A DNA stretch of 64,000 bases, from NCBI GenBank assembly GCA_021772635.1, contig JAJFLP010000113.1:83309-147308 (forward strand), given 5' to 3'. Origin of the DNA: Verrucomicrobiota bacterium. Lineage in GTDB: Bacteria > Verrucomicrobiota > Lentisphaeria > JABSQK01 > JAJFLO01. Below, in pieces: positions 1-64,000 of this stretch; position 1 is the first letter of the stretch, and the number at the start of each line of letters is the position of its first letter. The position numbers were made by a program, and so were the translations under genes. The notes below the pieces were generated by a model. That model made no database searches. It had not been told where the DNA came from and was given only the letters and a program-made list of their open reading frames with translations.

Positions 1-224
1 CACCCATGATCAAGCGTATCATGGATCTTCATCATCATCGTCGACTTTAGGTCTCCGAAATCCAGCACCATACCCTCGGAACTATCGCCGGGTTTATCTA
101 TAATCTTACCAGATATTGTCATTTCCATTCTGTAACGGTGTCCATGCAGATTTCGACACTTGCTCCGATGGTTCGGGACTCGGTGGCCCATGTCCCACTC
201 TATAATCTTGGTTATCTCTATCAT
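1..224 (-). CDS. queD: 6-carboxytetrahydropterin synthase (QueD/PTPS family), partial, truncated by window edge
   Basis: Minus-strand reading from ATG at 222-224 gives MIEITKIIEWDMGHRVPNHRSKCRNLHGHRYRMEM...GMVLDFGDLK...DTLDHG; CRNLHGHRY and GMVLDFGDLK...DH are PTPS/QueD hallmarks. Not in the ORF track because it is truncated. Confidence 0.85.
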   Translation of the reverse strand, partial: MIEITKIIEWDMGHRVPNHRSKCRNLHGHRYRMEMTISGKIIDKPGDSSEGMVLDFGDLKSTMMMKIHDTLDHG

Positions 225-699
225 AATTAATCTCCGTGGTTCACTGATAAGCCGGAGAAGGTATCGCGTGTCTCATAATTGTAAATAGTTCGGTCCCGAA
301 ATCATCCCCCTAATTCCAAATACATTAAGGCCATGACAGCGACGTAAAGGAGAAAAACATAATTTATTGAAAAATTTAAATCCCGTTACCGGTGCCGTTA
401 TCACACTGGGAATATATGCTTTATATTGTATACTTCTTTCGTTCGGCCACTATATATTGTGGTTTAACCCCTTTTGCGAAAATCCACCGCAGGTGTTGTA
501 AGTAGTGTGTTTGTAAACATTAAATCGTAATAACACTGGAAAAATACTATCGCGTCGCCTAGTTTACATATAGGCTGAAGTCGTGGAATATTTAAATGTC
601 GCAATTACGATCCATATCGCCCCGGGGGCGATTATGCGGTAAAGTTTTCGATTTCAATGGTTTGTATTGTATTTCACATTAGAGAAAGGAAACCACATA

Positions 700-1458
700 A
701 TGAGTGATAAAAATAGCATACCCAGTGATTCTGAAGAGAGCGATGTATTGGAGCGCTTGCAGCGTCTTGAAGATGAGATTAAGGAGCACGATGAACTGCA
801 GAAGAGATTGAAAACCATTTCCTTGGCAGGAATACTGTGTATTCTGTTTTTCTTCACGCTATTCGTATACCGCTTATTTGATTACGCCCGAAATTACGAA
901 GTTCACGTGCTGATGGATAAGCTACGCGCTGAGTCAGTCGAGATCATTCGCCCGGAGATGAATTTATTCGTCAGGCAACTGCAGGCCGAGGTCATTCCAG
1001 TCGCTACGAAGCAAGTGCAATCGGGGTACATGAACGCACTTCCCACGTTGAAACAGGCAGCGTTGGATCTTGGGCAGAAGCTGGAAGTAAGCATAAAGGA
1101 GCGCGCGGAAGAGCGTCTCGTTCAAACAATGGTTAACAGCCTCGAGAAGAGCTCGGAACAGATAAAGATCATATTTCCCGATTTTTCCCCGGAGAGCTTG
1201 GAAAAGCAGATTGGTCAATCGATGGACTATTATGTGGAACAGCTTCATGATTCTCTGGAGGAGCGCCTTGCCATGGTGTCTGCGAGCTTAGAAATTTTAA
1301 AGAGTACCGCAGGGCAAATCGGAAAGGGCGAAGAACTAAAGCATCTGGTTCCGACATCGGTAGGCGAAGCGGAGGCACAGGTGATCGAAGGCTTCATTGA
1401 TTTAGTTATTTACGAAATCAAACCTGAACTGGGTGATGAACCCGCTGAATCGAACTAA
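700..1458 (+). CDS. Hypothetical coiled-coil protein with one N-terminal transmembrane segment
   Basis: ORF with ATG at 700 after AGAAAGGA; charged coiled coil then hydrophobic ISLAGILCILFFFTLFVYRLF. Confidence 0.7.
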   Translation: MSDKNSIPSDSEESDVLERLQRLEDEIKEHDELQKRLKTISLAGILCILFFFTLFVYRLFDYARNYEVHVLMDKLRAESVEIIRPEMNLFVRQLQAEVIPVATKQVQSGYMNALPTLKQAALDLGQKLEVSIKERAEERLVQTMVNSLEKSSEQIKIIFPDFSPESLEKQIGQSMDYYVEQLHDSLEERLAMVSASLEILKSTAGQIGKGEELKHLVPTSVGEAEAQVIEGFIDLVIYEIKPELGDEPAESN

Positions 1459-1469
1459 AGGGGGACACC

Positions 1470-2288
1470 ATGAGTAAGACCGTAGATAGAATTAGATCTT
1501 TAGAAAACCTGTTAAAAGAACGGGATATCGCGCTTAAGAAGAAAATTAGATCGTCATTGACAATTTATGCCGTGCTTGTCTCATTGGTTGCCGCATATAC
1601 ACTCTGGATCGTTCCGAAGTTACAGGAATTGACCGAGCCGGATGACATGTTCCAGATCGTTAAGAGCACGCTCTCCGAACATCTCACAACGTTACGCACC
1701 CGCGCCATAACCGAGATAAAGAATAATTCTGAGGTGTGGGTTACGGGCTTGGTAGCGCAGACAGTTAGCGCTATACCACAGATGGAGAAACCGGCGCTGC
1801 GTGTCGTTGACGAACTTATCAATTATGTGACTCAACATATTGAGGATGCCCTGATACCAGCATTCACGACTGCACTCAGTGAAAATGCCGGGGACCTTAA
1901 AGAACGTTATTCAGATTTCCGGGACCAAGAGAAGATGCAGGGATTGGCGCTCATCTTTGTGGAAATTTTTGAAACCGAGATGGATAAGTACTTTAATGAA
2001 CGATTCGTCGCGGAGGTTAACAGGCTCCAAAGTCAACTGCGTGAGTACGGCAAACCAAAAGCGAATCTGACGAAGAAAGAGGCGGCGAAGCGTCAAGTTT
2101 TGATCGGCTGGGTGTATTTAGCAGAGCACAATCAGGGATTCGGAACGACGGCGTTCAATGACTATATCGAAAGAATGAAAAATGATGCGAAGGTGATATT
2201 GAAGCTGGATGAACCTGCCGGTGATGACGAGCATAAGGACGACGATGAGTTGGAAGGCGTCGGTATGTCGATTACTGAAGAGTTGTAA
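1470..2288 (+). CDS. Hypothetical membrane-anchored protein, same architecture as the upstream gene
   Basis: ORF 11 bp after previous stop; preceding GGGGGA; TM segment SLTIYAVLVSLVAAYTLWIV. Confidence 0.7.
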   Translation: MSKTVDRIRSLENLLKERDIALKKKIRSSLTIYAVLVSLVAAYTLWIVPKLQELTEPDDMFQIVKSTLSEHLTTLRTRAITEIKNNSEVWVTGLVAQTVSAIPQMEKPALRVVDELINYVTQHIEDALIPAFTTALSENAGDLKERYSDFRDQEKMQGLALIFVEIFETEMDKYFNERFVAEVNRLQSQLREYGKPKANLTKKEAAKRQVLIGWVYLAEHNQGFGTTAFNDYIERMKNDAKVILKLDEPAGDDEHKDDDELEGVGMSITEEL

Positions 2289-2703
2289 AAACTACATTTC
2301 TAGAGCCGTCTTCCGCGTCACAGGAAATCGGCTGCTGGGCAGAAGTCTTACGTGGATCTAATCCCACCAGTGGGTTTAATTCCCCGCCGCTTGCGCGTAG
2401 TAAAGCTTTAAGAGTCTTTTATACCTCGTGAGCTTGACCCAAGGCAGTTTGAATACCAGTCGCGCGCAACGCATTACGTTTTACCGAGGAGGTTGCGCCG
2501 ACACGCGCCCTTCTTCACTGGCGAACTTTCCCCAATTCAAGTCGGATTTACTTTAGGTACGCTCGCCCGACTTTAGCCCTCCTGTTTCCCGTTGCAATAT
2601 CGTCGTGGTTTCCAACGTGGATTACCGTCATATGAAATCACGTCGCTGCTAGGGGGTATGATAATTCCTAGTCTTCAATCAACCGCAGATGTGGACTCGA
2701 ATC

Positions 2704-4011
2704 ATGTGCAAACCCTTAAAATATATTCATCTTTTGATGATCTTTGCCTTTTCGTGCCCAATTGCTACTATTTTCGCTGCGGGTGAGTTGAGTGCGCGAG
2801 GTAAAAACGGTTTGTCAGTCTGGCCGCAGCCAGACTCGCTCGCTCCTGTTACGCCGACCGGGGTTCCTCGCGCCGATGACTTTACTCAACCCCAGAAAAC
2901 GATCGACGTTCCGGTTGCCAGCACGGTTGCGGAGGAGGTCTGTCTAGCCTCTGCCAGGGGGCGCCGATTCGGAACATTTGACCAGAACAAAGAGGCAAGT
3001 TTCCAAGATATACGAGATTTTCTAAAGCTTCCGGAGGCGAAGCTAGATCTCGGGATGGGAAATATCCTGCTGGGGAACCTCTACCAACGGAATGTCGAAG
3101 TTACGAAGCACGTAGAAGTCCTTGACGAAATGGCAGCGAAAATTCGTAGGAATATCGGAAGAACGAAGGACCCTCAGAAAATTATCGATAAAATCAATTC
3201 GTACTTATTTGAAGAGCTGACGCTAGCGGCTGAAGATGAGCCGTATCCGGAAGATTTTTTGATTCACCGGTTATTGGAAACAAAGATCGGACGGTGCATG
3301 TCTTTGGTCGCCTTGTATATCAGCCTTGCCGATCGCATCGATTTTCCGGTGGTTAGCGTTTGTGTTCCAGAACATATTTTCGTGCGCTGGATTCCCGACA
3401 ATAAGAGAAAATTTTTGTTCTCGAAAAAAAAGTCTCATATCAATATTGAAACCACGTTGATGGGTACCTCGCTCCAGGATCAGCGATACGAAGAAATGGC
3501 CGGCAAGGTTCCGCCGGATAATAACTTCTACCTTCGCCCGCTTTCCAAGAAAGAAACATTCGCTACATATCTCAGTGCTTTAGGCAGCGCATTGCTAAAT
3601 GATAATAGGGTCGATGAAGCTATAGAAGCGTGTAAATTATCATTGTCTGTGAACTCCGGCGATGCAGAGGCATGGAATAATCTTGGGATGGCCTATCGGA
3701 AAAATAAACTCGAAGATTTAGCCGAAACGGCTTATAAGCGGGCTTTGGACAACTATCCCGAATTCGCAGAGGCATGGCAGAATTTGGGTTCAATATGCGA
3801 TGATAACAAGAAAAGGATCGAGTACTATAAGAAGGCGGTTTCCATTAAACCACAATTATCCGAGGTTTGGGGAAATTTAGTTCTTGCCTATTGCGAAGAT
3901 GAGAAGTTTGAACTCGCGTTGGCCTGCGTAAATCAATGTAAGAAATTGGGTCACAGATTACCGCCTAACCTCGTTAGCAAAATCGAGCGGCGTCTTTATT
4001 CAGATCGATAA
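2704..4011 (+). CDS. Exported transglutaminase-like (SirB1-type) protein with C-terminal TPR repeats
   Basis: Signal peptide from MCKPLKYIHLLMIFAFSCPIATIFAA; GRCMSLVALYISLADRIDFPVVSVCVPEHIFVRW resembles the SirB1/transglutaminase-like Cys/His core; TPR motifs AEAWNNLGMAYRKN and AEAWQNLGSI. Confidence 0.75.
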   Translation: MCKPLKYIHLLMIFAFSCPIATIFAAGELSARGKNGLSVWPQPDSLAPVTPTGVPRADDFTQPQKTIDVPVASTVAEEVCLASARGRRFGTFDQNKEASFQDIRDFLKLPEAKLDLGMGNILLGNLYQRNVEVTKHVEVLDEMAAKIRRNIGRTKDPQKIIDKINSYLFEELTLAAEDEPYPEDFLIHRLLETKIGRCMSLVALYISLADRIDFPVVSVCVPEHIFVRWIPDNKRKFLFSKKKSHINIETTLMGTSLQDQRYEEMAGKVPPDNNFYLRPLSKKETFATYLSALGSALLNDNRVDEAIEACKLSLSVNSGDAEAWNNLGMAYRKNKLEDLAETAYKRALDNYPEFAEAWQNLGSICDDNKKRIEYYKKAVSIKPQLSEVWGNLVLAYCEDEKFELALACVNQCKKLGHRLPPNLVSKIERRLYSDR

Positions 4012-4012
4012 A

Positions 4013-4105
4013 TATACCAACAATCACCGAGTTTTCGAAAAATAGGTCAGAGTCCTTTACGCAATTATGCTAAAGTCGTCCAAAAATTGTACTGCTTGCG
4101 GTATA
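4013..4105 (-). repeat. 93-bp TATAC-family element
   Basis: TATACC...GAGTTTTCGAAAAA...AAGTCGTCCAAAAATTGTACTGCTTGCGGTATA. Confidence 0.8.
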
Positions 4106-4506
4106 GTTCTCGCTCGACAACGCCATGTGTACTCGCAGATTTTCGTCCGTCGGGCATTAATCTAGAACTAAAGCGTTCCGCCACGCATCGGAAAGAACTG
4201 ATTCGTATACGTACGACTCATAAGTTTTCGACTTGACACCGGATTAGCTTGGCATAATAATGAATGCACAATCCTGTATTAGAGATCGGTTGCACACGGT
4301 TCCTGTGCTTTGTCTTTCTCTGTCATAGACGATAGATATTCATACTCATCGTCTTCGAGTTTTCGACCAGGCGATCTGCTGGCTAGAAGAATGCTGGTTA
4401 AAAATTATCGTTCGGAATATCTTAGCTGAGTAATTAAAAGTCGTCCCGAAATTGTACTGCTCGCAGTATAGATCGACGCTATTCACGATTATGGAGTTGT
4501 CCGCCA

Positions 4507-4767
4507 ATGGTCGCAGAAGGTATAAAGCTAATGTCTTTGGGGATGGGAGTTGTTTTCATATTCCTATTACTGATCTTCGCCGTGGTCTCTATATTTAGCA
4601 TTTTCCTAAAGCCCTATAGTTACGCTGAAATTGCCGCCGGTCATCCGTCACGACAGGATGAGGGGCGGAAGCGCGGTTCGCTTTTATCCCCGAAAGCCGG
4701 CGCTGGCGACACCCAACTTATTGCGGTGATTAGCGCGGCAGTCTCTAAGTATAGGGGTTCAAATTAA
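4507..4767 (+). CDS. oadG: Sodium-pump oxaloacetate decarboxylase gamma subunit
   Basis: Small single-TM protein with LMSLGMGVVFIFLLLI; directly upstream of oadA/oadB. Confidence 0.8.
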   Translation: MVAEGIKLMSLGMGVVFIFLLLIFAVVSIFSIFLKPYSYAEIAAGHPSRQDEGRKRGSLLSPKAGAGDTQLIAVISAAVSKYRGSN

Positions 4768-4842
4768 AATCGCGTTTCGATGCATCGGGAGTAACTACTT
4801 CGGCAACTCATTTACCTGGCCAGCCGATGTTCGGGCCGAATA

Positions 4843-4935
4843 TATACTGCAAGCAGTACAATTTTTGGACGACTTTGAACTAACCACGAAAGAGATATCG
4901 AACGATATTTCAAAAACTCGAAGGCGTTCGGTATA
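4843..4935 (+). repeat. 93-bp TATAC-family element between oadG and oadA
   Basis: TATACTGCAAGCAGTACAATTTTTGGACGACTT...TCGAACGATATTTCAAAAACTCGAAGGCGTTCGGTATA. Confidence 0.85.
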
Positions 4936-4961
4936 ATTGTAGATAATACGGATCAGGCGGA

Positions 4962-6782
4962 TTGATGAAAAAGAAAATTTTATTCCAAGACACTTCTTTT
5001 CGAGACGGTTTCCAGTCGGTATTCGGAGCCCGGGTGCTTACGGACGATTTTATCGCCGCGGTCGAGGCCGCCGCCGCAGCAGGAATAGATCACTTCGAAG
5101 CAGGTGGAGGCGCACGATTTCAAAGTCTATTCATGTATTGTGGAGAGTCCGCTTTTGATATGATGGATAGATTCAGGGCGGCAGCGGGGCCAAACGCGAA
5201 CCTTCAGACGCTTGCGCGCGGTATCAACGTTGTCGCTCTTCAGGCACAGCCGCGAGATATGATTGATCTCCATGCGAAGATGTTCGCGAAGCACGGAATT
5301 ACCCATATCCGGAATTTCGATGCATTGAACGATGTTCGAAATCTGGAATATTCGGCGGAGTGTATATCGAACGCCGGCTTGCACCATCAGGTAGTTGTCA
5401 CCCTCATGGACTTACCCCCAGGATGTTCAGGGGCCCATGACGCGGAGTTCTACGTGGGGACGCTGAAGAAAATCCTTGATTCAGGGTTACCGTTTGATTC
5501 CGTTTGTTTCAAAGATGCGTCCGGGACAGCGAATCCAAGCAAGGTCTATGATACAATCAGTGGCGCGCGTAAATTACTCGGGCCTGATGTAATTATTTGG
5601 TCACACACCCACGAAACCGCTTCCCTGGGTGTCTCTCAGTATTTAGCCGCAATTAATGCGGGATGCGACGGGATTTGTGTGGCTCGGGCGCCTGTGTCCG
5701 GTGGAACGTCGCAGCCGGACGTGATCTCTATGTGGCATGCTTTGAAAGGGACCGAGTTCACACTGGACATTGATGTAAACAAGATTCTTGAGGCGAACGC
5801 CGTATTTAAAGAGTGTTTGAAGGATTATTTTTTTCCGCCGGAAGCGCTCAGTGTGTCATCGGAAGTCGTTTTGTCGCCTATGCCCGGCGGTGCCTTGACC
5901 GCGAATACGATGATGATGCGCGACACGGGGACATTGCATTTATATCCCAAGGTCATAGCAGAGATGTCGGATTGCATCAAACGCGGCGGATTCGGGACTT
6001 CCGTAACTCCCGTCTCGCAGTTTTACTTTCAGCAGGCCTATGCCAATGTTACGCAAGGTCCGTGGAAGAAGATAACTGATGGGTACGGCAAGATGGTTCT
6101 AGGTTACTTCGGTCGCACCCCAGTGCCGCCGGACCCGGAAATCATAAAAATCGCGGAAGAGCAATTAGGACTACCACCGTTAACCGGAAATCCCTTGGAT
6201 GTGCTCGAACCAGGGGTGCCAATTGCAGAAGAAACGTTAAAAAAAGAGAATCTCGATATAACCGACGAGAATATTTTCATTGCCGGTGCACTGGCTACAC
6301 CGGGCGGTAACAAGGGTATCGATTTTCTAAAAGGTAAGATTCCCGTTGGCGTACGGAAGGTGTCCAATGCGGAACAAAAAGCAACGTCTCCACCGAGGTC
6401 GACGCCAGAAGCTAGCGTAAAATCAGGGGGATCCGGAACAGCGCACTACATGGTAGCAGTTGAGGGAAAAACCTACAACGTAAGCGTCTCCGAAGGAACC
6501 GGAGAAATAAATTCTGTTTCGCCGGTAACCGCAACAGAAGCGTCGGAGCCGACAGAATCCGCCGGTGTAGTAGTAACTGCGAATCTCCCGGGGAACGTAT
6601 ATAAAATAGTGGTTAATACCGGGGATACCGTTGAGGAGAACGATGTCCTTATCGTGCTGGAAGCGATGAAGATGGAAACAAATATTGTAGCCCCGGCGAA
6701 GGGGAAAGTTCTAGCGATAAATGTGAGCCAGGGCGACGTTGTCACCGCCGGCCAGAAGCTTGTCTCCCTTGAGCCAAGTTGA
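4962..6782 (+). CDS. oadA: Oxaloacetate decarboxylase/pyruvate carboxylase alpha subunit with biotinyl domain
   Basis: [13 protein letters not shown], carboxylase domain, C-terminal [14 protein letters not shown] biotinylation motif. Confidence 0.92.
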
Positions 6783-6799
6783 CTAGGGGACTGGTAAAA

Positions 6800-8122
6800 A
6801 TGATACGTGTCGTTTGGCAACGCTTAGTTCTCATCAGTTTAATTTGCGGGTCTGTATCGATAATTCCTTCTATGTCCGCGGCCGAATCAGACCGAGTTGC
6901 GGAAGTTACGGTGGAAAATCCACAGCTTCGTCCGGTCGAGCAGCAGCGGCTGCCGCCGTTGTCCGAGTTAATCAAGAATGTCCTTAAAACAACGGGAATA
7001 TCGGCACTAATATCTCCGCAAGACGGGTCTTGGCGAGGCGGGTTGGGCCGGTTCTTAATGATCTGCGTCGGGTTTCTGATTTTGTACCTTGGGATCGCAA
7101 AGGAGTTCGAACCACTACTACTCGTCCCGATCGGTTTCGGCTGTATTCTATGCAATATCCCGTTCGCCGGAATCAGCGAAGACGGGGGGATTCTGTACTA
7201 CATATACAACGTCGGCATCACCACCGGAATTTTTCCATTGATCATCTTTATGGGTGTTGGCGCTCTAACAGATTTCGGACCGATGATAGCCAATCCGAAG
7301 ACTGTTATTCTCGGCGCAGCCGCTCAGTTCGGGATTTTCGCAACACTCATTGGGGCGTTGGTACTGACGGAAACGATTCCCGGAATTAATTTCTCGCTTC
7401 AGGATGCCGCGTCAATCGGTATAATCGGAGGAGCAGACGGCCCTACAGCGATCTTTCTAGCGTCGCAATTGTCCCCACGCCTTCTCGGATCGATAGCAGT
7501 TGCTGCTTACTCTTACATGGCCCTCGTTCCGATTATACAACCTCCTATAATGAAGCTTCTTACGACTCGTAAAGAACGAAAAATAAGGATGGAACAATTG
7601 CGGCATGTAGGCCGTGTGGAGAAGATAGTATTCCCGCTGTCGGCATTAACATTATGCGTGCTTCTGCTTCCGTCTGCAACACCGCTGATCGGTTGTTTCA
7701 TGTTCGGAAATCTTGTCCGAGAATGCGGCGTCGTTGAGAGGCTCTCGAATACACTTCAGGGGCCCGTTATTAATATCACCACGATATTTCTCGGACTTGG
7801 TGTCGGGTCGAAACTTTCCGCAACAGAGTTTCTAACGACCGAGACGATCGGCATTTTATTTCTTGGAATCATCGCATTTAGTCTCGGTACCGCAACCGGC
7901 GTATTGATGGCGAAGATAATGAATTTGTTCTCCACAGTCAAGATCAATCCGCTCATTGGTTCCGCCGGCGTATCTGCGGTTCCCATGGCAGCGCGCGTCT
8001 CTCAGACTGTCGGTAGCGAAGAAGACCCGCAGAATTACCTGTTGATGCACGCGATGGGGCCGAATGTTGCCGGGGTTCTTGGCTCTGCGGTTGCCGCTGG
8101 AGTGCTCCTTGCAGTGTTGTGA
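6800..8122 (+). CDS. oadB: Sodium ion-translocating decarboxylase beta subunit
   Basis: Multi-TM protein with [28 protein letters not shown] and [18 protein letters not shown]; follows oadA. ATG at 6800 preferred over the TTG in the track. Confidence 0.92.
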
Positions 8123-8787
8123 GTAAGCGTGTCGTTAATCCTGTAAAACCTCTGACCCGGAATCAAATTGACGCGGCTTTCCGTACTTTCGCGTCTTACA
8201 TCGTCCCCGAGTCCGAACTGAATTGGACGACCCCTCTTGATCTTGTTGTCGCTGTTGTTCTTTCTGCGCAGGCGACCGATAAGGCCGTCAACAAGGCAAC
8301 CGTAGATCTTTGGAGAGTTTGCCGGACAACTGACGACTATATTGCGTTGGGCGAGGACGGATTAAAAGACTATATTCGGACTATTGGCCTTTATCAGTCG
8401 AAGGCTAAAGCGATCATCGGATTATGCAGACGCATAAAAGAGAATTTTAACGACGAGATTCCCGGTACTCGCGAATCGCTCCAATCGCTGCCAGGCGTCG
8501 GGCGCAAGACTGCGAACGTAATCTTAAACGTTATATTCAATGAACCAACGCTCGCCGTTGATACCCACGTTTTTCGCATAGCGAATCGAATGGGACTGGC
8601 GTCTGCCAGAACACCGGAAGGGGTAGAGAAAATTTTGGTACAGAAGGTGCCAGCGGAGTACATGCAGCACGCGCACCACTATTTGATACTTCACGGTCGT
8701 TATACTTGTAAGGCGCGTCGCCCTGAATGCGGAGTTTGCAAAGTCAGTTGCTACTGCAATTACCCGAACAAAACCGACGCCATGTGA
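8119..8787 (+). CDS. nth: Endonuclease III
   Basis: [33 protein letters not shown]...AVDTHVFR, C-terminal [17 protein letters not shown] 4Fe-4S ligands. Confidence 0.95.
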
Positions 8788-8792
8788 AATAA

Positions 8793-9938
8793 ATGCAAGT
8801 TTTGAAAAGCGAGAACGTCAGTCATGGTCCCGAAAGCAGAGTCTGGGTTGATATCGACCTTGCTAAGGTTCGGTCGAATTTCGTCAAGATAGCCGCACAC
8901 GTTTATCCGGCAAACGTGATGGCAGTGTTAAAAGCCAACGCATACGGGCTTGGAATTCTTCCCATCGCAGAAACTCTAAAAGCCGCTGGCGTTCAGTCAT
9001 TCGGTGTTGCGGAGATACGGGAAGCACTGGCGATCAGATCACTCGGAGTACCCATCCATATTCTCGGCGGTCTCATTACAGACGATATCCCGTTGGTTGT
9101 TCACCACGATATTGTCGCGCCGATAACTGATTTCGAGACTGCAGCGGGCCTGAGCCGAGAAGCAGAACGGCAGAAGAAAACAGTCCAGTGCCATTACCTA
9201 ATCGATACGGGCATGGGACGACTCGGGATTCCCTGCGACCAAGCCGAAAAAATCATTGCTGATACTTGTCGGATGCCCGGACTTCGGTGTTCGGGGATTT
9301 ACTCTCACTTCCCATGTGCCTACGACGACTTGGAGTTCTCGGGGAAACAGATTCAGGCGGTCGAAGTTTTACTCTCGAATTTACGCGATCGAAATATCCA
9401 CTTCGACTATATACATATCGCGAACAGCGACGGGATCAACAATATTCCGGAGTCTCATGCGGGCCCCTTTAACGTCGTTCGGACTGGGATCAATATTTAC
9501 GGCGTCTTCGACCGCAAGGGAAGGTGCTCCTTGGCTCTGGACCCTGTTCTGACGTTAAAAACAAAATTAGTTGCAACCCGGATGCTGCCTGCCGGAACAA
9601 CGATTGGATACGGCCGAAGTTATACAACGAAGACGGAGAGAAGAATTGGAACGATTGCCATTGGTTATGCCGACGGTTTTCCACTGGCAATGTCAAACCG
9701 AGGGGCAGTATTAGTGCGCGGGAAGAAGTGTTCTGTCTTGGGACGAGTGTCGATGGACTATACCACTGTCTCTCTCGATTTCGTGCCTGGAGCAGAAATC
9801 GGTGATGACGTGATTTGTTTGGGAGGCGATATTTCTATTGGCGAATGGGTAAAAATAAAGGAGACACATCCGTATGACATAATATGTTCGCTCGGAAATC
9901 GTGTCGAACGCCGATACTTAACCTCTGGAGCCGCCTAA
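8793..9938 (+). CDS. alr: Alanine racemase
   Basis: AVLKANAYGLG PLP-lysine motif; GYGRSYTT; GRVSMDYTTV; AIGYADGF. Confidence 0.95.
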   Translation: MQVLKSENVSHGPESRVWVDIDLAKVRSNFVKIAAHVYPANVMAVLKANAYGLGILPIAETLKAAGVQSFGVAEIREALAIRSLGVPIHILGGLITDDIPLVVHHDIVAPITDFETAAGLSREAERQKKTVQCHYLIDTGMGRLGIPCDQAEKIIADTCRMPGLRCSGIYSHFPCAYDDLEFSGKQIQAVEVLLSNLRDRNIHFDYIHIANSDGINNIPESHAGPFNVVRTGINIYGVFDRKGRCSLALDPVLTLKTKLVATRMLPAGTTIGYGRSYTTKTERRIGTIAIGYADGFPLAMSNRGAVLVRGKKCSVLGRVSMDYTTVSLDFVPGAEIGDDVICLGGDISIGEWVKIKETHPYDIICSLGNRVERRYLTSGAA

Positions 9939-9955
9939 AGTTGGAAAATCATCCG

Positions 9956-10131
9956 TCGGCGCAGAATGGGGGCAGAAGAGTCCAACCGCTGCGCGGCGAA
10001 CATCTTTTGAATTTCAGGCACAGCGACGCATAACGACGCATAACGACGATGCGACAGCATCGCCTCACATGAGACGTTGCACCTGACAAGGCCAAAATGC
10101 GACTCGCAAAATATCAATTATTTACGCAATC
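9956..10131. repeat. Dispersed ~170-bp repeat R, copy 1
   Basis: CAGAAYGGGGGCAGAAGAG...GACGATGCGACAGCATCGC...CACCTGACAAGGCCAAAATRCGACTCGCAAAATATCAATTATTTAYGCAATCA shared with 31385-31551. Confidence 0.85.
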
Positions 10132-10140
10132 ATATAACCA

Positions 10141-10322
10141 CTAGCCTGATCTATGCACAAACTTTCTACTGCGAGCACGCATTGTACATGACCTAAATGA
10201 GTTACAAAGAACCCAAGACTTTGAAATACTCGCTATTCCTTCAGCCTTGAAACCTTCGTAACTCATTGATCTCAAAAACACTGCGAACTCTCGTAACGAA
10301 ATTGATGCATAGATCAGGCTAG
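10141..10322. mobile_element. ~182-bp MITE-like element with terminal inverted repeats CTAGCCTGATCTATGCA...TGCATAGATCAGGCTAG
   Basis: Near-complete inverted copy at 33609-33791; TIRs visible at both ends. Confidence 0.8.
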
Positions 10323-10419
10323 TTTGCGTGACGAAACGTCACACTCGTTTAGAAATGGGAAGACATGAATCAGGAAAGACAGTCAAGTATTATCAAGAAT
10401 GTCTGGAGGAAACGATAAA

Positions 10420-11208
10420 ATGAGGCAATGGCGACGTGATCTGCTGAAAGGATGTTGCTACCATATCGTCCAACGCTGCCATGAACGTCGATTTCTGTTT
10501 CGATTTTCTCGTGATCGCAACAACTACTTATCGCGTCTCTGGCAGTTACGCCAAAAATACCGTGTGGTTCTTCTCGATTATATACTCACCTCCAACCACG
10601 TGCATCTATTGATATGGGCGAAAAACCCTGCCGAGATTTCTGAAAGCATGCGTTTTCTACAAGGAGCGTCTGCACAGGATTATAACCGGCGAAAGTGCCG
10701 GGAAGGCGCATTTTGGCGCGGGCGATATCAGGCAACGATTGTCCAACGCGGAATACATACTGCTCGATGTCTGTTTTACCTCGATTTCAACATGATTCGC
10801 GCCGGTGTTGTCAAGCATCCGGAAGACTGGCGGTGGTCGGGATACCAGGAACTTTCGGGGAGGCGACGACGATATCGCACGATAGAGATTCCGAAATTAC
10901 AGAATTTTATTGGACTCAAATTCGACAATGAAGAATCGTTTAGAAATTGGTATCGTGAAGAGATAAATAAGTTATCATCGAATTCCCACAAACGCGTCGG
11001 CTGCTGGAGTGACTCCGTAGCCGTCGGGGATCTCGAGTGGATCTCAAAACTGTCTCAAATTGTTCCACATGGGCGCAAGAAAATATTTCAGATACCCAAA
11101 TCAAACGCCTTTGGAGTTAATGAGAAGACGACATCCTTCGCGCTGATAACATCAGAAAAGAATCGCGCGTATTTCACTAGAAACCTTCTCGAAACACGCT
11201 ATGACTAG
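10420..11208 (+). CDS. REP-associated tyrosine transposase (RAYT, Y1/IS200-like TnpA family)
   Basis: HUH motif in LDYILTSNHVHLLIW; FWRGRYQATIV; YLDFNMIRAGVVKHPEDWRWSGYQEL is typical of RAYT/TnpA_REP. ATG at 10420 preceded by GGAGGA. Confidence 0.88.
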   Translation: MRQWRRDLLKGCCYHIVQRCHERRFLFRFSRDRNNYLSRLWQLRQKYRVVLLDYILTSNHVHLLIWAKNPAEISESMRFLQGASAQDYNRRKCREGAFWRGRYQATIVQRGIHTARCLFYLDFNMIRAGVVKHPEDWRWSGYQELSGRRRRYRTIEIPKLQNFIGLKFDNEESFRNWYREEINKLSSNSHKRVGCWSDSVAVGDLEWISKLSQIVPHGRKKIFQIPKSNAFGVNEKTTSFALITSEKNRAYFTRNLLETRYD

Positions 11209-11376
11209 AACCATATTATCCGGCCTTATATTGGGCGTACCCGGGCGTTGTAAACAGGCGTAAGAATATCACCATGAATTTTGCACGTGACATACGACCA
11301 CCGGACGCTGCGCCAAGGAAACCAATCGGTTTCTGCCGAAGGCGATTGCTCGATACAATGGGGTTTCATTCACGGA

Positions 11377-12306
11377 CTAATCCATCGTAGCGGAAGACGG
11401 CGCCATTTCGTGGATCAAGCCGAATAAGCGTTCAGCTACTAGGGGAACCCGCGGGCCTGGTACCAGAAAAAAATCGTCGGTAAAGATGTAAATTCGTTGA
11501 TTGGTTACCGCGGGGGTCGTCGCCAAAGATTGCCAATCTTCAATTAGCTCACCAAGATTGCTATCGCCGAGTTGTTCCCCGGGGCGAAACTCGATTATAA
11601 TCTCGGGCATTTCTCTAATTATAAACTCTCTACTGACCAGTGAATAATCGCGGCCAAGGTCGGAACATATATTCTCCCCGCCTGCGATGGATACCAGTTG
11701 GCCTAAAAACCCATTTGAATTTATAGTGGAAATATCATGAATTCCGGATTTCGAGCGGTTAACACAAATGAATGTTTTCACCCTTCGCCGCTGAGCGGCT
11801 GCGCTCCGGACATCATCCAGCGCTGACCTCATATTCTTAACCAGGTTCGCGGCTGCATCCGGACCACTCAACGCATCTCCCAGAAGCGAAATCGACTCGT
11901 AAATAGCGTTAAGGTCATCAAATCGTAGGCGGATAAATCTAATCCGATGCCGTCTGCAGAATTGGCCGAGCTTCCGATTTTTACCTTGGATAATAATACA
12001 GTCAGGCTTGAGGGTGAGGATTTTCTCGAAATTCGGCGTAATAAGATGACCGATTTTAATTTTGTTCCGGGTATCAGCAGGGAAATTACAGAAGTCACCG
12101 ACCGCAATAATGTCGTCACCCCGGCCTAGTGTATAAACGTATTCGGTTATCGTCGGCGAAAGCGTTATGATACGGTTGTAGCGGGTTGTCGAAGCGGGCG
12201 TAGGTGCATCTATCGCGGTGCCGCGATCGTGAACCATGAATGCGATCAGTCCGCCAGCTGCGAACAGGCAGAGAGGGAGAGATATAGTGGAAGCCTTAGA
12301 CCCCAT
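11377..12306 (-). CDS. BtuF-type periplasmic ABC substrate-binding protein (helical-backbone metal/cobalamin receptor)
   Basis: Signal/TM N-terminus; RIITLSPTITEYVYTLGRGDDIIAVGDFCNFP; LKPDCIIIQGK; PGPRVPLVAERLFGLIH. Confidence 0.8.
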   Translation of the reverse strand: MGSKASTISLPLCLFAAGGLIAFMVHDRGTAIDAPTPASTTRYNRIITLSPTITEYVYTLGRGDDIIAVGDFCNFPADTRNKIKIGHLITPNFEKILTLKPDCIIIQGKNRKLGQFCRRHRIRFIRLRFDDLNAIYESISLLGDALSGPDAAANLVKNMRSALDDVRSAAAQRRRVKTFICVNRSKSGIHDISTINSNGFLGQLVSIAGGENICSDLGRDYSLVSREFIIREMPEIIIEFRPGEQLGDSNLGELIEDWQSLATTPAVTNQRIYIFTDDFFLVPGPRVPLVAERLFGLIHEMAPSSATMD

Positions 12307-12457
12307 ATTTTTAGAATTGGTTATGGAGTGATCGCGACGCCTCCATCGAAATCAAAACGTCAAGATATTATCGGCGGGCGAAAACGGTGTCATTCTCGGC
12401 CATAGCAACAGTTGAGATTACGTGTACGTGCAGGCAGTGGATCAGCGCCTAGGCTGC

Positions 12458-13360
12458 CTAGCCGATCGGCATAGTCAGACCTTCTCTGGCCCAGAAGATG
12501 TGCATTGGGGGATCAGCGGTATGGTATTTGGTACTATATTGCGACCATAAATCATTTAAGAACTTGTCTGTGTGCAACGGATCATGGTGGAAGAATGCGA
12601 GGTGACCGACCCCCGCCCGGTATGCCACTTCCAGGAGTACCGGAACTGACGTGTGCCCCCAGTGCGCTTTTGTCTTATACTCTTCCTCGGAATACTGGCC
12701 GTCAGCGATAAGGAGATCGGCGCCGTCTATGAACTCCAAGTATTCTTTCGCGTGTTTCTCCGTCTCCTCGGTTTTCTCATTGGAATTAAACATAATGTCC
12801 AACTCTACGTCGCTAGCGTAGATAATCTTCTTGCCGCCCGCCGAAATTTTGAACCGGACTGAGCCGCCGGGGTGATAAATCTGCTCTTGCCACTCAATAG
12901 AAAGATCGCCTAGCTGTAAAGGAGCATCCTCCGGCATCTCCTCAATGCTGAGATCAGATGCGAAGGTAGACATCTCAACCGGGAAATATTGTGTATCCAT
13001 TTGGTCACTTAATATCGACTCTAGAAAGCCCTCTTTATTCGGGCTGCCATATATAACGAGCTTATTCCCCTTGATATACGCGGGTCCGAAAAAAGGAAGG
13101 CCTTGGATATGATCCCAATGCGTATGGCTCAAGAGTAGGTGAAGCGACAATTGTTTCTGGCCTTTGGCCGCCGCCTCGCTCAACAACTCTAAACCGCAAT
13201 TACGGATTCCGGAACCGGCATCTATAATCACCAGGGTATCTTTATACATCACCGAAACACATGGAGTATTCCCGCCGAATTTCTCCGTCGTGCGACCCGG
13301 CGTTGGAATAGAACCGCGCGTTCCCCAAAACGTAACCTGAGGTTGATTTGCAGTTGACAT
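12458..13360 (-). CDS. MBL-fold metallo-hydrolase
   Basis: GTRGSIPTPG start; HTHWDHIQGLPFF metal motif; YASDVELD; WGHTS; HHDP. Confidence 0.88.
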   Translation of the reverse strand: MSTANQPQVTFWGTRGSIPTPGRTTEKFGGNTPCVSVMYKDTLVIIDAGSGIRNCGLELLSEAAAKGQKQLSLHLLLSHTHWDHIQGLPFFGPAYIKGNKLVIYGSPNKEGFLESILSDQMDTQYFPVEMSTFASDLSIEEMPEDAPLQLGDLSIEWQEQIYHPGGSVRFKISAGGKKIIYASDVELDIMFNSNEKTEETEKHAKEYLEFIDGADLLIADGQYSEEEYKTKAHWGHTSVPVLLEVAYRAGVGHLAFFHHDPLHTDKFLNDLWSQYSTKYHTADPPMHIFWAREGLTMPIG

Positions 13361-14022
13361 TAGACTCCCCGTACCCTTTCTTCGATAAAAACGATTTTTG
13401 CCTCGCCAATGTCAATACGGTCGTTGTTCCTCAAAACGCATCTTACAACTTTGATACCGTTGACATAAGTCCCGTTCGTACTGCCCAAATCCTGTATGTA
13501 ATACTCCTCATTCCTAAAATAAATTCTCGCATGGACTCTGGATATACCCCCCAATGGCAGTGTAAGCTTACACTCTTGCGTACGGCCTATTTTAACCTCT
13601 TCCTCACCCAACTCGAATCCGTTAGCCCCGGGCCTTAAGCCGTAGACTTCAAGATATGCCTTCTGCGAAATCGATATTTCCCCGGCAATCCCGCGTCGCG
13701 AAAATTGCATCGTGGACATGCTAATGCCTTCGCTGTCGGGGTCCGCATCCTTTATCTTCACGCCGAGCACAGTGTCGCACTCGTTTGCCGACAGTAACTC
13801 TGCTACCCTCTCTTTTTCATCCGGCGGGACGATTGGGACATCACTTCCGCGGGTGAATCGAGTTTTCGCCAGATCCGTTACTTTTTCACGATCGCGGATC
13901 ACGGTTTCCGGTTTTTTATTAGAGTCACACATACGGCGTACGGATGGCAACGCTGAAGCTTGGTGCGCACTAAATATAATAAAGTTTGTCGGCGTCCGAG
14001 TACTCACCGTTAGTGCGGCCAT
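13360..14022 (-). CDS. FHA-domain protein
   Basis: VKIGRTQECKLTL...GISRVHARIYFRNEEYYIQDLGSTNGTYVNG; stop overlaps downstream MBL start. Confidence 0.85.
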   Translation of the reverse strand: MAALTVSTRTPTNFIIFSAHQASALPSVRRMCDSNKKPETVIRDREKVTDLAKTRFTRGSDVPIVPPDEKERVAELLSANECDTVLGVKIKDADPDSEGISMSTMQFSRRGIAGEISISQKAYLEVYGLRPGANGFELGEEEVKIGRTQECKLTLPLGGISRVHARIYFRNEEYYIQDLGSTNGTYVNGIKVVRCVLRNNDRIDIGEAKIVFIEERVRGV

Positions 14023-14386
14023 TCAGCCACATCGTCTACTTAATTAATAGCTTTTTACAACATAGTCCATGATCAGCATATTTCGCAAACTCCTAAAATA
14101 TATACCTGATGCTTAGATCGTCAAGTAAACCGCGCCAAGTAAAATTCGCCTGAATTGACCAAGCCGGTCGACTAAAGAATAGTCCGGCGGGCCGGGGACT
14201 CTCAGCGTTCGTTAAAAATATAAACGTAGTCTATTACGACGTATACTGATTGTTTCAGAGTTTTCGATCCGGTCGTCAGTTGCTCAGCGGGAATTTCCGC
14301 CGTCGTTGATGCTCGACAGTAGAAGTATGGGGGCGTGACCCCGGAAGGAAGTATTGCTCGGAATTCCCCCGCGAGAGAGATCGGCG

Positions 14387-17197
14387 TCAGCGGTCTATTG
14401 ATAAGCCCAGTGGTAGTTTATCCGACAAAAGCTGCTCCAGGAGTTCACTGGAGTTTAGTGATTCGGGTCCAGTCGGGTTTATCCAGCGGGGATTGCATTG
14501 TCGCGTCTGTAGAAATTCAAGCGTTGCTGCTACAGTTTCCGAAGGTAAGTCAATGTTTCTGTCGCCAGTAACCGTTGCCAATTGTGCGGCGCTAAAGAGT
14601 TGCATATCTCTCGCCGCTCGCGAGGGGCTCGCTGCGGCTATCTTTTTCAACCAATTCCGCGCAACTAACGGGGGAACCACTGACGCCAATGGGCCGTGAA
14701 ACAGCCGTCGCGCTCCGACGCGGGCCAGGACCCAGTATTCGAAAGGTTCGAGAACATCCACTCTTTCCAAAAGTACAGTTGCGATCGATATCTTCAGTTG
14801 TATGGAAACAGCTTCAAGTGACCCCAGACAACGCCACATCTCGGTCTTCGTTTGAGCGCCTTCGCGAATCTTCCGGCGATAGACGCCCTTCGGGAATAGA
14901 AGTTTGCGTAGGCGATTCGCGATTGTGATCTGATGACCGCCTTTCAGGCCGGCTGCGATTCGCCGCCAGAATACCCACCATTCCGCGGTGGCCTGGGGAT
15001 TCTTCGAGTATCTCACGTCATCGAACCATATTTTCCAGATTTCTCGAACGCGGAGCTGGTCAGCCGGGTCGCCGAAACCCGGACGTAGACAGAACCCCGC
15101 GAGATTCAACCAGCGTGTCTCATGTTCGGCGGAGTTCCCACGGGTTTGTTTTAGGCTGATCATTGTATCGGCGAGTTCCCGAAGCAACTGGATCGACCAG
15201 TCGCGCCGCGGGATATCGAGTTCTTTTTCCAAAAGGCCGAACAGCGCCGGCAGATCGCGCCCGTGACCATTGAAGCGACTTTCGATGATTTGTTGCGCAC
15301 CCGTTACTTTGGCCGCATCTAGAATAATCTCCGGCCCTTGGCTATTCGCAGAATCGGCCGCATCGCGAATTGACCGAAGGTCGAATTTCAGCGGCCATTT
15401 GTGATCTGTTTGTGTGGACAAAATAGACAACTCTAGAGAACCGACTTCTGTAAGCCGCGTCACAACCGTAACGTCGATTGACCGCTTTTCTGATTTGCCG
15501 AATCGTACCACGGTTAGTAACGGCGCAACCGCCGACAGCTCCTCGCGATCAGAGATTGTGTCGCCGGGACGATCGGTTAGGCGTGTTGCGCTGCTGTAGA
15601 GATTGAAGAGTGCTCTCATATTCGTTTGGAGGAAAAATTTCCCCGGAACCGCAACCTCCACGTTCTCATCAGTATCCCGTGCGATCACGCAAATCAATTG
15701 CTTCTTATGTTGGCTATCCTCGACCTCAATGTAATAAGAGCGCGCGATTCCGCCTTTTACCTTGATACCTAGACCGCGCCTAACTTTTCCGTAGTAAGCG
15801 GCACCTAATGTAACTGCCAGTGAATAGTCCGTAACCTTTAGTTCCGTGGGCGGAGAATTATTAGGGAACCACGACGCGATCGTCGAAATGATTCTGCTCC
15901 GGATTTGCGGTGGAATCATTGTCCCGCCGTTAAACAGTATCTTGTCGGGATACGAAAGTGCCCGCTCTGATTCGGAGTCCACTCGGGAATCCCGAAGATC
16001 AGACAGAGATTCAGGGCCGGAGGTCTTCCGAAACTCCAGTTCACGCGCGATGCGATCGGCACTGCGAAGAAAACTCAGGATATGGTGGGTTATCGCTGGG
16101 TTCGAGGCGTACGGAAGTCCCATTTGACGAATACCGGAACGCCGCGTTTCCACCGCCTCATCAGGTCTTAGTTTAGGGAAGAAACCAGATTCAATAATTT
16201 CCATTAAATGTGTTTTTCCCAGTACTGCGGATTTGGCGTTTTTTATCACCGAACTGCCGCGGGCCATGAGCGTTATATTTACGGATTCTCTGTCTTCCGA
16301 GAGCAGTGATTCCTTCGCACGCCGGCACGTTTGGCACAGTTCAGACCAATCACAACTGTTGAGTTCAATCCTCCATTCTTTCTCAACATGCCGGGCGATC
16401 GCGATATCGATATTATCTCCGCCTAGTAAAAGATGATCTCCTACCGCGTATCGGTGTAGTACATTGCTGCTATCCATTTGGACTAGGGAAAGATCCGTTG
16501 TTCCGCCGCCAATATCGGCTATTAAGATCTGTTCGCCCGGCTTGATAATTTCTTGCCATTGCCCCTCTTGTTTGTGTAGCCAAGCGTAGAAGGCAGCGAG
16601 TGGCTCCTCGACGAGAACCAGGTTTTCGAAGCCGGCTTGCTTCGCCGCGTCAATTGTCAATTCTCTAGCCGTTTCATCGAAACTCGCAGGAATCGTGAGG
16701 ATGACTTGCTGGTTCTCGATCACACACCTTGATCCCGAGCTGTCCTTCAACCGTCCAAATTTATGATTCCACGCATGTCTAATGTGTGTTAGATACATCG
16801 CTGATACGGTAACGGGGGACACGGTGGCCGAGCCAGAGTCCCCGCTCCAGGGTAATATCGCTTGGGTCCGGTCGACACCAGCGTGTGCTAGCCAGGACTT
16901 GGCGGAACTCACTAATCGATCCGCGCTTGCGGCACCGTGGTCGCGGGCAAATTGACCGAGTACATATTCTCGGCTTGCGGACCAGGGCAGGTCCAGCAAG
17001 CCGTCGTTCGATTCGGCTGGCGTTGGCAAATAGCAGAACGCGGGGAAAAGAGGTTTCTCATCGTATTCGCCGAAAGTAACGATTTGAGTAATTGGGAACG
17101 GACAGATTCGGGTATCATCGGTTTCCGTATCGATATACGAAACAGCCGTGTTCGTTGTTCCCAGATCAATGCCGATAATAAATCTGGAGTCAAGCAT
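14387..17197 (-). CDS. Hsp70-family protein, long form with divergent C-terminal extension (probably DUF3731-containing)
   Basis: IIGIDLGTTNTAVSY phosphate-1; IADIGGGTTDLSLV phosphate-2; ~936 aa with a non-canonical C-terminal half. Confidence 0.82.
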   Translation of the reverse strand: MLDSRFIIGIDLGTTNTAVSYIDTETDDTRICPFPITQIVTFGEYDEKPLFPAFCYLPTPAESNDGLLDLPWSASREYVLGQFARDHGAASADRLVSSAKSWLAHAGVDRTQAILPWSGDSGSATVSPVTVSAMYLTHIRHAWNHKFGRLKDSSGSRCVIENQQVILTIPASFDETARELTIDAAKQAGFENLVLVEEPLAAFYAWLHKQEGQWQEIIKPGEQILIADIGGGTTDLSLVQMDSSNVLHRYAVGDHLLLGGDNIDIAIARHVEKEWRIELNSCDWSELCQTCRRAKESLLSEDRESVNITLMARGSSVIKNAKSAVLGKTHLMEIIESGFFPKLRPDEAVETRRSGIRQMGLPYASNPAITHHILSFLRSADRIARELEFRKTSGPESLSDLRDSRVDSESERALSYPDKILFNGGTMIPPQIRSRIISTIASWFPNNSPPTELKVTDYSLAVTLGAAYYGKVRRGLGIKVKGGIARSYYIEVEDSQHKKQLICVIARDTDENVEVAVPGKFFLQTNMRALFNLYSSATRLTDRPGDTISDREELSAVAPLLTVVRFGKSEKRSIDVTVVTRLTEVGSLELSILSTQTDHKWPLKFDLRSIRDAADSANSQGPEIILDAAKVTGAQQIIESRFNGHGRDLPALFGLLEKELDIPRRDWSIQLLRELADTMISLKQTRGNSAEHETRWLNLAGFCLRPGFGDPADQLRVREIWKIWFDDVRYSKNPQATAEWWVFWRRIAAGLKGGHQITIANRLRKLLFPKGVYRRKIREGAQTKTEMWRCLGSLEAVSIQLKISIATVLLERVDVLEPFEYWVLARVGARRLFHGPLASVVPPLVARNWLKKIAAASPSRAARDMQLFSAAQLATVTGDRNIDLPSETVAATLEFLQTRQCNPRWINPTGPESLNSSELLEQLLSDKLPLGLSIDR

Positions 17198-17288
17198 CGG
17201 AGCCTCTAAATTTTCAATTGTGAAAGTAGCCTGATCTAGACTAGACTACAGGCAGTCTAACTTTTAGTCCGCATCGACGGACAAGAGT

Positions 17289-17381
17289 TATACCAACAAT
17301 CTCAGAGTTTTCGAAAACTCGTCCGAAGTCTCTTACTCAACCATTTTGATGTCGTCCAAAAATTGTACCGCTTGCGGTATA
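17289..17381 (-). repeat. 93-bp TATAC...GTATA hairpin element
   Basis: Same length and end sequences as the copies at 4013, 4843, 34110 and 51018. Confidence 0.8.
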
Positions 17382-17549
17382 ACTTAAGGTTGATCGCGCA
17401 GAGATTCCGATCGGTATAGCGAAAACGCTAAGAAGATCAGCAGAAATACGTCGAACAACTGCGTCACAAGGAGGGTGTTACTATTGAACGAGAGGCGTGC
17501 TCGTGGTAGCAATTCGTACGTAGCTTACGATACCTCTACACAAAAATAA

Positions 17550-19361
17550 TCAACCCGCGGTATCTGCAGCCCTCAGCTCGTACTCAAGTTTCCAATTCCG
17601 CTTGCCGGCATGTTCCGCGCAGGAGAGTTGCAGGGTACCGATTTCTGACAGGAAAGCGTTCAAGTGGATAGGAACAACTGTTCCAGATGGTGTCTCATCA
17701 TCGGCGGGTAACTCCGCTGATAACACCGGTAGCTCGCGAACATCAGCTCGTTCGATATCGTCGATCATTTCACCGGGCTGGTCGGTCTTCCTCGTATTCG
17801 AGGCGAAGAACCTGTATTCTGTTCTCTCTCCAACAACAAGCCCCAAGCCGGAGAATGGGATATTCACTTCGGAGCCTTCTTCCAGTCCAAACGGTACGAC
17901 GCATAGTGCCTGCATTCGCGGTTTGAATCCAGGGACAGCCGGCATTGACGACTCGATTCCCACATAATACGAATGTGGACTCCCGGCTTTGATGCGAATC
18001 GCTTTACCCAGAGAGACGTATCCATACCAGCACGCGCCGGCCGCAACCGCCAGGTCGGGTGTCTCGACGTCGAGTACGTTGATATCACCATCTCCGTCCT
18101 TCCAGTCCATGAGGGCGTCGGTAATTCGCGTCCTCAGCGGTTTCGCCTTGGTCACGCCGCCATTGAATAGGATGCCGGAGGGTAACTCTGGGCGATCGGC
18201 GTTCGCTGGCAAGCAATGGGATGAGAGAAAAGCCGCCAAATGCTTCGTTACCGCCGGATCCGACTCATAGTTTAACCCGAAGACTCGCAATCCAGTGCGA
18301 GTCTCGAGCGATGGTTTATCTCCGAGTTCGCACGCCGGGAAAAAGCCGTCCATGAGGGTGCGCTCGACCATTTCCATCGTTAACTCGGTGTTTATCGTCC
18401 CGCCGATTACGCTACTGCCGCGGCCCAGCACCGTGATTTTCTGAGGCGATGACTGTGGTGTGTTGAATAAAATTTCTTTAGCTCCGCGGCACGCGTGCGT
18501 GAGCCCCGCGATCTGGTAGTTATCGAGGTGCAGCCCTTTGGTGCGCTCTAGTTCATTCGCGACACTATAGGCTAAAGCAAGATCCAGATTGTCTCCTCCC
18601 AGTAGAATATGGCTCCCAACGGCTATCCGGGTGAGACCCAAATTCCCGCCATCATCAACTACTTCGATCAGACTGAAATCTGTTGTGCCTCCGCCGATAT
18701 CGCATACCACAATTCTATCGCCCGGGACCACGGAGTCGCGCCAGTTCTCCTGGTTCTTTTGTAGCCAGGAATAGAACGCTGCCTGAGGTTCCTCAATAAG
18801 GGTAACGGATAAACCGGCTGACTGTGCGGCTTGGACCGTAAGTTCTCTGGCGACCGCGTCGAACGACGCAGGAACTGTAAGAATTATCTTCTGTTGTTCG
18901 ATCCGGTTATCGTCGTCATCAGACGCCATTGTATAGTTCCAGGCATCTTTTATGTGTTCCAAATAAAGCTTGGAAGCCTCTAACGGCGATAGTTTATTTT
19001 CTGATTCTTCCGCGGCCCACGGAAGGATTGAGGCCAATCGATCTACATTCGACGCACATAGCCACGACTTAGCAGAACTAACAGTCCGACCGGGCATCGC
19101 CGATGCATTGTCCCTTGCGAGTGTCCCGACAGAAAACTGACGGTCACTGCTCCACGGTAAATCTAAGGAACCATGGGTGAATTCCCCGGAACCTGGGAGG
19201 TATATAAACGATGGCAAGGTTTCACGCTCTTCGCATTCACCGAATTGCGACACTTGAATAATATTGAATATTCTCGGTTCCAGATCTTCCGCAGTCGGGT
19301 CCAAGTAGGATACCGCGACATTAGTCGTACCGAGATCTATCCCGATTATATACTTACACAT
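17550..19361 (-). CDS. Hsp70-family chaperone-like ATPase
   Basis: MCKYIIGIDLGTTNVAVSYLDP; VCDIGGGTTDFSLIEV; GILFNGGVTKAKPLR. ATG at 19359-19361 preferred over the upstream start in the track. Confidence 0.85.
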   Translation of the reverse strand: MCKYIIGIDLGTTNVAVSYLDPTAEDLEPRIFNIIQVSQFGECEERETLPSFIYLPGSGEFTHGSLDLPWSSDRQFSVGTLARDNASAMPGRTVSSAKSWLCASNVDRLASILPWAAEESENKLSPLEASKLYLEHIKDAWNYTMASDDDDNRIEQQKIILTVPASFDAVARELTVQAAQSAGLSVTLIEEPQAAFYSWLQKNQENWRDSVVPGDRIVVCDIGGGTTDFSLIEVVDDGGNLGLTRIAVGSHILLGGDNLDLALAYSVANELERTKGLHLDNYQIAGLTHACRGAKEILFNTPQSSPQKITVLGRGSSVIGGTINTELTMEMVERTLMDGFFPACELGDKPSLETRTGLRVFGLNYESDPAVTKHLAAFLSSHCLPANADRPELPSGILFNGGVTKAKPLRTRITDALMDWKDGDGDINVLDVETPDLAVAAGACWYGYVSLGKAIRIKAGSPHSYYVGIESSMPAVPGFKPRMQALCVVPFGLEEGSEVNIPFSGLGLVVGERTEYRFFASNTRKTDQPGEMIDDIERADVRELPVLSAELPADDETPSGTVVPIHLNAFLSEIGTLQLSCAEHAGKRNWKLEYELRAADTAG

Positions 19362-19481
19362 AATTAAAGGCTCATCACAAAAGCTTGTATTTTCTGGCCG
19401 GGCTGCGGCGTAGTGCAACATTTACCACGGAGACACGGAGAAAACGAGTTGGAGAATTTTTAGTTTACCGTACCGCCAAAC

Positions 19482-19608
19482 TATACTGCCCGCGATCTCA
19501 TTCTGAATCGGGATTTATCAACAAGCAGTACAATTTTTGGAAGACTTTCAACTTATCACCTGAGGGATTCCGAACGGTATTTTCGAAAACCTAATGACGA
19601 TGGGTATA
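19482..19608 (+). repeat. TATAC-family element with an insertion in the terminal hairpin loop
   Basis: TATACTGC[CCGCGATCTCATTCTGAATCGGGATTTATCAACAA]GCAGTACAATTTTTGGAAGACTT... Confidence 0.65.
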
Positions 19609-19753
19609 AAAAAGGACTTTATCACTAAGCACGATAGAGAGTTATGCTCGCCCCCGATACAGGGAGACTCTCGCCTATCTGTTCTGCCCAAACGGGCTCC
19701 GCGATTGCGGAGAGAGTTCGTCTATATGAAACGAGAATTGCACTGTTTGATGT

Positions 19754-20272
19754 TTATAGGATTTCAACTTCGGCGGATTGGATAATTCCCGGGTTTACTT
19801 TACCGGTTCGCGCGGGGAACCGTGGTTTCGAAATCTTCCACCCCTTATGTCGTAAAATTCCCTTATACGGCGGAGAATCGGCAACCTTGCCGGTGAGCTT
19901 AATCGATGACGGATCGTACGCCCCGTCGATCGTAATCGGAGCGCCCTCCGGTTCTGATACGATTGGCGTAACCTGAAAGTTTTCGTCGAAGATTTTCTTG
20001 CAATCCTGGTGGATTCGACGAGTTGCCGCACCAATCTGGTCATCAGAGTATCCCTCGATTGCTTCTTGAAGAAAATCTATTAACCGCCCCTCCCTTTGTA
20101 ATAAGACGAGGGTATACACTGCGCCACTATCAAATTCGTTTTGCTCCGCAGATGTGTCTACATCCGGCTCCGGGAGGGGTTCCGACGTTGGTTCCGCGAC
20201 TGCTTCAGGCGAAATATTCTCACCTTTCAACGTGGTCCAGAATGCATTAATAGCAAGTATCAGACGATTCAT
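19754..20272 (-). CDS. DUF2760-like protein
   Basis: 172 aa with LVLLQREGRLIDFLQEAIEGYSDDQIGAATRRIHQDCKK...KGWKISKPRFPARTGKVNPGIIQSAEVEI, which I recognise as the DUF2760 pattern; 5' of two Hsp70 genes. Confidence 0.75.
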   Translation of the reverse strand: MNRLILAINAFWTTLKGENISPEAVAEPTSEPLPEPDVDTSAEQNEFDSGAVYTLVLLQREGRLIDFLQEAIEGYSDDQIGAATRRIHQDCKKIFDENFQVTPIVSEPEGAPITIDGAYDPSSIKLTGKVADSPPYKGILRHKGWKISKPRFPARTGKVNPGIIQSAEVEIL

Positions 20273-20979
20273 AATAGATTCACCTTAATTGAAATATACT
20301 GAGTGCATCAGTCCTGTACGCGGGATGAAATTATCATCCGGAGTCCCCGGCGCGATTAACTCTAAGCCCACCGAAACTAGCCTGCATAAGGTGGGTTAGA
20401 CCACGTGCAATCTAAGATCTTTCCGGCGGTTTTCCGGGAGGACAGGGCGATCCGGTACCGGGGCACGGCGTGCTGAGGAAAAACATATAACCAATAACGA
20501 CGAACGACAAACTAAACTGCAAGCAGTTGAAGCTTTGGAGTCTTTTACCAATCATTTTGAAGTCGTCCGTCAATTGTACCGCTTGCGGTATAGTTCAGGC
20601 TAGCCTGATCTATGCATAAATCAGGCTAGGTTTTCTCGTTGGCCCGAAGATTGACTGTTTACAGCCTATGCAGGCGAACAAGGCGGAAAGGTCGGTGTCT
20701 GTTTTCGGTGGAGAAGATTGCGACACAGAGGGATAAATCGTCGAGGTAAAAAAACCAGCCCTTTGGTTTGTACTCCAGGAATCGATGATTACTTTCAAAC
20801 TAACGCCGTAAGCGGCAAGAACGGGAATACGTGTTCTGATCGCTTTCGGGTTTTCGAAAATTCGATTGTTCGCAGTCTATTGCGTTCCAATTTTAGTAGC
20901 TGTACACGTTCCATCTACTGTTGTCGCCAGCGAGTCAAATTGTCGGGTGTTAAAGGATTAAGAATCATAAGGTTTTTGC

Positions 20980-23958
20980 ATGATCACAAAGTTCATAAAA
21001 AAAATTATCGGGAGCAAACACGATCGCACTATCAAACGCTTGTTGCCGACCGTGGAGGAGATCAATCGTATCGAGCGCGAATACCAAGGCTTGACTGACG
21101 ATCAGCTGAGATCGAAGACCGATGAATTTAAGGCGCGGTTACAAGGCGGTGAATCGACTGACGATCTTCTGCCGGAAGCTTTTGCAACCGCAAAGAATGC
21201 TTGCCGTCGCATGGTCGGTTCCGAAGTGAACATAGCAGAACAAAGCATTGTTTGGGACATGATCCCCTATGATGTTCAATTGCTGGGGGGGATTGCACTT
21301 CACGACGGTGGGATCGCGGAAATGCAGACGGGAGAGGGGAAAACGCTGGTTGCGATATTGCCCTTATACCTCAATGCGCTCACGGGTCGAAATTGCCAAT
21401 TAGTAACGGTTAACGATTACCTTGCCCGCCGGGACTCGCTGTGGGTTGGATCCGTATTGAAGTGGCTCGGCTTGACCGTAGGCTGTATCGAACACACGAT
21501 GACACCCGACCAGCGGCGGGAACAGTACGGGTACGATGTCACTTACGGCACCAATAGCGAGTTCGGATTCGATTACTTACGGGATATGGGAATGGCTACG
21601 AATAGCGAGGACGTCGTACAGCGCGACCATTTCTTCGCAATCGTTGATGAAATCGACAGTATCTTGATCGACGAGGCGCGGACACCGCTAATTATCTCCG
21701 GGCCTGTCGCGGTTTCGACACACCGTTACGACCAGCTGAAGCCGTCGGTTGAAAACTTGGTGCGGAAGCAACTGGATTTGTGTAACAAGTTAGTGAATGA
21801 CGCACGGGACGAATTGAAGAACGAGGACGCGTCAGAAGGGAGCATCGACATCGCAATGGATAAGTTGCTGAGAGTAAAACTTGGCATACCGAAGCACAAA
21901 CAGTTGAACCGTTTGCTGGAAGACCCTGCCATCCGCCGGAAACTCGACAAAACGGAAATGGAATCGCACAGTGACCAGAATCGAGCGATGCTCTACGAAA
22001 TTAAGGAGTTTCTCTATTTTACGATCGACGAAAAGGCGAATGATACTGATCTCAGCGAAAAAGGCAGAACGGCATTGCGACCGGATGATCCTGAAAGTTT
22101 CACGTTGCCTGATCTTGTAACCGGATTTCAGGAGATAGACAGCGATACCGGGTTAACAGAAACCGAGAAATCAGAGGCGCGAACCAACTTGCAACGGCTG
22201 TTCGACGAACGCAGTGAGACAATCCATAATATCTCCCAGCTTTTGAGAGCCTATTGCCTATTCGAACCTGATGTTCATTACGTTGTCAAGGATAATAAGG
22301 TACAAATCGTTGACGAGTTTACAGGACGGCTCATGCCCGGGCGCCGTTTCAGCGAGGGGCTTCATCAGGCTTTGGAAGCGAAAGAGGGTGTAACGATTGA
22401 AAGAGAAACACAAACTCTCGCGTCGATAACGATACAGAACTATTTTCGAATGTACGATAAACTCGCTGGGATGACCGGTACCGCTGAGACCGAGGCAACC
22501 GAGTTACGGGACATATATGGTCTCGATGTCCTTGTCATACCAACGAACAGACCGTGCGTTCGCCGCGACGAAAACGATAGAGTATTCAAAACGAGGCGTG
22601 AGAAATACAATTCGATGATATCGGAGATAAAAGAATGCCACGGCAAGGGCCAGCCCGTTCTGCTAGGGACAATATCTGTAGAAGTTTCCGAGCTTCTGAG
22701 CCGAATGTTGAAGCGCGAGAGAATACCTCACACCGTACTGAACGCGAAGAACCACCAATCCGAGGCGGAGATCGTTGCTCGAGCCGGTGCGCGAGGTGCC
22801 GTCACTATTGCGACAAATATGGCTGGGCGCGGAACCGATATTCGCCTGGGCCCGGGAGTTGCTGACCTCGGGGGTCTCCATGTTATCGCGAGCGAAAGGC
22901 ACGATTCCCGGCGGATAGATCGTCAGTTGCGTGGGCGTTGTGCGCGGCAGGGGGATCTTGGATCGTCGCGATTCTACATCGCTCTTGAAGACGACTTAAT
23001 GCGGCTGTTCGGGTCGGATCGGATTGCAGGCTTAATGGAAAAATTCGGATTCGAAGAGGGCGAAGAGTTGTCACATCCCCTGTTGAATCGGTCAATTGAA
23101 GGTGCTCAAAAGAAAGTTGAACAACATCACTATTCAATCCGTAAACGAACGTTGCAGTTTGATGACGTAGTGAACAAACAGCGTCAGGTAATTTATGGGC
23201 GCCGGAAAGAAATATTGGAAACCGATAAACCCCATGAACTCCTCTTCGATTTCGTTGACAATGCGATCTACGATCACCTCGAGGCTAATTCACTGGACGT
23301 AAAAACCCACGGCTATCCATTCGACAAACTTGCACTCTCGCATTGGTTCGGTAATACGTTCCCGATCACCTTGAATGACGAGGATTTGACGGTTGACCCG
23401 AATAATTTTGATACCGAGAAACTGGTTTCTGCTCTAACCGCGAAGGTTGAGACTGCTTATAACGCGAAAGTGAAACGCGAGGATCCTGAGTATTTAAGCC
23501 GCTTCGAAAAACACATCATACTTACTGTTCATGATAAATTATGGCAGGAACACTTGTATGCAATGGATGATTTGCGCGGGGGTATTTACCTTCGGGCCCA
23601 CGCACAACGGGATCCACTGGTTGAATATAAGCAGGAAGCTTTTCAAATGTTTGGCGAACTTATTGGGCAGATTAATAACGACATCGCAATGTCGCTTTTT
23701 CGATCGAGTTCCAGTGTATCCGCGTTGCAACAACTGTTATCATCACTCCCGCAGCAGGAGGTGCACCGGCTCTACGAGCAGTTTTCTGTCGGGCAGCAGC
23801 AGGCTGAACCCGGGGATGTTCACAACCAGGAGGAATCGGCTCAACCAAGGTCAATTCCAAAAGGGATAACGATTCACCGGGACTATCCCAAGATCGGCCG
23901 AAACGATCCTTGCCCGTGCGGGAGCGGTAAAAAGTTTAAGAAGTGCTGCGGGCGCTAG
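20980..23958 (+). CDS. secA: Preprotein translocase ATPase SecA
   Basis: [53 protein letters not shown]-terminal [13 protein letters not shown]. Confidence 0.97.
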
Positions 23959-24860
23959 CCGGTACCGCTCGCAGATACAGAATACGCATTCGACTTACCT
24001 TGAGTTTAGCTATCGGTGCGATGGCGGAAATCTTCGACATTGAGAGCCCGTTTCGTATTGTAAAATGTGGGTTAAAAAGGAAACCCACTGGTGGGCTTCT
24101 GCGATATTCACCGGTGAATTCTGTATCTGTACTTTACTCACTTCGAAAAACGTTTTATATTACAATCGTTTTTGAATTGTAATGTATAGGATATTTTACT
24201 GGAGTTTTCTTTCAAAAATTCAGGATATTCGAATTGAGGTAGAAAAATTTATTAAATTCAGGAAAAGGTATATTTTGGCTAGTTCTCACGTACAATGGCA
24301 GAGTGACGGAGTAAGTAACCGTAACTCAATTACTATAACGGTTCTAATAGCGGTACTTATCGGATTTCACCCCGATCGTTTAACCGAGTCCCGGGTCTTT
24401 AGAGCTTTTGGAATACGAAAATTAGGTGGTATCAGGGGATTTATCGGCGCGACCATCACAAACTGGGGTTGTCGACTCACACGAATCCACTGGTTGCCTT
24501 ATGTCTTCGACAGTTATGTCACAATACCGGTCTGTTCCGTTAGGTCATGTAAATCTAATCTTAGTGAAGATGGACGGGGTCTTATTAGATTGTCACATAA
24601 CCGGGATTAATACGCCTCGTTGACCCGATGTTCGGGCGTAACTTGTGTTCGACCCTACTGAAATTATGTGGGTCACGAGCCAATCGAAACGGGTCTATTC
24701 GACGCAACGCCATTAGACGTTCGATATCGTAGTCTTGCTTCCTTCTCAGGAACACAATTCGGTTTGAATTGCGATCCTGCCTTCATTTTCTGGCCTGAAT
24801 CATACTTCTATTCTTTATCCTATTCGTATTACGAACGTGATGCCTGAGGATTAATGAAGT

Positions 24861-26213
24861 ATGCTTTTCTCCGAAAATCTGAACCAACCTCGATCGCTCA
24901 GCCAGACTGAACGAGCGCCTCTCGCAGCGCGCCTGCGCCCGCGATCTTTTGACGAGTTTATCGGCCAACAGCACCTGTTGGATAAGGGGAAATGGTTGCG
25001 TCGTTGCATTGAAGACGATACACTTCAATCGCTAATCGTCACCGGGCCTCCTGGAGTCGGAAAAACTACGTTGGCTGAACTCATTGCGGTCACGACATCG
25101 TCCCGTTTTGTCAATATGTCTGCTGTCACTGCAACTGTCGCTGACGTACGCAAGGTAATCCGCGAAGCCGAGCGTGATCAACAAAGCTATGACAGCCGTG
25201 CAATTTTTCTCTTTTTGGACGAAATTCATCGATTCAGTAAAGCCCAGCAAGATGCCCTCCTCCCCGCCGTCGAAAACGGTGTTATCCGACTAATCGGTGC
25301 AACCACCGAAAACCCGAATTTCTCTATCATTAATCCACTCATCTCGCGATCCAGAGTTGTTCAATTGAACGCCTTGTCCGTTGACGAAATCAAGACGATA
25401 ATCCAACGCGCGATTACTGACGAGCGCGCTTTCCCGAACCTCGGAATTTCGATTTCGCCGGGAGCGATTGATTTGTGGGCAAACCGTTGCGAAGGAGATG
25501 CGCGTAAAGCGCTTGGCGCGTTGGAGACCGCGGTATTATCGATGTCTTCACGTTCCGCACAAGGAGAATTGGCTATTGACACCCAAGAAGCCGATGACGC
25601 GATGCCATACAAAGTATTACGGTATGGAGATCAAGAGCATTTCGACTTGATCAGTGCGTTTATAAAAAGTATGCGCGGCAGCGATCCGGACGCTGCAATT
25701 TACTGGCTCGCAAAAATGCTTCATGCCGGCGAAGATCTAAGCTTTATTTTGAGAAGAATAATAATCTTTGCCTCCGAAGATATCGGGAACGCGGATCCGC
25801 GGGCACTTTCCGTTTCGGTTGACGCGATGCATGCGGCGCAAATGGTCGGAATGCCTGAGGCCCGAATTGTCCTCGCCCAAGCGGTAACTTATTGCGCGAC
25901 AGCACCCAAAAGCAACGCTTCACATCTGGCCATCGATCAAGCATTATCGGAGATTCGGAACGGGCGAACTCAAGAAGTCCCTGCGTCATTGCTGGACGCA
26001 CATTCCGGAGCAGCGAAGACGCCCGCGAGTGGACAGGGGTACGTGTCCCCGCATGAAGAGTCCGGAAGAAAAGTTCAGCAGAAGTATATGGAGATACCGA
26101 GAAGATTTTATGTACCAAAAGAGTCGGGTTACGAGTCGCATATAAAAGAACGTATGGAGAATAATAATGAAGGCCCTCCGATCGGCGCGCGAGAGGCCGA
26201 ACATCATGGATAA
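24861..26213 (+). CDS. rarA: Replication-associated recombination protein A (RarA/MgsA AAA+ ATPase)
   Basis: [67 protein letters not shown]. Confidence 0.95.
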
Positions 26214-26318
26214 ATACTGATCACCTCGGGGGTTTCGAAATTTCGTTCGGGATCCCCTTCGCGAGTAACTGAAAACCGTCCGATACCCGGACGGCTTGCA
26301 GTCTGGTTCGAGGAAATC

Positions 26319-26909
26319 ATGACAGGGATTACTGAATCTAAAAGTGACTTGCGCCAGTGGTTAACGCGTCGTTTATGCGCGCAGACTAACCGCGAGATAG
26401 TTTCGGGCAGTAACAGTGTCTGCGGCCATTTATTGCGGGAGTATTGCTTGTTTCGCTCGGGTTATATCGCGTCGTACGCAGCTATCGGCGGCGAGTTGTG
26501 TCTTGGCAATTTTGAGCAGGAAGCTAGAAGCCGGGGCGCAAAGATCTATTACCCGCGATTTAACGATGCACAGCAGCAGTATGAACTCGCCGCGGTTTCT
26601 GCTTCAGATCGCGGTTTGGTTCCCGGAAAGTTCGGCATAAATGAACCGGAGTGCGCCGCCCCGCTGATTGACGCGAAGATAAGAAAAAATGAGGCCGTTT
26701 GGTTAGTTCCCGGCATTGGGTTTGACCCGCACGGGAATCGGCTTGGACGGGGACACGGATACTACGACCGGCTGATGGCCGATACGGCTGGCGTTAAGAT
26801 TGGAGTCGTGTTTGAATGGCAGATCGTGAAAAAAATACCCACGGGCACCGGCGACATCCCGGTCGATTACATCGTCACAGATCGACGAATCCACGCGTGT
26901 CGTAGGTAA
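26319..26909 (+). CDS. 5-formyltetrahydrofolate cyclo-ligase
   Basis: VWLVPGIGFDPHGNRLGRGHGYYDRLM motif. Confidence 0.93.
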   Translation: MTGITESKSDLRQWLTRRLCAQTNREIVSGSNSVCGHLLREYCLFRSGYIASYAAIGGELCLGNFEQEARSRGAKIYYPRFNDAQQQYELAAVSASDRGLVPGKFGINEPECAAPLIDAKIRKNEAVWLVPGIGFDPHGNRLGRGHGYYDRLMADTAGVKIGVVFEWQIVKKIPTGTGDIPVDYIVTDRRIHACRR

Positions 26910-26930
26910 CAACCTAATCGAATTGATAGC

Positions 26931-27095
26931 TATACCGAACGTCTTCATCCCGCATGCGGGACGAAAAATCGTTCGGAGTCTCTTACGCAATAATTTTTTA
27001 AGTCGTCTCTCCGTATTCTCGGAGTCCGCTTGTGTGGATCGCATAAGCGCGAGTCTCGGGTAATCCGGACCGAAAATTGTACCGCTTGCGGTATA
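26931..27095 (-). repeat. TATAC-family element with two nested hairpin insertions
   Basis: TATACCGAACGTC...TCCCGCATGCGGGA...CTCCGTATTCTCGGAG...AAAATTGTACCGCTTGCGGTATA. Confidence 0.7.
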
Positions 27096-27132
27096 CACAG
27101 TAATTACTGCTTTAACCTAACTAAGAGAAGGA

Positions 27133-28683
27133 ATGCGAAAAATGGAAATTATGATTGCAATTATTTGCGGTATTATCGCCGGCGTTGTTTGCGATAGAGT
27201 TGCCGGCATCTATTTCGGGAAGTCCGCGGCGAACGAAGCTAAAGAAATAAAGAGAATGGCGGTAAAGGAAGCGGAAGACGTTTTGAAGGCGGCAGAGCTT
27301 AAGGCGAAGGAAGAATTAATTAAAAGTCGGGATGAATTTGAAAGTTCAACTAAAGAGCGACGGAATGAATTACAGGAGATAGAAAAACGTCTTGGTGAGA
27401 AAGAAGGGACGATCGATAAGAAAGTCGATTTAATTCAGAATAGGCTCGACGATTTAGACAAACGAGGGAAACAGATCATTGAGTCGGAACGAAAAATGTC
27501 GAATAAAGAAAAAGAACTTGATGAACTCCGAAAGAAACAAATTATTCAGCTTGAAGGTATTGCGATGATGACTCGCGACCAGGCGCGCGTGCAGCTTATG
27601 CAAAAGCTGGAGCAGGATCTGGCGAACGAACGTGGATCGCTGGTAAGAAAGTCTGTCGAGGAGATCAAACAGACAGCGAAGCGTGAAGCCCAAAAGTTGA
27701 TCGTCCAGGCAATGCAGCGGTACGCCGGGGAGTGTGCCTACGAGCGAACCACTTCCACTGTATCCTTGCCCTCGGACGAGATGAAAGGACGCATCATCGG
27801 TCGGGAAGGACGTAACATACGGGTATTCGAAGCCGAGACAGGCGTGAACGTACTGATTGATGATACTCCATCGGCAGTGGTAATTACTTGTTTCGACCCG
27901 CGGCGTCTGGAGATTGCCCGACTCGCGATGGAACGACTTGTCGAAGATGGACGAATTCACCCGACGCGCGTTGAAGAAATTGTTGTATGGGCAAGAGATG
28001 AAATCGACTCGGAGATCATGAAAACAGGAGACGACGCGGTCCACGAACTACAACTGGCTGGCGTGGCACCCCAGGTCATTGAGGTTCTCGGGAGGCTTAA
28101 ATTTCGCTATAGCTACTCGCAAAATGTCCTTAAGCATTCGATCGAGGTCGCCAGATTTATGGCAACAATCGCGAGCGAACTTGGGTTGAACGTAGAAAAA
28201 GCGAAACGCATGGGACTGTTCCATGATATTGGGAAAGCACTTGACCAGGAGTTCGAAGGACCGCATGCGATAATTGGAAAAGATTTTCTTAAACGTGCAG
28301 GAGAGGATTCCGAGGTCTTGAACGGTGTCGGATGCCACCATGGGGAGATACCCGCGGAAACGCCGCTGGCGGCTTTAGTTAGTGTATGCGATGCGGTAAG
28401 CGCGAGCCGACCAGGTGCTCGTTCAGAAACGAACGAAATCTACATCAAGCGACTGGAACAGCTGGAGGCAATCGGGAATAGCTTCGAGGGTGTCGAATGC
28501 TGCTATGCCGTTCAGGCGGGGCGCGAGATCAGGGTGATCGTTGAACCCGATAAAATCGGCGAAAACGAAGCGTATGCTATCTCACGTGACCTTGTTAATA
28601 AGATCGAGTCTGAAATGCAGTATCCCGGTCAGATAAAGGTTTGCGTAGTTCGAGAAACCCGTGCCGTCGAGTACGCGAAATAG
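27133..28683 (+). CDS. rny: Ribonuclease Y
   Basis: N-terminal TM plus coiled coil; KH domain MKGRIIGREGRNIRVFEAETGVNVLIDDTP; HD domain GLFHDIGKALD. Confidence 0.96.
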   Translation: MRKMEIMIAIICGIIAGVVCDRVAGIYFGKSAANEAKEIKRMAVKEAEDVLKAAELKAKEELIKSRDEFESSTKERRNELQEIEKRLGEKEGTIDKKVDLIQNRLDDLDKRGKQIIESERKMSNKEKELDELRKKQIIQLEGIAMMTRDQARVQLMQKLEQDLANERGSLVRKSVEEIKQTAKREAQKLIVQAMQRYAGECAYERTTSTVSLPSDEMKGRIIGREGRNIRVFEAETGVNVLIDDTPSAVVITCFDPRRLEIARLAMERLVEDGRIHPTRVEEIVVWARDEIDSEIMKTGDDAVHELQLAGVAPQVIEVLGRLKFRYSYSQNVLKHSIEVARFMATIASELGLNVEKAKRMGLFHDIGKALDQEFEGPHAIIGKDFLKRAGEDSEVLNGVGCHHGEIPAETPLAALVSVCDAVSASRPGARSETNEIYIKRLEQLEAIGNSFEGVECCYAVQAGREIRVIVEPDKIGENEAYAISRDLVNKIESEMQYPGQIKVCVVRETRAVEYAK

Positions 28684-28813
28684 AAAATCCAGGATTAAGT
28701 ATTTCGAGCAGGCATTCTGCTGTCCGGCAGGAACTCCCGCCGGACAACCTTTGTAACTCACTGAGCTCAGGTAAGCTAAAAGCTCTCGTTACGAAATTGA
28801 TGCATAGATCAGG

Positions 28814-29671
28814 CTAGTTGAGACTGATAAAACAGTAGAATATCGGAGGGACGAATAGAAGACTATCGAGTAAATCCAGGACGCCTCCGAAACCGGGTAA
28901 GCTCGTGCCGGAATCCTTAAGTTTCGTGGCCCGCTTAAATACTGAAATCGATAAGTCGCCGACTAACCCAAGTAACGTGAGTATAAATCCCAATAGTATC
29001 GCGGCCGGATACGCTATCATTAGTTTTCCACCTAGAAGGTAAACGAAGGAACACGAGACCAAAATACTGAGCGCGATTCCTCCGATTAATCCTTCCCAAC
29101 TTTTCATCGGACTAATGGCTGGCACGAGTTTTCGATTTCCACCAACGCGCAGTCCCGTGATTCGCCCCACAGCGTACCCGCCAATATCAGCGCTTTTTGT
29201 GGTTAAAATCAAATAAAAAACGAGGAGCGGACCGTTCCCGATAAAATAGATTTTGATAAGAAACGCCAAGGTCCACGCAATACAGAGAAATCCCCCGGCG
29301 GACGCCAGTAGGTTCATCACGCTGCATTCGAAATTCTGGTCTCGGAATACGCAAATAATAGCTGATACTACGAACCCCCAAACCAACGTATTTTCCACGA
29401 CTGTATTCGGAATATCAGATACAAATACGCGGCCGTATAACAACCCCGTTGCAACAAAGAGCAATATCCCGAAAAATCCTGTCAATTTTGGAAACCCTGG
29501 ATACCCGAGAATTTGAGTCATCTGGAAAAATTCATCGAACGCCAGTTTAAGCAAAGTGCACGATAGTGCCATGAAGATAATGGGGGCGGCAACCGAGTTC
29601 CAGAACACACTGACGCCGAAAATCGCGATAAAAAAGATTCCGCTGAGTATACGGTGTTTTAGCAATCGCAC
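28814..29671 (-). CDS. cdsA: Phosphatidate cytidylyltransferase
   Basis: Polytopic protein; SPMKSWEGLIGGIALS and C-terminal LVGDLSISVFKRATKLKDSGTSLPGFGGVLDLLDSLLF signature. Confidence 0.93.
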   Translation of the reverse strand: MRLLKHRILSGIFFIAIFGVSVFWNSVAAPIIFMALSCTLLKLAFDEFFQMTQILGYPGFPKLTGFFGILLFVATGLLYGRVFVSDIPNTVVENTLVWGFVVSAIICVFRDQNFECSVMNLLASAGGFLCIAWTLAFLIKIYFIGNGPLLVFYLILTTKSADIGGYAVGRITGLRVGGNRKLVPAISPMKSWEGLIGGIALSILVSCSFVYLLGGKLMIAYPAAILLGFILTLLGLVGDLSISVFKRATKLKDSGTSLPGFGGVLDLLDSLLFVPPIFYCFISLN

Positions 29672-29749
29672 CTCCTAGCCTTCGAGTTATCAGTTGTAAC
29701 CTTCGGTGGGGGCTAATTCAAATAATCCCAAAATTCGCCTGATCGCAGA

Positions 29750-31030
<1,281 letters not shown>

Positions 31031-31384
31031 CTAACGATTACAGGATTATCAAAATTTATAACTGGTGAAGTCCGCGATAGCCCGGAAACAGTCCGATTTC
31101 CGGGCCATATGGACGCGATTCTCAGCTTCTGCGGTCCGGATACCCGGACCGCGGAAGCGCGGATCCCGACAGTGCGGGACGGCTCCGCTTTTTATGGAGA
31201 GACAGAGCCCGCTTAGAATTTATTGTGCCAGAGGTTGCGAATCACAATCTGGCTCGGATACGAAACCACGGCCATCAGTATATACCAAATAACAGCGAAA
31301 TTTTATCGAGAATCTGAAATTCTATCGGCCTCATCGACATTTGAAAATCGATTGGTCACACCTTGAAGGTATTGCCGGAAACTT

Positions 31385-31551
31385 TCGGAGCAGAACGGGG
31401 GCAGAAGAGGCCAACCATTTCGCGGCGAACGTCTTTTGACTTTCAGGCACCGCGACGCATGACGACGATGCGACAGCATCGCCATACATGAGTCGCCGCA
31501 CCTGACAAGGCCAAAATACGACTCGCAAAATATCAATTATTTATGCAATCA
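31385..31551. repeat. Dispersed repeat R, copy 2, followed by a truncated TAGCCTGATC-type element end (31552-31601)
   Basis: Matches 9956-10131; followed by CTCTCGTAACGAAATTGATACACGGATCAGGCTA. Confidence 0.8.
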
Positions 31552-31595
31552 GGCCAGCTAAGTGCTCTCGTAACGAAATTGATACACGGATCAGG

Positions 31596-32495
31596 CTACT
31601 TCCGAATTTTAAAGATCATACGGTGCTGAGGCTTGGCACCGCTATACTCGTTGCCGCCTATGCGTAGATAGTAGTCGCCTTCTGCCGTATCGTCCGGGAT
31701 CGGGAAAAAACGTGAAAACAGCTTTTTCTCGCCAGCGTTTATATCGCCGAGATAGAACATTTTGCCGTCTAACCATTCCCAGCGACTGACGCTTCGTGCA
31801 AGGACTCTATAGACAACGCCCTCATCACCCTCGTTTCTCGCAGAGACTGAAAGCTTCGCCGTGTCGCCGGGAGCATAAGTTGCTTGGTCCAAGACCCCGC
31901 CGATGCTCAAGTTCTCCTCGCGCGAATTAATTCTGCTTTCGTAAAATATACCGAGTTCTTGGTATATTTGAGCGCGTGTTAGCGTCAATTCTTGAATCCC
32001 GAGACGCTTATTGGCGAACTGAAGGGTTGACGACTGGTGTTGCAAATCCTCAAACAGCGAGAGGATCTTTTCGCGGTCATCCAGGAGAATACCTTTGAGA
32101 TCAGTCCGCGTCGTGACCCCTAAATACATGAAATCTTCGCTCGCAACCGGACCGTTATCAATAATTTCTTCCCGCACGATTATATCACCGTGTATAAATT
32201 CGTCTGGAACTAATCGTTGCTCCCCCGGTTCGTTATTGGCGCCTTTAATTCGTACTAAAACTAATTTTTCGAAAATCGGAATCTCTTTGATAGTGACCCT
32301 GTCGAGATGCCTGAACTTGAACGCGAGAAAACCATTCTCTGTGCCCTTGAATTTCAGGTCAATGACCGGATCACTCTCGGTCGAAATCAGGTCTTTATTT
32401 AATAGTTTTCCCGGATAAACCTGCGAGATCTCTTCCGCGTGACCATTTAGATTGAACCAGATAAAAACCAGCGTGAATAAACAGGGGTATTTCAT
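31596..32495 (-). CDS. Hypothetical secreted protein
   Basis: Signal-peptide-like N-terminus MKYPCLFTLVFIWFNLNGHAEE; 4-bp overlap with upstream gene. Confidence 0.65.
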   Translation of the reverse strand: MKYPCLFTLVFIWFNLNGHAEEISQVYPGKLLNKDLISTESDPVIDLKFKGTENGFLAFKFRHLDRVTIKEIPIFEKLVLVRIKGANNEPGEQRLVPDEFIHGDIIVREEIIDNGPVASEDFMYLGVTTRTDLKGILLDDREKILSLFEDLQHQSSTLQFANKRLGIQELTLTRAQIYQELGIFYESRINSREENLSIGGVLDQATYAPGDTAKLSVSARNEGDEGVVYRVLARSVSRWEWLDGKMFYLGDINAGEKKLFSRFFPIPDDTAEGDYYLRIGGNEYSGAKPQHRMIFKIRK

Positions 32496-33346
32496 AATGC
32501 AGCTTTCAATCTCTTCAAATACATTTTCTTCGCGCTGCTTACCGTCGTGATCATGCGCAGTTCAACCTCAGGATTACAAGCTTCAGGCAGCTCACCTACC
32601 GCTTTGCCGCGGAGGAATAGATTGTAGAATACACCACCAAACATCTCCCAGCTCTCCCGACGCGACAGGTCAGGCTCCTTCCATTTTGTAACGGACCAGT
32701 ATGAAGCCGTTGGATCGTCAATTTCAGACACCATGAATTTTCTCGGGAGCGCATATTCGCTGCGCCCGATACTGGAAGCCCAGGCTGTAAAATCGTTAGC
32801 GCAGAAGAAGTTGATTCCGCGCAGTGGTTGCTCGGGATTACTCGTCGAATAACGGGGTTCTGTTTCGCGGAATGTTAACGAATGGCTACCGCTGCTTATC
32901 GATTTTCTAATCGTTTCTGCGCTCACACGTTCGGCATTGAGGTAACCGATGAACATTTGTTCCGTAACCGCGTCGCTAAGATAATAGCGCTTCGCGTTGC
33001 CACGTTGAAGGGTAAAGCGTAACTTGAATCCGTTTATAACTTCCGCGGGAGGTTCGAGTTGTCGAAAAGCATTACTTAGCTGTTCCCTGAGTTCCTTGAC
33101 TTCGTTTCTGGATATCACCTCTCCGATTTGTTTGTAACTCGATTCGGCGCGGATAAATAGTTTATACTGCTCAATCGGCTCAGTTTTCTTCAACAAATCC
33201 TTTAAGATATTTCTTACTAGAAAAAGAGAGTCGCTCCAATCAACCTCGTCCACGCTCTCGTCAGTGGCGCCCAGTTCCAGGACCGGAATGAGGGTGAGTA
33301 GTATGATCAAATTCAGAAGAAAAAGAGAAGTTCGGGAAATCAACAT
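32492..33346 (-). CDS. Hypothetical secreted protein
   Basis: Signal-peptide-like N-terminus; coupled to the downstream ORF. Confidence 0.65.
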   Translation of the reverse strand: MLISRTSLFLLNLIILLTLIPVLELGATDESVDEVDWSDSLFLVRNILKDLLKKTEPIEQYKLFIRAESSYKQIGEVISRNEVKELREQLSNAFRQLEPPAEVINGFKLRFTLQRGNAKRYYLSDAVTEQMFIGYLNAERVSAETIRKSISSGSHSLTFRETEPRYSTSNPEQPLRGINFFCANDFTAWASSIGRSEYALPRKFMVSEIDDPTASYWSVTKWKEPDLSRRESWEMFGGVFYNLFLRGKAVGELPEACNPEVELRMITTVSSAKKMYLKRLKAAL

Positions 33347-33608
33347 GGTTTATAGGGAAATATATGTTTGAAAGTATCAGAGTCAGGCTAGAATATAGAC
33401 AAGTGGGTATCGTTTGCAAGTATGTGTATTCCCGCGCGGAGATATAAGGAGAATACAGATCCTCTTAGCCACTGAGCGGTGTTAGTCCCGCATGCGGGAG
33501 TACGTACCTAACGGGTACGTACACAAAATCACTGCCTGGCTCAGCGACGAAATTTATGCATAATGTAAGCTGGTTGCTTAGAAACGGCGGATTTCCCGTG
33601 CTTGCAGC

Positions 33609-33791
33609 CTAGCCTGATCCATGCATGAATTTCGTCACGAGAGCTTGCAGTGCGTTTGAGATCAATAAGTTACGAAGGTTTCAAGGCTGAAGGAATAGCG
33701 AGCTACTTCAAAGTCTTGGGTTCTTTGTAAGTCATTTAGGTCATGTGCAATGCGTGCTCGCAGTAGAAAGTTCATGCATAGATTAGGCTAG
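33609..33791. mobile_element. ~183-bp MITE-like element, inverted copy of 10141-10322
   Basis: AGCCTGATCCATGCAT...GAGATCAATAAGTTACGAAGGTTTCAAGGCTGAAGGAATAGCGAG...ATGCATAGATTAGGCTAG. Confidence 0.8.
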
Positions 33792-33797
33792 TGTCCC

Positions 33798-34056
33798 GTG
33801 TCTTGAATTCCTTTACATTTGACGAGATGAATTTTTGCGCTTCAAGTGCGTCACTGAGAATAAGGCGATGCCGTAGTATCGTCGTTTTTCACTGACGTGT
33901 CTTGAGCGCCAAAAGGCACTCGCCCAAAGGGTTACGTCTATTTCAGTACAGGGCGGCGTTAGTGAGTTTGGTACGTACCTACGGGTACTTACACAAAATC
34001 ACTGCCTACCCCTGCACTAAAATAGACGTAATCAAATGTAAGGGAATTTAAGACAC
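33798..34056. repeat. 259-bp nested inverted-repeat (cloverleaf-like) element
   Basis: 25-bp ends GTGTCTTGAATTCCTTTACATTTGA / TCAAATGTAAGGGAATTTAAGACAC enclosing two internal hairpin arms. Confidence 0.7.
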
Positions 34057-34109
34057 AGGCCACTAGTTCCATAAGGCTATAACGACCGCGGCAATCTTTA
34101 CTCGCCAAG

Positions 34110-34202
34110 TATACTGCAAGCAGTACAATTTTTGGATAACTCGCACCTAACCACGCGAGAGAATTCGAACGATATTTCGAAAACCTGATGATTTTCGGTA
34201 TA
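34110..34202 (+). repeat. 93-bp TATAC...GTATA hairpin element
   Basis: TATACTGCAAGCAGTACAATTTTTGGA...TCGAACGATATTTCGAAAAC...TTCGGTATA. Confidence 0.8.
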
Positions 34203-34249
34203 CAGTAAAATCTGGCCGCCGTGATTACCTCAATTATGTCGTCGTAGTA

Positions 34250-34452
34250 AGACCCTGTTCAAAAAGGGTTCTACCCGATATTTATTAGTCAAATTCACTG
34301 ACGAATTTCTGGATTTTCCGATGACTTTGCACTATTCGGTATGGATTACTTGCGGTTGTCCCTGAGTAGGATAGACATTCCTGTCTGTCCAATCGATGCG
34401 GTCTGCCTAGATAGAAAAGAATGTCTATCCTACTACCTTTCGAACAGGGTCT
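34250..34452. repeat. ~203-bp element with AGACCCTGTTC/GAACAGGGTCT ends and an internal GTAGGATAGACATTC/GAATGTCTATCCTAC stem
   Basis: Both nested inverted repeats read directly. Confidence 0.6.
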
Positions 34453-34643
34453 AGTACGTCTGTCACTGATTTATTTATACCGAACGTCTGGTCGAACAGT
34501 CGTCGCCCAGGTGGCTTATTCCGGTTAAAAAACTCGAAGACGTTCGGCATATGATACGGTGCCCTATAAACACAAATAGTATGTGTCCCCAATCTTTTGA
34601 CCCCAATCTTTCCGAATTTTATACTTTTTCGTAAATTTCGTAA

Positions 34644-34672
34644 TTGACATTCGTTTACGTACATTTGATATT
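34644..34672 (+). promoter_or_regulatory. Candidate sigma70-type promoter upstream of the ATP-grasp cluster
   Basis: TTGACA - 17 nt - GATATT. Confidence 0.3.
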
Positions 34673-34907
34673 CACGTTCGTCTTCGTATTTATAAAAAAG
34701 ACTTTTTACGTAACCGCGTTAAGACGCACGAAACAGATCCTGAAATGCAAGAATTTGTAGGGCGACAACGCCGGATCTTGTATGGATGGATAATGGCCGC
34801 ACTATAAAAGGTCGGCACGCCACGGTATGGTGTGCTGTATTGGGTTTGTCATCGTCCGAATCTATTTAGTCCACGTTCAATAGTGCGTCCGAAATTCACT
34901 GGAGATA

Positions 34908-34946
34908 ACCGCACTATCGATTAATGTTCTATCGACAGTGCGGTTT
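34908..34946 (+). terminator. Terminator/attenuator-like hairpin in the cluster leader
   Basis: ACCGCACTATCGA ... TCGACAGTGCGGTTTT. Confidence 0.5.
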
Positions 34947-34966
34947 TGAAACGGTACCCCAGCAGA

Positions 34967-35004
34967 GCCGCATTGTTGAGAGACGATGCGGCTTTTATAT
35001 TTTT
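34967..35004 (+). terminator. Terminator/attenuator-like hairpin with U-rich tail, 38 nt upstream of the 31-aa ORF
   Basis: GCCGCATTGT TGAGAG ACGATGCGGC TTTTATATTTTT. Confidence 0.6.
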
Positions 35005-35041
35005 AAAAGTTGGGACATAACACTTTATTACGGAGTTATTT

Positions 35042-35137
35042 ATGAAAACGAAATCACCGTATTTCAAAAAGACAATTGAGCACCTGAATTTCGCCCAGAA
35101 AACGCTTGAAATTATTCTTCCATACGGAGGCCGCTAG
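35042..35137 (+). CDS. 31-aa small ORF, candidate peptide substrate or leader peptide of the ATP-grasp operon
   Basis: ATG preceded by ACGGAGTTATTT; MKTKSPYFKKTIEHLNFAQKTLEIILPYGGR*; ends 5 bp before the first ATP-grasp start. Below the 60-aa ORF-track cutoff. Confidence 0.45.
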   Translation: MKTKSPYFKKTIEHLNFAQKTLEIILPYGGR

Positions 35138-35142
35138 CTATT

Positions 35143-36444
35143 ATGAAAAATTCGTATTGTGATCCTATCAATAACTCTGCCCCAAAAAAAATATTATTTA
35201 TACATAGCGGTTCCTCGAAAAAATATTTAGCATTCGAAACTGCCTTTCGCATCGGCGTCGAGCCATATCTCCTCCATCCAGGCCCTGGCTGGGGGGATGA
35301 TTATGCCTGCGAAACATTCTACACCCGCGACCTCCCTCTCTCCGAAACGCTACAAATTGCCGAAGAATCCCATCAGAAAATAGGCTTCAATGGTGTGGCT
35401 ACATTCTGGGAGGAAGACGTGCCAACATGTGCACTGATCGCAGAGCGCCTCGAATTGCCCGGTAACACTCCACGTGCGGCGATTAATGCCCGAAGCAAAT
35501 ACGCCATGCGACGGGCACTTCAACAGGCAGATGTTCCCGTGCCCCGATTTCACCTGATTACCAGCGAACGCTCTTTGTTGCAGACATGCCGAAAACTGAC
35601 CTTCCCCGTCGTACTTAAACCCGAATGGGGCGCAGACAGCGAATGGGTTACGCTTATAAGAACCGAGGACGACGTTTCTCGCGTATTTAGGCGGGTTAAA
35701 GACTTGGCGCGAGTTCAAAATAGTATCTACCCATATCCTGAGAATCGTTTTTTGATCGAAAAATACATGCGTGGTCCGGAGGTTAGTGTCGAAGGTGTTG
35801 TATCCAACGGCCATGTAACGATTTATGCGATCATTGACAAAGCCAAGATGGATGATGAGTCGTTTATTGAACGTGGTGAGACGACTCCGTCACAGTTGCC
35901 TCCTTCCGTCCAGGAAGATGTTTCGGACATGGTACGGCGGGGCGTTCACGCCCTTGGACTAACTAATTCAGGTGTTCATGCGGAAATAAAAATAACGCCT
36001 TCGGGTCCGCGCATCGTCGAGATTGGCGCTCGGATGGGCGGGGACTGCATACAGCCGCTTGTAAAACGGGTGTACGGCATCGATTTGGTTGAGGAGAATA
36101 TCAAGGTCGCATTCGGCATGCCGCCGAGCGCGCCGCGTGTGGCTGCTGGTTTCGGGCTGTCCGGTACGTTGGTGCCGAATCAACCAGGCCGATTACAATT
36201 GATGCCGATCGGGTTTTCAAAGATACCAAAAAACGTCATCGAAATCGTGGTGACAAAGCAAAATGGAGATCATGTGTTGACGCCGCCGCTTGGATACGAC
36301 AACCTCGCATGGATTAGTGTTTGGGGTAGGTCATATCGAAGCGCGAAAAAGAACCTTTCCGAGTACATGGCGCGTGTAGCCGAGGCATGTATCATTCATC
36401 CGCAAAATATGCCGCATACGTCCGACATGATGCTCACGGATTAA
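35143..36444 (+). CDS. ATP-grasp ligase A1 (BL00235/carbamoyl-phosphate-synthase-L-like)
   Basis: NARSKYAMRRALQQADVPVPRF; VVLKPEWGADSEWV; FLIEKYMRGPEVSVEGVV; IVEIGARMGGD. Confidence 0.88.
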   Translation: MKNSYCDPINNSAPKKILFIHSGSSKKYLAFETAFRIGVEPYLLHPGPGWGDDYACETFYTRDLPLSETLQIAEESHQKIGFNGVATFWEEDVPTCALIAERLELPGNTPRAAINARSKYAMRRALQQADVPVPRFHLITSERSLLQTCRKLTFPVVLKPEWGADSEWVTLIRTEDDVSRVFRRVKDLARVQNSIYPYPENRFLIEKYMRGPEVSVEGVVSNGHVTIYAIIDKAKMDDESFIERGETTPSQLPPSVQEDVSDMVRRGVHALGLTNSGVHAEIKITPSGPRIVEIGARMGGDCIQPLVKRVYGIDLVEENIKVAFGMPPSAPRVAAGFGLSGTLVPNQPGRLQLMPIGFSKIPKNVIEIVVTKQNGDHVLTPPLGYDNLAWISVWGRSYRSAKKNLSEYMARVAEACIIHPQNMPHTSDMMLTD

Positions 36445-36460
36445 TTTTCTCAGTCATCAT

Positions 36461-37789
36461 ATGAAACATATTCTAATTGTTCACACTGCCGTCGATCCAG
36501 CCCCGTATACGCTTTCTCTATCTGCCGGGTATCGATTCGCCTTGCTTAAAAAGTGCCCAACAAAACGTGACTATGACTGTTTTGATCGTGTCCTCGATGT
36601 GTGCTACGAAGACGACATTGGAGAAGCGCTCGCACAGGTTCGGTCACTGCATGAACGGGACCCCCTAAACGGGGTTCTTAGTTTTTCCGAGAGTGGCGTA
36701 TTAATGGCTTCGTTTATCGCGCGCGACTTGCAGCTCCCCGGCAGTGCGCCGCCTGCGGTCCTCCGCGCCCGGAACAAATATCTGATGCGTCGAGCCATTC
36801 AAACTGCCGGTCTACCATCTCCGCGTTTTCATCTTGTTCGTTCGGCACAGCAAATTCAGAAGGTCATTCGTCGGCATGGGAATCCGATGGTCCTGAAACC
36901 CATTAGCGGGTCTTCCAGCTATGGAGTAATTCGGCTTACACCGAAAGATTCATTGAGTGAGATCAACGCTCATCTAACGGAAGTCAGACGTTACATACAA
37001 ACCTATCGCCAGCAGAATACTCAATATCCCTTCGAATTCTGGCTGCCGGGCTCGGGCTACGGGATAAATATTTCGGACGTTATGGATCCGGAAATTGAAT
37101 TTCTCCTGGAGGATTTCATTGATGGCGTCCAGGTGAGTGTCGATGGAATCGTGTCCAGAGACTCGGTTTCCTGTTTCGGAGTGATAGAAGTTGAGCGGGT
37201 GAAGCACGACGACTATTTCATCGAGTACGAGGAGTGGATGCCGACTCATCTCGGAGCGGACCGGGAAATGGAGATTCAGGACATTGTCATGAAAACGATC
37301 CGCGCGATCGGTCTAAACAACAGCTGTTTTCACTGTGAATTGAAGCTAAACGAGAGCGGAATTTTCCCTATAGAAATCGCGGCTCGACGAGGTGCGGATA
37401 ATGTCACTGATTTCTTGAAACGCGTGACGGGGGTGAATATTTACGAGGAAGCCATGCGTATCGCCGCAGGGGAGTATAGGGTCTATGATTCAGTGTTATA
37501 TAAAGGCTGCATGAAGATGCGCTACTTCTTACCCGAAACGCCAGGCACACTAATTCGCATCAACGGCGCCAAGACCGTGCGGCAGGACTCACGGGTTAGT
37601 GAATTACACCTTGAATACGCCCCTGGCGACCGAGTTCTGACACCCCCGGACAGCTACGAATTCCTAGGGTACCTGAGCGTATTCGACCGTACACCAGACG
37701 CTGCTGCTGCTGCCCTGGAATCGTTGTATGCCCAAATAAGCTTTGATATTGACTCGACCACGAAAAGCGAATTGGTGACCGCATCGTGA
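36461..37789 (+). CDS. ATP-grasp ligase A2, paralogue of A1
   Basis: RARNKYLMRRAIQTAGLPSPRF; MVLKPISGSSSYGVIRL; FLLEDFIDGVQVSVDGIV; PIEIAARRGAD. Confidence 0.88.
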   Translation: MKHILIVHTAVDPAPYTLSLSAGYRFALLKKCPTKRDYDCFDRVLDVCYEDDIGEALAQVRSLHERDPLNGVLSFSESGVLMASFIARDLQLPGSAPPAVLRARNKYLMRRAIQTAGLPSPRFHLVRSAQQIQKVIRRHGNPMVLKPISGSSSYGVIRLTPKDSLSEINAHLTEVRRYIQTYRQQNTQYPFEFWLPGSGYGINISDVMDPEIEFLLEDFIDGVQVSVDGIVSRDSVSCFGVIEVERVKHDDYFIEYEEWMPTHLGADREMEIQDIVMKTIRAIGLNNSCFHCELKLNESGIFPIEIAARRGADNVTDFLKRVTGVNIYEEAMRIAAGEYRVYDSVLYKGCMKMRYFLPETPGTLIRINGAKTVRQDSRVSELHLEYAPGDRVLTPPDSYEFLGYLSVFDRTPDAAAAALESLYAQISFDIDSTTKSELVTAS

Positions 37790-39033
37790 AAATTTCACAA
37801 GCAGTCTTATTCGTCCAGCCCAGTAACGACTACGCTCACCGTATTCGACGGCATATCCCGGACGCGGTGATGCTTGCGACTCCAGAGCGGGCGGAGCAAT
37901 TGAAGGATCATCCCCTCGTGATTAGCAGCGATATTAATTGTCTCGAATCCACATATCAAATCGTGTCCAAATTTGCGCAGGATCACCAACTGCAATATGT
38001 CGGCATCACAACTTTTATTTGTGAAAGCATGGAGGTTACGGCAGAATTAGCAATGCTCCTGGAACTGCCGTTTCACGATTCCGCGGCAGTATTTAATACA
38101 CGTAACAAAGCACAGACATGGGCGTTGTGGAACCATGCCGGGGTCTCTACCCCGGAGTCTTGTCAAGTTTCCAACATTGATGATTTGGTGGTGTTCAGTG
38201 ATCGTGTACCGGGTCCGTGGATTCTCAAGCCGTGTAGCGGATCCGGTAGTGAGTGGGTATTACGTGTTGATGATTCGACGAAGTTGCCACTGTCGCATCA
38301 GCGGATGGCAGACAGACTATCCTCCCATAGAAACGTCCCGATACCCTACATAGTTCAGCAATTCATTGAAGGACGCGAGTTCAGCGCGGATCTAATGATA
38401 ACGTCAGATAGTATGTCAGTACTGCGTCTTACTGAAAAATACCTCGTTCCGTGTGCGGGCCACGCGGGGCATGTCGGGGCGTACTTCCCCGGGCAGGTGA
38501 GCGAAGACGATTTTTGTTTAATGAAAGTTGTGTTCGATCGCGGTGTAAAGGCTCTCGGAATAGAGCGGGGGATCGTCATGGTTGATGCTATCTTGACCGA
38601 CACCGGGTTTTACCTGTTGGAAATGGCATTGCGACCGGGAGGCGATTGTCTACCTGACTTTTGTTTGTATTCTTCGGGCTATGACCCGATCAAGGCAGCA
38701 TGCAACCTGATTCTCGGTCATAATCCTGCCGTCTCGTTTAATCAACATGAAATCAACGTTGCCGGATTACATTTGACCTCTGATTGGCAGGGTGTGGTCA
38801 CAGCTATCGATTTCAGGCGTTTGAGTGATGATCCTGCGGTACTTCATGTTTCCCCGTATTGCGGCGTGGGGGATCGAATCGCCTCCATGCGTGAGTGTTA
38901 CGGAAATTCAATCCTGGCTGCGTGTATTGCGCACTATAATAATCCGAAAGAGTTGCCGATTTTAATTGAGCGTTTAACTCAACTAATTGATATCTCGATC
39001 GACAGTTCACCTGAAGATTTACAGTACGATTGA
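37786..39033 (+). CDS. ATP-grasp ligase A3, divergent paralogue; GTG start overlapping A2
   Basis: NTRNKAQTWALWNHAGVSTPESC; WILKPCSGSGSEWVLRV; YIVQQFIEGREFSADLMI; LLEMALRPGGD. Confidence 0.85.
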   Translation: MKISQAVLFVQPSNDYAHRIRRHIPDAVMLATPERAEQLKDHPLVISSDINCLESTYQIVSKFAQDHQLQYVGITTFICESMEVTAELAMLLELPFHDSAAVFNTRNKAQTWALWNHAGVSTPESCQVSNIDDLVVFSDRVPGPWILKPCSGSGSEWVLRVDDSTKLPLSHQRMADRLSSHRNVPIPYIVQQFIEGREFSADLMITSDSMSVLRLTEKYLVPCAGHAGHVGAYFPGQVSEDDFCLMKVVFDRGVKALGIERGIVMVDAILTDTGFYLLEMALRPGGDCLPDFCLYSSGYDPIKAACNLILGHNPAVSFNQHEINVAGLHLTSDWQGVVTAIDFRRLSDDPAVLHVSPYCGVGDRIASMRECYGNSILAACIAHYNNPKELPILIERLTQLIDISIDSSPEDLQYD

Positions 39034-39074
39034 GAGCTAGAAAAAGTTAGCCTTTAATTTTTCACAATTCGATA

Positions 39075-40499
39075 GTGATCAGAATGATAGAAACACACTC
39101 AAAGGAAGAGTTACTCGGTCGCATTGGTGCCTTGCTCGAGCAGGACTCATGCGACCTTCATACGGGCGAACTACATTCATTGATCAGAGACGTTTTGGAT
39201 AATCAGGCTACCTATTTGCGTGCGGCCGAAAAATTTGGGACTCCACAATATCTGTTCGACGAAGCCCGGTTGTTTCAGCAAATTTCGCGTTTCCAGAAAG
39301 CGTTTAATAATTCCGAATATCCAGTGCATACGCACTATGCGTTTAAGGCGAATCCTTCACTCTGTGTTGTTCGTGCTGTTCATAAAGCGGGGATAAACGC
39401 TGATGTATCAAGCGGTTTGGAACTTGACCTGGCGTTACGGTGCGGTTTTAACCGCATCGTATTTAGCGGGCCGGCTAAAACGGACGTTGAGTTGCGCCTG
39501 GCGTTACAGCATTCAGATCGGGTTACGGTACACCTGGACAGCTTTCGAGAACTTGATCGTCTTGAAATTCTTGCCGCTGAGATGGACCGCACAATCGACG
39601 TCGGAATTCGCTTGAATACCAAGGGACACGGGCTATGGACTAAATTCGGCATCCCGCTCGATACACTTCCTGACCTGGTGCAGCGAGCGCGGACAGCGTC
39701 ACATCTCATGCTTCGCGGTATCCAATTTCATCTAAGCTGGAACCGAAATTCAGAGGGATATGTGCGAACCCTCTGTGACCTGGGGAAGGTCCTTCGCACG
39801 GTCGCGCCCCCTAATGGTTGGCGTTTCATCGATGTCGGTGGCGGCTACTACCCTGAAGACGACGAGGCTGCGTACCCCTGGCTTACGGGTCGAGGTCTTC
39901 TATTGTCGCAAGCCGGAGTCACTTCGGCGGGAAGTCCGCCTGAAGACTGGGATCTACGTTATCTCCTTCATGCGGTGCAACCGATAGAAACCATGGCACA
40001 GGATATTTTCGATGCCTTCGATAAACATATTCGAAGCTGGTGTGACGCTGAGTTATGGTTGGAACCCGGAAGATATCTGGTCAACCCCGCGGTCCATCTA
40101 CTTCTTGGAGTCGTTGATGTGAAACATTCAGAAATTGCGATTACCGACGGTGGTACAAATCTATTGGGCTGGGAACGCTTAGAAGCGGAGCATTGCCCGT
40201 TAATTAATTTGTCGCGCCCGGCAGAAACCCAACGCCGTACCAGTGTATATGGAAGTTTATGTACGCCCCACGACTTGTGGGGATATACCTGTTACGCGTC
40301 TGATATTCGTGAGGGGGATGTGTTAGTGGTTCCGGCACAGGGTGCGTATGTGCAAACGCTTGCTCAGAGATTCATTAAACCGATCTGTCAGACAATCGGG
40401 TTGAATTCGCAGGGTGATTTACGACGGATCAACGAGGAAGAATCAGTCGACGACCGATACCCTGAACTGGGGCGGACGTCGGCACCTGGGACGTTATGA
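39075..40499 (+). CDS. Fold-type III PLP-dependent decarboxylase (diaminopimelate/ornithine decarboxylase-like)
   Basis: THYAFKANP PLP-lysine motif; DVSSGLELDLAL; RGIQFHLSW; DVGGGYYPE; EPGRYLV; CYASDIREGDVLVVPAQGAYV. Confidence 0.88.
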   Translation: MIRMIETHSKEELLGRIGALLEQDSCDLHTGELHSLIRDVLDNQATYLRAAEKFGTPQYLFDEARLFQQISRFQKAFNNSEYPVHTHYAFKANPSLCVVRAVHKAGINADVSSGLELDLALRCGFNRIVFSGPAKTDVELRLALQHSDRVTVHLDSFRELDRLEILAAEMDRTIDVGIRLNTKGHGLWTKFGIPLDTLPDLVQRARTASHLMLRGIQFHLSWNRNSEGYVRTLCDLGKVLRTVAPPNGWRFIDVGGGYYPEDDEAAYPWLTGRGLLLSQAGVTSAGSPPEDWDLRYLLHAVQPIETMAQDIFDAFDKHIRSWCDAELWLEPGRYLVNPAVHLLLGVVDVKHSEIAITDGGTNLLGWERLEAEHCPLINLSRPAETQRRTSVYGSLCTPHDLWGYTCYASDIREGDVLVVPAQGAYVQTLAQRFIKPICQTIGLNSQGDLRRINEEESVDDRYPELGRTSAPGTL

Positions 40500-40503
40500 G
40501 AGT

Positions 40504-40632
40504 TTATACTGTATGCAGTACAATTTCCGGAAGACTTTTAATTTATCAGCTATAGGCTATCGAACGGTATTTCGAACAGCCGTTCTGCTGGCCAGCAGAA
40601 TGCCGATTAAAAACTCGAAGGCGTTCGGTACA
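40504..40632 (+). repeat. TATAC-family element carrying a ~36-bp nested hairpin insertion
   Basis: Canonical ends plus internal GCCGTTCTGCTGGCCAGCAGAATGCCGATTA. Confidence 0.7.
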
Positions 40633-40920
40633 ACCCAAAAATTAACAGTTTTTCTGTCGAATGGCAGGTCATTGAATATTAAAATGGATTCCATGTCCGA
40701 ACTGATCGGATGAGGACGCATTGTACACCCCCCGTTATATAGTAGGTTGTATTCAGGGCTGTCAAATGTGACTTTGAATTTATCAGCTATAAGATACCGA
40801 ACGGTATTTTTTAACCGGAAGACGTTCGGTATATAATACGGTGCCCTATAAACACAAATAGTAGGTGACCCAATCTTTCTCAGGGACAACTAACGCAGTA
40901 CAGATTTAAGGAATAAAAAA

Positions 40921-41718
40921 ATGAGTCAGAAATCTTATAAAATAACACGAGGTACGGGCCCCATAGTGGTGGCGGCAATTCATGACGGCCATGGGTTGAG
41001 AGACGAAGTTGCAAAAATAATTGCTCTATCCGATTCCGAACGATTAAGAGAAGAAGATCCCTGCACTGGTGAGTGGACGACCGTGGCGGATACACGGATC
41101 ATTGGACTCCGGTCACGATTTGAAGTTGATCTGAACCGGCCGCGGGAGAAAGCCGTCTATCGGATTCCGGCGGACGCTTGGGGGCTTCATGTATGGGAAA
41201 CAGCGCCATCTGATGCAGTCGTGGCCGAATCCCTAGGGCAGTACGACGAATTTTACGAGGAAGTTCGAACGGCTCTCGCCAAGCTGCAAAAAGAAAATAA
41301 GCATGTTGTGGTGTATGATCTCCATACCTATAATCATCGCCGTGACGGTCACGATAAATCACCGGCTGATGCATCGCTCAATCCTGAAGTCAATATAGGA
41401 ACCGGCACAATGAATCGCGATCGTTGGGGACCATTGGTTGATCGCTTCATGAGCGACCTGCACGCGTTCGATTTTCAGGGACGTCAATTAGATGTCCGGG
41501 AAAATGTAAAATTTCAGGGTGGGCAATTCTCCCGTTGGATACATGAACAGTTTCCAGAAACGGTTTGTTCCATAGCCATTGAATTCAAGAAGTTTTTCAT
41601 GGATGAATGGACTGGGGAACCGGATACGGTCCAGGTGAGTGAGATAAAGAAAGCCTTACTTCACACGATTCCAGGAGTGCGGAAGGAAATTGAAAGGTTA
41701 GATAAATCCAATGCCTGA
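40921..41718 (+). CDS. N-formylglutamate amidohydrolase-like protein
   Basis: GTGPIVVAAIHDGHGLRDEV; VDLNRPREKAVY; VVYDLHTYNHRR; CSIAIEFKKFFMDE; 8-bp overlap with the downstream QEGLA gene. Confidence 0.85.
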   Translation: MSQKSYKITRGTGPIVVAAIHDGHGLRDEVAKIIALSDSERLREEDPCTGEWTTVADTRIIGLRSRFEVDLNRPREKAVYRIPADAWGLHVWETAPSDAVVAESLGQYDEFYEEVRTALAKLQKENKHVVVYDLHTYNHRRDGHDKSPADASLNPEVNIGTGTMNRDRWGPLVDRFMSDLHAFDFQGRQLDVRENVKFQGGQFSRWIHEQFPETVCSIAIEFKKFFMDEWTGEPDTVQVSEIKKALLHTIPGVRKEIERLDKSNA

Positions 41719-43615
41719 TAAAATATCCAGCATTACAGAAAGCTTTTCCGCTAAGACGATCAATTCTCTCTGCAAACGTTTGTTAGCCAATGACGGACTG
41801 ACTGAATCCCTGCCGGGAAACGGGAGTATTCACAATGACCGTCCCCTACCCTTTATCGGCGTTTTTCGTCGCCCCCCGAACAACGGAGATCCGGGAACAG
41901 AAAAACTAATCTCGGGTGAGGCGTCCTATTTAATCGCTGACTCTCAATTCGACGATTATACACCAACCCTTGTTCGAGCCCTTGCGAAGGAGTTGACCCG
42001 GAAATTTAATGCCGTCCTTATTGTCGAGATTTGGGCGGCCGATCCTCTTCAGGGTGAGAACAATCACTCCGACGGTGGTTGTCGGCCTGGATTTACTATT
42101 CTGACGTCCCGCAACCGGCCACCAAGCAAAACCATTGAAGCGTTAGTTAAATCATTGGAAGCAGTAAAGATAAATAAGCAAAAAGCTGAGGTTAAAGTCA
42201 CTTACGGCGAGAACCGTTGTTCGTGTAGAACGACGCCGCTTATCCAGCACAGGGAAGCGCGAAAACTTAATTGTTTTGTTATTGGTATTGAAATCGCCCC
42301 GATCTATCGAGATTCCAAAACCGGCGAGGTATTTCCTGTTTTGCTGCGACTATTTCAACGTCGATTCGCTCATGCCTTACGCCGAGGATTTTTTGAATTC
42401 TCCAGATCACACACGACATTTCGACCGGGAAATTATCTCGCGCTCGGTAAGCGAACGCTTGGAAAGGAGGTGCTGACTATCGATCGAAAACTGGCCGAAA
42501 TCAGTAATTCCTTTGATTTCCTATTACAGGCGACTCCGGTGAATATGAAAGATGCCTGGGACTCTTTTGTACGTTTAAGATATAAACGAAAACCCGTCTT
42601 CTATTATCGCCCGCTACCGATTGATCCGGCATTCGTCAAGTTAAAGCTCTATAAGATAATTCTGGAGCGGGTAGAGGATCCGACCTTAGCACATCTGTTT
42701 CGTTTGAAACGCCGGGAACTGGATCGCCAGTTAACAATGATGGAAGATCTTGAGACCGACAGATTCTTGTTCGGCGGCCTTCAATTATACGGAAAATTGG
42801 ACGATGGATTTATCGATACAGCCAAAAACTTGCTGCTGCGAATTCCGAACGATAAATCCAGTAATTCCGACAAAGGGTCGTTGGATGCCAACGAGTTTGC
42901 GCGAAAGGCTGAGGAGGAGTTCGACTATTACCGCGGGTTATATCCCGGAATGTCCACCCGGATAGAGATTAGAGAGGATATTATCGGGCTGATGGTTTCC
43001 CACGGCAACCTGCTCATCGGACACCAGACCACCATTCCGGCATCGCGAGTCAATGCGCTGCTTGCCCACGAGGTCGGAACCCATGTTTTGACCTGGGTCA
43101 ACGGCAAGGTCCAACCATTTCAACAACTCTACACCGGATTGCCGGGTTACGATGAATTGCAGGAAGGCCTTGCGGTGCTGGCAGAATTTTTAGTGGATGG
43201 GTTAAGTGGTTCGCGACTTCGCCTGTTAGCTGCCCGCGTTGTCGCCGCGAACAGCCTGGTTGACGGTTCTTCATTTGTAGACTCGTTTCAAGAATTGGTT
43301 GAGATTTATCAGTTTGATAAGAAAACAGCCTTTACGGTGACCAGTCGTATTTTTCGTGGCGGCGGATTGATTAAGGACGCTGTATATTTACGTGGTTTAA
43401 TCAAAATACTCGAGTACGTAAAAAACGGCGGAAATATTGAACCGTTGTACATTGGAAAAATCGCGGCAGAGCACGTTTTGATGGTCAACGAACTCCGGCT
43501 CAGAAAGGTTCTCGTTCCAGCCCCGTTACGACCACGTTTTCTCGATGACCCTCTGGTAAAAACACGACTGGACAGGGTGCGCAGTGGAATTAGTGTGCTG
43601 GATTTGGTTTCTTAG
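41711..43615 (+). CDS. DUF1704/QEGLA-motif protein Q1 (predicted zinc metallocarboxypeptidase; 'flavohemoglobin expression-modulating QEGLA motif protein')
   Basis: LLAHEVGTHVLTWVNGKVQPFQQLYTGLPGYDELQEGLAVLAEFL. Confidence 0.9.
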   Translation: MPDKISSITESFSAKTINSLCKRLLANDGLTESLPGNGSIHNDRPLPFIGVFRRPPNNGDPGTEKLISGEASYLIADSQFDDYTPTLVRALAKELTRKFNAVLIVEIWAADPLQGENNHSDGGCRPGFTILTSRNRPPSKTIEALVKSLEAVKINKQKAEVKVTYGENRCSCRTTPLIQHREARKLNCFVIGIEIAPIYRDSKTGEVFPVLLRLFQRRFAHALRRGFFEFSRSHTTFRPGNYLALGKRTLGKEVLTIDRKLAEISNSFDFLLQATPVNMKDAWDSFVRLRYKRKPVFYYRPLPIDPAFVKLKLYKIILERVEDPTLAHLFRLKRRELDRQLTMMEDLETDRFLFGGLQLYGKLDDGFIDTAKNLLLRIPNDKSSNSDKGSLDANEFARKAEEEFDYYRGLYPGMSTRIEIREDIIGLMVSHGNLLIGHQTTIPASRVNALLAHEVGTHVLTWVNGKVQPFQQLYTGLPGYDELQEGLAVLAEFLVDGLSGSRLRLLAARVVAANSLVDGSSFVDSFQELVEIYQFDKKTAFTVTSRIFRGGGLIKDAVYLRGLIKILEYVKNGGNIEPLYIGKIAAEHVLMVNELRLRKVLVPAPLRPRFLDDPLVKTRLDRVRSGISVLDLVS

Positions 43616-43710
43616 TGTTCAAGATATGCTTTTGGGCGGATCCGGTTGCGTTTCAATTTCGTACGCCTACTCGTAATCTTAATCTTAATCGCATTTCACC
43701 TTTGGTTTAA

Positions 43711-43970
43711 ATACCACACTAAAGTGTGAACTCCAACGGCCTGTCCAGCAGAACTCCAGATTACACGGGCGAAGCGCATGTTGGAGTTCACAACTTCAGT
43801 TGTGCTGGCTATCCGCTAACGGAACACTGCTAAAGCAGTGAACTCCAACGACCTGTCCAGCAGAACTCCAGATTACACGGGCGAAGCGCATGTTGGAGTT
43901 CACGCTTCAGCGTGGTTTTTAAGTTTCCGGCAAGAAATACCACACTAAAGTGTGAACTCCAACGGCCCGA
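43711..43970. repeat. GTGAACTCCAAC...GTTGGAGTTCAC repeats, including a 66-bp direct repeat (43726-43791 and 43838-43903)
   Basis: GTGAACTCCAACGRCCTGTCCAGCAGAACTCCAGATTACACGGGCGAAGCGCATGTTGGAGTTCAC twice. Confidence 0.85.
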
Positions 43971-44093
43971 ACACATATAAATCCTTAACTTGGTGACATT
44001 AGCATCAACAGAGGGCAAACAGCCTCGTCGGACTCTCCTCAGGAGTTTCACCGCTCTCCTCTTGAAACATTGAGTAATTTGACTGAGATTTTC

Positions 44094-44169
44094 ACCATGA
44101 AGGACATGAAGGGCATGAAGTAAAGACTTTTTATATTTTCCCCTTCATGCTCTTCATGTCCTTCATGGT
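44094..44169. repeat. 76-bp near-palindrome ACCATGAAGGACATGAAG...CTTCATGTCCTTCATGGT
   Basis: Inverted copy at 56786-56861 with conserved flanks. Confidence 0.85.
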
Positions 44170-44380
44170 TGTAAAGCATTATCCGGTTGGCGGGTTGCTC
44201 CCTTGCACCGCTAATTCAAGGGGCTCCGGGATGATCGAAGCATTGTATTTATCAATTAATCTGCTACCTTGAGTTATCGCCGTTTGCGTATTAACTTCCG
44301 CAGTTCTTCCGCAGTTCTTCCGCAGTTGGGACACTTTCAGCAATGACATATCAACCATAATCACTCAAAGGAACCGTAAA

Positions 44381-45427
44381 ATGAAAATAGGATTCGTCGT
44401 AAATGATATCAAAACTGAGGAAAGCGGCTATAGCACCACCCGCCTAGGAATGACCGGGATTAATGCGGGGCATGAGGTGTGGGTGATGGGCGTCGGAGAT
44501 ATGGCGTATGATGTTGATGAGAAAATTCGCGCCAATGCGCGCACTGTTCCCAAGAGTAGTTACAAATTGACGGAAACTTATTTATCGGACTTGCAGGGAC
44601 CGAAGGCAAGAGCTGAGCGCATTACGGTCGACGATCTTGATATTCTTATGCTGCGTAATGATCCATCCCAGGACACAGGCTCTCGGTCATGGGCTCAGAC
44701 ATCCGGTATTAATTTCGGGCGTATCGCCATGCGTCATGGTGTCATTGTACTGAATGATCCGAACGGTCTGGCGAAAGCGATGAATAAAACCTATTTCCAA
44801 CTTTTCCCACAGGAAGTCAGGCCCAAAACTGTAATTACGCGTAGTCGGGATGAAATAAAGGCGTTCGTTAAAGAGCAAGGCGGCAATGCGGTGCTTAAAC
44901 CGTTGCAAGGATCCGGCGGTGCCGGCGTTTTCCTGGTACGGCCTGAGGATAAGGCTAATCTAAATCAAATGATCGATTCCCTAACTCGCGATGGATATGT
45001 TATCGCGCAGGAGTATTTGCCGGCAGCCGCCGAGGGGGATACGCGACTTTTTCTGATGAACGGCCGGCCACTGCGTTATAAGGGCAAATACGCGGCCTTT
45101 AGAAGAGTGCGATCCGGTGATGATATGCGGAGCAATATCCATGCGGGCGGTAAGTTAAGAGAAGCGGAGATTGGCGAGGAGGCATTACGGCTGGCGAAGA
45201 TTGTACGGCCGAAATTGGTGCAGGATGGGATGTTTCTGGTAGGCCTTGATATTGTCGGTGATAAATTGATGGAAATCAACGTATTCAGTCCAGGGGGTCT
45301 CGGCAGCGCTCAAAAGTTCGAGAAGGTAAATTTCAATAATGCGGTTATTGAGGCTCTTGAGCATAAGGTGGATTGTATGAGTTACTATCACCGAAAATTT
45401 GATAACGTCGATATGGCGACGTTATAA
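44381..45427 (+). CDS. GshB-like ATP-grasp ligase G1
   Basis: VLKPLQGSGGAGVFLVRPED; YVIAQEYLPAAAEGDTRLFLMNGRPLRYKGKYAAFRRV; FLVGLDIVGDKLMEINVFSPGGLGSA. Confidence 0.9.
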   Translation: MKIGFVVNDIKTEESGYSTTRLGMTGINAGHEVWVMGVGDMAYDVDEKIRANARTVPKSSYKLTETYLSDLQGPKARAERITVDDLDILMLRNDPSQDTGSRSWAQTSGINFGRIAMRHGVIVLNDPNGLAKAMNKTYFQLFPQEVRPKTVITRSRDEIKAFVKEQGGNAVLKPLQGSGGAGVFLVRPEDKANLNQMIDSLTRDGYVIAQEYLPAAAEGDTRLFLMNGRPLRYKGKYAAFRRVRSGDDMRSNIHAGGKLREAEIGEEALRLAKIVRPKLVQDGMFLVGLDIVGDKLMEINVFSPGGLGSAQKFEKVNFNNAVIEALEHKVDCMSYYHRKFDNVDMATL

Positions 45428-45895
45428 GCAGGCGGATTTCTGTCTACAGAAGTTCACCGACACCGTTTGCAACGAACTTGCGCATTCTGTTCGAGCACAA
45501 AAGTCAGTCGCTGGAGTCGCAGGCAATTCAATGATCCTGATCAGCTGTTCTCAAGCAGTCTATCGGACTTTGGAAGAATAACCTGCCAAACTGACATTGT
45601 CGGCCCATTTTTGTCCGGATTATTGCCAGCCCCATGGAGTATGATATTCGCCTTTGACTTGGCCAAAAGCATCCTCCGTTTACCGATTATACTGCCCGCG
45701 ATCTCTCTCCGCATAAGCTGTGAGTCTCGGACATTCTGAAGCGGAATTTATCAACAAGCAAGTACTAGGCCTAAAATAAGCGAACATTCCGATTTCGTAC
45801 TCGTACTCGTACTCGTTAATCTTCCTGGTTTTTCGAGGTGAAATTTGGGAAGGGATTACGATTATGATTACGAGTACGATTACGAAGAAAATCCA

Positions 45896-46123
45896 ATGAA
45901 AAGTTCGCTGGAACTGGGACTAGGAGCCTGTCGGGCTTTAGACGAATCGCGTGAATTATTCAGGCTAGGTCACGTGTGGAATAGCTATAATTCATCGCTC
46001 GTTCGGGTGTTTTACCGAGCCGCTCTCAGGATACGAAACCGACCGCGCGTCGGAATAAGTTTGAAAGAATTGACTCAGCCAATCGTATCACAACCCCGTA
46101 CTGACTTAAAGAAACAAGTATAA
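45896..46123 (+). CDS. Small hypothetical ORF (75 aa), TAATG-coupled to Q2
   Basis: MKSSLELGLGACRALDESRELFRLGHVWNSYNSSLVRVFYRAALRIRNRPRVGISLKELTQPIVSQPRTDLKKQV; stop shares one base with the Q2 ATG. May be a remnant. Confidence 0.35.
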   Translation: MKSSLELGLGACRALDESRELFRLGHVWNSYNSSLVRVFYRAALRIRNRPRVGISLKELTQPIVSQPRTDLKKQV

Positions 46124-48036
46124 TGAAGACAACGTCACCGGCGTCGCCGGCCACGAAAATCACTGATTCATTCATCAATGATATCCAGACCAGAATCGAA
46201 AACAACGAGCGGGTTCGTCGCGCCCTCCCGATTTGGGGGCGGGTTCACATTGATCGGTCATTGCCGTTTCTGTGTGTATACCGGAAAGTAACAGATTACG
46301 AGAGTATCGGAATTGAACGGTTGGTGATGGGAGAGGCCTCCTACATTACCGCTTCTGGAGACAGGGGCCTGCAGAAAAGTCTCGGTTTACTGGTACAATC
46401 GATCGCAAGGACACAGGCAGCCAGTTTCGGGGCATTCCTGATTCTGGAAATCTGGGAATTAACCGAAGACGAAGTTCACATTGACGGTCCAATTTATAAG
46501 CCGTACTTTCAGATAGTCCGGCCCGCGAAAACACCCCTTTTATCAACCATTGAGACCTTCGAAACTGAATTGCGGAAAGTAAGGTATCGTGGGCATCTTG
46601 CCGATGTCGATGTCGTTACTGCTCCCAGAATCAGGCCACTCGATTTAGCGCCTTTGATAAGCGCCGCGAAAGCATCAGAGTTTTCCTGCCACGTTTTAGG
46701 ACTGAAAGTTCGCCCGATATATCGCAGTCATCTTGCTGATGAAACCTTTCCTCTGGTTCGCCGTTCCTTAAATCGAAGAATTTCCAAACCGCTGAAACAA
46801 ACCTTTTATGAATTCATGCGCGGTAATACCACAGGCCGTCCGCGACATTATACGGCGCTTGGACGGAGGAGTGTGGTGAAAGCGGTTTGGGAAGTGGATC
46901 AAGCGCTTGCCGAAATCAGTAATCAATTCGATTTTCTATTACAGGTCACCCCGATTAATTCCACAGCCGCATGGGCAGGTTTCAAAAAGAATCGATTTCA
47001 AAAAGACCCCGTGCTTATTTATCGTCGAATGCCGATTGACCCCATTGCCGCTAAAAGAGCCTTATTTAAGGTGCCGATAGAGAGAATCGAAGATCCTGTC
47101 CTCGCGGAGCTATTTCGATCTCAACAAATGGAGTTGGATCGTAAATTGAGCATGCTTGCGGACAGAGGGACATTTCGTTTTCGTTATGGGAGTGTGCAGT
47201 TATACGGCGTAATCGGCGCGGATCTATGTGACACCGCACGAAAAATTCTGACTCAATTTCCGTCTAACAGCGAAGATGAAAACCGCAAGACGTTTCTGGA
47301 TGCCGCGTCCGTCGCTGCGTTGGCCACTACGGAATTAGATAGATTGAGAGAGTTACTTCCGGGCATGAAATCAGTGGTTGAGATCCATGACGACGTTTCC
47401 GGCCTGATAGTCTCTAACGGGAATTTGCTCATTGGGAGCCGGGCGAAAATTCCCCGGTCGCGGGTTCAGGCGCTACTCCAACATGAGATCGGCACGCATG
47501 TTTTGACTTATTTTAACGGTCGTTCTCAACCCTTTCAACAACTCTACATCGGTCTCTCGGGTTATGATGAATTACAGGAAGGCCTAGCGGTCCTGGCGGA
47601 ATACCTCGTGGGGGGGCTAAACAGGAACAGACTGCGGCTATTAGCTGCACGCGTTCTGGCTTCGGATTTCATGCTAGACGGTGCATCGTTCATTGACGTC
47701 TATCGCGAGTTAACGGAGTCATTCGCCTTCAATCAAGCCACGGCATTCTCCATTTCCGTGCGGATCTTCCGGGGTGGTGGACTGACCAAAGACGCCGTAT
47801 ATTTGCGGGGGTTGATAAAACTTCTGGAGTATCTGAAAAACGGCGGTGACCATGAAATCTTGTTTATGGGGAAATTTGATTTCGATCATATCCCGCTTAT
47901 TCGGGAATTATTGTGGCGAAAAGTGCTGAAATCGGGACCGCTTCGCCCAAGTTATTTGGCGAACGACGAGTCGCTTACCCGACTAGCCCATGTTCGCAGT
48001 GGATTGTCTGTTGACCAATTAATCAAAAAGGGGTAA
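46123..48036 (+). CDS. DUF1704/QEGLA-motif protein Q2
   Basis: LLQHEIGTHVLTYFNGRSQPFQQLYIGLSGYDELQEGLAVLAEYL. Confidence 0.9.
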   Translation: MKTTSPASPATKITDSFINDIQTRIENNERVRRALPIWGRVHIDRSLPFLCVYRKVTDYESIGIERLVMGEASYITASGDRGLQKSLGLLVQSIARTQAASFGAFLILEIWELTEDEVHIDGPIYKPYFQIVRPAKTPLLSTIETFETELRKVRYRGHLADVDVVTAPRIRPLDLAPLISAAKASEFSCHVLGLKVRPIYRSHLADETFPLVRRSLNRRISKPLKQTFYEFMRGNTTGRPRHYTALGRRSVVKAVWEVDQALAEISNQFDFLLQVTPINSTAAWAGFKKNRFQKDPVLIYRRMPIDPIAAKRALFKVPIERIEDPVLAELFRSQQMELDRKLSMLADRGTFRFRYGSVQLYGVIGADLCDTARKILTQFPSNSEDENRKTFLDAASVAALATTELDRLRELLPGMKSVVEIHDDVSGLIVSNGNLLIGSRAKIPRSRVQALLQHEIGTHVLTYFNGRSQPFQQLYIGLSGYDELQEGLAVLAEYLVGGLNRNRLRLLAARVLASDFMLDGASFIDVYRELTESFAFNQATAFSISVRIFRGGGLTKDAVYLRGLIKLLEYLKNGGDHEILFMGKFDFDHIPLIRELLWRKVLKSGPLRPSYLANDESLTRLAHVRSGLSVDQLIKKG

Positions 48037-49086
48037 ATGATGAGAATCGGATTGTTCGTAAATAATGTCAATACGGAAGAGGCAGTTTACACCACAACAC
48101 GACTAGCATTATCCGCGACTAATCGTGGACATGACGTATGGTTGATAGGAGCAAGCGACTTTATCTACGATGCCGACGAGAGCATCCGTGCCCGTGGACG
48201 TTCTGTTCCGAAGAATAAGTATAAAACATGTGAATCCTATCTTGCCGATCTTCAAGGGAAAAAAGCGAGAACAGAGCGCATCAGTGTTGATGATTTGGAC
48301 GTTTTATTTTTGCGCAACGATCCTTCCACCGAGACTGGTGATCGTTCATGGGCGCAAGCAGCCGGGATTATATTCGGACGCGTGGCGATGCGACATGGAG
48401 TGATTGTGCTTAATGATCCCAATGGACTATCCAGCGCCATGAACAAAATGTACTTTCAATTGTACCCGGAAGAAGTACGTCCTCGAACAATCATCACCCA
48501 TAATCGGGATGACATTAAGAACTTTGCCAAAGAAGAGGGAGGTACGATTGTTCTTAAACCTCTTCAGGGGTCAGGTGGGCAAGGCGTGTTTCTCGTACGT
48601 CCTGAAGATCGTTCTAATTTGAACCAGATGATTGATGCAGTAGCACGAGATGGCTATGTGATCGCTCAGGAATATCTGCCGGCCGCGAATGAAGGTGATA
48701 CGCGATTGTTTTTGATGAATGGTCAGCCGTTGCGATACAAAGGGAAATATGCCGCCTTTCGTCGTGTTCGAGCTGGCGATGATATGAGAAGTAATGTCCA
48801 CGCGGGCGGGCAAAAACAAGCTGCAATTATTACCGACAAAGAGTTGGAACTCGCAGAAATTGTCCGGCCAAAACTCGTCTTAGACGGGATGTTTTTGGTG
48901 GGGTTGGATATTGTCGGTGACAAGTTAATGGAGATCAATGTTTTCAGTCCCGGTGGCCTCGGAAGCGCACGCCAGTTCGAGAAAGTCAATTTTGCCCACT
49001 GCGTAATTGAAGCTCTAGAGAAAAAGGTTCAGTATATGAGCTACTATCGAAGGAATTTCTCTAACATAGAAATGGCAACGCTATGA
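48037..49086 (+). CDS. GshB-like ATP-grasp ligase G2
   Basis: VLKPLQGSGGQGVFLVRPED; YVIAQEYLPAANEGDTRLFLMNGQPLRYKGKYAAFRRV; LMEINVFSPGGLGSA. Confidence 0.9.
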   Translation: MMRIGLFVNNVNTEEAVYTTTRLALSATNRGHDVWLIGASDFIYDADESIRARGRSVPKNKYKTCESYLADLQGKKARTERISVDDLDVLFLRNDPSTETGDRSWAQAAGIIFGRVAMRHGVIVLNDPNGLSSAMNKMYFQLYPEEVRPRTIITHNRDDIKNFAKEEGGTIVLKPLQGSGGQGVFLVRPEDRSNLNQMIDAVARDGYVIAQEYLPAANEGDTRLFLMNGQPLRYKGKYAAFRRVRAGDDMRSNVHAGGQKQAAIITDKELELAEIVRPKLVLDGMFLVGLDIVGDKLMEINVFSPGGLGSARQFEKVNFAHCVIEALEKKVQYMSYYRRNFSNIEMATL

Positions 49087-50984
49087 CCACCTGCCGGTTT
49101 GATTCGGCATGGGTTGAGGAACTTACTGAACGGCTGTCCCGCAATCAGCAAGTTCGTCGGTCGCTTCCTGATAAAGGTCGGTTGCATATCGACCGAAAGT
49201 TGCCGTTTTTATGTGTATACCGACGGCCCACCGATATTATTGACAGCGGGATGGAGCGATTAATTGTCGGAGAGGCTGCCTACCTGAAGTTTAGCGCAGC
49301 CGAAAAGGACCGCGAAAAGATATCCGAATTAATTGAGAAAATCGTCCGGGTATTAGTCAAGGAATTCGGGTCGTTTTTGATCCTGGAAGTTTGGTCGATG
49401 CGGGATTGGGAAGCTGGGACACCGGTCAAAAATGGCCTGCGAAAACCCACCTTCAAAATAGTTTCTGACTTTGACAGAACACCGCAGGCTACTCTCGAAA
49501 TCTTGCAGGCTGAGTTGCGAAAAATCCAGGTTTCCGACCGTCTTTCGCAGGTTTCACTTACCAACAAGCATAAGGTGGCCCCGATCGGATGCCAGCCCCT
49601 CCTTGCCCCGGAGACAGCAGCAGCACTTTCCTGCCATCTAATCGGTCTTGAAGTATCTCCAATATATCGAGACACTCACGGATCTGTGATTCATCCCCTC
49701 GTTCGCCAAACGCTGCACCACAAGATTTCGCAGTGTTTAAGACAAACTTTTTTCCAGTTCATGAGCGAACAGACCCCGAAACAGCCTGAACATTTCCACA
49801 CACTCGGCCGCAGAGCAGTCGTCAAGGCCGTTTGGGACATCGACGAACGCCTGACGGCTATTGTCAACGGGTTCGATTTCATCATGCTCAATACACCAGT
49901 AAATGTGAATCCGGCGTGGAAGTTGTTCAAACGAAACAATTACCGGGAGATGCCCATATTTCGATATCGACCGTTACCCTTTTCGCCGCCGGAGTTAAAA
50001 CGGCAACTCTACGACATCCCTATTCGTCGTGTAGAAGACCCCACCCTTGCAGCATTATTTGAAGAGGAGCGAAGTCAGATCGATTTAAGGATATCGATGC
50101 TTGGCTATCGAAATACCTGGAAATTTTTGTACGGTAGTTTGCAACTATACGGCGGAGTGGACGATCAGATATTGAAGCTCGCAAATGAAATACTAGCGAG
50201 ATTTCGCACTCGTGCCCGAAGTCGCGACAAGGGTAACTGGGTCAATGCGGTTGAATTTACTGAATCGGCGCGAAAGGAAATTGAATATTATCAACACATT
50301 TACGCCGAGTTCACGCCCTCGGTGAAGATTCGAAAAGACGTCTCAACATTAATGGTGAATCGCGGAAATCTACTCGTTCCCGAAAGCCTAAAAATCCGGG
50401 CGAATCGCGTAAATCCCCTGATACAGCATGAAATCGGGACACATTTACTGGTTCATTATAACGGTTCAGCCCAACCCTTTCGCCTCATCCGCTGCGGATT
50501 GCCCGGCTACGAGGAGTTGCAGGAAGGGCTTGCCGTTTTTGCCGAATTCATGGTCGGCGGATTGAGTTCGTCGCGGCTTAGGGTGCTGGCGGCACGGGTT
50601 ATTGCAGCGGACTCTTTGACTCGCGGCGCTTCTTTTGTGGAAACATGCGCCGATTTACAGTCAAAATATGATTTTGACTGGCACATGGCATTTTTGATTA
50701 CCACCCGCGTCTATCGCGGCGGCGGACTAACAAAAGACGTTGCCTATTTGCGGGGGCTCGTCGTTTTGTTCAACTATATTAAAGATGGAGATTGCCTTGA
50801 TACGCTCTTTGTTGGCAAATTCGGAGTCAGTCATATTCCAATCATTGAAGAGTTGTCGTGGCGTCAGGTTTTGAAGGCACCGCCGCTACGTCCACGTTAC
50901 TTCGAAAGTGAGTCGTCACAGCGACTGCTACGCCAGATTCGTGATGGTTTAACTGTAGGCGATCTTGTAAAAACGGCATCATGA
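49083..50984 (+). CDS. DUF1704/QEGLA-motif protein Q3
   Basis: LIQHEIGTHLLVHYNGSAQPFRLIRCGLPGYEELQEGLAVFAEFM; 4-bp overlap with G2. Confidence 0.9.
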   Translation: MTTCRFDSAWVEELTERLSRNQQVRRSLPDKGRLHIDRKLPFLCVYRRPTDIIDSGMERLIVGEAAYLKFSAAEKDREKISELIEKIVRVLVKEFGSFLILEVWSMRDWEAGTPVKNGLRKPTFKIVSDFDRTPQATLEILQAELRKIQVSDRLSQVSLTNKHKVAPIGCQPLLAPETAAALSCHLIGLEVSPIYRDTHGSVIHPLVRQTLHHKISQCLRQTFFQFMSEQTPKQPEHFHTLGRRAVVKAVWDIDERLTAIVNGFDFIMLNTPVNVNPAWKLFKRNNYREMPIFRYRPLPFSPPELKRQLYDIPIRRVEDPTLAALFEEERSQIDLRISMLGYRNTWKFLYGSLQLYGGVDDQILKLANEILARFRTRARSRDKGNWVNAVEFTESARKEIEYYQHIYAEFTPSVKIRKDVSTLMVNRGNLLVPESLKIRANRVNPLIQHEIGTHLLVHYNGSAQPFRLIRCGLPGYEELQEGLAVFAEFMVGGLSSSRLRVLAARVIAADSLTRGASFVETCADLQSKYDFDWHMAFLITTRVYRGGGLTKDVAYLRGLVVLFNYIKDGDCLDTLFVGKFGVSHIPIIEELSWRQVLKAPPLRPRYFESESSQRLLRQIRDGLTVGDLVKTAS

Positions 50985-51017
50985 CCGAAACTCATCAGTT
51001 TTTTATCGTACAATAAC

Positions 51018-51110
51018 TATAACTGCAAGCAGTACAATTTTTGGACGACTTCAAACTGCCACGCATGAGACATCGAACGATATTTCGAAAACTCGAAGGC
51101 GTTCGGGATA
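51018..51110 (+). repeat. 93-bp TATAC-family element between Q3 and G3
   Basis: ACTGCAAGCAGTACAATTTTTGGACGACTT...ATCGAACGATATTTCGAAAACTCGAAGGCGTTCGGGATA. Confidence 0.8.
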
Positions 51111-51141
51111 ATACTGCTTGTAGTTTAACTGGAGAAATATT

Positions 51142-52176
51142 ATGAAAATTGCAATACTAGCGAATGTCATGGAAGGTTCTGAAACGGGGCAGACGACTCA
51201 TCGTCTGGCAGCAGAGAGTATCAATTCGGGGCATGAAACGTGGATTATAAGTACGGGGAATTTCTCATACGATCCGGATGACAAAATTCGTGCCCGAGGT
51301 CGAACCGTTCCTCCGGGTATTTATAAAACACCTGATGACTTCTTCAAGGCATATCGCGGTCCAGAGGCCATAAATAAGTGGATTACTGTTGATGAACTGG
51401 ACGTCCTGCTGTTACGAAATAATCCGTCATCCCAAAGTCCCTGGGCCCAAAACGCGGGTATTGTATTTGGACGTATGGCGATGAGGCACGGCGTAATCGT
51501 CGTCAATGACCCGAATGGTTTGAGTAAGGCAATGAACAAAATGTATTTGCAGACCTTTCCCGAATCCGTCCGGCCCCGAGTCCTAATCAGTCGTAACCGT
51601 GAAAAGATCAAGAAATTCGCTCGGCAGGAAGGGACGATCGTCATGAAGCCGCTTCAGGGATCCGGAGGCAAGGATGTTTTTATCGTACGCGCTGGTGATT
51701 TGCCAAATTTGAATCAGATGATCGATGCAGTGAGCCGCGACGGTTATGTGATCGCCCAGGAATATTTACCGGCGGCCAGCGAAGGAGATACGCGCCTTTT
51801 CCTCCTTAATGGCGAACCCCTTCGGTATAAAGGAAAGTACGCGGCCTTTCGGCGGGTTCGGACAGGCGATGATATGCGGAGTAATATCCATGCGGGAGGT
51901 CGTTTAAGAAAAGCGGAAATCAACGACACAATGCTTACCTTGGCGAAAACAGTCCGGCCGCGACTGGTTGAGGACGGAATGTTTCTGGTAGGCCTCGATA
52001 TAGTTGGTGACAAGCTGATGGAAATCAATGTTTTCAGCCCCGGCGGATTTGGCAGCGCCCAAAAATTTGAAAAGGTAAATTTCAATCGCGCCGTGATCGA
52101 GGCCTTGGAACAAAAGGTAGAGTATATGCATTTTTACCGGCGCAACTTCAGTAATGCAGACATGGCGACATTATGA
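51142..52176 (+). CDS. GshB-like ATP-grasp ligase G3
   Basis: VMKPLQGSGGKDVFIVRAGD; YVIAQEYLPAASEGDTRLFLLNGEPLRYKGKYAAFRRV; LMEINVFSPGGFGSA. Confidence 0.9.
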   Translation: MKIAILANVMEGSETGQTTHRLAAESINSGHETWIISTGNFSYDPDDKIRARGRTVPPGIYKTPDDFFKAYRGPEAINKWITVDELDVLLLRNNPSSQSPWAQNAGIVFGRMAMRHGVIVVNDPNGLSKAMNKMYLQTFPESVRPRVLISRNREKIKKFARQEGTIVMKPLQGSGGKDVFIVRAGDLPNLNQMIDAVSRDGYVIAQEYLPAASEGDTRLFLLNGEPLRYKGKYAAFRRVRTGDDMRSNIHAGGRLRKAEINDTMLTLAKTVRPRLVEDGMFLVGLDIVGDKLMEINVFSPGGFGSAQKFEKVNFNRAVIEALEQKVEYMHFYRRNFSNADMATL

Positions 52177-52425
52177 GAGCCATACCGCAAGCGGTACAAT
52201 TTTTGGAAGACTTCACACGACCATCCCATCAAGGCCGAGCGCGTGGGACGACCAATCGGAGTCGAAATCGAAATCGCTATCTAAATCGTTGTTTAGTTTC
52301 TGTGCGAATCAGTTGCCTATAGCTAAGGAACAAGGAGGAACGATTTCGATTTCGATAGCGATTTCGATAGCGATAAAATCCGTATTTGAGGCTATCCATT
52401 GGCGAAATCTGTTGATTTTGGATCT

Positions 52426-52899
52426 CTATGGGGTCACAATATTGAGAGACATAAATTTTACTGGACCTACGTTCGGAAAATCAAACACCTCTCCAGATCC
52501 GGTGAATCCATATTTTTCGTAGAATCCGATCGCTGAAACACGAGAATAACACCAAAAAACAGTGCCTCCCTGTTCTCGTGCATACTGGATTGCAGTAAGC
52601 AGTAGTTCTTCCCCGATATTTCTATTACGAGCAGCCTCCCCTACTGCCATTCCCCGTAGACGCCATCCATCGACTTCGGGCAATGTTGGTACTGCGGCGC
52701 TATAAACGGACGCGACACCCACGAGGTCGTTTCCGATATAGGCGCCTAAATGCTGTGTCGTGGGATCGCTATCTCCCTCCTGACGGCAATCGTTGATTTC
52801 CAAATGCGGTCTAAGTATAGCCCTCCTGAGTTCGAGCGTTGAAGATGGACCAATTTTGCGGATGATTGTGTTTACTGAGGATCTTGGAGTTTTCGACAT
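52426..52899 (-). CDS. GNAT-family N-acetyltransferase
   Basis: WRLRGMAVGEAARNRNIGEELLLTAIQYAREQGG...AIGFYEKYGFTGSGEVFDFPNVGP. Confidence 0.88.
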   Translation of the reverse strand: MSKTPRSSVNTIIRKIGPSSTLELRRAILRPHLEINDCRQEGDSDPTTQHLGAYIGNDLVGVASVYSAAVPTLPEVDGWRLRGMAVGEAARNRNIGEELLLTAIQYAREQGGTVFWCYSRVSAIGFYEKYGFTGSGEVFDFPNVGPVKFMSLNIVTP

Positions 52900-53109
52900 A
52901 CCATTCGATATCTTATAGCTGATTAATTCAAAGACGTCACCGCACGAGCGGTCCGGATTACCGAGACTCCGCTGATGGGGAGAGTCCGTCCATACGGACC
53001 CAAAATTCGACTGTTTGCAGTCTACAAAGCGCCGTCGATTCCTTGTTTCCCTATCGATTACGATTATGAGTACGACGGACGAACCGAGAGAGTCAACAAT
53101 ATCATAAAT

Positions 53110-53259
53110 TCATCGTTCCCGGGGCTTGTGATCGCCATCATACGCTTTACTGCCCAACGGTAATTCGTTCGTCTCGTAAGAATCGGTGTCCGTACTCGTG
53201 CATCCCGAAGTGACTACGAACATTGTCGCTAAAAGGATAACCAAAATTATATTTTTCAT
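53110..53259 (-). CDS. Small lipoprotein (49 aa)
   Basis: MKNIILVILLATMFVVTSGCTSTDTDSYE lipobox; preceded by AGAAAGGAAATAGGC. Confidence 0.6.
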   Translation of the reverse strand: MKNIILVILLATMFVVTSGCTSTDTDSYETNELPLGSKAYDGDHKPRER

Positions 53260-53616
53260 GCCTATTTCCTTTCTAAAATTTGTCTCTATTATCAAATTAT
53301 TGGCAACCACCATACTGTCGACACACGCCAATATATACTGCTTACAGTATATTTTTCGACAATCTTTTTCCGGTGCAGGCAATGATTAAACTGCAAGCCG
53401 TCGACTTTTCGGATGTCTTTAGATTAACCCCCCAAGGATTTCAATTGTTCTGAATATCGCTGAGGAAACGGAAAATCGACGGATATTAATGAGGTCTCCG
53501 TGCATACAGGGAAAGCCAGGAGTACTGTGGGTAAGCGGATATTCAGTATCGAAGCGTAGGTGGTCGCGTAGCCGCCCATCAGAAGTTAGGGAAAGGTAAG
53601 GACACAGGACACTATT

Positions 53617-55011
53617 ATGAATTCGAACAATGATTACGATCTATTGGTAATTGGAAGCGGGCCTGCCGGTCAAAAAGCGGCACTGACGGCGGCGAAGATC
53701 GGCAGGAAAGTCGCTTTGATCGATAAGCGACAATTCTTTGGTGGCGTTTGTCTATTTACGGGCACGATTCCAAGTAAGACCCTGAGGCAGGCGGTTCTCT
53801 ATTTCACGGGCCATGATCTGCGTAACTTCTACGGGGAGTCATACAAGGTAAAAGATAAAATCACTATGGCCGACCTGACCTTCCGCGTTGATCAGGTGAT
53901 AAAGCAAGCGACGGATGTAATCGCCGATCAAATGAAGCGAAACGGTGTTGACATGTATTTTGGCAACGCCCGTTTCAAGTCGCCGAATACTTTAACTGTA
54001 GAGACTGCTATAAACGGAAAAATTCCTATAAACGGGAAGAAAATTATTATCGCGGTTGGCACAGTTCCGGCCCGACCAGACTCCATTCCCTTCACTCCGG
54101 GAAAGATTATTGATAGCGACGAAATTCTAAAATTGAAAAATATCCCCCGGACCATGACGATTGTTGGTGCCGGCGTGATTGGTTGCGAATACGCGTCAAT
54201 TTTTGCCACGTTGGACGTTGAAGTTACACTGGTTGAAAGCCGCGAGCGGATCCTGGAATTCGCCGACGGTGAGGTAATTGATCATTTGATCTACCAAATG
54301 CGAGGTCAGGAAATCAGGCTTCGGCTCGGAGAGGCGGTTACGCGAGTTTTTATAGATGATGCAAAAAAACAGGTAGTCACCGAACTCGAAAGCGGTAAAA
54401 GGGTCCTTTCGGAGACATTACTTTATTCTGTCGGCCGCCACGGCGCCACTGGCGACTTGAACCTTGAAGCGACTGATCTCAAAGCGGATTCGCGTGGGCG
54501 GTTAAAAGTGAACGAATGCTATCAAACAGAGACCTGTCATATATACGCGGTTGGAGATGTTATCGGGTTTCCAAGTCTGGCTTCGACCTCAATGGAGCAG
54601 GGACGCATAGCTGCGTGCAACGCACTGGAAGAGAAATGTGAAATATTTTCCAACATATATCCCTACGGAATTTATACGATTCCGGAAATATCGATGGTGG
54701 GCGCAACGGAAGAAACGCTTACGAAAGATAAGATCCCTTATGAGATAGGAACTGCCCGGTACGGAGAAACTGCCAAAGGTAACATGCTTGGGGATCCGGA
54801 CGGAATGTTAAAAATCCTTTTCCATCGGGAATCCCATAAAATCCTGGGAGTCCATGCGATTGGAGATCTTGCCTCGGAGATAATCCATATCGGTCAGGCA
54901 GTAATGGCACACGATGGAGAGATTGATTACTTCGTTAATACGGTTTTTAACTACCCTACCCTGGCAGACGTTTATAAGATCGCAGCCTATAACGGGTTGA
55001 ACAAGCTATGA
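53617..55011 (+). CDS. sthA: Si-specific NAD(P)+ transhydrogenase (soluble pyridine nucleotide transhydrogenase)
   Basis: LLVIGSGPAGQKAALTAAKIGRKVALID; GGVCLFTGTIPSKTLR; YAVGDVIGFPSLASTSMEQGR. Confidence 0.92.
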   Translation: MNSNNDYDLLVIGSGPAGQKAALTAAKIGRKVALIDKRQFFGGVCLFTGTIPSKTLRQAVLYFTGHDLRNFYGESYKVKDKITMADLTFRVDQVIKQATDVIADQMKRNGVDMYFGNARFKSPNTLTVETAINGKIPINGKKIIIAVGTVPARPDSIPFTPGKIIDSDEILKLKNIPRTMTIVGAGVIGCEYASIFATLDVEVTLVESRERILEFADGEVIDHLIYQMRGQEIRLRLGEAVTRVFIDDAKKQVVTELESGKRVLSETLLYSVGRHGATGDLNLEATDLKADSRGRLKVNECYQTETCHIYAVGDVIGFPSLASTSMEQGRIAACNALEEKCEIFSNIYPYGIYTIPEISMVGATEETLTKDKIPYEIGTARYGETAKGNMLGDPDGMLKILFHRESHKILGVHAIGDLASEIIHIGQAVMAHDGEIDYFVNTVFNYPTLADVYKIAAYNGLNKL

Positions 55012-56426
55012 AAAAACGCCGGAATTTCCCGAAGCCTCCTCCACTGGAGAAGATTTCAACTTTGGAGCGAATACTGCATCACGGCGCCGTGGCTTCCGTG
55101 GTATTACTCGTTGCCGCCGCCGTCGCATTTTATCTGGCAAATGGTTCACTTATCATTCGCGGGCAACCCCTGCATCATTGGTACGAGGCGTTTTGGCATA
55201 GAGACTTCGGCATGTACGTCAACGGCAGGATTATTTCAAAGTCGCTGCACCTCCTCATCAATGATGGCTTAATGGCTATATTCTTTTTTTTCGTTGGTTT
55301 GGAAATTAAGCGAGAGCTTCTAGTGGGGGAATTAGCGACCTTCCGCAAAGCGATACTTCCGGTCGTCGCCGCTGCCGGAGGCATGATTTGTCCAGCTTTG
55401 GTTTTCGCGTTGATCACTTGGGGTGACCCGGCTGCGAAAGGTTGGGGTATACCGATGGCTACTGATATTGCCTTCGCAGCAGGTGTTTTGGGGCTGCTGG
55501 CGAAACGAATTCCGCCCGGGCTGGCGGTTTTCCTAATTGCGCTTGCGATTGTCGATGATCTCGGATCGGTTGTTGTTATCGCTGTGTTCTATACAGAATC
55601 GATCGCAACGCGTCCGTTAATTGTCGGCCTGACGATGATAGCGCTATCCTATTTTCTGTCTAAGCTTGGCTTGCGGAGCGCCTTCGTCTTTTTCCTCATG
55701 GCATGTATAATTTGGATCGAGTTCTTCCAATCCGGTGTTCATGCCACCATCGCCGGTGTGCTCTTCGCCTTTACGATTCCCGCAGACGCCTCTTATCAAA
55801 CTCCACTTTTCATTGAAAGACTCAAGAAATTATCGCGCCGATTTCGGGATGCAGAGGATAATGTCAACCCCTTGCTTGTCAACGCAAGACAACAGCGAAT
55901 CATTCGTGCGATTGAAGCCGAGTGCATTTTTGTTGAAGCCCCGTTACAGCGAATCGAGCGAAAGCTCCACCCCTATTGTGCGTTTTTGATCATGCCGATA
56001 TTCGCATTTGCTAACGCTGGTGTACATCTTGATGTCAGCGGCGTCGGAGAAGTATTGAAGCAACCTGTCACTTATGGTGTTTTCCTTGGGTTAATAGTCG
56101 GAAAGCAAATTGGTATTATGAGCGCCTGTTGGCTAGCGGTAAAAGTCGGTCTCACCGATTTACCCAAAGGAGTCCGATGGATTCAACTTTACGGTTTAAG
56201 CTGGCTGGCTGGCATAGGATTCACAATGTCACTATTTATTGGCAGCCTTACCTTCCCGCTCGGAAGTAGTATTGATCACGCAACGATGAACGCAACTGCA
56301 ACCGCAATGACACCTCTCTTGACCGGTGCGAAGATTGGAACCCTGTTAGCCAGCGTGATTGCCGCGATTGGCGGGACCTTGATAATCCTGTATTCTTCGC
56401 CAAAGAACCAGGCTCAATATCACTAA
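55008..56426 (+). CDS. nhaA: Na+/H+ antiporter NhaA
   Basis: LLINDGLMAIFFFFVGLEIKRELLVGEL; GWGIPMATDIAFAAGVLGLL; LAIVDDLGSVVVIAVFYT. Confidence 0.96.
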   Translation: MKKRRNFPKPPPLEKISTLERILHHGAVASVVLLVAAAVAFYLANGSLIIRGQPLHHWYEAFWHRDFGMYVNGRIISKSLHLLINDGLMAIFFFFVGLEIKRELLVGELATFRKAILPVVAAAGGMICPALVFALITWGDPAAKGWGIPMATDIAFAAGVLGLLAKRIPPGLAVFLIALAIVDDLGSVVVIAVFYTESIATRPLIVGLTMIALSYFLSKLGLRSAFVFFLMACIIWIEFFQSGVHATIAGVLFAFTIPADASYQTPLFIERLKKLSRRFRDAEDNVNPLLVNARQQRIIRAIEAECIFVEAPLQRIERKLHPYCAFLIMPIFAFANAGVHLDVSGVGEVLKQPVTYGVFLGLIVGKQIGIMSACWLAVKVGLTDLPKGVRWIQLYGLSWLAGIGFTMSLFIGSLTFPLGSSIDHATMNATATAMTPLLTGAKIGTLLASVIAAIGGTLIILYSSPKNQAQYH

Positions 56427-56785
56427 ATTAAAGCGACACGACACGTTCAAGGCGCATGTTGCATTCGGACGACCGAGACCCTTCCCGCATGAGCGAGGAT
56501 CCCGTCAATACGGGACGCTTGTGCGGTCCGCACGAGCGGACTCCGAGAATACGGAGAGAGTTCAAGCTTCAACTTGCAGTAATACCACCTTACAAGCTGA
56601 AGCTTGAACTCCAAAAGCCCCACAATCGAGCCGATAGTGAATGCGATAAGCAGCCTTAAAACCGGTTACGTTTCAGGGGAAGCACTCGTGCAAGCAGGGC
56701 CAGGTCCGTTGGAGTTCACTGCTTCAGCTGTGTTAAAATGCTCTGGTTTCAGAAGAGTAATCTGGCAACCGAATAATGCTTTCCC

Positions 56786-56861
56786 ACCATGAAGGACATG
56801 AAGAGCATGAAGGGGAAAATATAAAAAGTATTTACTTCATGCTCTTCATGTCCTTCATGGT
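56786..56861. repeat. 76-bp near-palindrome, second copy of 44094-44169
   Basis: ACCATGAAGGACATGAAGAGCATGAAGGGG...TACTTCATGCTCTTCATGTCCTTCATGGT. Confidence 0.85.
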
Positions 56862-56888
56862 AAAAATCTCAAGCAAATTACTCAAGTT

Positions 56889-57209
56889 TCATTTACTGGC
56901 ACAGCTGACGCAACGAATAGCGTAAGGGATTGCCTTCAACCGTTCGTCGGGAATAACACATCCGCAGGAAGCGCACTTGCCGTAGATGCCGCTCCTCACC
57001 CGGTCAAGCGCCCTGATAATCTGTTCTGCTTCGTCCTCAGCAATATGACCTATACCTTCAAGCGTTTCGTCGTTCTCCGATTCGATCGCCATTTCCTGAA
57101 AATCGTCATCGCCTGACTCTCCTAAGCTATCATCAATGTCTTCCATTCGTTCGTTCAGCGCGGCGAGCCGCTTCTCAAGAATCTTCTCAATCTCTTTCAA
57201 ATCCTTCAT
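56889..57209 (-). CDS. DksA/TraR-family C4 zinc-finger protein
   Basis: YGKCASCGCVIPDERLKAIPYAIRCVSCASK. Confidence 0.9.
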   Translation of the reverse strand: MKDLKEIEKILEKRLAALNERMEDIDDSLGESGDDDFQEMAIESENDETLEGIGHIAEDEAEQIIRALDRVRSGIYGKCASCGCVIPDERLKAIPYAIRCVSCASK

Positions 57210-57303
57210 TCTATCGAATCCCTATTTTATTAACTGCGAGCCGTAAATGTTAACAACTATGCGATTCCCAACCATGTCTTAAACCCTCAAAAGGCGGTGT
57301 GCA

Positions 57304-57603
57304 TAGGGTCTATGCCTGTTGTATTCGGCATGGGGTTTGCGCTTGCGCTGGGCACTATTGGGGTCAGGCCTATTTTTTGATATTCGGAGGAAATGAATAT
57401 CAAAAACTTAGTACCGACCCCGAGGCGAGCATTAAGCATGTCGAACACTACCGGGTCTATTCCTGTTGTATTCGGCATGGGGTATGCTCTTGCGCTGGGC
57501 ACTACTGGGGTCAGGCCTATTTTCTGATATTCGGAGGGAATGAATATCAAAAACTTAGTACCGACCCCGAGGCGAGCATTAAGCATGTCGAACACTACTG
57601 GGT
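57304..57603. repeat. Two ~147-bp direct tandem repeat units
   Basis: GGGTCTATKCCTGTTGTATTCGGCATGGGGTWTGC...GGGGTCAGGCCTATTTTYTGATATTCGGAGG...GAATATCAAAAACTTAGTACCGACCCCGAGGCGAGCATTAAGCATGTCGAACACTAC twice. Confidence 0.9.
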
Positions 57604-57634
57604 CTATTCCACGACGGAAAATTTTAATGCACGA

Positions 57635-58324
57635 TTAAACTTCCGTCCAATCGATATCACATGACCTTTCCTCGCCCTCATTCAGATCGCGAAACCAATA
57701 TGTGGAGCCACAAAATTTCACCGAAATTTTATCGGGTTGAGCGGGGACTGCATCCAAGCGCCAAATTACCGATGTCGCTTCGGGAAATGCGGCGCCATTT
57801 ATTTGTTCAGAGAAGAAACGATTTAAGATGCTTTGCTGATCTTGGCAACGACCAATTGCGCGCAATAGTGTAGCCCGATCCAGTGGGCACTTCTCATGAA
57901 CATCGCCAAGCCCTCCGCAACTCATCGTAAGATCAACCGCTGTCGCCGCAGGTTCCGGATAATCATTGGGAAAGGCCATACTCAGGAGATCAACACAGAC
58001 GTATAAGGCTTGTTGATGATCGATTATCGGATACTCCTCCCATGCGCATTCCTCTTTGAGTTCTTCGCGGAGATTCTGTATTTGGCCAGGCGAAAAGTGA
58101 TTGTCGGAAAAGTTGGTCAGGACGATCTCCATAGCCTCTTCGGCCTCATGGTCCTGCAGTGCCATCAAAGTCACCTCGACGATGTCTGAATCGGAATAGG
58201 AATCTACGTCATCTATATCCAACAACTCGAGAAGTCGACGATAATCGGTGGCTTCCCAGGTTTCCGGGAGGCGCCGAATCTCATCAACGGCGTCGAAGGT
58301 TAACAATACAGAATTTAATTTCAT
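57635..58324 (-). CDS. Hypothetical protein
   Basis: 229-aa acidic ORF with coherent composition, no family recognised. Confidence 0.6.
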   Translation of the reverse strand: MKLNSVLLTFDAVDEIRRLPETWEATDYRRLLELLDIDDVDSYSDSDIVEVTLMALQDHEAEEAMEIVLTNFSDNHFSPGQIQNLREELKEECAWEEYPIIDHQQALYVCVDLLSMAFPNDYPEPAATAVDLTMSCGGLGDVHEKCPLDRATLLRAIGRCQDQQSILNRFFSEQINGAAFPEATSVIWRLDAVPAQPDKISVKFCGSTYWFRDLNEGEERSCDIDWTEV

Positions 58325-58689
58325 TTAGTCCCACCAGTGGGTTTAATTTTCCGACGGTTGACGTGCTCCCTGGAGCACTCTCCTCCGCAAATAGCTGTCT
58401 CATCCTGGCGTCGCCAGGATTCGGCGGCGTAGCAATGTTTCATTTCGGGAAGTTGATACCTCGTGGGCCTGCCCCGAAGTAATTGCGTTCTCTGGGTTTT
58501 ACGATATTAACCGCTTACAATCTATTCACGACAAACAAATTTCAATCTGATAATGGCCGAACTAAAGTAGTCGGAGTTTTCTCCACTTGCTGAGCACACA
58601 CGGATCGCATACCGGCGTGCTTGGTTCTTGATTCCATTTCGGGAAGCGATTTGGATAGTCCAACAACAAAAATCAAATTAAAAACGCTC

Positions 58690-59817
58690 ATGGAAAAGGA
58701 TTGTGAATATAGTTTAATCACTGAAATCCCGGAAGAAACCAGAGTGGTGTTACGAGGAAGGCTGGATATGGGATCCACGCGTGGGATTTGGGATTCATTG
58801 GTTGCCGAAGTCTTACGCTCGAAGCCCACACGGCTCGTCGTTGAAGCAGGGGATCTGGAGTACTGTGACAGTGCAGGCTTTAGTCTATTGACGAAATTAC
58901 GCCGACTACAATATAGCTGCGACCATGAATTCGAGCTGTTAAATCTTTCTGCCGACTTAACTAAATTGTATCAGCTGATTGATTTGCCGGACAATGTTAT
59001 CACCTCTCCTGTGCCGAAGTCGAAACGATCAATCATTGAGATACTTGAAGAATTTGGTTGCTTAGTTCTGACGGAATTGCACGGATACACTGAATTCATT
59101 GGCGAAGTCACTGTTGCGACCGTCCGTTTGGTCCGACATCCGAAGCGCATGCGGTGGGAAGAGACCTGGCATTTGATGAGAGTCGTGGGCTATGATGCAT
59201 TGCCGCTGACTCTTTTGATTGGTTTTATAATGGGCGTTGTTCTGGCATTTCAGTCAGCGATTCCATTAAGCCGGTACGGCGCTGAGCTACTGGTCGCAGA
59301 TGTGGTCGCTTTATCACTTACACGGGAACTTGGTCCATTGATGACGGCGGTGATCTTAGCGGGGAGAACCGGTTCGTCCTTTGCGGCAGAATTGGGAACG
59401 ATGAAAGTGAATGACGAGATAAATGCTCTGGAAACGCTTTCTATCAACCCAATCCGATTTCTCGTTATCCCGCGAATGATTGCGGCGGTACTGATGACGC
59501 CTGCTTTGACCATTTACTTCGAATTAATCGGCCTTGTTGGCGGTGGTCTTGTTCTTGTCTCGGAAGGAATTCCGTTGATTTCCTATATAAAAGAGGTTCA
59601 GGCAACTGTGACGTATGTCGATTTTTCCGGAGGCCTGTTAAAGTCACTGGTTCTGGGTATGTTGGTGGCGGGTATCGGGTGTCTACGCGGTCTTCAGACC
59701 GGATCGGATGCAAAGGCGGTAGGCGCTTCTACCAGGAGCGCCGTTGTGAGCGGCATCATTCTGATCGCTATCGCCGACGGATTATTTTCATGGATTTACT
59801 ACCGCATTGGAATTTGA
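58690..59817 (+). CDS. MlaE-family ABC permease with N-terminal STAS domain
   Basis: STAS-like LVVEAGDLEYCDSAGFSLLTKLRRLQ; MlaE VALSLTRELGPLMTAVILAGRTGSSFAAELGTMKVNDEINALETL. ATG at 58690 preferred over TTG 58621. Confidence 0.9.
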   Translation: MEKDCEYSLITEIPEETRVVLRGRLDMGSTRGIWDSLVAEVLRSKPTRLVVEAGDLEYCDSAGFSLLTKLRRLQYSCDHEFELLNLSADLTKLYQLIDLPDNVITSPVPKSKRSIIEILEEFGCLVLTELHGYTEFIGEVTVATVRLVRHPKRMRWEETWHLMRVVGYDALPLTLLIGFIMGVVLAFQSAIPLSRYGAELLVADVVALSLTRELGPLMTAVILAGRTGSSFAAELGTMKVNDEINALETLSINPIRFLVIPRMIAAVLMTPALTIYFELIGLVGGGLVLVSEGIPLISYIKEVQATVTYVDFSGGLLKSLVLGMLVAGIGCLRGLQTGSDAKAVGASTRSAVVSGIILIAIADGLFSWIYYRIGI

Positions 59818-59818
59818 G

Positions 59819-60580
59819 ATGGATATTATCCGTGTCGAAAGTTTAACCGCATCATGGAAGCAAACCGTCATCCTGGAGGATCTTTCATTTTCCGTAAAAG
59901 CCGGTGAAATCTTTATGATACTCGGCGGTTCCGGTAGTGGTAAAAGTACTTTGTTAAAGCACATGATCGGGTTACACAAGCCTGTTAGCGGCAAAATCAA
60001 AATTGACGGCTGCGATATCGTATCTGCCCGACACGAGGCAAGGGACGATATTCTTCGAAAATTCGGTGTGCTTTACCAGAGCGGCGCGTTATTTGGATCA
60101 ATGACAGCCCTTGAAAATATACAATTACCTCTCGAGGAACTCTCAGATCTACCGCGTGATTCGATAAAAACCATTGCAGAAATGAAACTGAAAATGGTCG
60201 GACTCGAGGACTACGGAAATTCGTTTCCGTCGGAATTAAGCGGTGGCATGAAAAAACGCGTTGCGATTGCCCGCGCCATGGCAATCGATCCGAGTATTCT
60301 ATTCCTGGATGAGCCCTCAGCCGGTTTAGATCCGATCACCTCGTCCGATCTCGATGAACTGATTGTACGTATTAATCAGGCGTTGAATGTGACATTTGTG
60401 ATTGTTACCCATGATCTGACAAGTATTCTTCGTATTGCCGACCGCGCAATTTTTATTGACAAGGAAATCCGTGGTATTATTGCTGAAGGCAATCCCAAAA
60501 CGCTTAAATCAACACCAAACCTTCCGCCTTGGGTAGCGCGATTCTTTCTCGCCGCTGAACGATTGACAGGAAATACGTAA
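59819..60580 (+). CDS. MlaF-family ABC ATPase
   Basis: ILGGSGSGKSTLLKHMIGL; LSGGMKKRVAIARAMAIDPSILFLDEPSAGLDPITS. Confidence 0.93.
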   Translation: MDIIRVESLTASWKQTVILEDLSFSVKAGEIFMILGGSGSGKSTLLKHMIGLHKPVSGKIKIDGCDIVSARHEARDDILRKFGVLYQSGALFGSMTALENIQLPLEELSDLPRDSIKTIAEMKLKMVGLEDYGNSFPSELSGGMKKRVAIARAMAIDPSILFLDEPSAGLDPITSSDLDELIVRINQALNVTFVIVTHDLTSILRIADRAIFIDKEIRGIIAEGNPKTLKSTPNLPPWVARFFLAAERLTGNT

Positions 60581-60581
60581 A

Positions 60582-61745
60582 ATGGATACTGCGAAAATTG
60601 GATTTTTTGTTATTGTTTCCGTAGTTCTAGCAACGATCATGATCACTATTTTCGGGGGCGGCTTTTCTTTCCGGAAAACGATTCGCATTGAAACGTATAT
60701 TGATGAATCTGTTCAAGACCTTGCCCCCGGCTCAAGCGTAGAATATCGGGGAGTGCAAGTTGGGAAGGTCGCCGAAATCGGATTTGTGCAGTCAAAGTAT
60801 TCGGTTTCGAAGGGAGATGATAGTCGTTACGTGCTGGTAGAAATAGATCTTTTTGGCGATGTCATGGATGCGTTAGCGGGTAAAGAAGTTAACGAATGGA
60901 TCGCCGCGGAAGTCGAACGAGGAATGCGGATTCGCATTGCGTCACAGGGGGTTACCGGCCCATCATATCTGGAGATCGATTATCCGACACTCGGAGTGGA
61001 GAAGTCAATTCAGGTGTTATGGACACCGACAAACCCGTATCTTCCGTATACACCGAGCGTCTCCACGAGACTGGGCGATGTCTTAGATTCAATAAGCACT
61101 ATTTCTGACGAACTTCGACGAAGTAACCTCCTCCCGACGATCCAGATATTCGCGAAGACGATCGATGCGATTCGGATGAAGCTCGACGAAAACGGCAATG
61201 AATCACTACCCAATAAGATTGCGACTTTAGTAACCGATCTTGGCGTCACCAATAAACAACTTAGAATCATGCTCGAAAGTATCGATGTATTAACCCTGCA
61301 ACAGAACCTCAACTCAATGATCAAGCATTACGACGAAATGGCTAAGGGAATTACAGAACGAAAGATCCCCGACGGCGTCGCAGATCTTGTCGCCGAAGCC
61401 CGGGATACGAACAAGGCATTAAATGATTTTATCCACGGCGACGAATTACGCAAAGCATTACGGGATGGGCAGGAAGCTGTTTCGGCAATTCGAGAAATCG
61501 TAATCGACGTTCACCCCGATGTGCGGGGCACACTCAAATCGATGCATGTCGCGTCAGATAAAATTTCACAGTCAACTACCGACCTCACTCGAAAGGCGTC
61601 GTTGAGCATGGAAGAATTCAGAGCCATGATGAACGCGATCACTGAGCTTGCCGCCAGTGTACAGTCGTTATCTGAGGATATGCGGCAGGATCCATCGCGA
61701 ATTTTGTTTAGTAAACCGCCGCCGAAATCGTTCCCTGAGAAATAA
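60582..61745 (+). CDS. MlaD/MCE-domain protein
   Basis: N-terminal TM then ETYIDESVQDLAPGSSVEYRGVQVGKVAEIGF. Confidence 0.92.
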   Translation: MDTAKIGFFVIVSVVLATIMITIFGGGFSFRKTIRIETYIDESVQDLAPGSSVEYRGVQVGKVAEIGFVQSKYSVSKGDDSRYVLVEIDLFGDVMDALAGKEVNEWIAAEVERGMRIRIASQGVTGPSYLEIDYPTLGVEKSIQVLWTPTNPYLPYTPSVSTRLGDVLDSISTISDELRRSNLLPTIQIFAKTIDAIRMKLDENGNESLPNKIATLVTDLGVTNKQLRIMLESIDVLTLQQNLNSMIKHYDEMAKGITERKIPDGVADLVAEARDTNKALNDFIHGDELRKALRDGQEAVSAIREIVIDVHPDVRGTLKSMHVASDKISQSTTDLTRKASLSMEEFRAMMNAITELAASVQSLSEDMRQDPSRILFSKPPPKSFPEK

Positions 61746-62374
61746 TGAGACATACCGTCGTTCGATATTTACTGATTTCATTAGTGTCACTTACATGTGG
61801 ATGTATAGGCTTTTCACGGAAACATTCTCCTGTAAGAAAACAATATATTTTGGAAGTCCACCGCTCCAAACACGAAACAGCTCCATTACTCGAAAAATCC
61901 TGCCTCGTCAAACCTTTAACAATTTCAAAATCATATGGCACAAATAGTTTTTTTTACCGAGTCGATACAGATGAAGTAAGGCGAGATTATTATAATGAAT
62001 TCGCTACCAGACCTGAATTGCAAATAACCGAGGTTTTACGAGAATGGGTTAGTTCCGCGCACATTTTCGAGACCGTTCTATCCGGGACGTCTGTTCTTGC
62101 GCCAGCATACGTAATAGAAGGCTCAATCCGCGAACTTTTCGGTAACTTCACAACAACTGACGGCAAAGCAATACTTTCAATCGAATTGAAATTAATTGAA
62201 CATAGTGCCGGCGGACCTGAATTCCTGTTCGGGCGAGATTACGAGCGCCGTATTCCGGTAGATGTTCACTCGCCGAATGCCCTAATTGAGGCATGGAATA
62301 AAGGATTGCTGGATATATTTACAACCTTTGAGAGCGATGTCAGAACATTTTTCAGGGAACCGTTATCGCAGTAG
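61745..62374 (+). CDS. ABC-type transport auxiliary lipoprotein (PqiC-like)
   Basis: Lipobox LVSLTCGC; KPLTISKSYGTNSFFYRVDTDEVRRDYYNEFATRPELQITEVLREWV. Confidence 0.8.
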   Translation: MRHTVVRYLLISLVSLTCGCIGFSRKHSPVRKQYILEVHRSKHETAPLLEKSCLVKPLTISKSYGTNSFFYRVDTDEVRRDYYNEFATRPELQITEVLREWVSSAHIFETVLSGTSVLAPAYVIEGSIRELFGNFTTTDGKAILSIELKLIEHSAGGPEFLFGRDYERRIPVDVHSPNALIEAWNKGLLDIFTTFESDVRTFFREPLSQ

Positions 62375-62496
62375 AAATTCATGCGTAGATCAGGCGGCGC
62401 TGTCATTAAGTTTAGGATTTGTATATGATGCTTTCTGTCCAAGATTGGGAACACCGAAACTGTTGATTCTAACGAAATAAAGAGAGGAGATCAAAC

Positions 62497-63561
62497 ATGG
62501 CTCGTTTTTTTAAGGAACGCGAGGAAAATCGAGGCCTGGCGCCGGGTTCGTTAGTCTTTATCGGTGATAAAAAGGTCGATAATACCCGCATTCGGTTGAT
62601 AGACTACGATCAGGATGCTTTACGGGAAGAAGACTTGCAGAGTATTGAGCAGGGGAGCGAGCTAAAAGAAACGGAAACCGTTACCTGGATAAATATCTAT
62701 GGCCTTCATGATGTCGACCTAATTCAAGAGGTCGGCGATACCTTTGAACTGCACCCGCTTATCCTTGAGGACATCTTAAATACTGCTCAGAGACCGAAGC
62801 TCGAAGAGTTTGATAACTGCCTTTTCCTAGTCATGAAAATGCTGCGTTACGATGAGAGTACTAAACGGATCGACGCTGAACAGTTAAGTATTGTCATCAG
62901 CGACAAGTTCTTAATTACCTTTCAGGAAAAACCGGGAGACGTATTTGAACCGGTACGAGACCGTATACGGAAGATGAGAGGTAGAATACGTTCTTCCGGC
63001 GTCGACTATTTAGCGTATGCACTGCTTGATACCGTCGTCGACAATTATATATATGTAATCGCGAATCTCGGAACTAAGATTGAGGAACTCGAAGAAGAAG
63101 TCCTGGCGAAACCGAAGCCGGGGACTATTCAAAAAATTGATCGGTATAAACGTGAACTGAATTTTCTGCGCAAGTCGATTCGCCCTGCGAAAGAAATGAT
63201 TCTGCAAATAAGCAGATTGGATACCCCCTTGATCAGTTCCGCAGTATTCCCTTTTGTACGAGATCTCCAGGATTTAACTATCCAGGCCACAGACGCGATT
63301 GAAACGTACAGGGAAATTTTGTCGGACCAATTGAACATTTACAATTCCGTTCTTAGCAATCGGATGAACGAGATCATGAAAGTGTTGACAATTTTCGCCG
63401 CGATTTTTATACCTCTGACCTTTATTGCCGGGATTTATGGAACGAATTTTGAGTATCTACCGGAACTTAAATATAAATACAGCTACTTTATTTTCTGGGG
63501 CGTCATGATTGTTGTCGCCTCGTCTATGCTGGTATACTTTAGGAAAAAGGAATGGTTGTAG
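62497..63561 (+). CDS. corA: CorA-type magnesium/cobalt transporter
   Basis: C-terminal MKVLTIFAAIFIPLTFIAGIYGTNFEYLPEL...YFIFWGVMIVVASSMLVYFRKKEWL. Confidence 0.93.
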   Translation: MARFFKEREENRGLAPGSLVFIGDKKVDNTRIRLIDYDQDALREEDLQSIEQGSELKETETVTWINIYGLHDVDLIQEVGDTFELHPLILEDILNTAQRPKLEEFDNCLFLVMKMLRYDESTKRIDAEQLSIVISDKFLITFQEKPGDVFEPVRDRIRKMRGRIRSSGVDYLAYALLDTVVDNYIYVIANLGTKIEELEEEVLAKPKPGTIQKIDRYKRELNFLRKSIRPAKEMILQISRLDTPLISSAVFPFVRDLQDLTIQATDAIETYREILSDQLNIYNSVLSNRMNEIMKVLTIFAAIFIPLTFIAGIYGTNFEYLPELKYKYSYFIFWGVMIVVASSMLVYFRKKEWL

Positions 63562-64000
63562 CCTACACGCTGAACCATCTTCGATTCGACTGACCGTCCG
63601 GTATGTTCGAGGATCCCGCGACTGCAGAGGGACTTCGCTCATGCAGACCGTTTTCTAATTTATCACCTACGAGATACTAGAATGCCCGAACGCCATCGGG
63701 TTTCTAAAAGACGGTTCGATAGCGCGTATTGACGAATTTTAAGTCATCCGAAAATTGCACTGCTTGTTGACAGATCTCGATTCCTCGACCTCGACACGTC
63801 GGGATCCCTATTTTTGAGGGAGCGTCGACCGACGCGCTTTCTGCTATGCAGCAGAATTAATACAAAAGGAAACTTGGGTTCGGCGGCTTTTGGAGTTCAA
63901 GCTTTAGCTTGTAAGTCAGTATTACCGCAAGCTAAAGCTTGAACTCTCCGCACAAGCGAGAGTCGCGGCTATCCGGACCAAAATACCTCCGAACCCAAGT

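Follow-up and report, generated by a model that had tools for sequence, protein, structure and literature searches.

An unannotated mini-gene of 24 to 31 codons appears, from comparison of orthologous loci, to head an operon of amino acid ligase-like enzymes in at least two distant bacterial groups, where it has been overlooked. Our reference is a 64,000-nucleotide stretch of a Verrucomicrobiota genome (hereafter the window). It contains a 31-codon open reading frame (ORF) directly upstream of the ATP-grasp ligase gene A1, the last codons of which overlap the Shine-Dalgarno (SD) sequence of A1. The arrangement is conserved before A1 orthologs of the Latescibacterota, and its terminal motif is linked to the enzyme cluster. 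We favour, with moderate confidence, the interpretation that the ORF is a conserved and translated leader mini-cistron coupled to A1. Its translation would probably set A1 output rather than provide the raw material of a peptide product, and the mini-cistron possibly acts through its C-terminus at termination.

The initial annotation had described a 31-residue ORF before A1, preceded by the SD sequence ACGGAG and stopping 5 nt short of A1, with final codons overlapping the GGAGG of that gene. Coordinates, translation and overlap are all confirmed (Table 1). Positions 35042-35137 translate as MKTKSPYFKKTIEHLNFAQKTLEIILPYGGR, followed by the stop codon. ACGGAG is spaced 6 nt from the ATG, the stop codon TAG occupies 35135-35137, and the ATG of A1 (35143) lies 5 nt further on; the A1 GGAGG falls within the Y-G-G codons. 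Taken singly, the window sequence does not establish the ORF as a gene. In the 1.8 kb upstream of A1 (33346-35142, both strands), 36 ORFs of at least 20 residues are present, so that a 31-codon ORF alone is no better than chance. The peptide has no match in Pfam, NCBIfam or PADLOC and no further match within its own genome. The pattern GGAGG-N4-TAG-N(3-8)-ATG occurs 7 times in that genome versus 4 for the reversed control and is thus no general habit of it. The ORF is lifted above chance because the same arrangement is conserved before A1 orthologs.

Table 1. Features of the leader region and of the enzyme operon in the window.
Feature	Position	Strand	Evidence
Terminator-like hairpin 5' of the small ORF	34964..34995	+	Consensus scan; 2 found vs 0.9 expected in shuffles
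Shine-Dalgarno of the small ORF, ACGGAG	35030..35035	+	Sequence; an SD precedes each ortholog too
Small ORF (putative leader mini-cistron), 31 aa	35042..35137	+	Sequence; positional and C-terminal conservation
Terminal motif TAC GGA GGC CGC TAG (Y-G-G-R-stop), overlapping the A1 SD	35123..35137	+	Alignment; cluster linkage of the Latescibacterota form
Shine-Dalgarno of A1, GGAGG, 12 nt from the A1 ATG	35126..35130	+	Sequence
A1, ATP-grasp ligase, L-amino acid ligase type	35143..36444	+	Pfam ATP-grasp_4 7e-25; PDB BL00235 4.1e-24; fold
A2, ATP-grasp ligase with LAL_C2 domain	36461..37789	+	Profile and sequence matches
A3, ATP-grasp ligase	37786..39033	+	Start overlaps the A2 end by 4 nt
DC, fold-type III PLP decarboxylase (diaminopimelate/ornithine decarboxylase family)	39075..40499	+	Family matches; ortholog in the same 8 Latescibacterota

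The enzymes encoded by A1-A3 resemble free-amino-acid ligases in sequence and, for A1, in predicted fold. A1 and A2 are closest by sequence to the L-amino acid ligases BL00235 and BacD. The AlphaFold2 model of A1 (seven sequences) has a mean pLDDT of 77 and its best fold match is BL00235 (TM 0.77), with only about 21% identity over the fold. In contrast to BL00235 and BacD, three ligase genes stand here in a row and are accompanied by a PLP decarboxylase, which lies near DapDC and the ornithine/lysine and N-citrylornithine decarboxylases. Small-molecule pathways such as that of fungal E-64 also combine an ATP-grasp ligase with a decarboxylase that supplies the amine (PMC12568646); this is an analogy only. 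Gene content varies around this core. In the Latescibacterota locus L045, A2 and A3 form a single 932-codon open frame (4889-7687, minus strand), a possible natural fusion. An HDAC-like deacylase (PF00850) follows the decarboxylase in L042 (1538-2539), L043 (8811-9812) and L045 (2374-3384), in place of which the window has an N-formylglutamate amidohydrolase-like (FGase-like) gene at 40921. This gene opens a group of FGase-like, QEGLA/MATCAP and GshB-like ATP-grasp genes 3' of the operon (40921-45427).

A scan of the genome collection for A1 returned one ortholog, in a Latescibacterota MAG (L021, 54%). Among 64 Latescibacterota genomes searched, eight carry an A1 ortholog (52-55% identity) and the same eight carry the decarboxylase ortholog; between Latescibacterota sublineages, A1 identity is 65-69%. 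No A1 ortholog was found in plasmid and viral collections or among 388 genomes sampled from the phylum of the window, where the best matches from other genomes (1e-36 and 7e-32) belong to different ligases with other neighbouring genes. The window copy is therefore isolated in that phylum, and its horizontal transfer is plausible. Decarboxylase relatives (36-37%) occur in two genomes of the window's class (G040 and G046; L059 5276-6586 and L060 9569-10879). They adjoin a protein of about 1270 residues, judged by eye to be DUF3857/transglutaminase-like, and no ATP-grasp genes accompany them. Dispersed repeats lie on both sides of the window operon (34531-34589 and 40813-40871, 59 nt, 90%), together with a further flanking pair (34110-34141 and 40505-40536), and the region 34380-34700 has 43 matches across the genome. 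They possibly belong to a family of short interspersed repeats that borders an acquired island.

A short ORF lies directly 5' of A1 in all eight Latescibacterota orthologs, that is, in every one with upstream DNA available; the L058 locus sits at a contig end (G448:C49), the remainder of A1 being on another contig of that genome. All eight mini-cistrons have 24 codons, counting for L021 a GTG start chosen by its SD, an ambiguous choice since a GTG further upstream would give 38 residues. The predicted peptides are MSTLRFFPPHRHGYTLHFLSYGGL (L040), MSALCLFFAHRHGYTLHFLPYGGL (L041), MSALCLFFAHRHGYTRHFLSYGGL (L042), MSTLCFFPAHRHRYTLHFLSYGGL (L043), MFALCLHPAHRHGYTLHFLSYGGL (L058), MVGSRCTRSELRARNLHGLVYGGL (L045), MVSSRCPRSELRAVNLHGLVYGGL (L046) and VVRHDYSPGYHNHHQAYFFTYGGL (L021, GTG start). 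Together with the window, this makes nine loci, which stand for a small number of independent lineages, about three within the Latescibacterota and that of the window. Each of the nine has its own SD before the mini-cistron start, and the gap from stop to A1 start is 4-6 nt throughout. The distance from GGAGG to the ATG of A1 is 11-13 nt, longer than usual for fresh initiation. The C-terminal end reads Y-G-G-L-TAG in 8/8 Latescibacterota and Y-G-G-R-TAG in the window. The N-termini are unrelated between the Latescibacterota sublineages, with little shared beyond the last residues, and the peptide composition differs completely from lineage to lineage.

One way to account for this pattern is that selection acts only on the A1 SD and its surroundings and that the open frame is incidental; the initial annotation had itself cautioned that YGGR might be such a by-product. 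GGAGG forces Gly-Gly, an ORF of 31 codons is expected by chance, the N-terminus is unconserved and the window ORF has no close relative for comparison. Against this stand the separate SD and start at all nine loci and the constant 24-codon length in the Latescibacterota, where the ORF is devoid of indels while the surrounding leader contains many. At every locus GGAGG is preceded by T or C, giving the Tyr codons TAT or TAC and never TAA or TAG. An A in this place would extend SD pairing (UAAGGAGG) yet create the stop TAA. The mini-cistron stop is likewise TAG in 9/9 loci. In the eight Latescibacterota, the 12-nt terminal motif varies only at third codon positions, those of Tyr, the second Gly and Leu; three variable sites placed at random would all fall on third positions with a chance of 4/220. 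The motif also tracks the cluster: each of the eight cluster-bearing Latescibacterota genomes has a single copy of TAYGGAGGNCTYTAGTT, the other 56 have none, and the reversed sequence used as a control does not occur.

Variable sites at codon positions 1/2/3 number 3/2/11 over codons 10-24 (chi-square p ~0.01, the split being chosen post hoc), 8/3/4 over codons 2-9 and 11/5/15 over the whole ORF (p ~0.09). These are small-sample hand counts in two close Latescibacterota groups, and the whole-ORF count is only suggestive. The last 10-15 codons of the mini-cistron look coding in this respect, whereas the N-terminal part does not. The suspicion that YGGR merely reflects the SD is weakened by the invariant Tyr, for which both codons are used, the third-position variation in the eight Latescibacterota and the linkage of the motif to the cluster, and we consider a purely incidental frame unlikely. 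As to whether the SD alone is conserved, the answer is mixed: conservation does extend beyond it, but within the peptide it covers the C-terminal end only.

Among the roles suggested in the initial annotation, that of a translational leader fits best, given the A1 SD within the last codons, the 4-6 nt gap and the conservation. From this arrangement we infer translation of the mini-cistron, its coupling to A1 and any effect on termination or arrest, along the following lines. A ribosome would initiate at the mini-cistron's own SD in the leader of the A1-A2-A3-decarboxylase mRNA. Having made a peptide of 24-31 residues, it would terminate at the UAG, which leaves 4-6 nt to the A1 start; the codons just read include the A1 SD. 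The same ribosome would then re-initiate on A1 or free the site for another one, and A1 output would depend on the mini-cistron being translated and terminated. How fast termination proceeds may in addition be adjusted by the C-terminal end of the nascent chain, perhaps according to an operon metabolite, because Y-G-G-(L/R)-stop is kept at the codon level while the N-terminus drifts.

Short upstream ORFs which 'deliver' ribosomes are a recognised idea, and stop-start distances of about -4 to +40 nt are reported to couple (review PMC12548453). The gap of +4 to +6 nt falls inside this range. As in such coupled mini-cistrons (PMC12548453), the ORF has its own SD, stops a few nucleotides before the first enzyme gene and carries the next SD inside its end. 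What sets it apart is that distant lineages have kept both the terminal Y-G-G-(L/R) codons and the TAG, neither of which plain coupling needs; simple coupling by itself leaves the retention of Tyr and Leu unexplained. Folding of the nine loci gave no inhibitory structure over the A1 SD stronger than shuffles (z-scores -0.9 to 1.4), which leaves the RNA-unfolding version of coupling without support. A GC-rich leader element, GACGCGGAGGAT...ATCCTCCAGGGATGTGAGAAGGGATG...CGGAGGGACA, is conserved in two Latescibacterota loci (L040, about 6930-6860, minus strand; L043, about 3159-3235, plus strand) and absent from two close ones; it has no Rfam match.

The same data bear on a different role for the peptide, namely as a substrate of A1-A3. 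Amino acids would be added to the C-terminal Y-G-G-L/R-COOH without tRNA, by analogy with PEARL scaffold pathways, the decarboxylase would act on the carried residue and a deacylase would then release the product. The tight linkage to ligases in two distant lineages agrees with this, as does conservation limited to the C-terminal end, which a C-terminal attachment site would require; the operon includes a PLP decarboxylase, and an HDAC-like deacylase lies 3' in the three Latescibacterota loci examined. A carrier does not need the strict overlap with the A1 SD, however, and the C-terminal residue in the window is Arg, not Leu. The ligases have their matches among free-amino-acid ligases, and the cluster genes that were scanned include no peptidase, exporter or RRE protein. 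The N-terminal region is unconserved despite the 65-69% identity of A1 between sublineages. Since graspetide leaders track their ATP-grasp branch (PMC8939145), a leader-recognised substrate should track its enzyme; these peptides do not, which favours a translational leader over a precursor. Five of the nine peptides have neither Asp nor Glu, one of which graspetide chemistry would require, and this argues against a graspetide precursor. The nine peptides contain no conserved position of a graspetide core (Asp/Glu with Ser/Thr/Lys) and no conserved leader motif. The resemblance to graspetides (PMC8939145) lies in a short ORF upstream of ATP-grasp genes, but motif and core are missing and the ligases are of the L-amino acid ligase type. 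If the peptide did serve as a carrier, elongation of a small ribosomal peptide at its C-terminus would be common to this operon and to PEARL scaffold pathways (PMC11962472), but the latter differ in their ligases: the operon ligases are of the ATP-grasp L-amino acid type, and no PEARL/LanB-like protein was detected in the window operon and nearby genes (Pfam, NCBIfam) or in three Latescibacterota flanks (Pfam). The amino-group carrier protein LysW has about 54 residues, binds zinc and ends in an EDWGE-type sequence, whereas the peptides here have 24-31 residues and end in YGG(L/R), that of the window being without a family match. The precursor or scaffold role advanced in the initial annotation is accordingly disfavoured: we hold a precursor or carrier to be possible, though less probable than a leader, and regard the tRNA-free extension scheme as doubtful. 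A small protein acting in trans, for instance as a regulator or subunit of A1, would also explain the genomic linkage and the C-terminal conservation. Its extreme shortness, the lack of a family match for the window peptide and a composition wholly different between lineages make this proposal quite improbable.

A new termination-stage arrest peptide, Y-G-G-(L/R)-UAG, which would sense the operon product, is also conceivable and comes close behind the carrier idea in novelty. We know of no arrest motif of this kind. The residues next to the stop are Y-G-G-(L/R)-TAG in all nine peptides and overlap the A1 SD, and conservation confined to the vicinity of the peptidyl-transferase centre, with a constant stop, would also fit a TnaC-like termination effect. 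In TnaC, of the tna operon, W12, D16 and P24 are conserved, the stop is UGA and the spacer is controlled by Rho (PMC10941005). Both leaders are short (24 residues in TnaC, as in the Latescibacterota), precede a metabolic operon and rely, or would rely, on a C-terminal residue by the stop. The mini-cistron differs in its 4-6 nt gap, its UAG stop and the absence of conserved Trp, Asp and Pro.

Other types of leader control were considered and rejected. Terminator attenuation between the ORF and A1 is impossible, as the gap measures 5 nt and the terminator-like hairpins are 5' of the ORF. Several Latescibacterota peptides are rich in residues of His, Tyr or Phe codons, as an amino-acid-rich attenuator would be, but this does not hold for L045, L046 or the window. 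Reading through the TAG would enter A1 in frame at seven Latescibacterota loci but out of frame at L021 and in the window, so it is not general. The leader has no match in Rfam.

Distant lineages of uncultured bacteria thus appear to share an unannotated mini-gene that travels with an uncharacterised operon of ligases and a decarboxylase; as an element it is short and can be tested directly. Should the nascent chain act at termination, its end would constitute a novel arrest motif, whereas a carrier peptide would make the operon a tRNA-free pathway of peptide extension.
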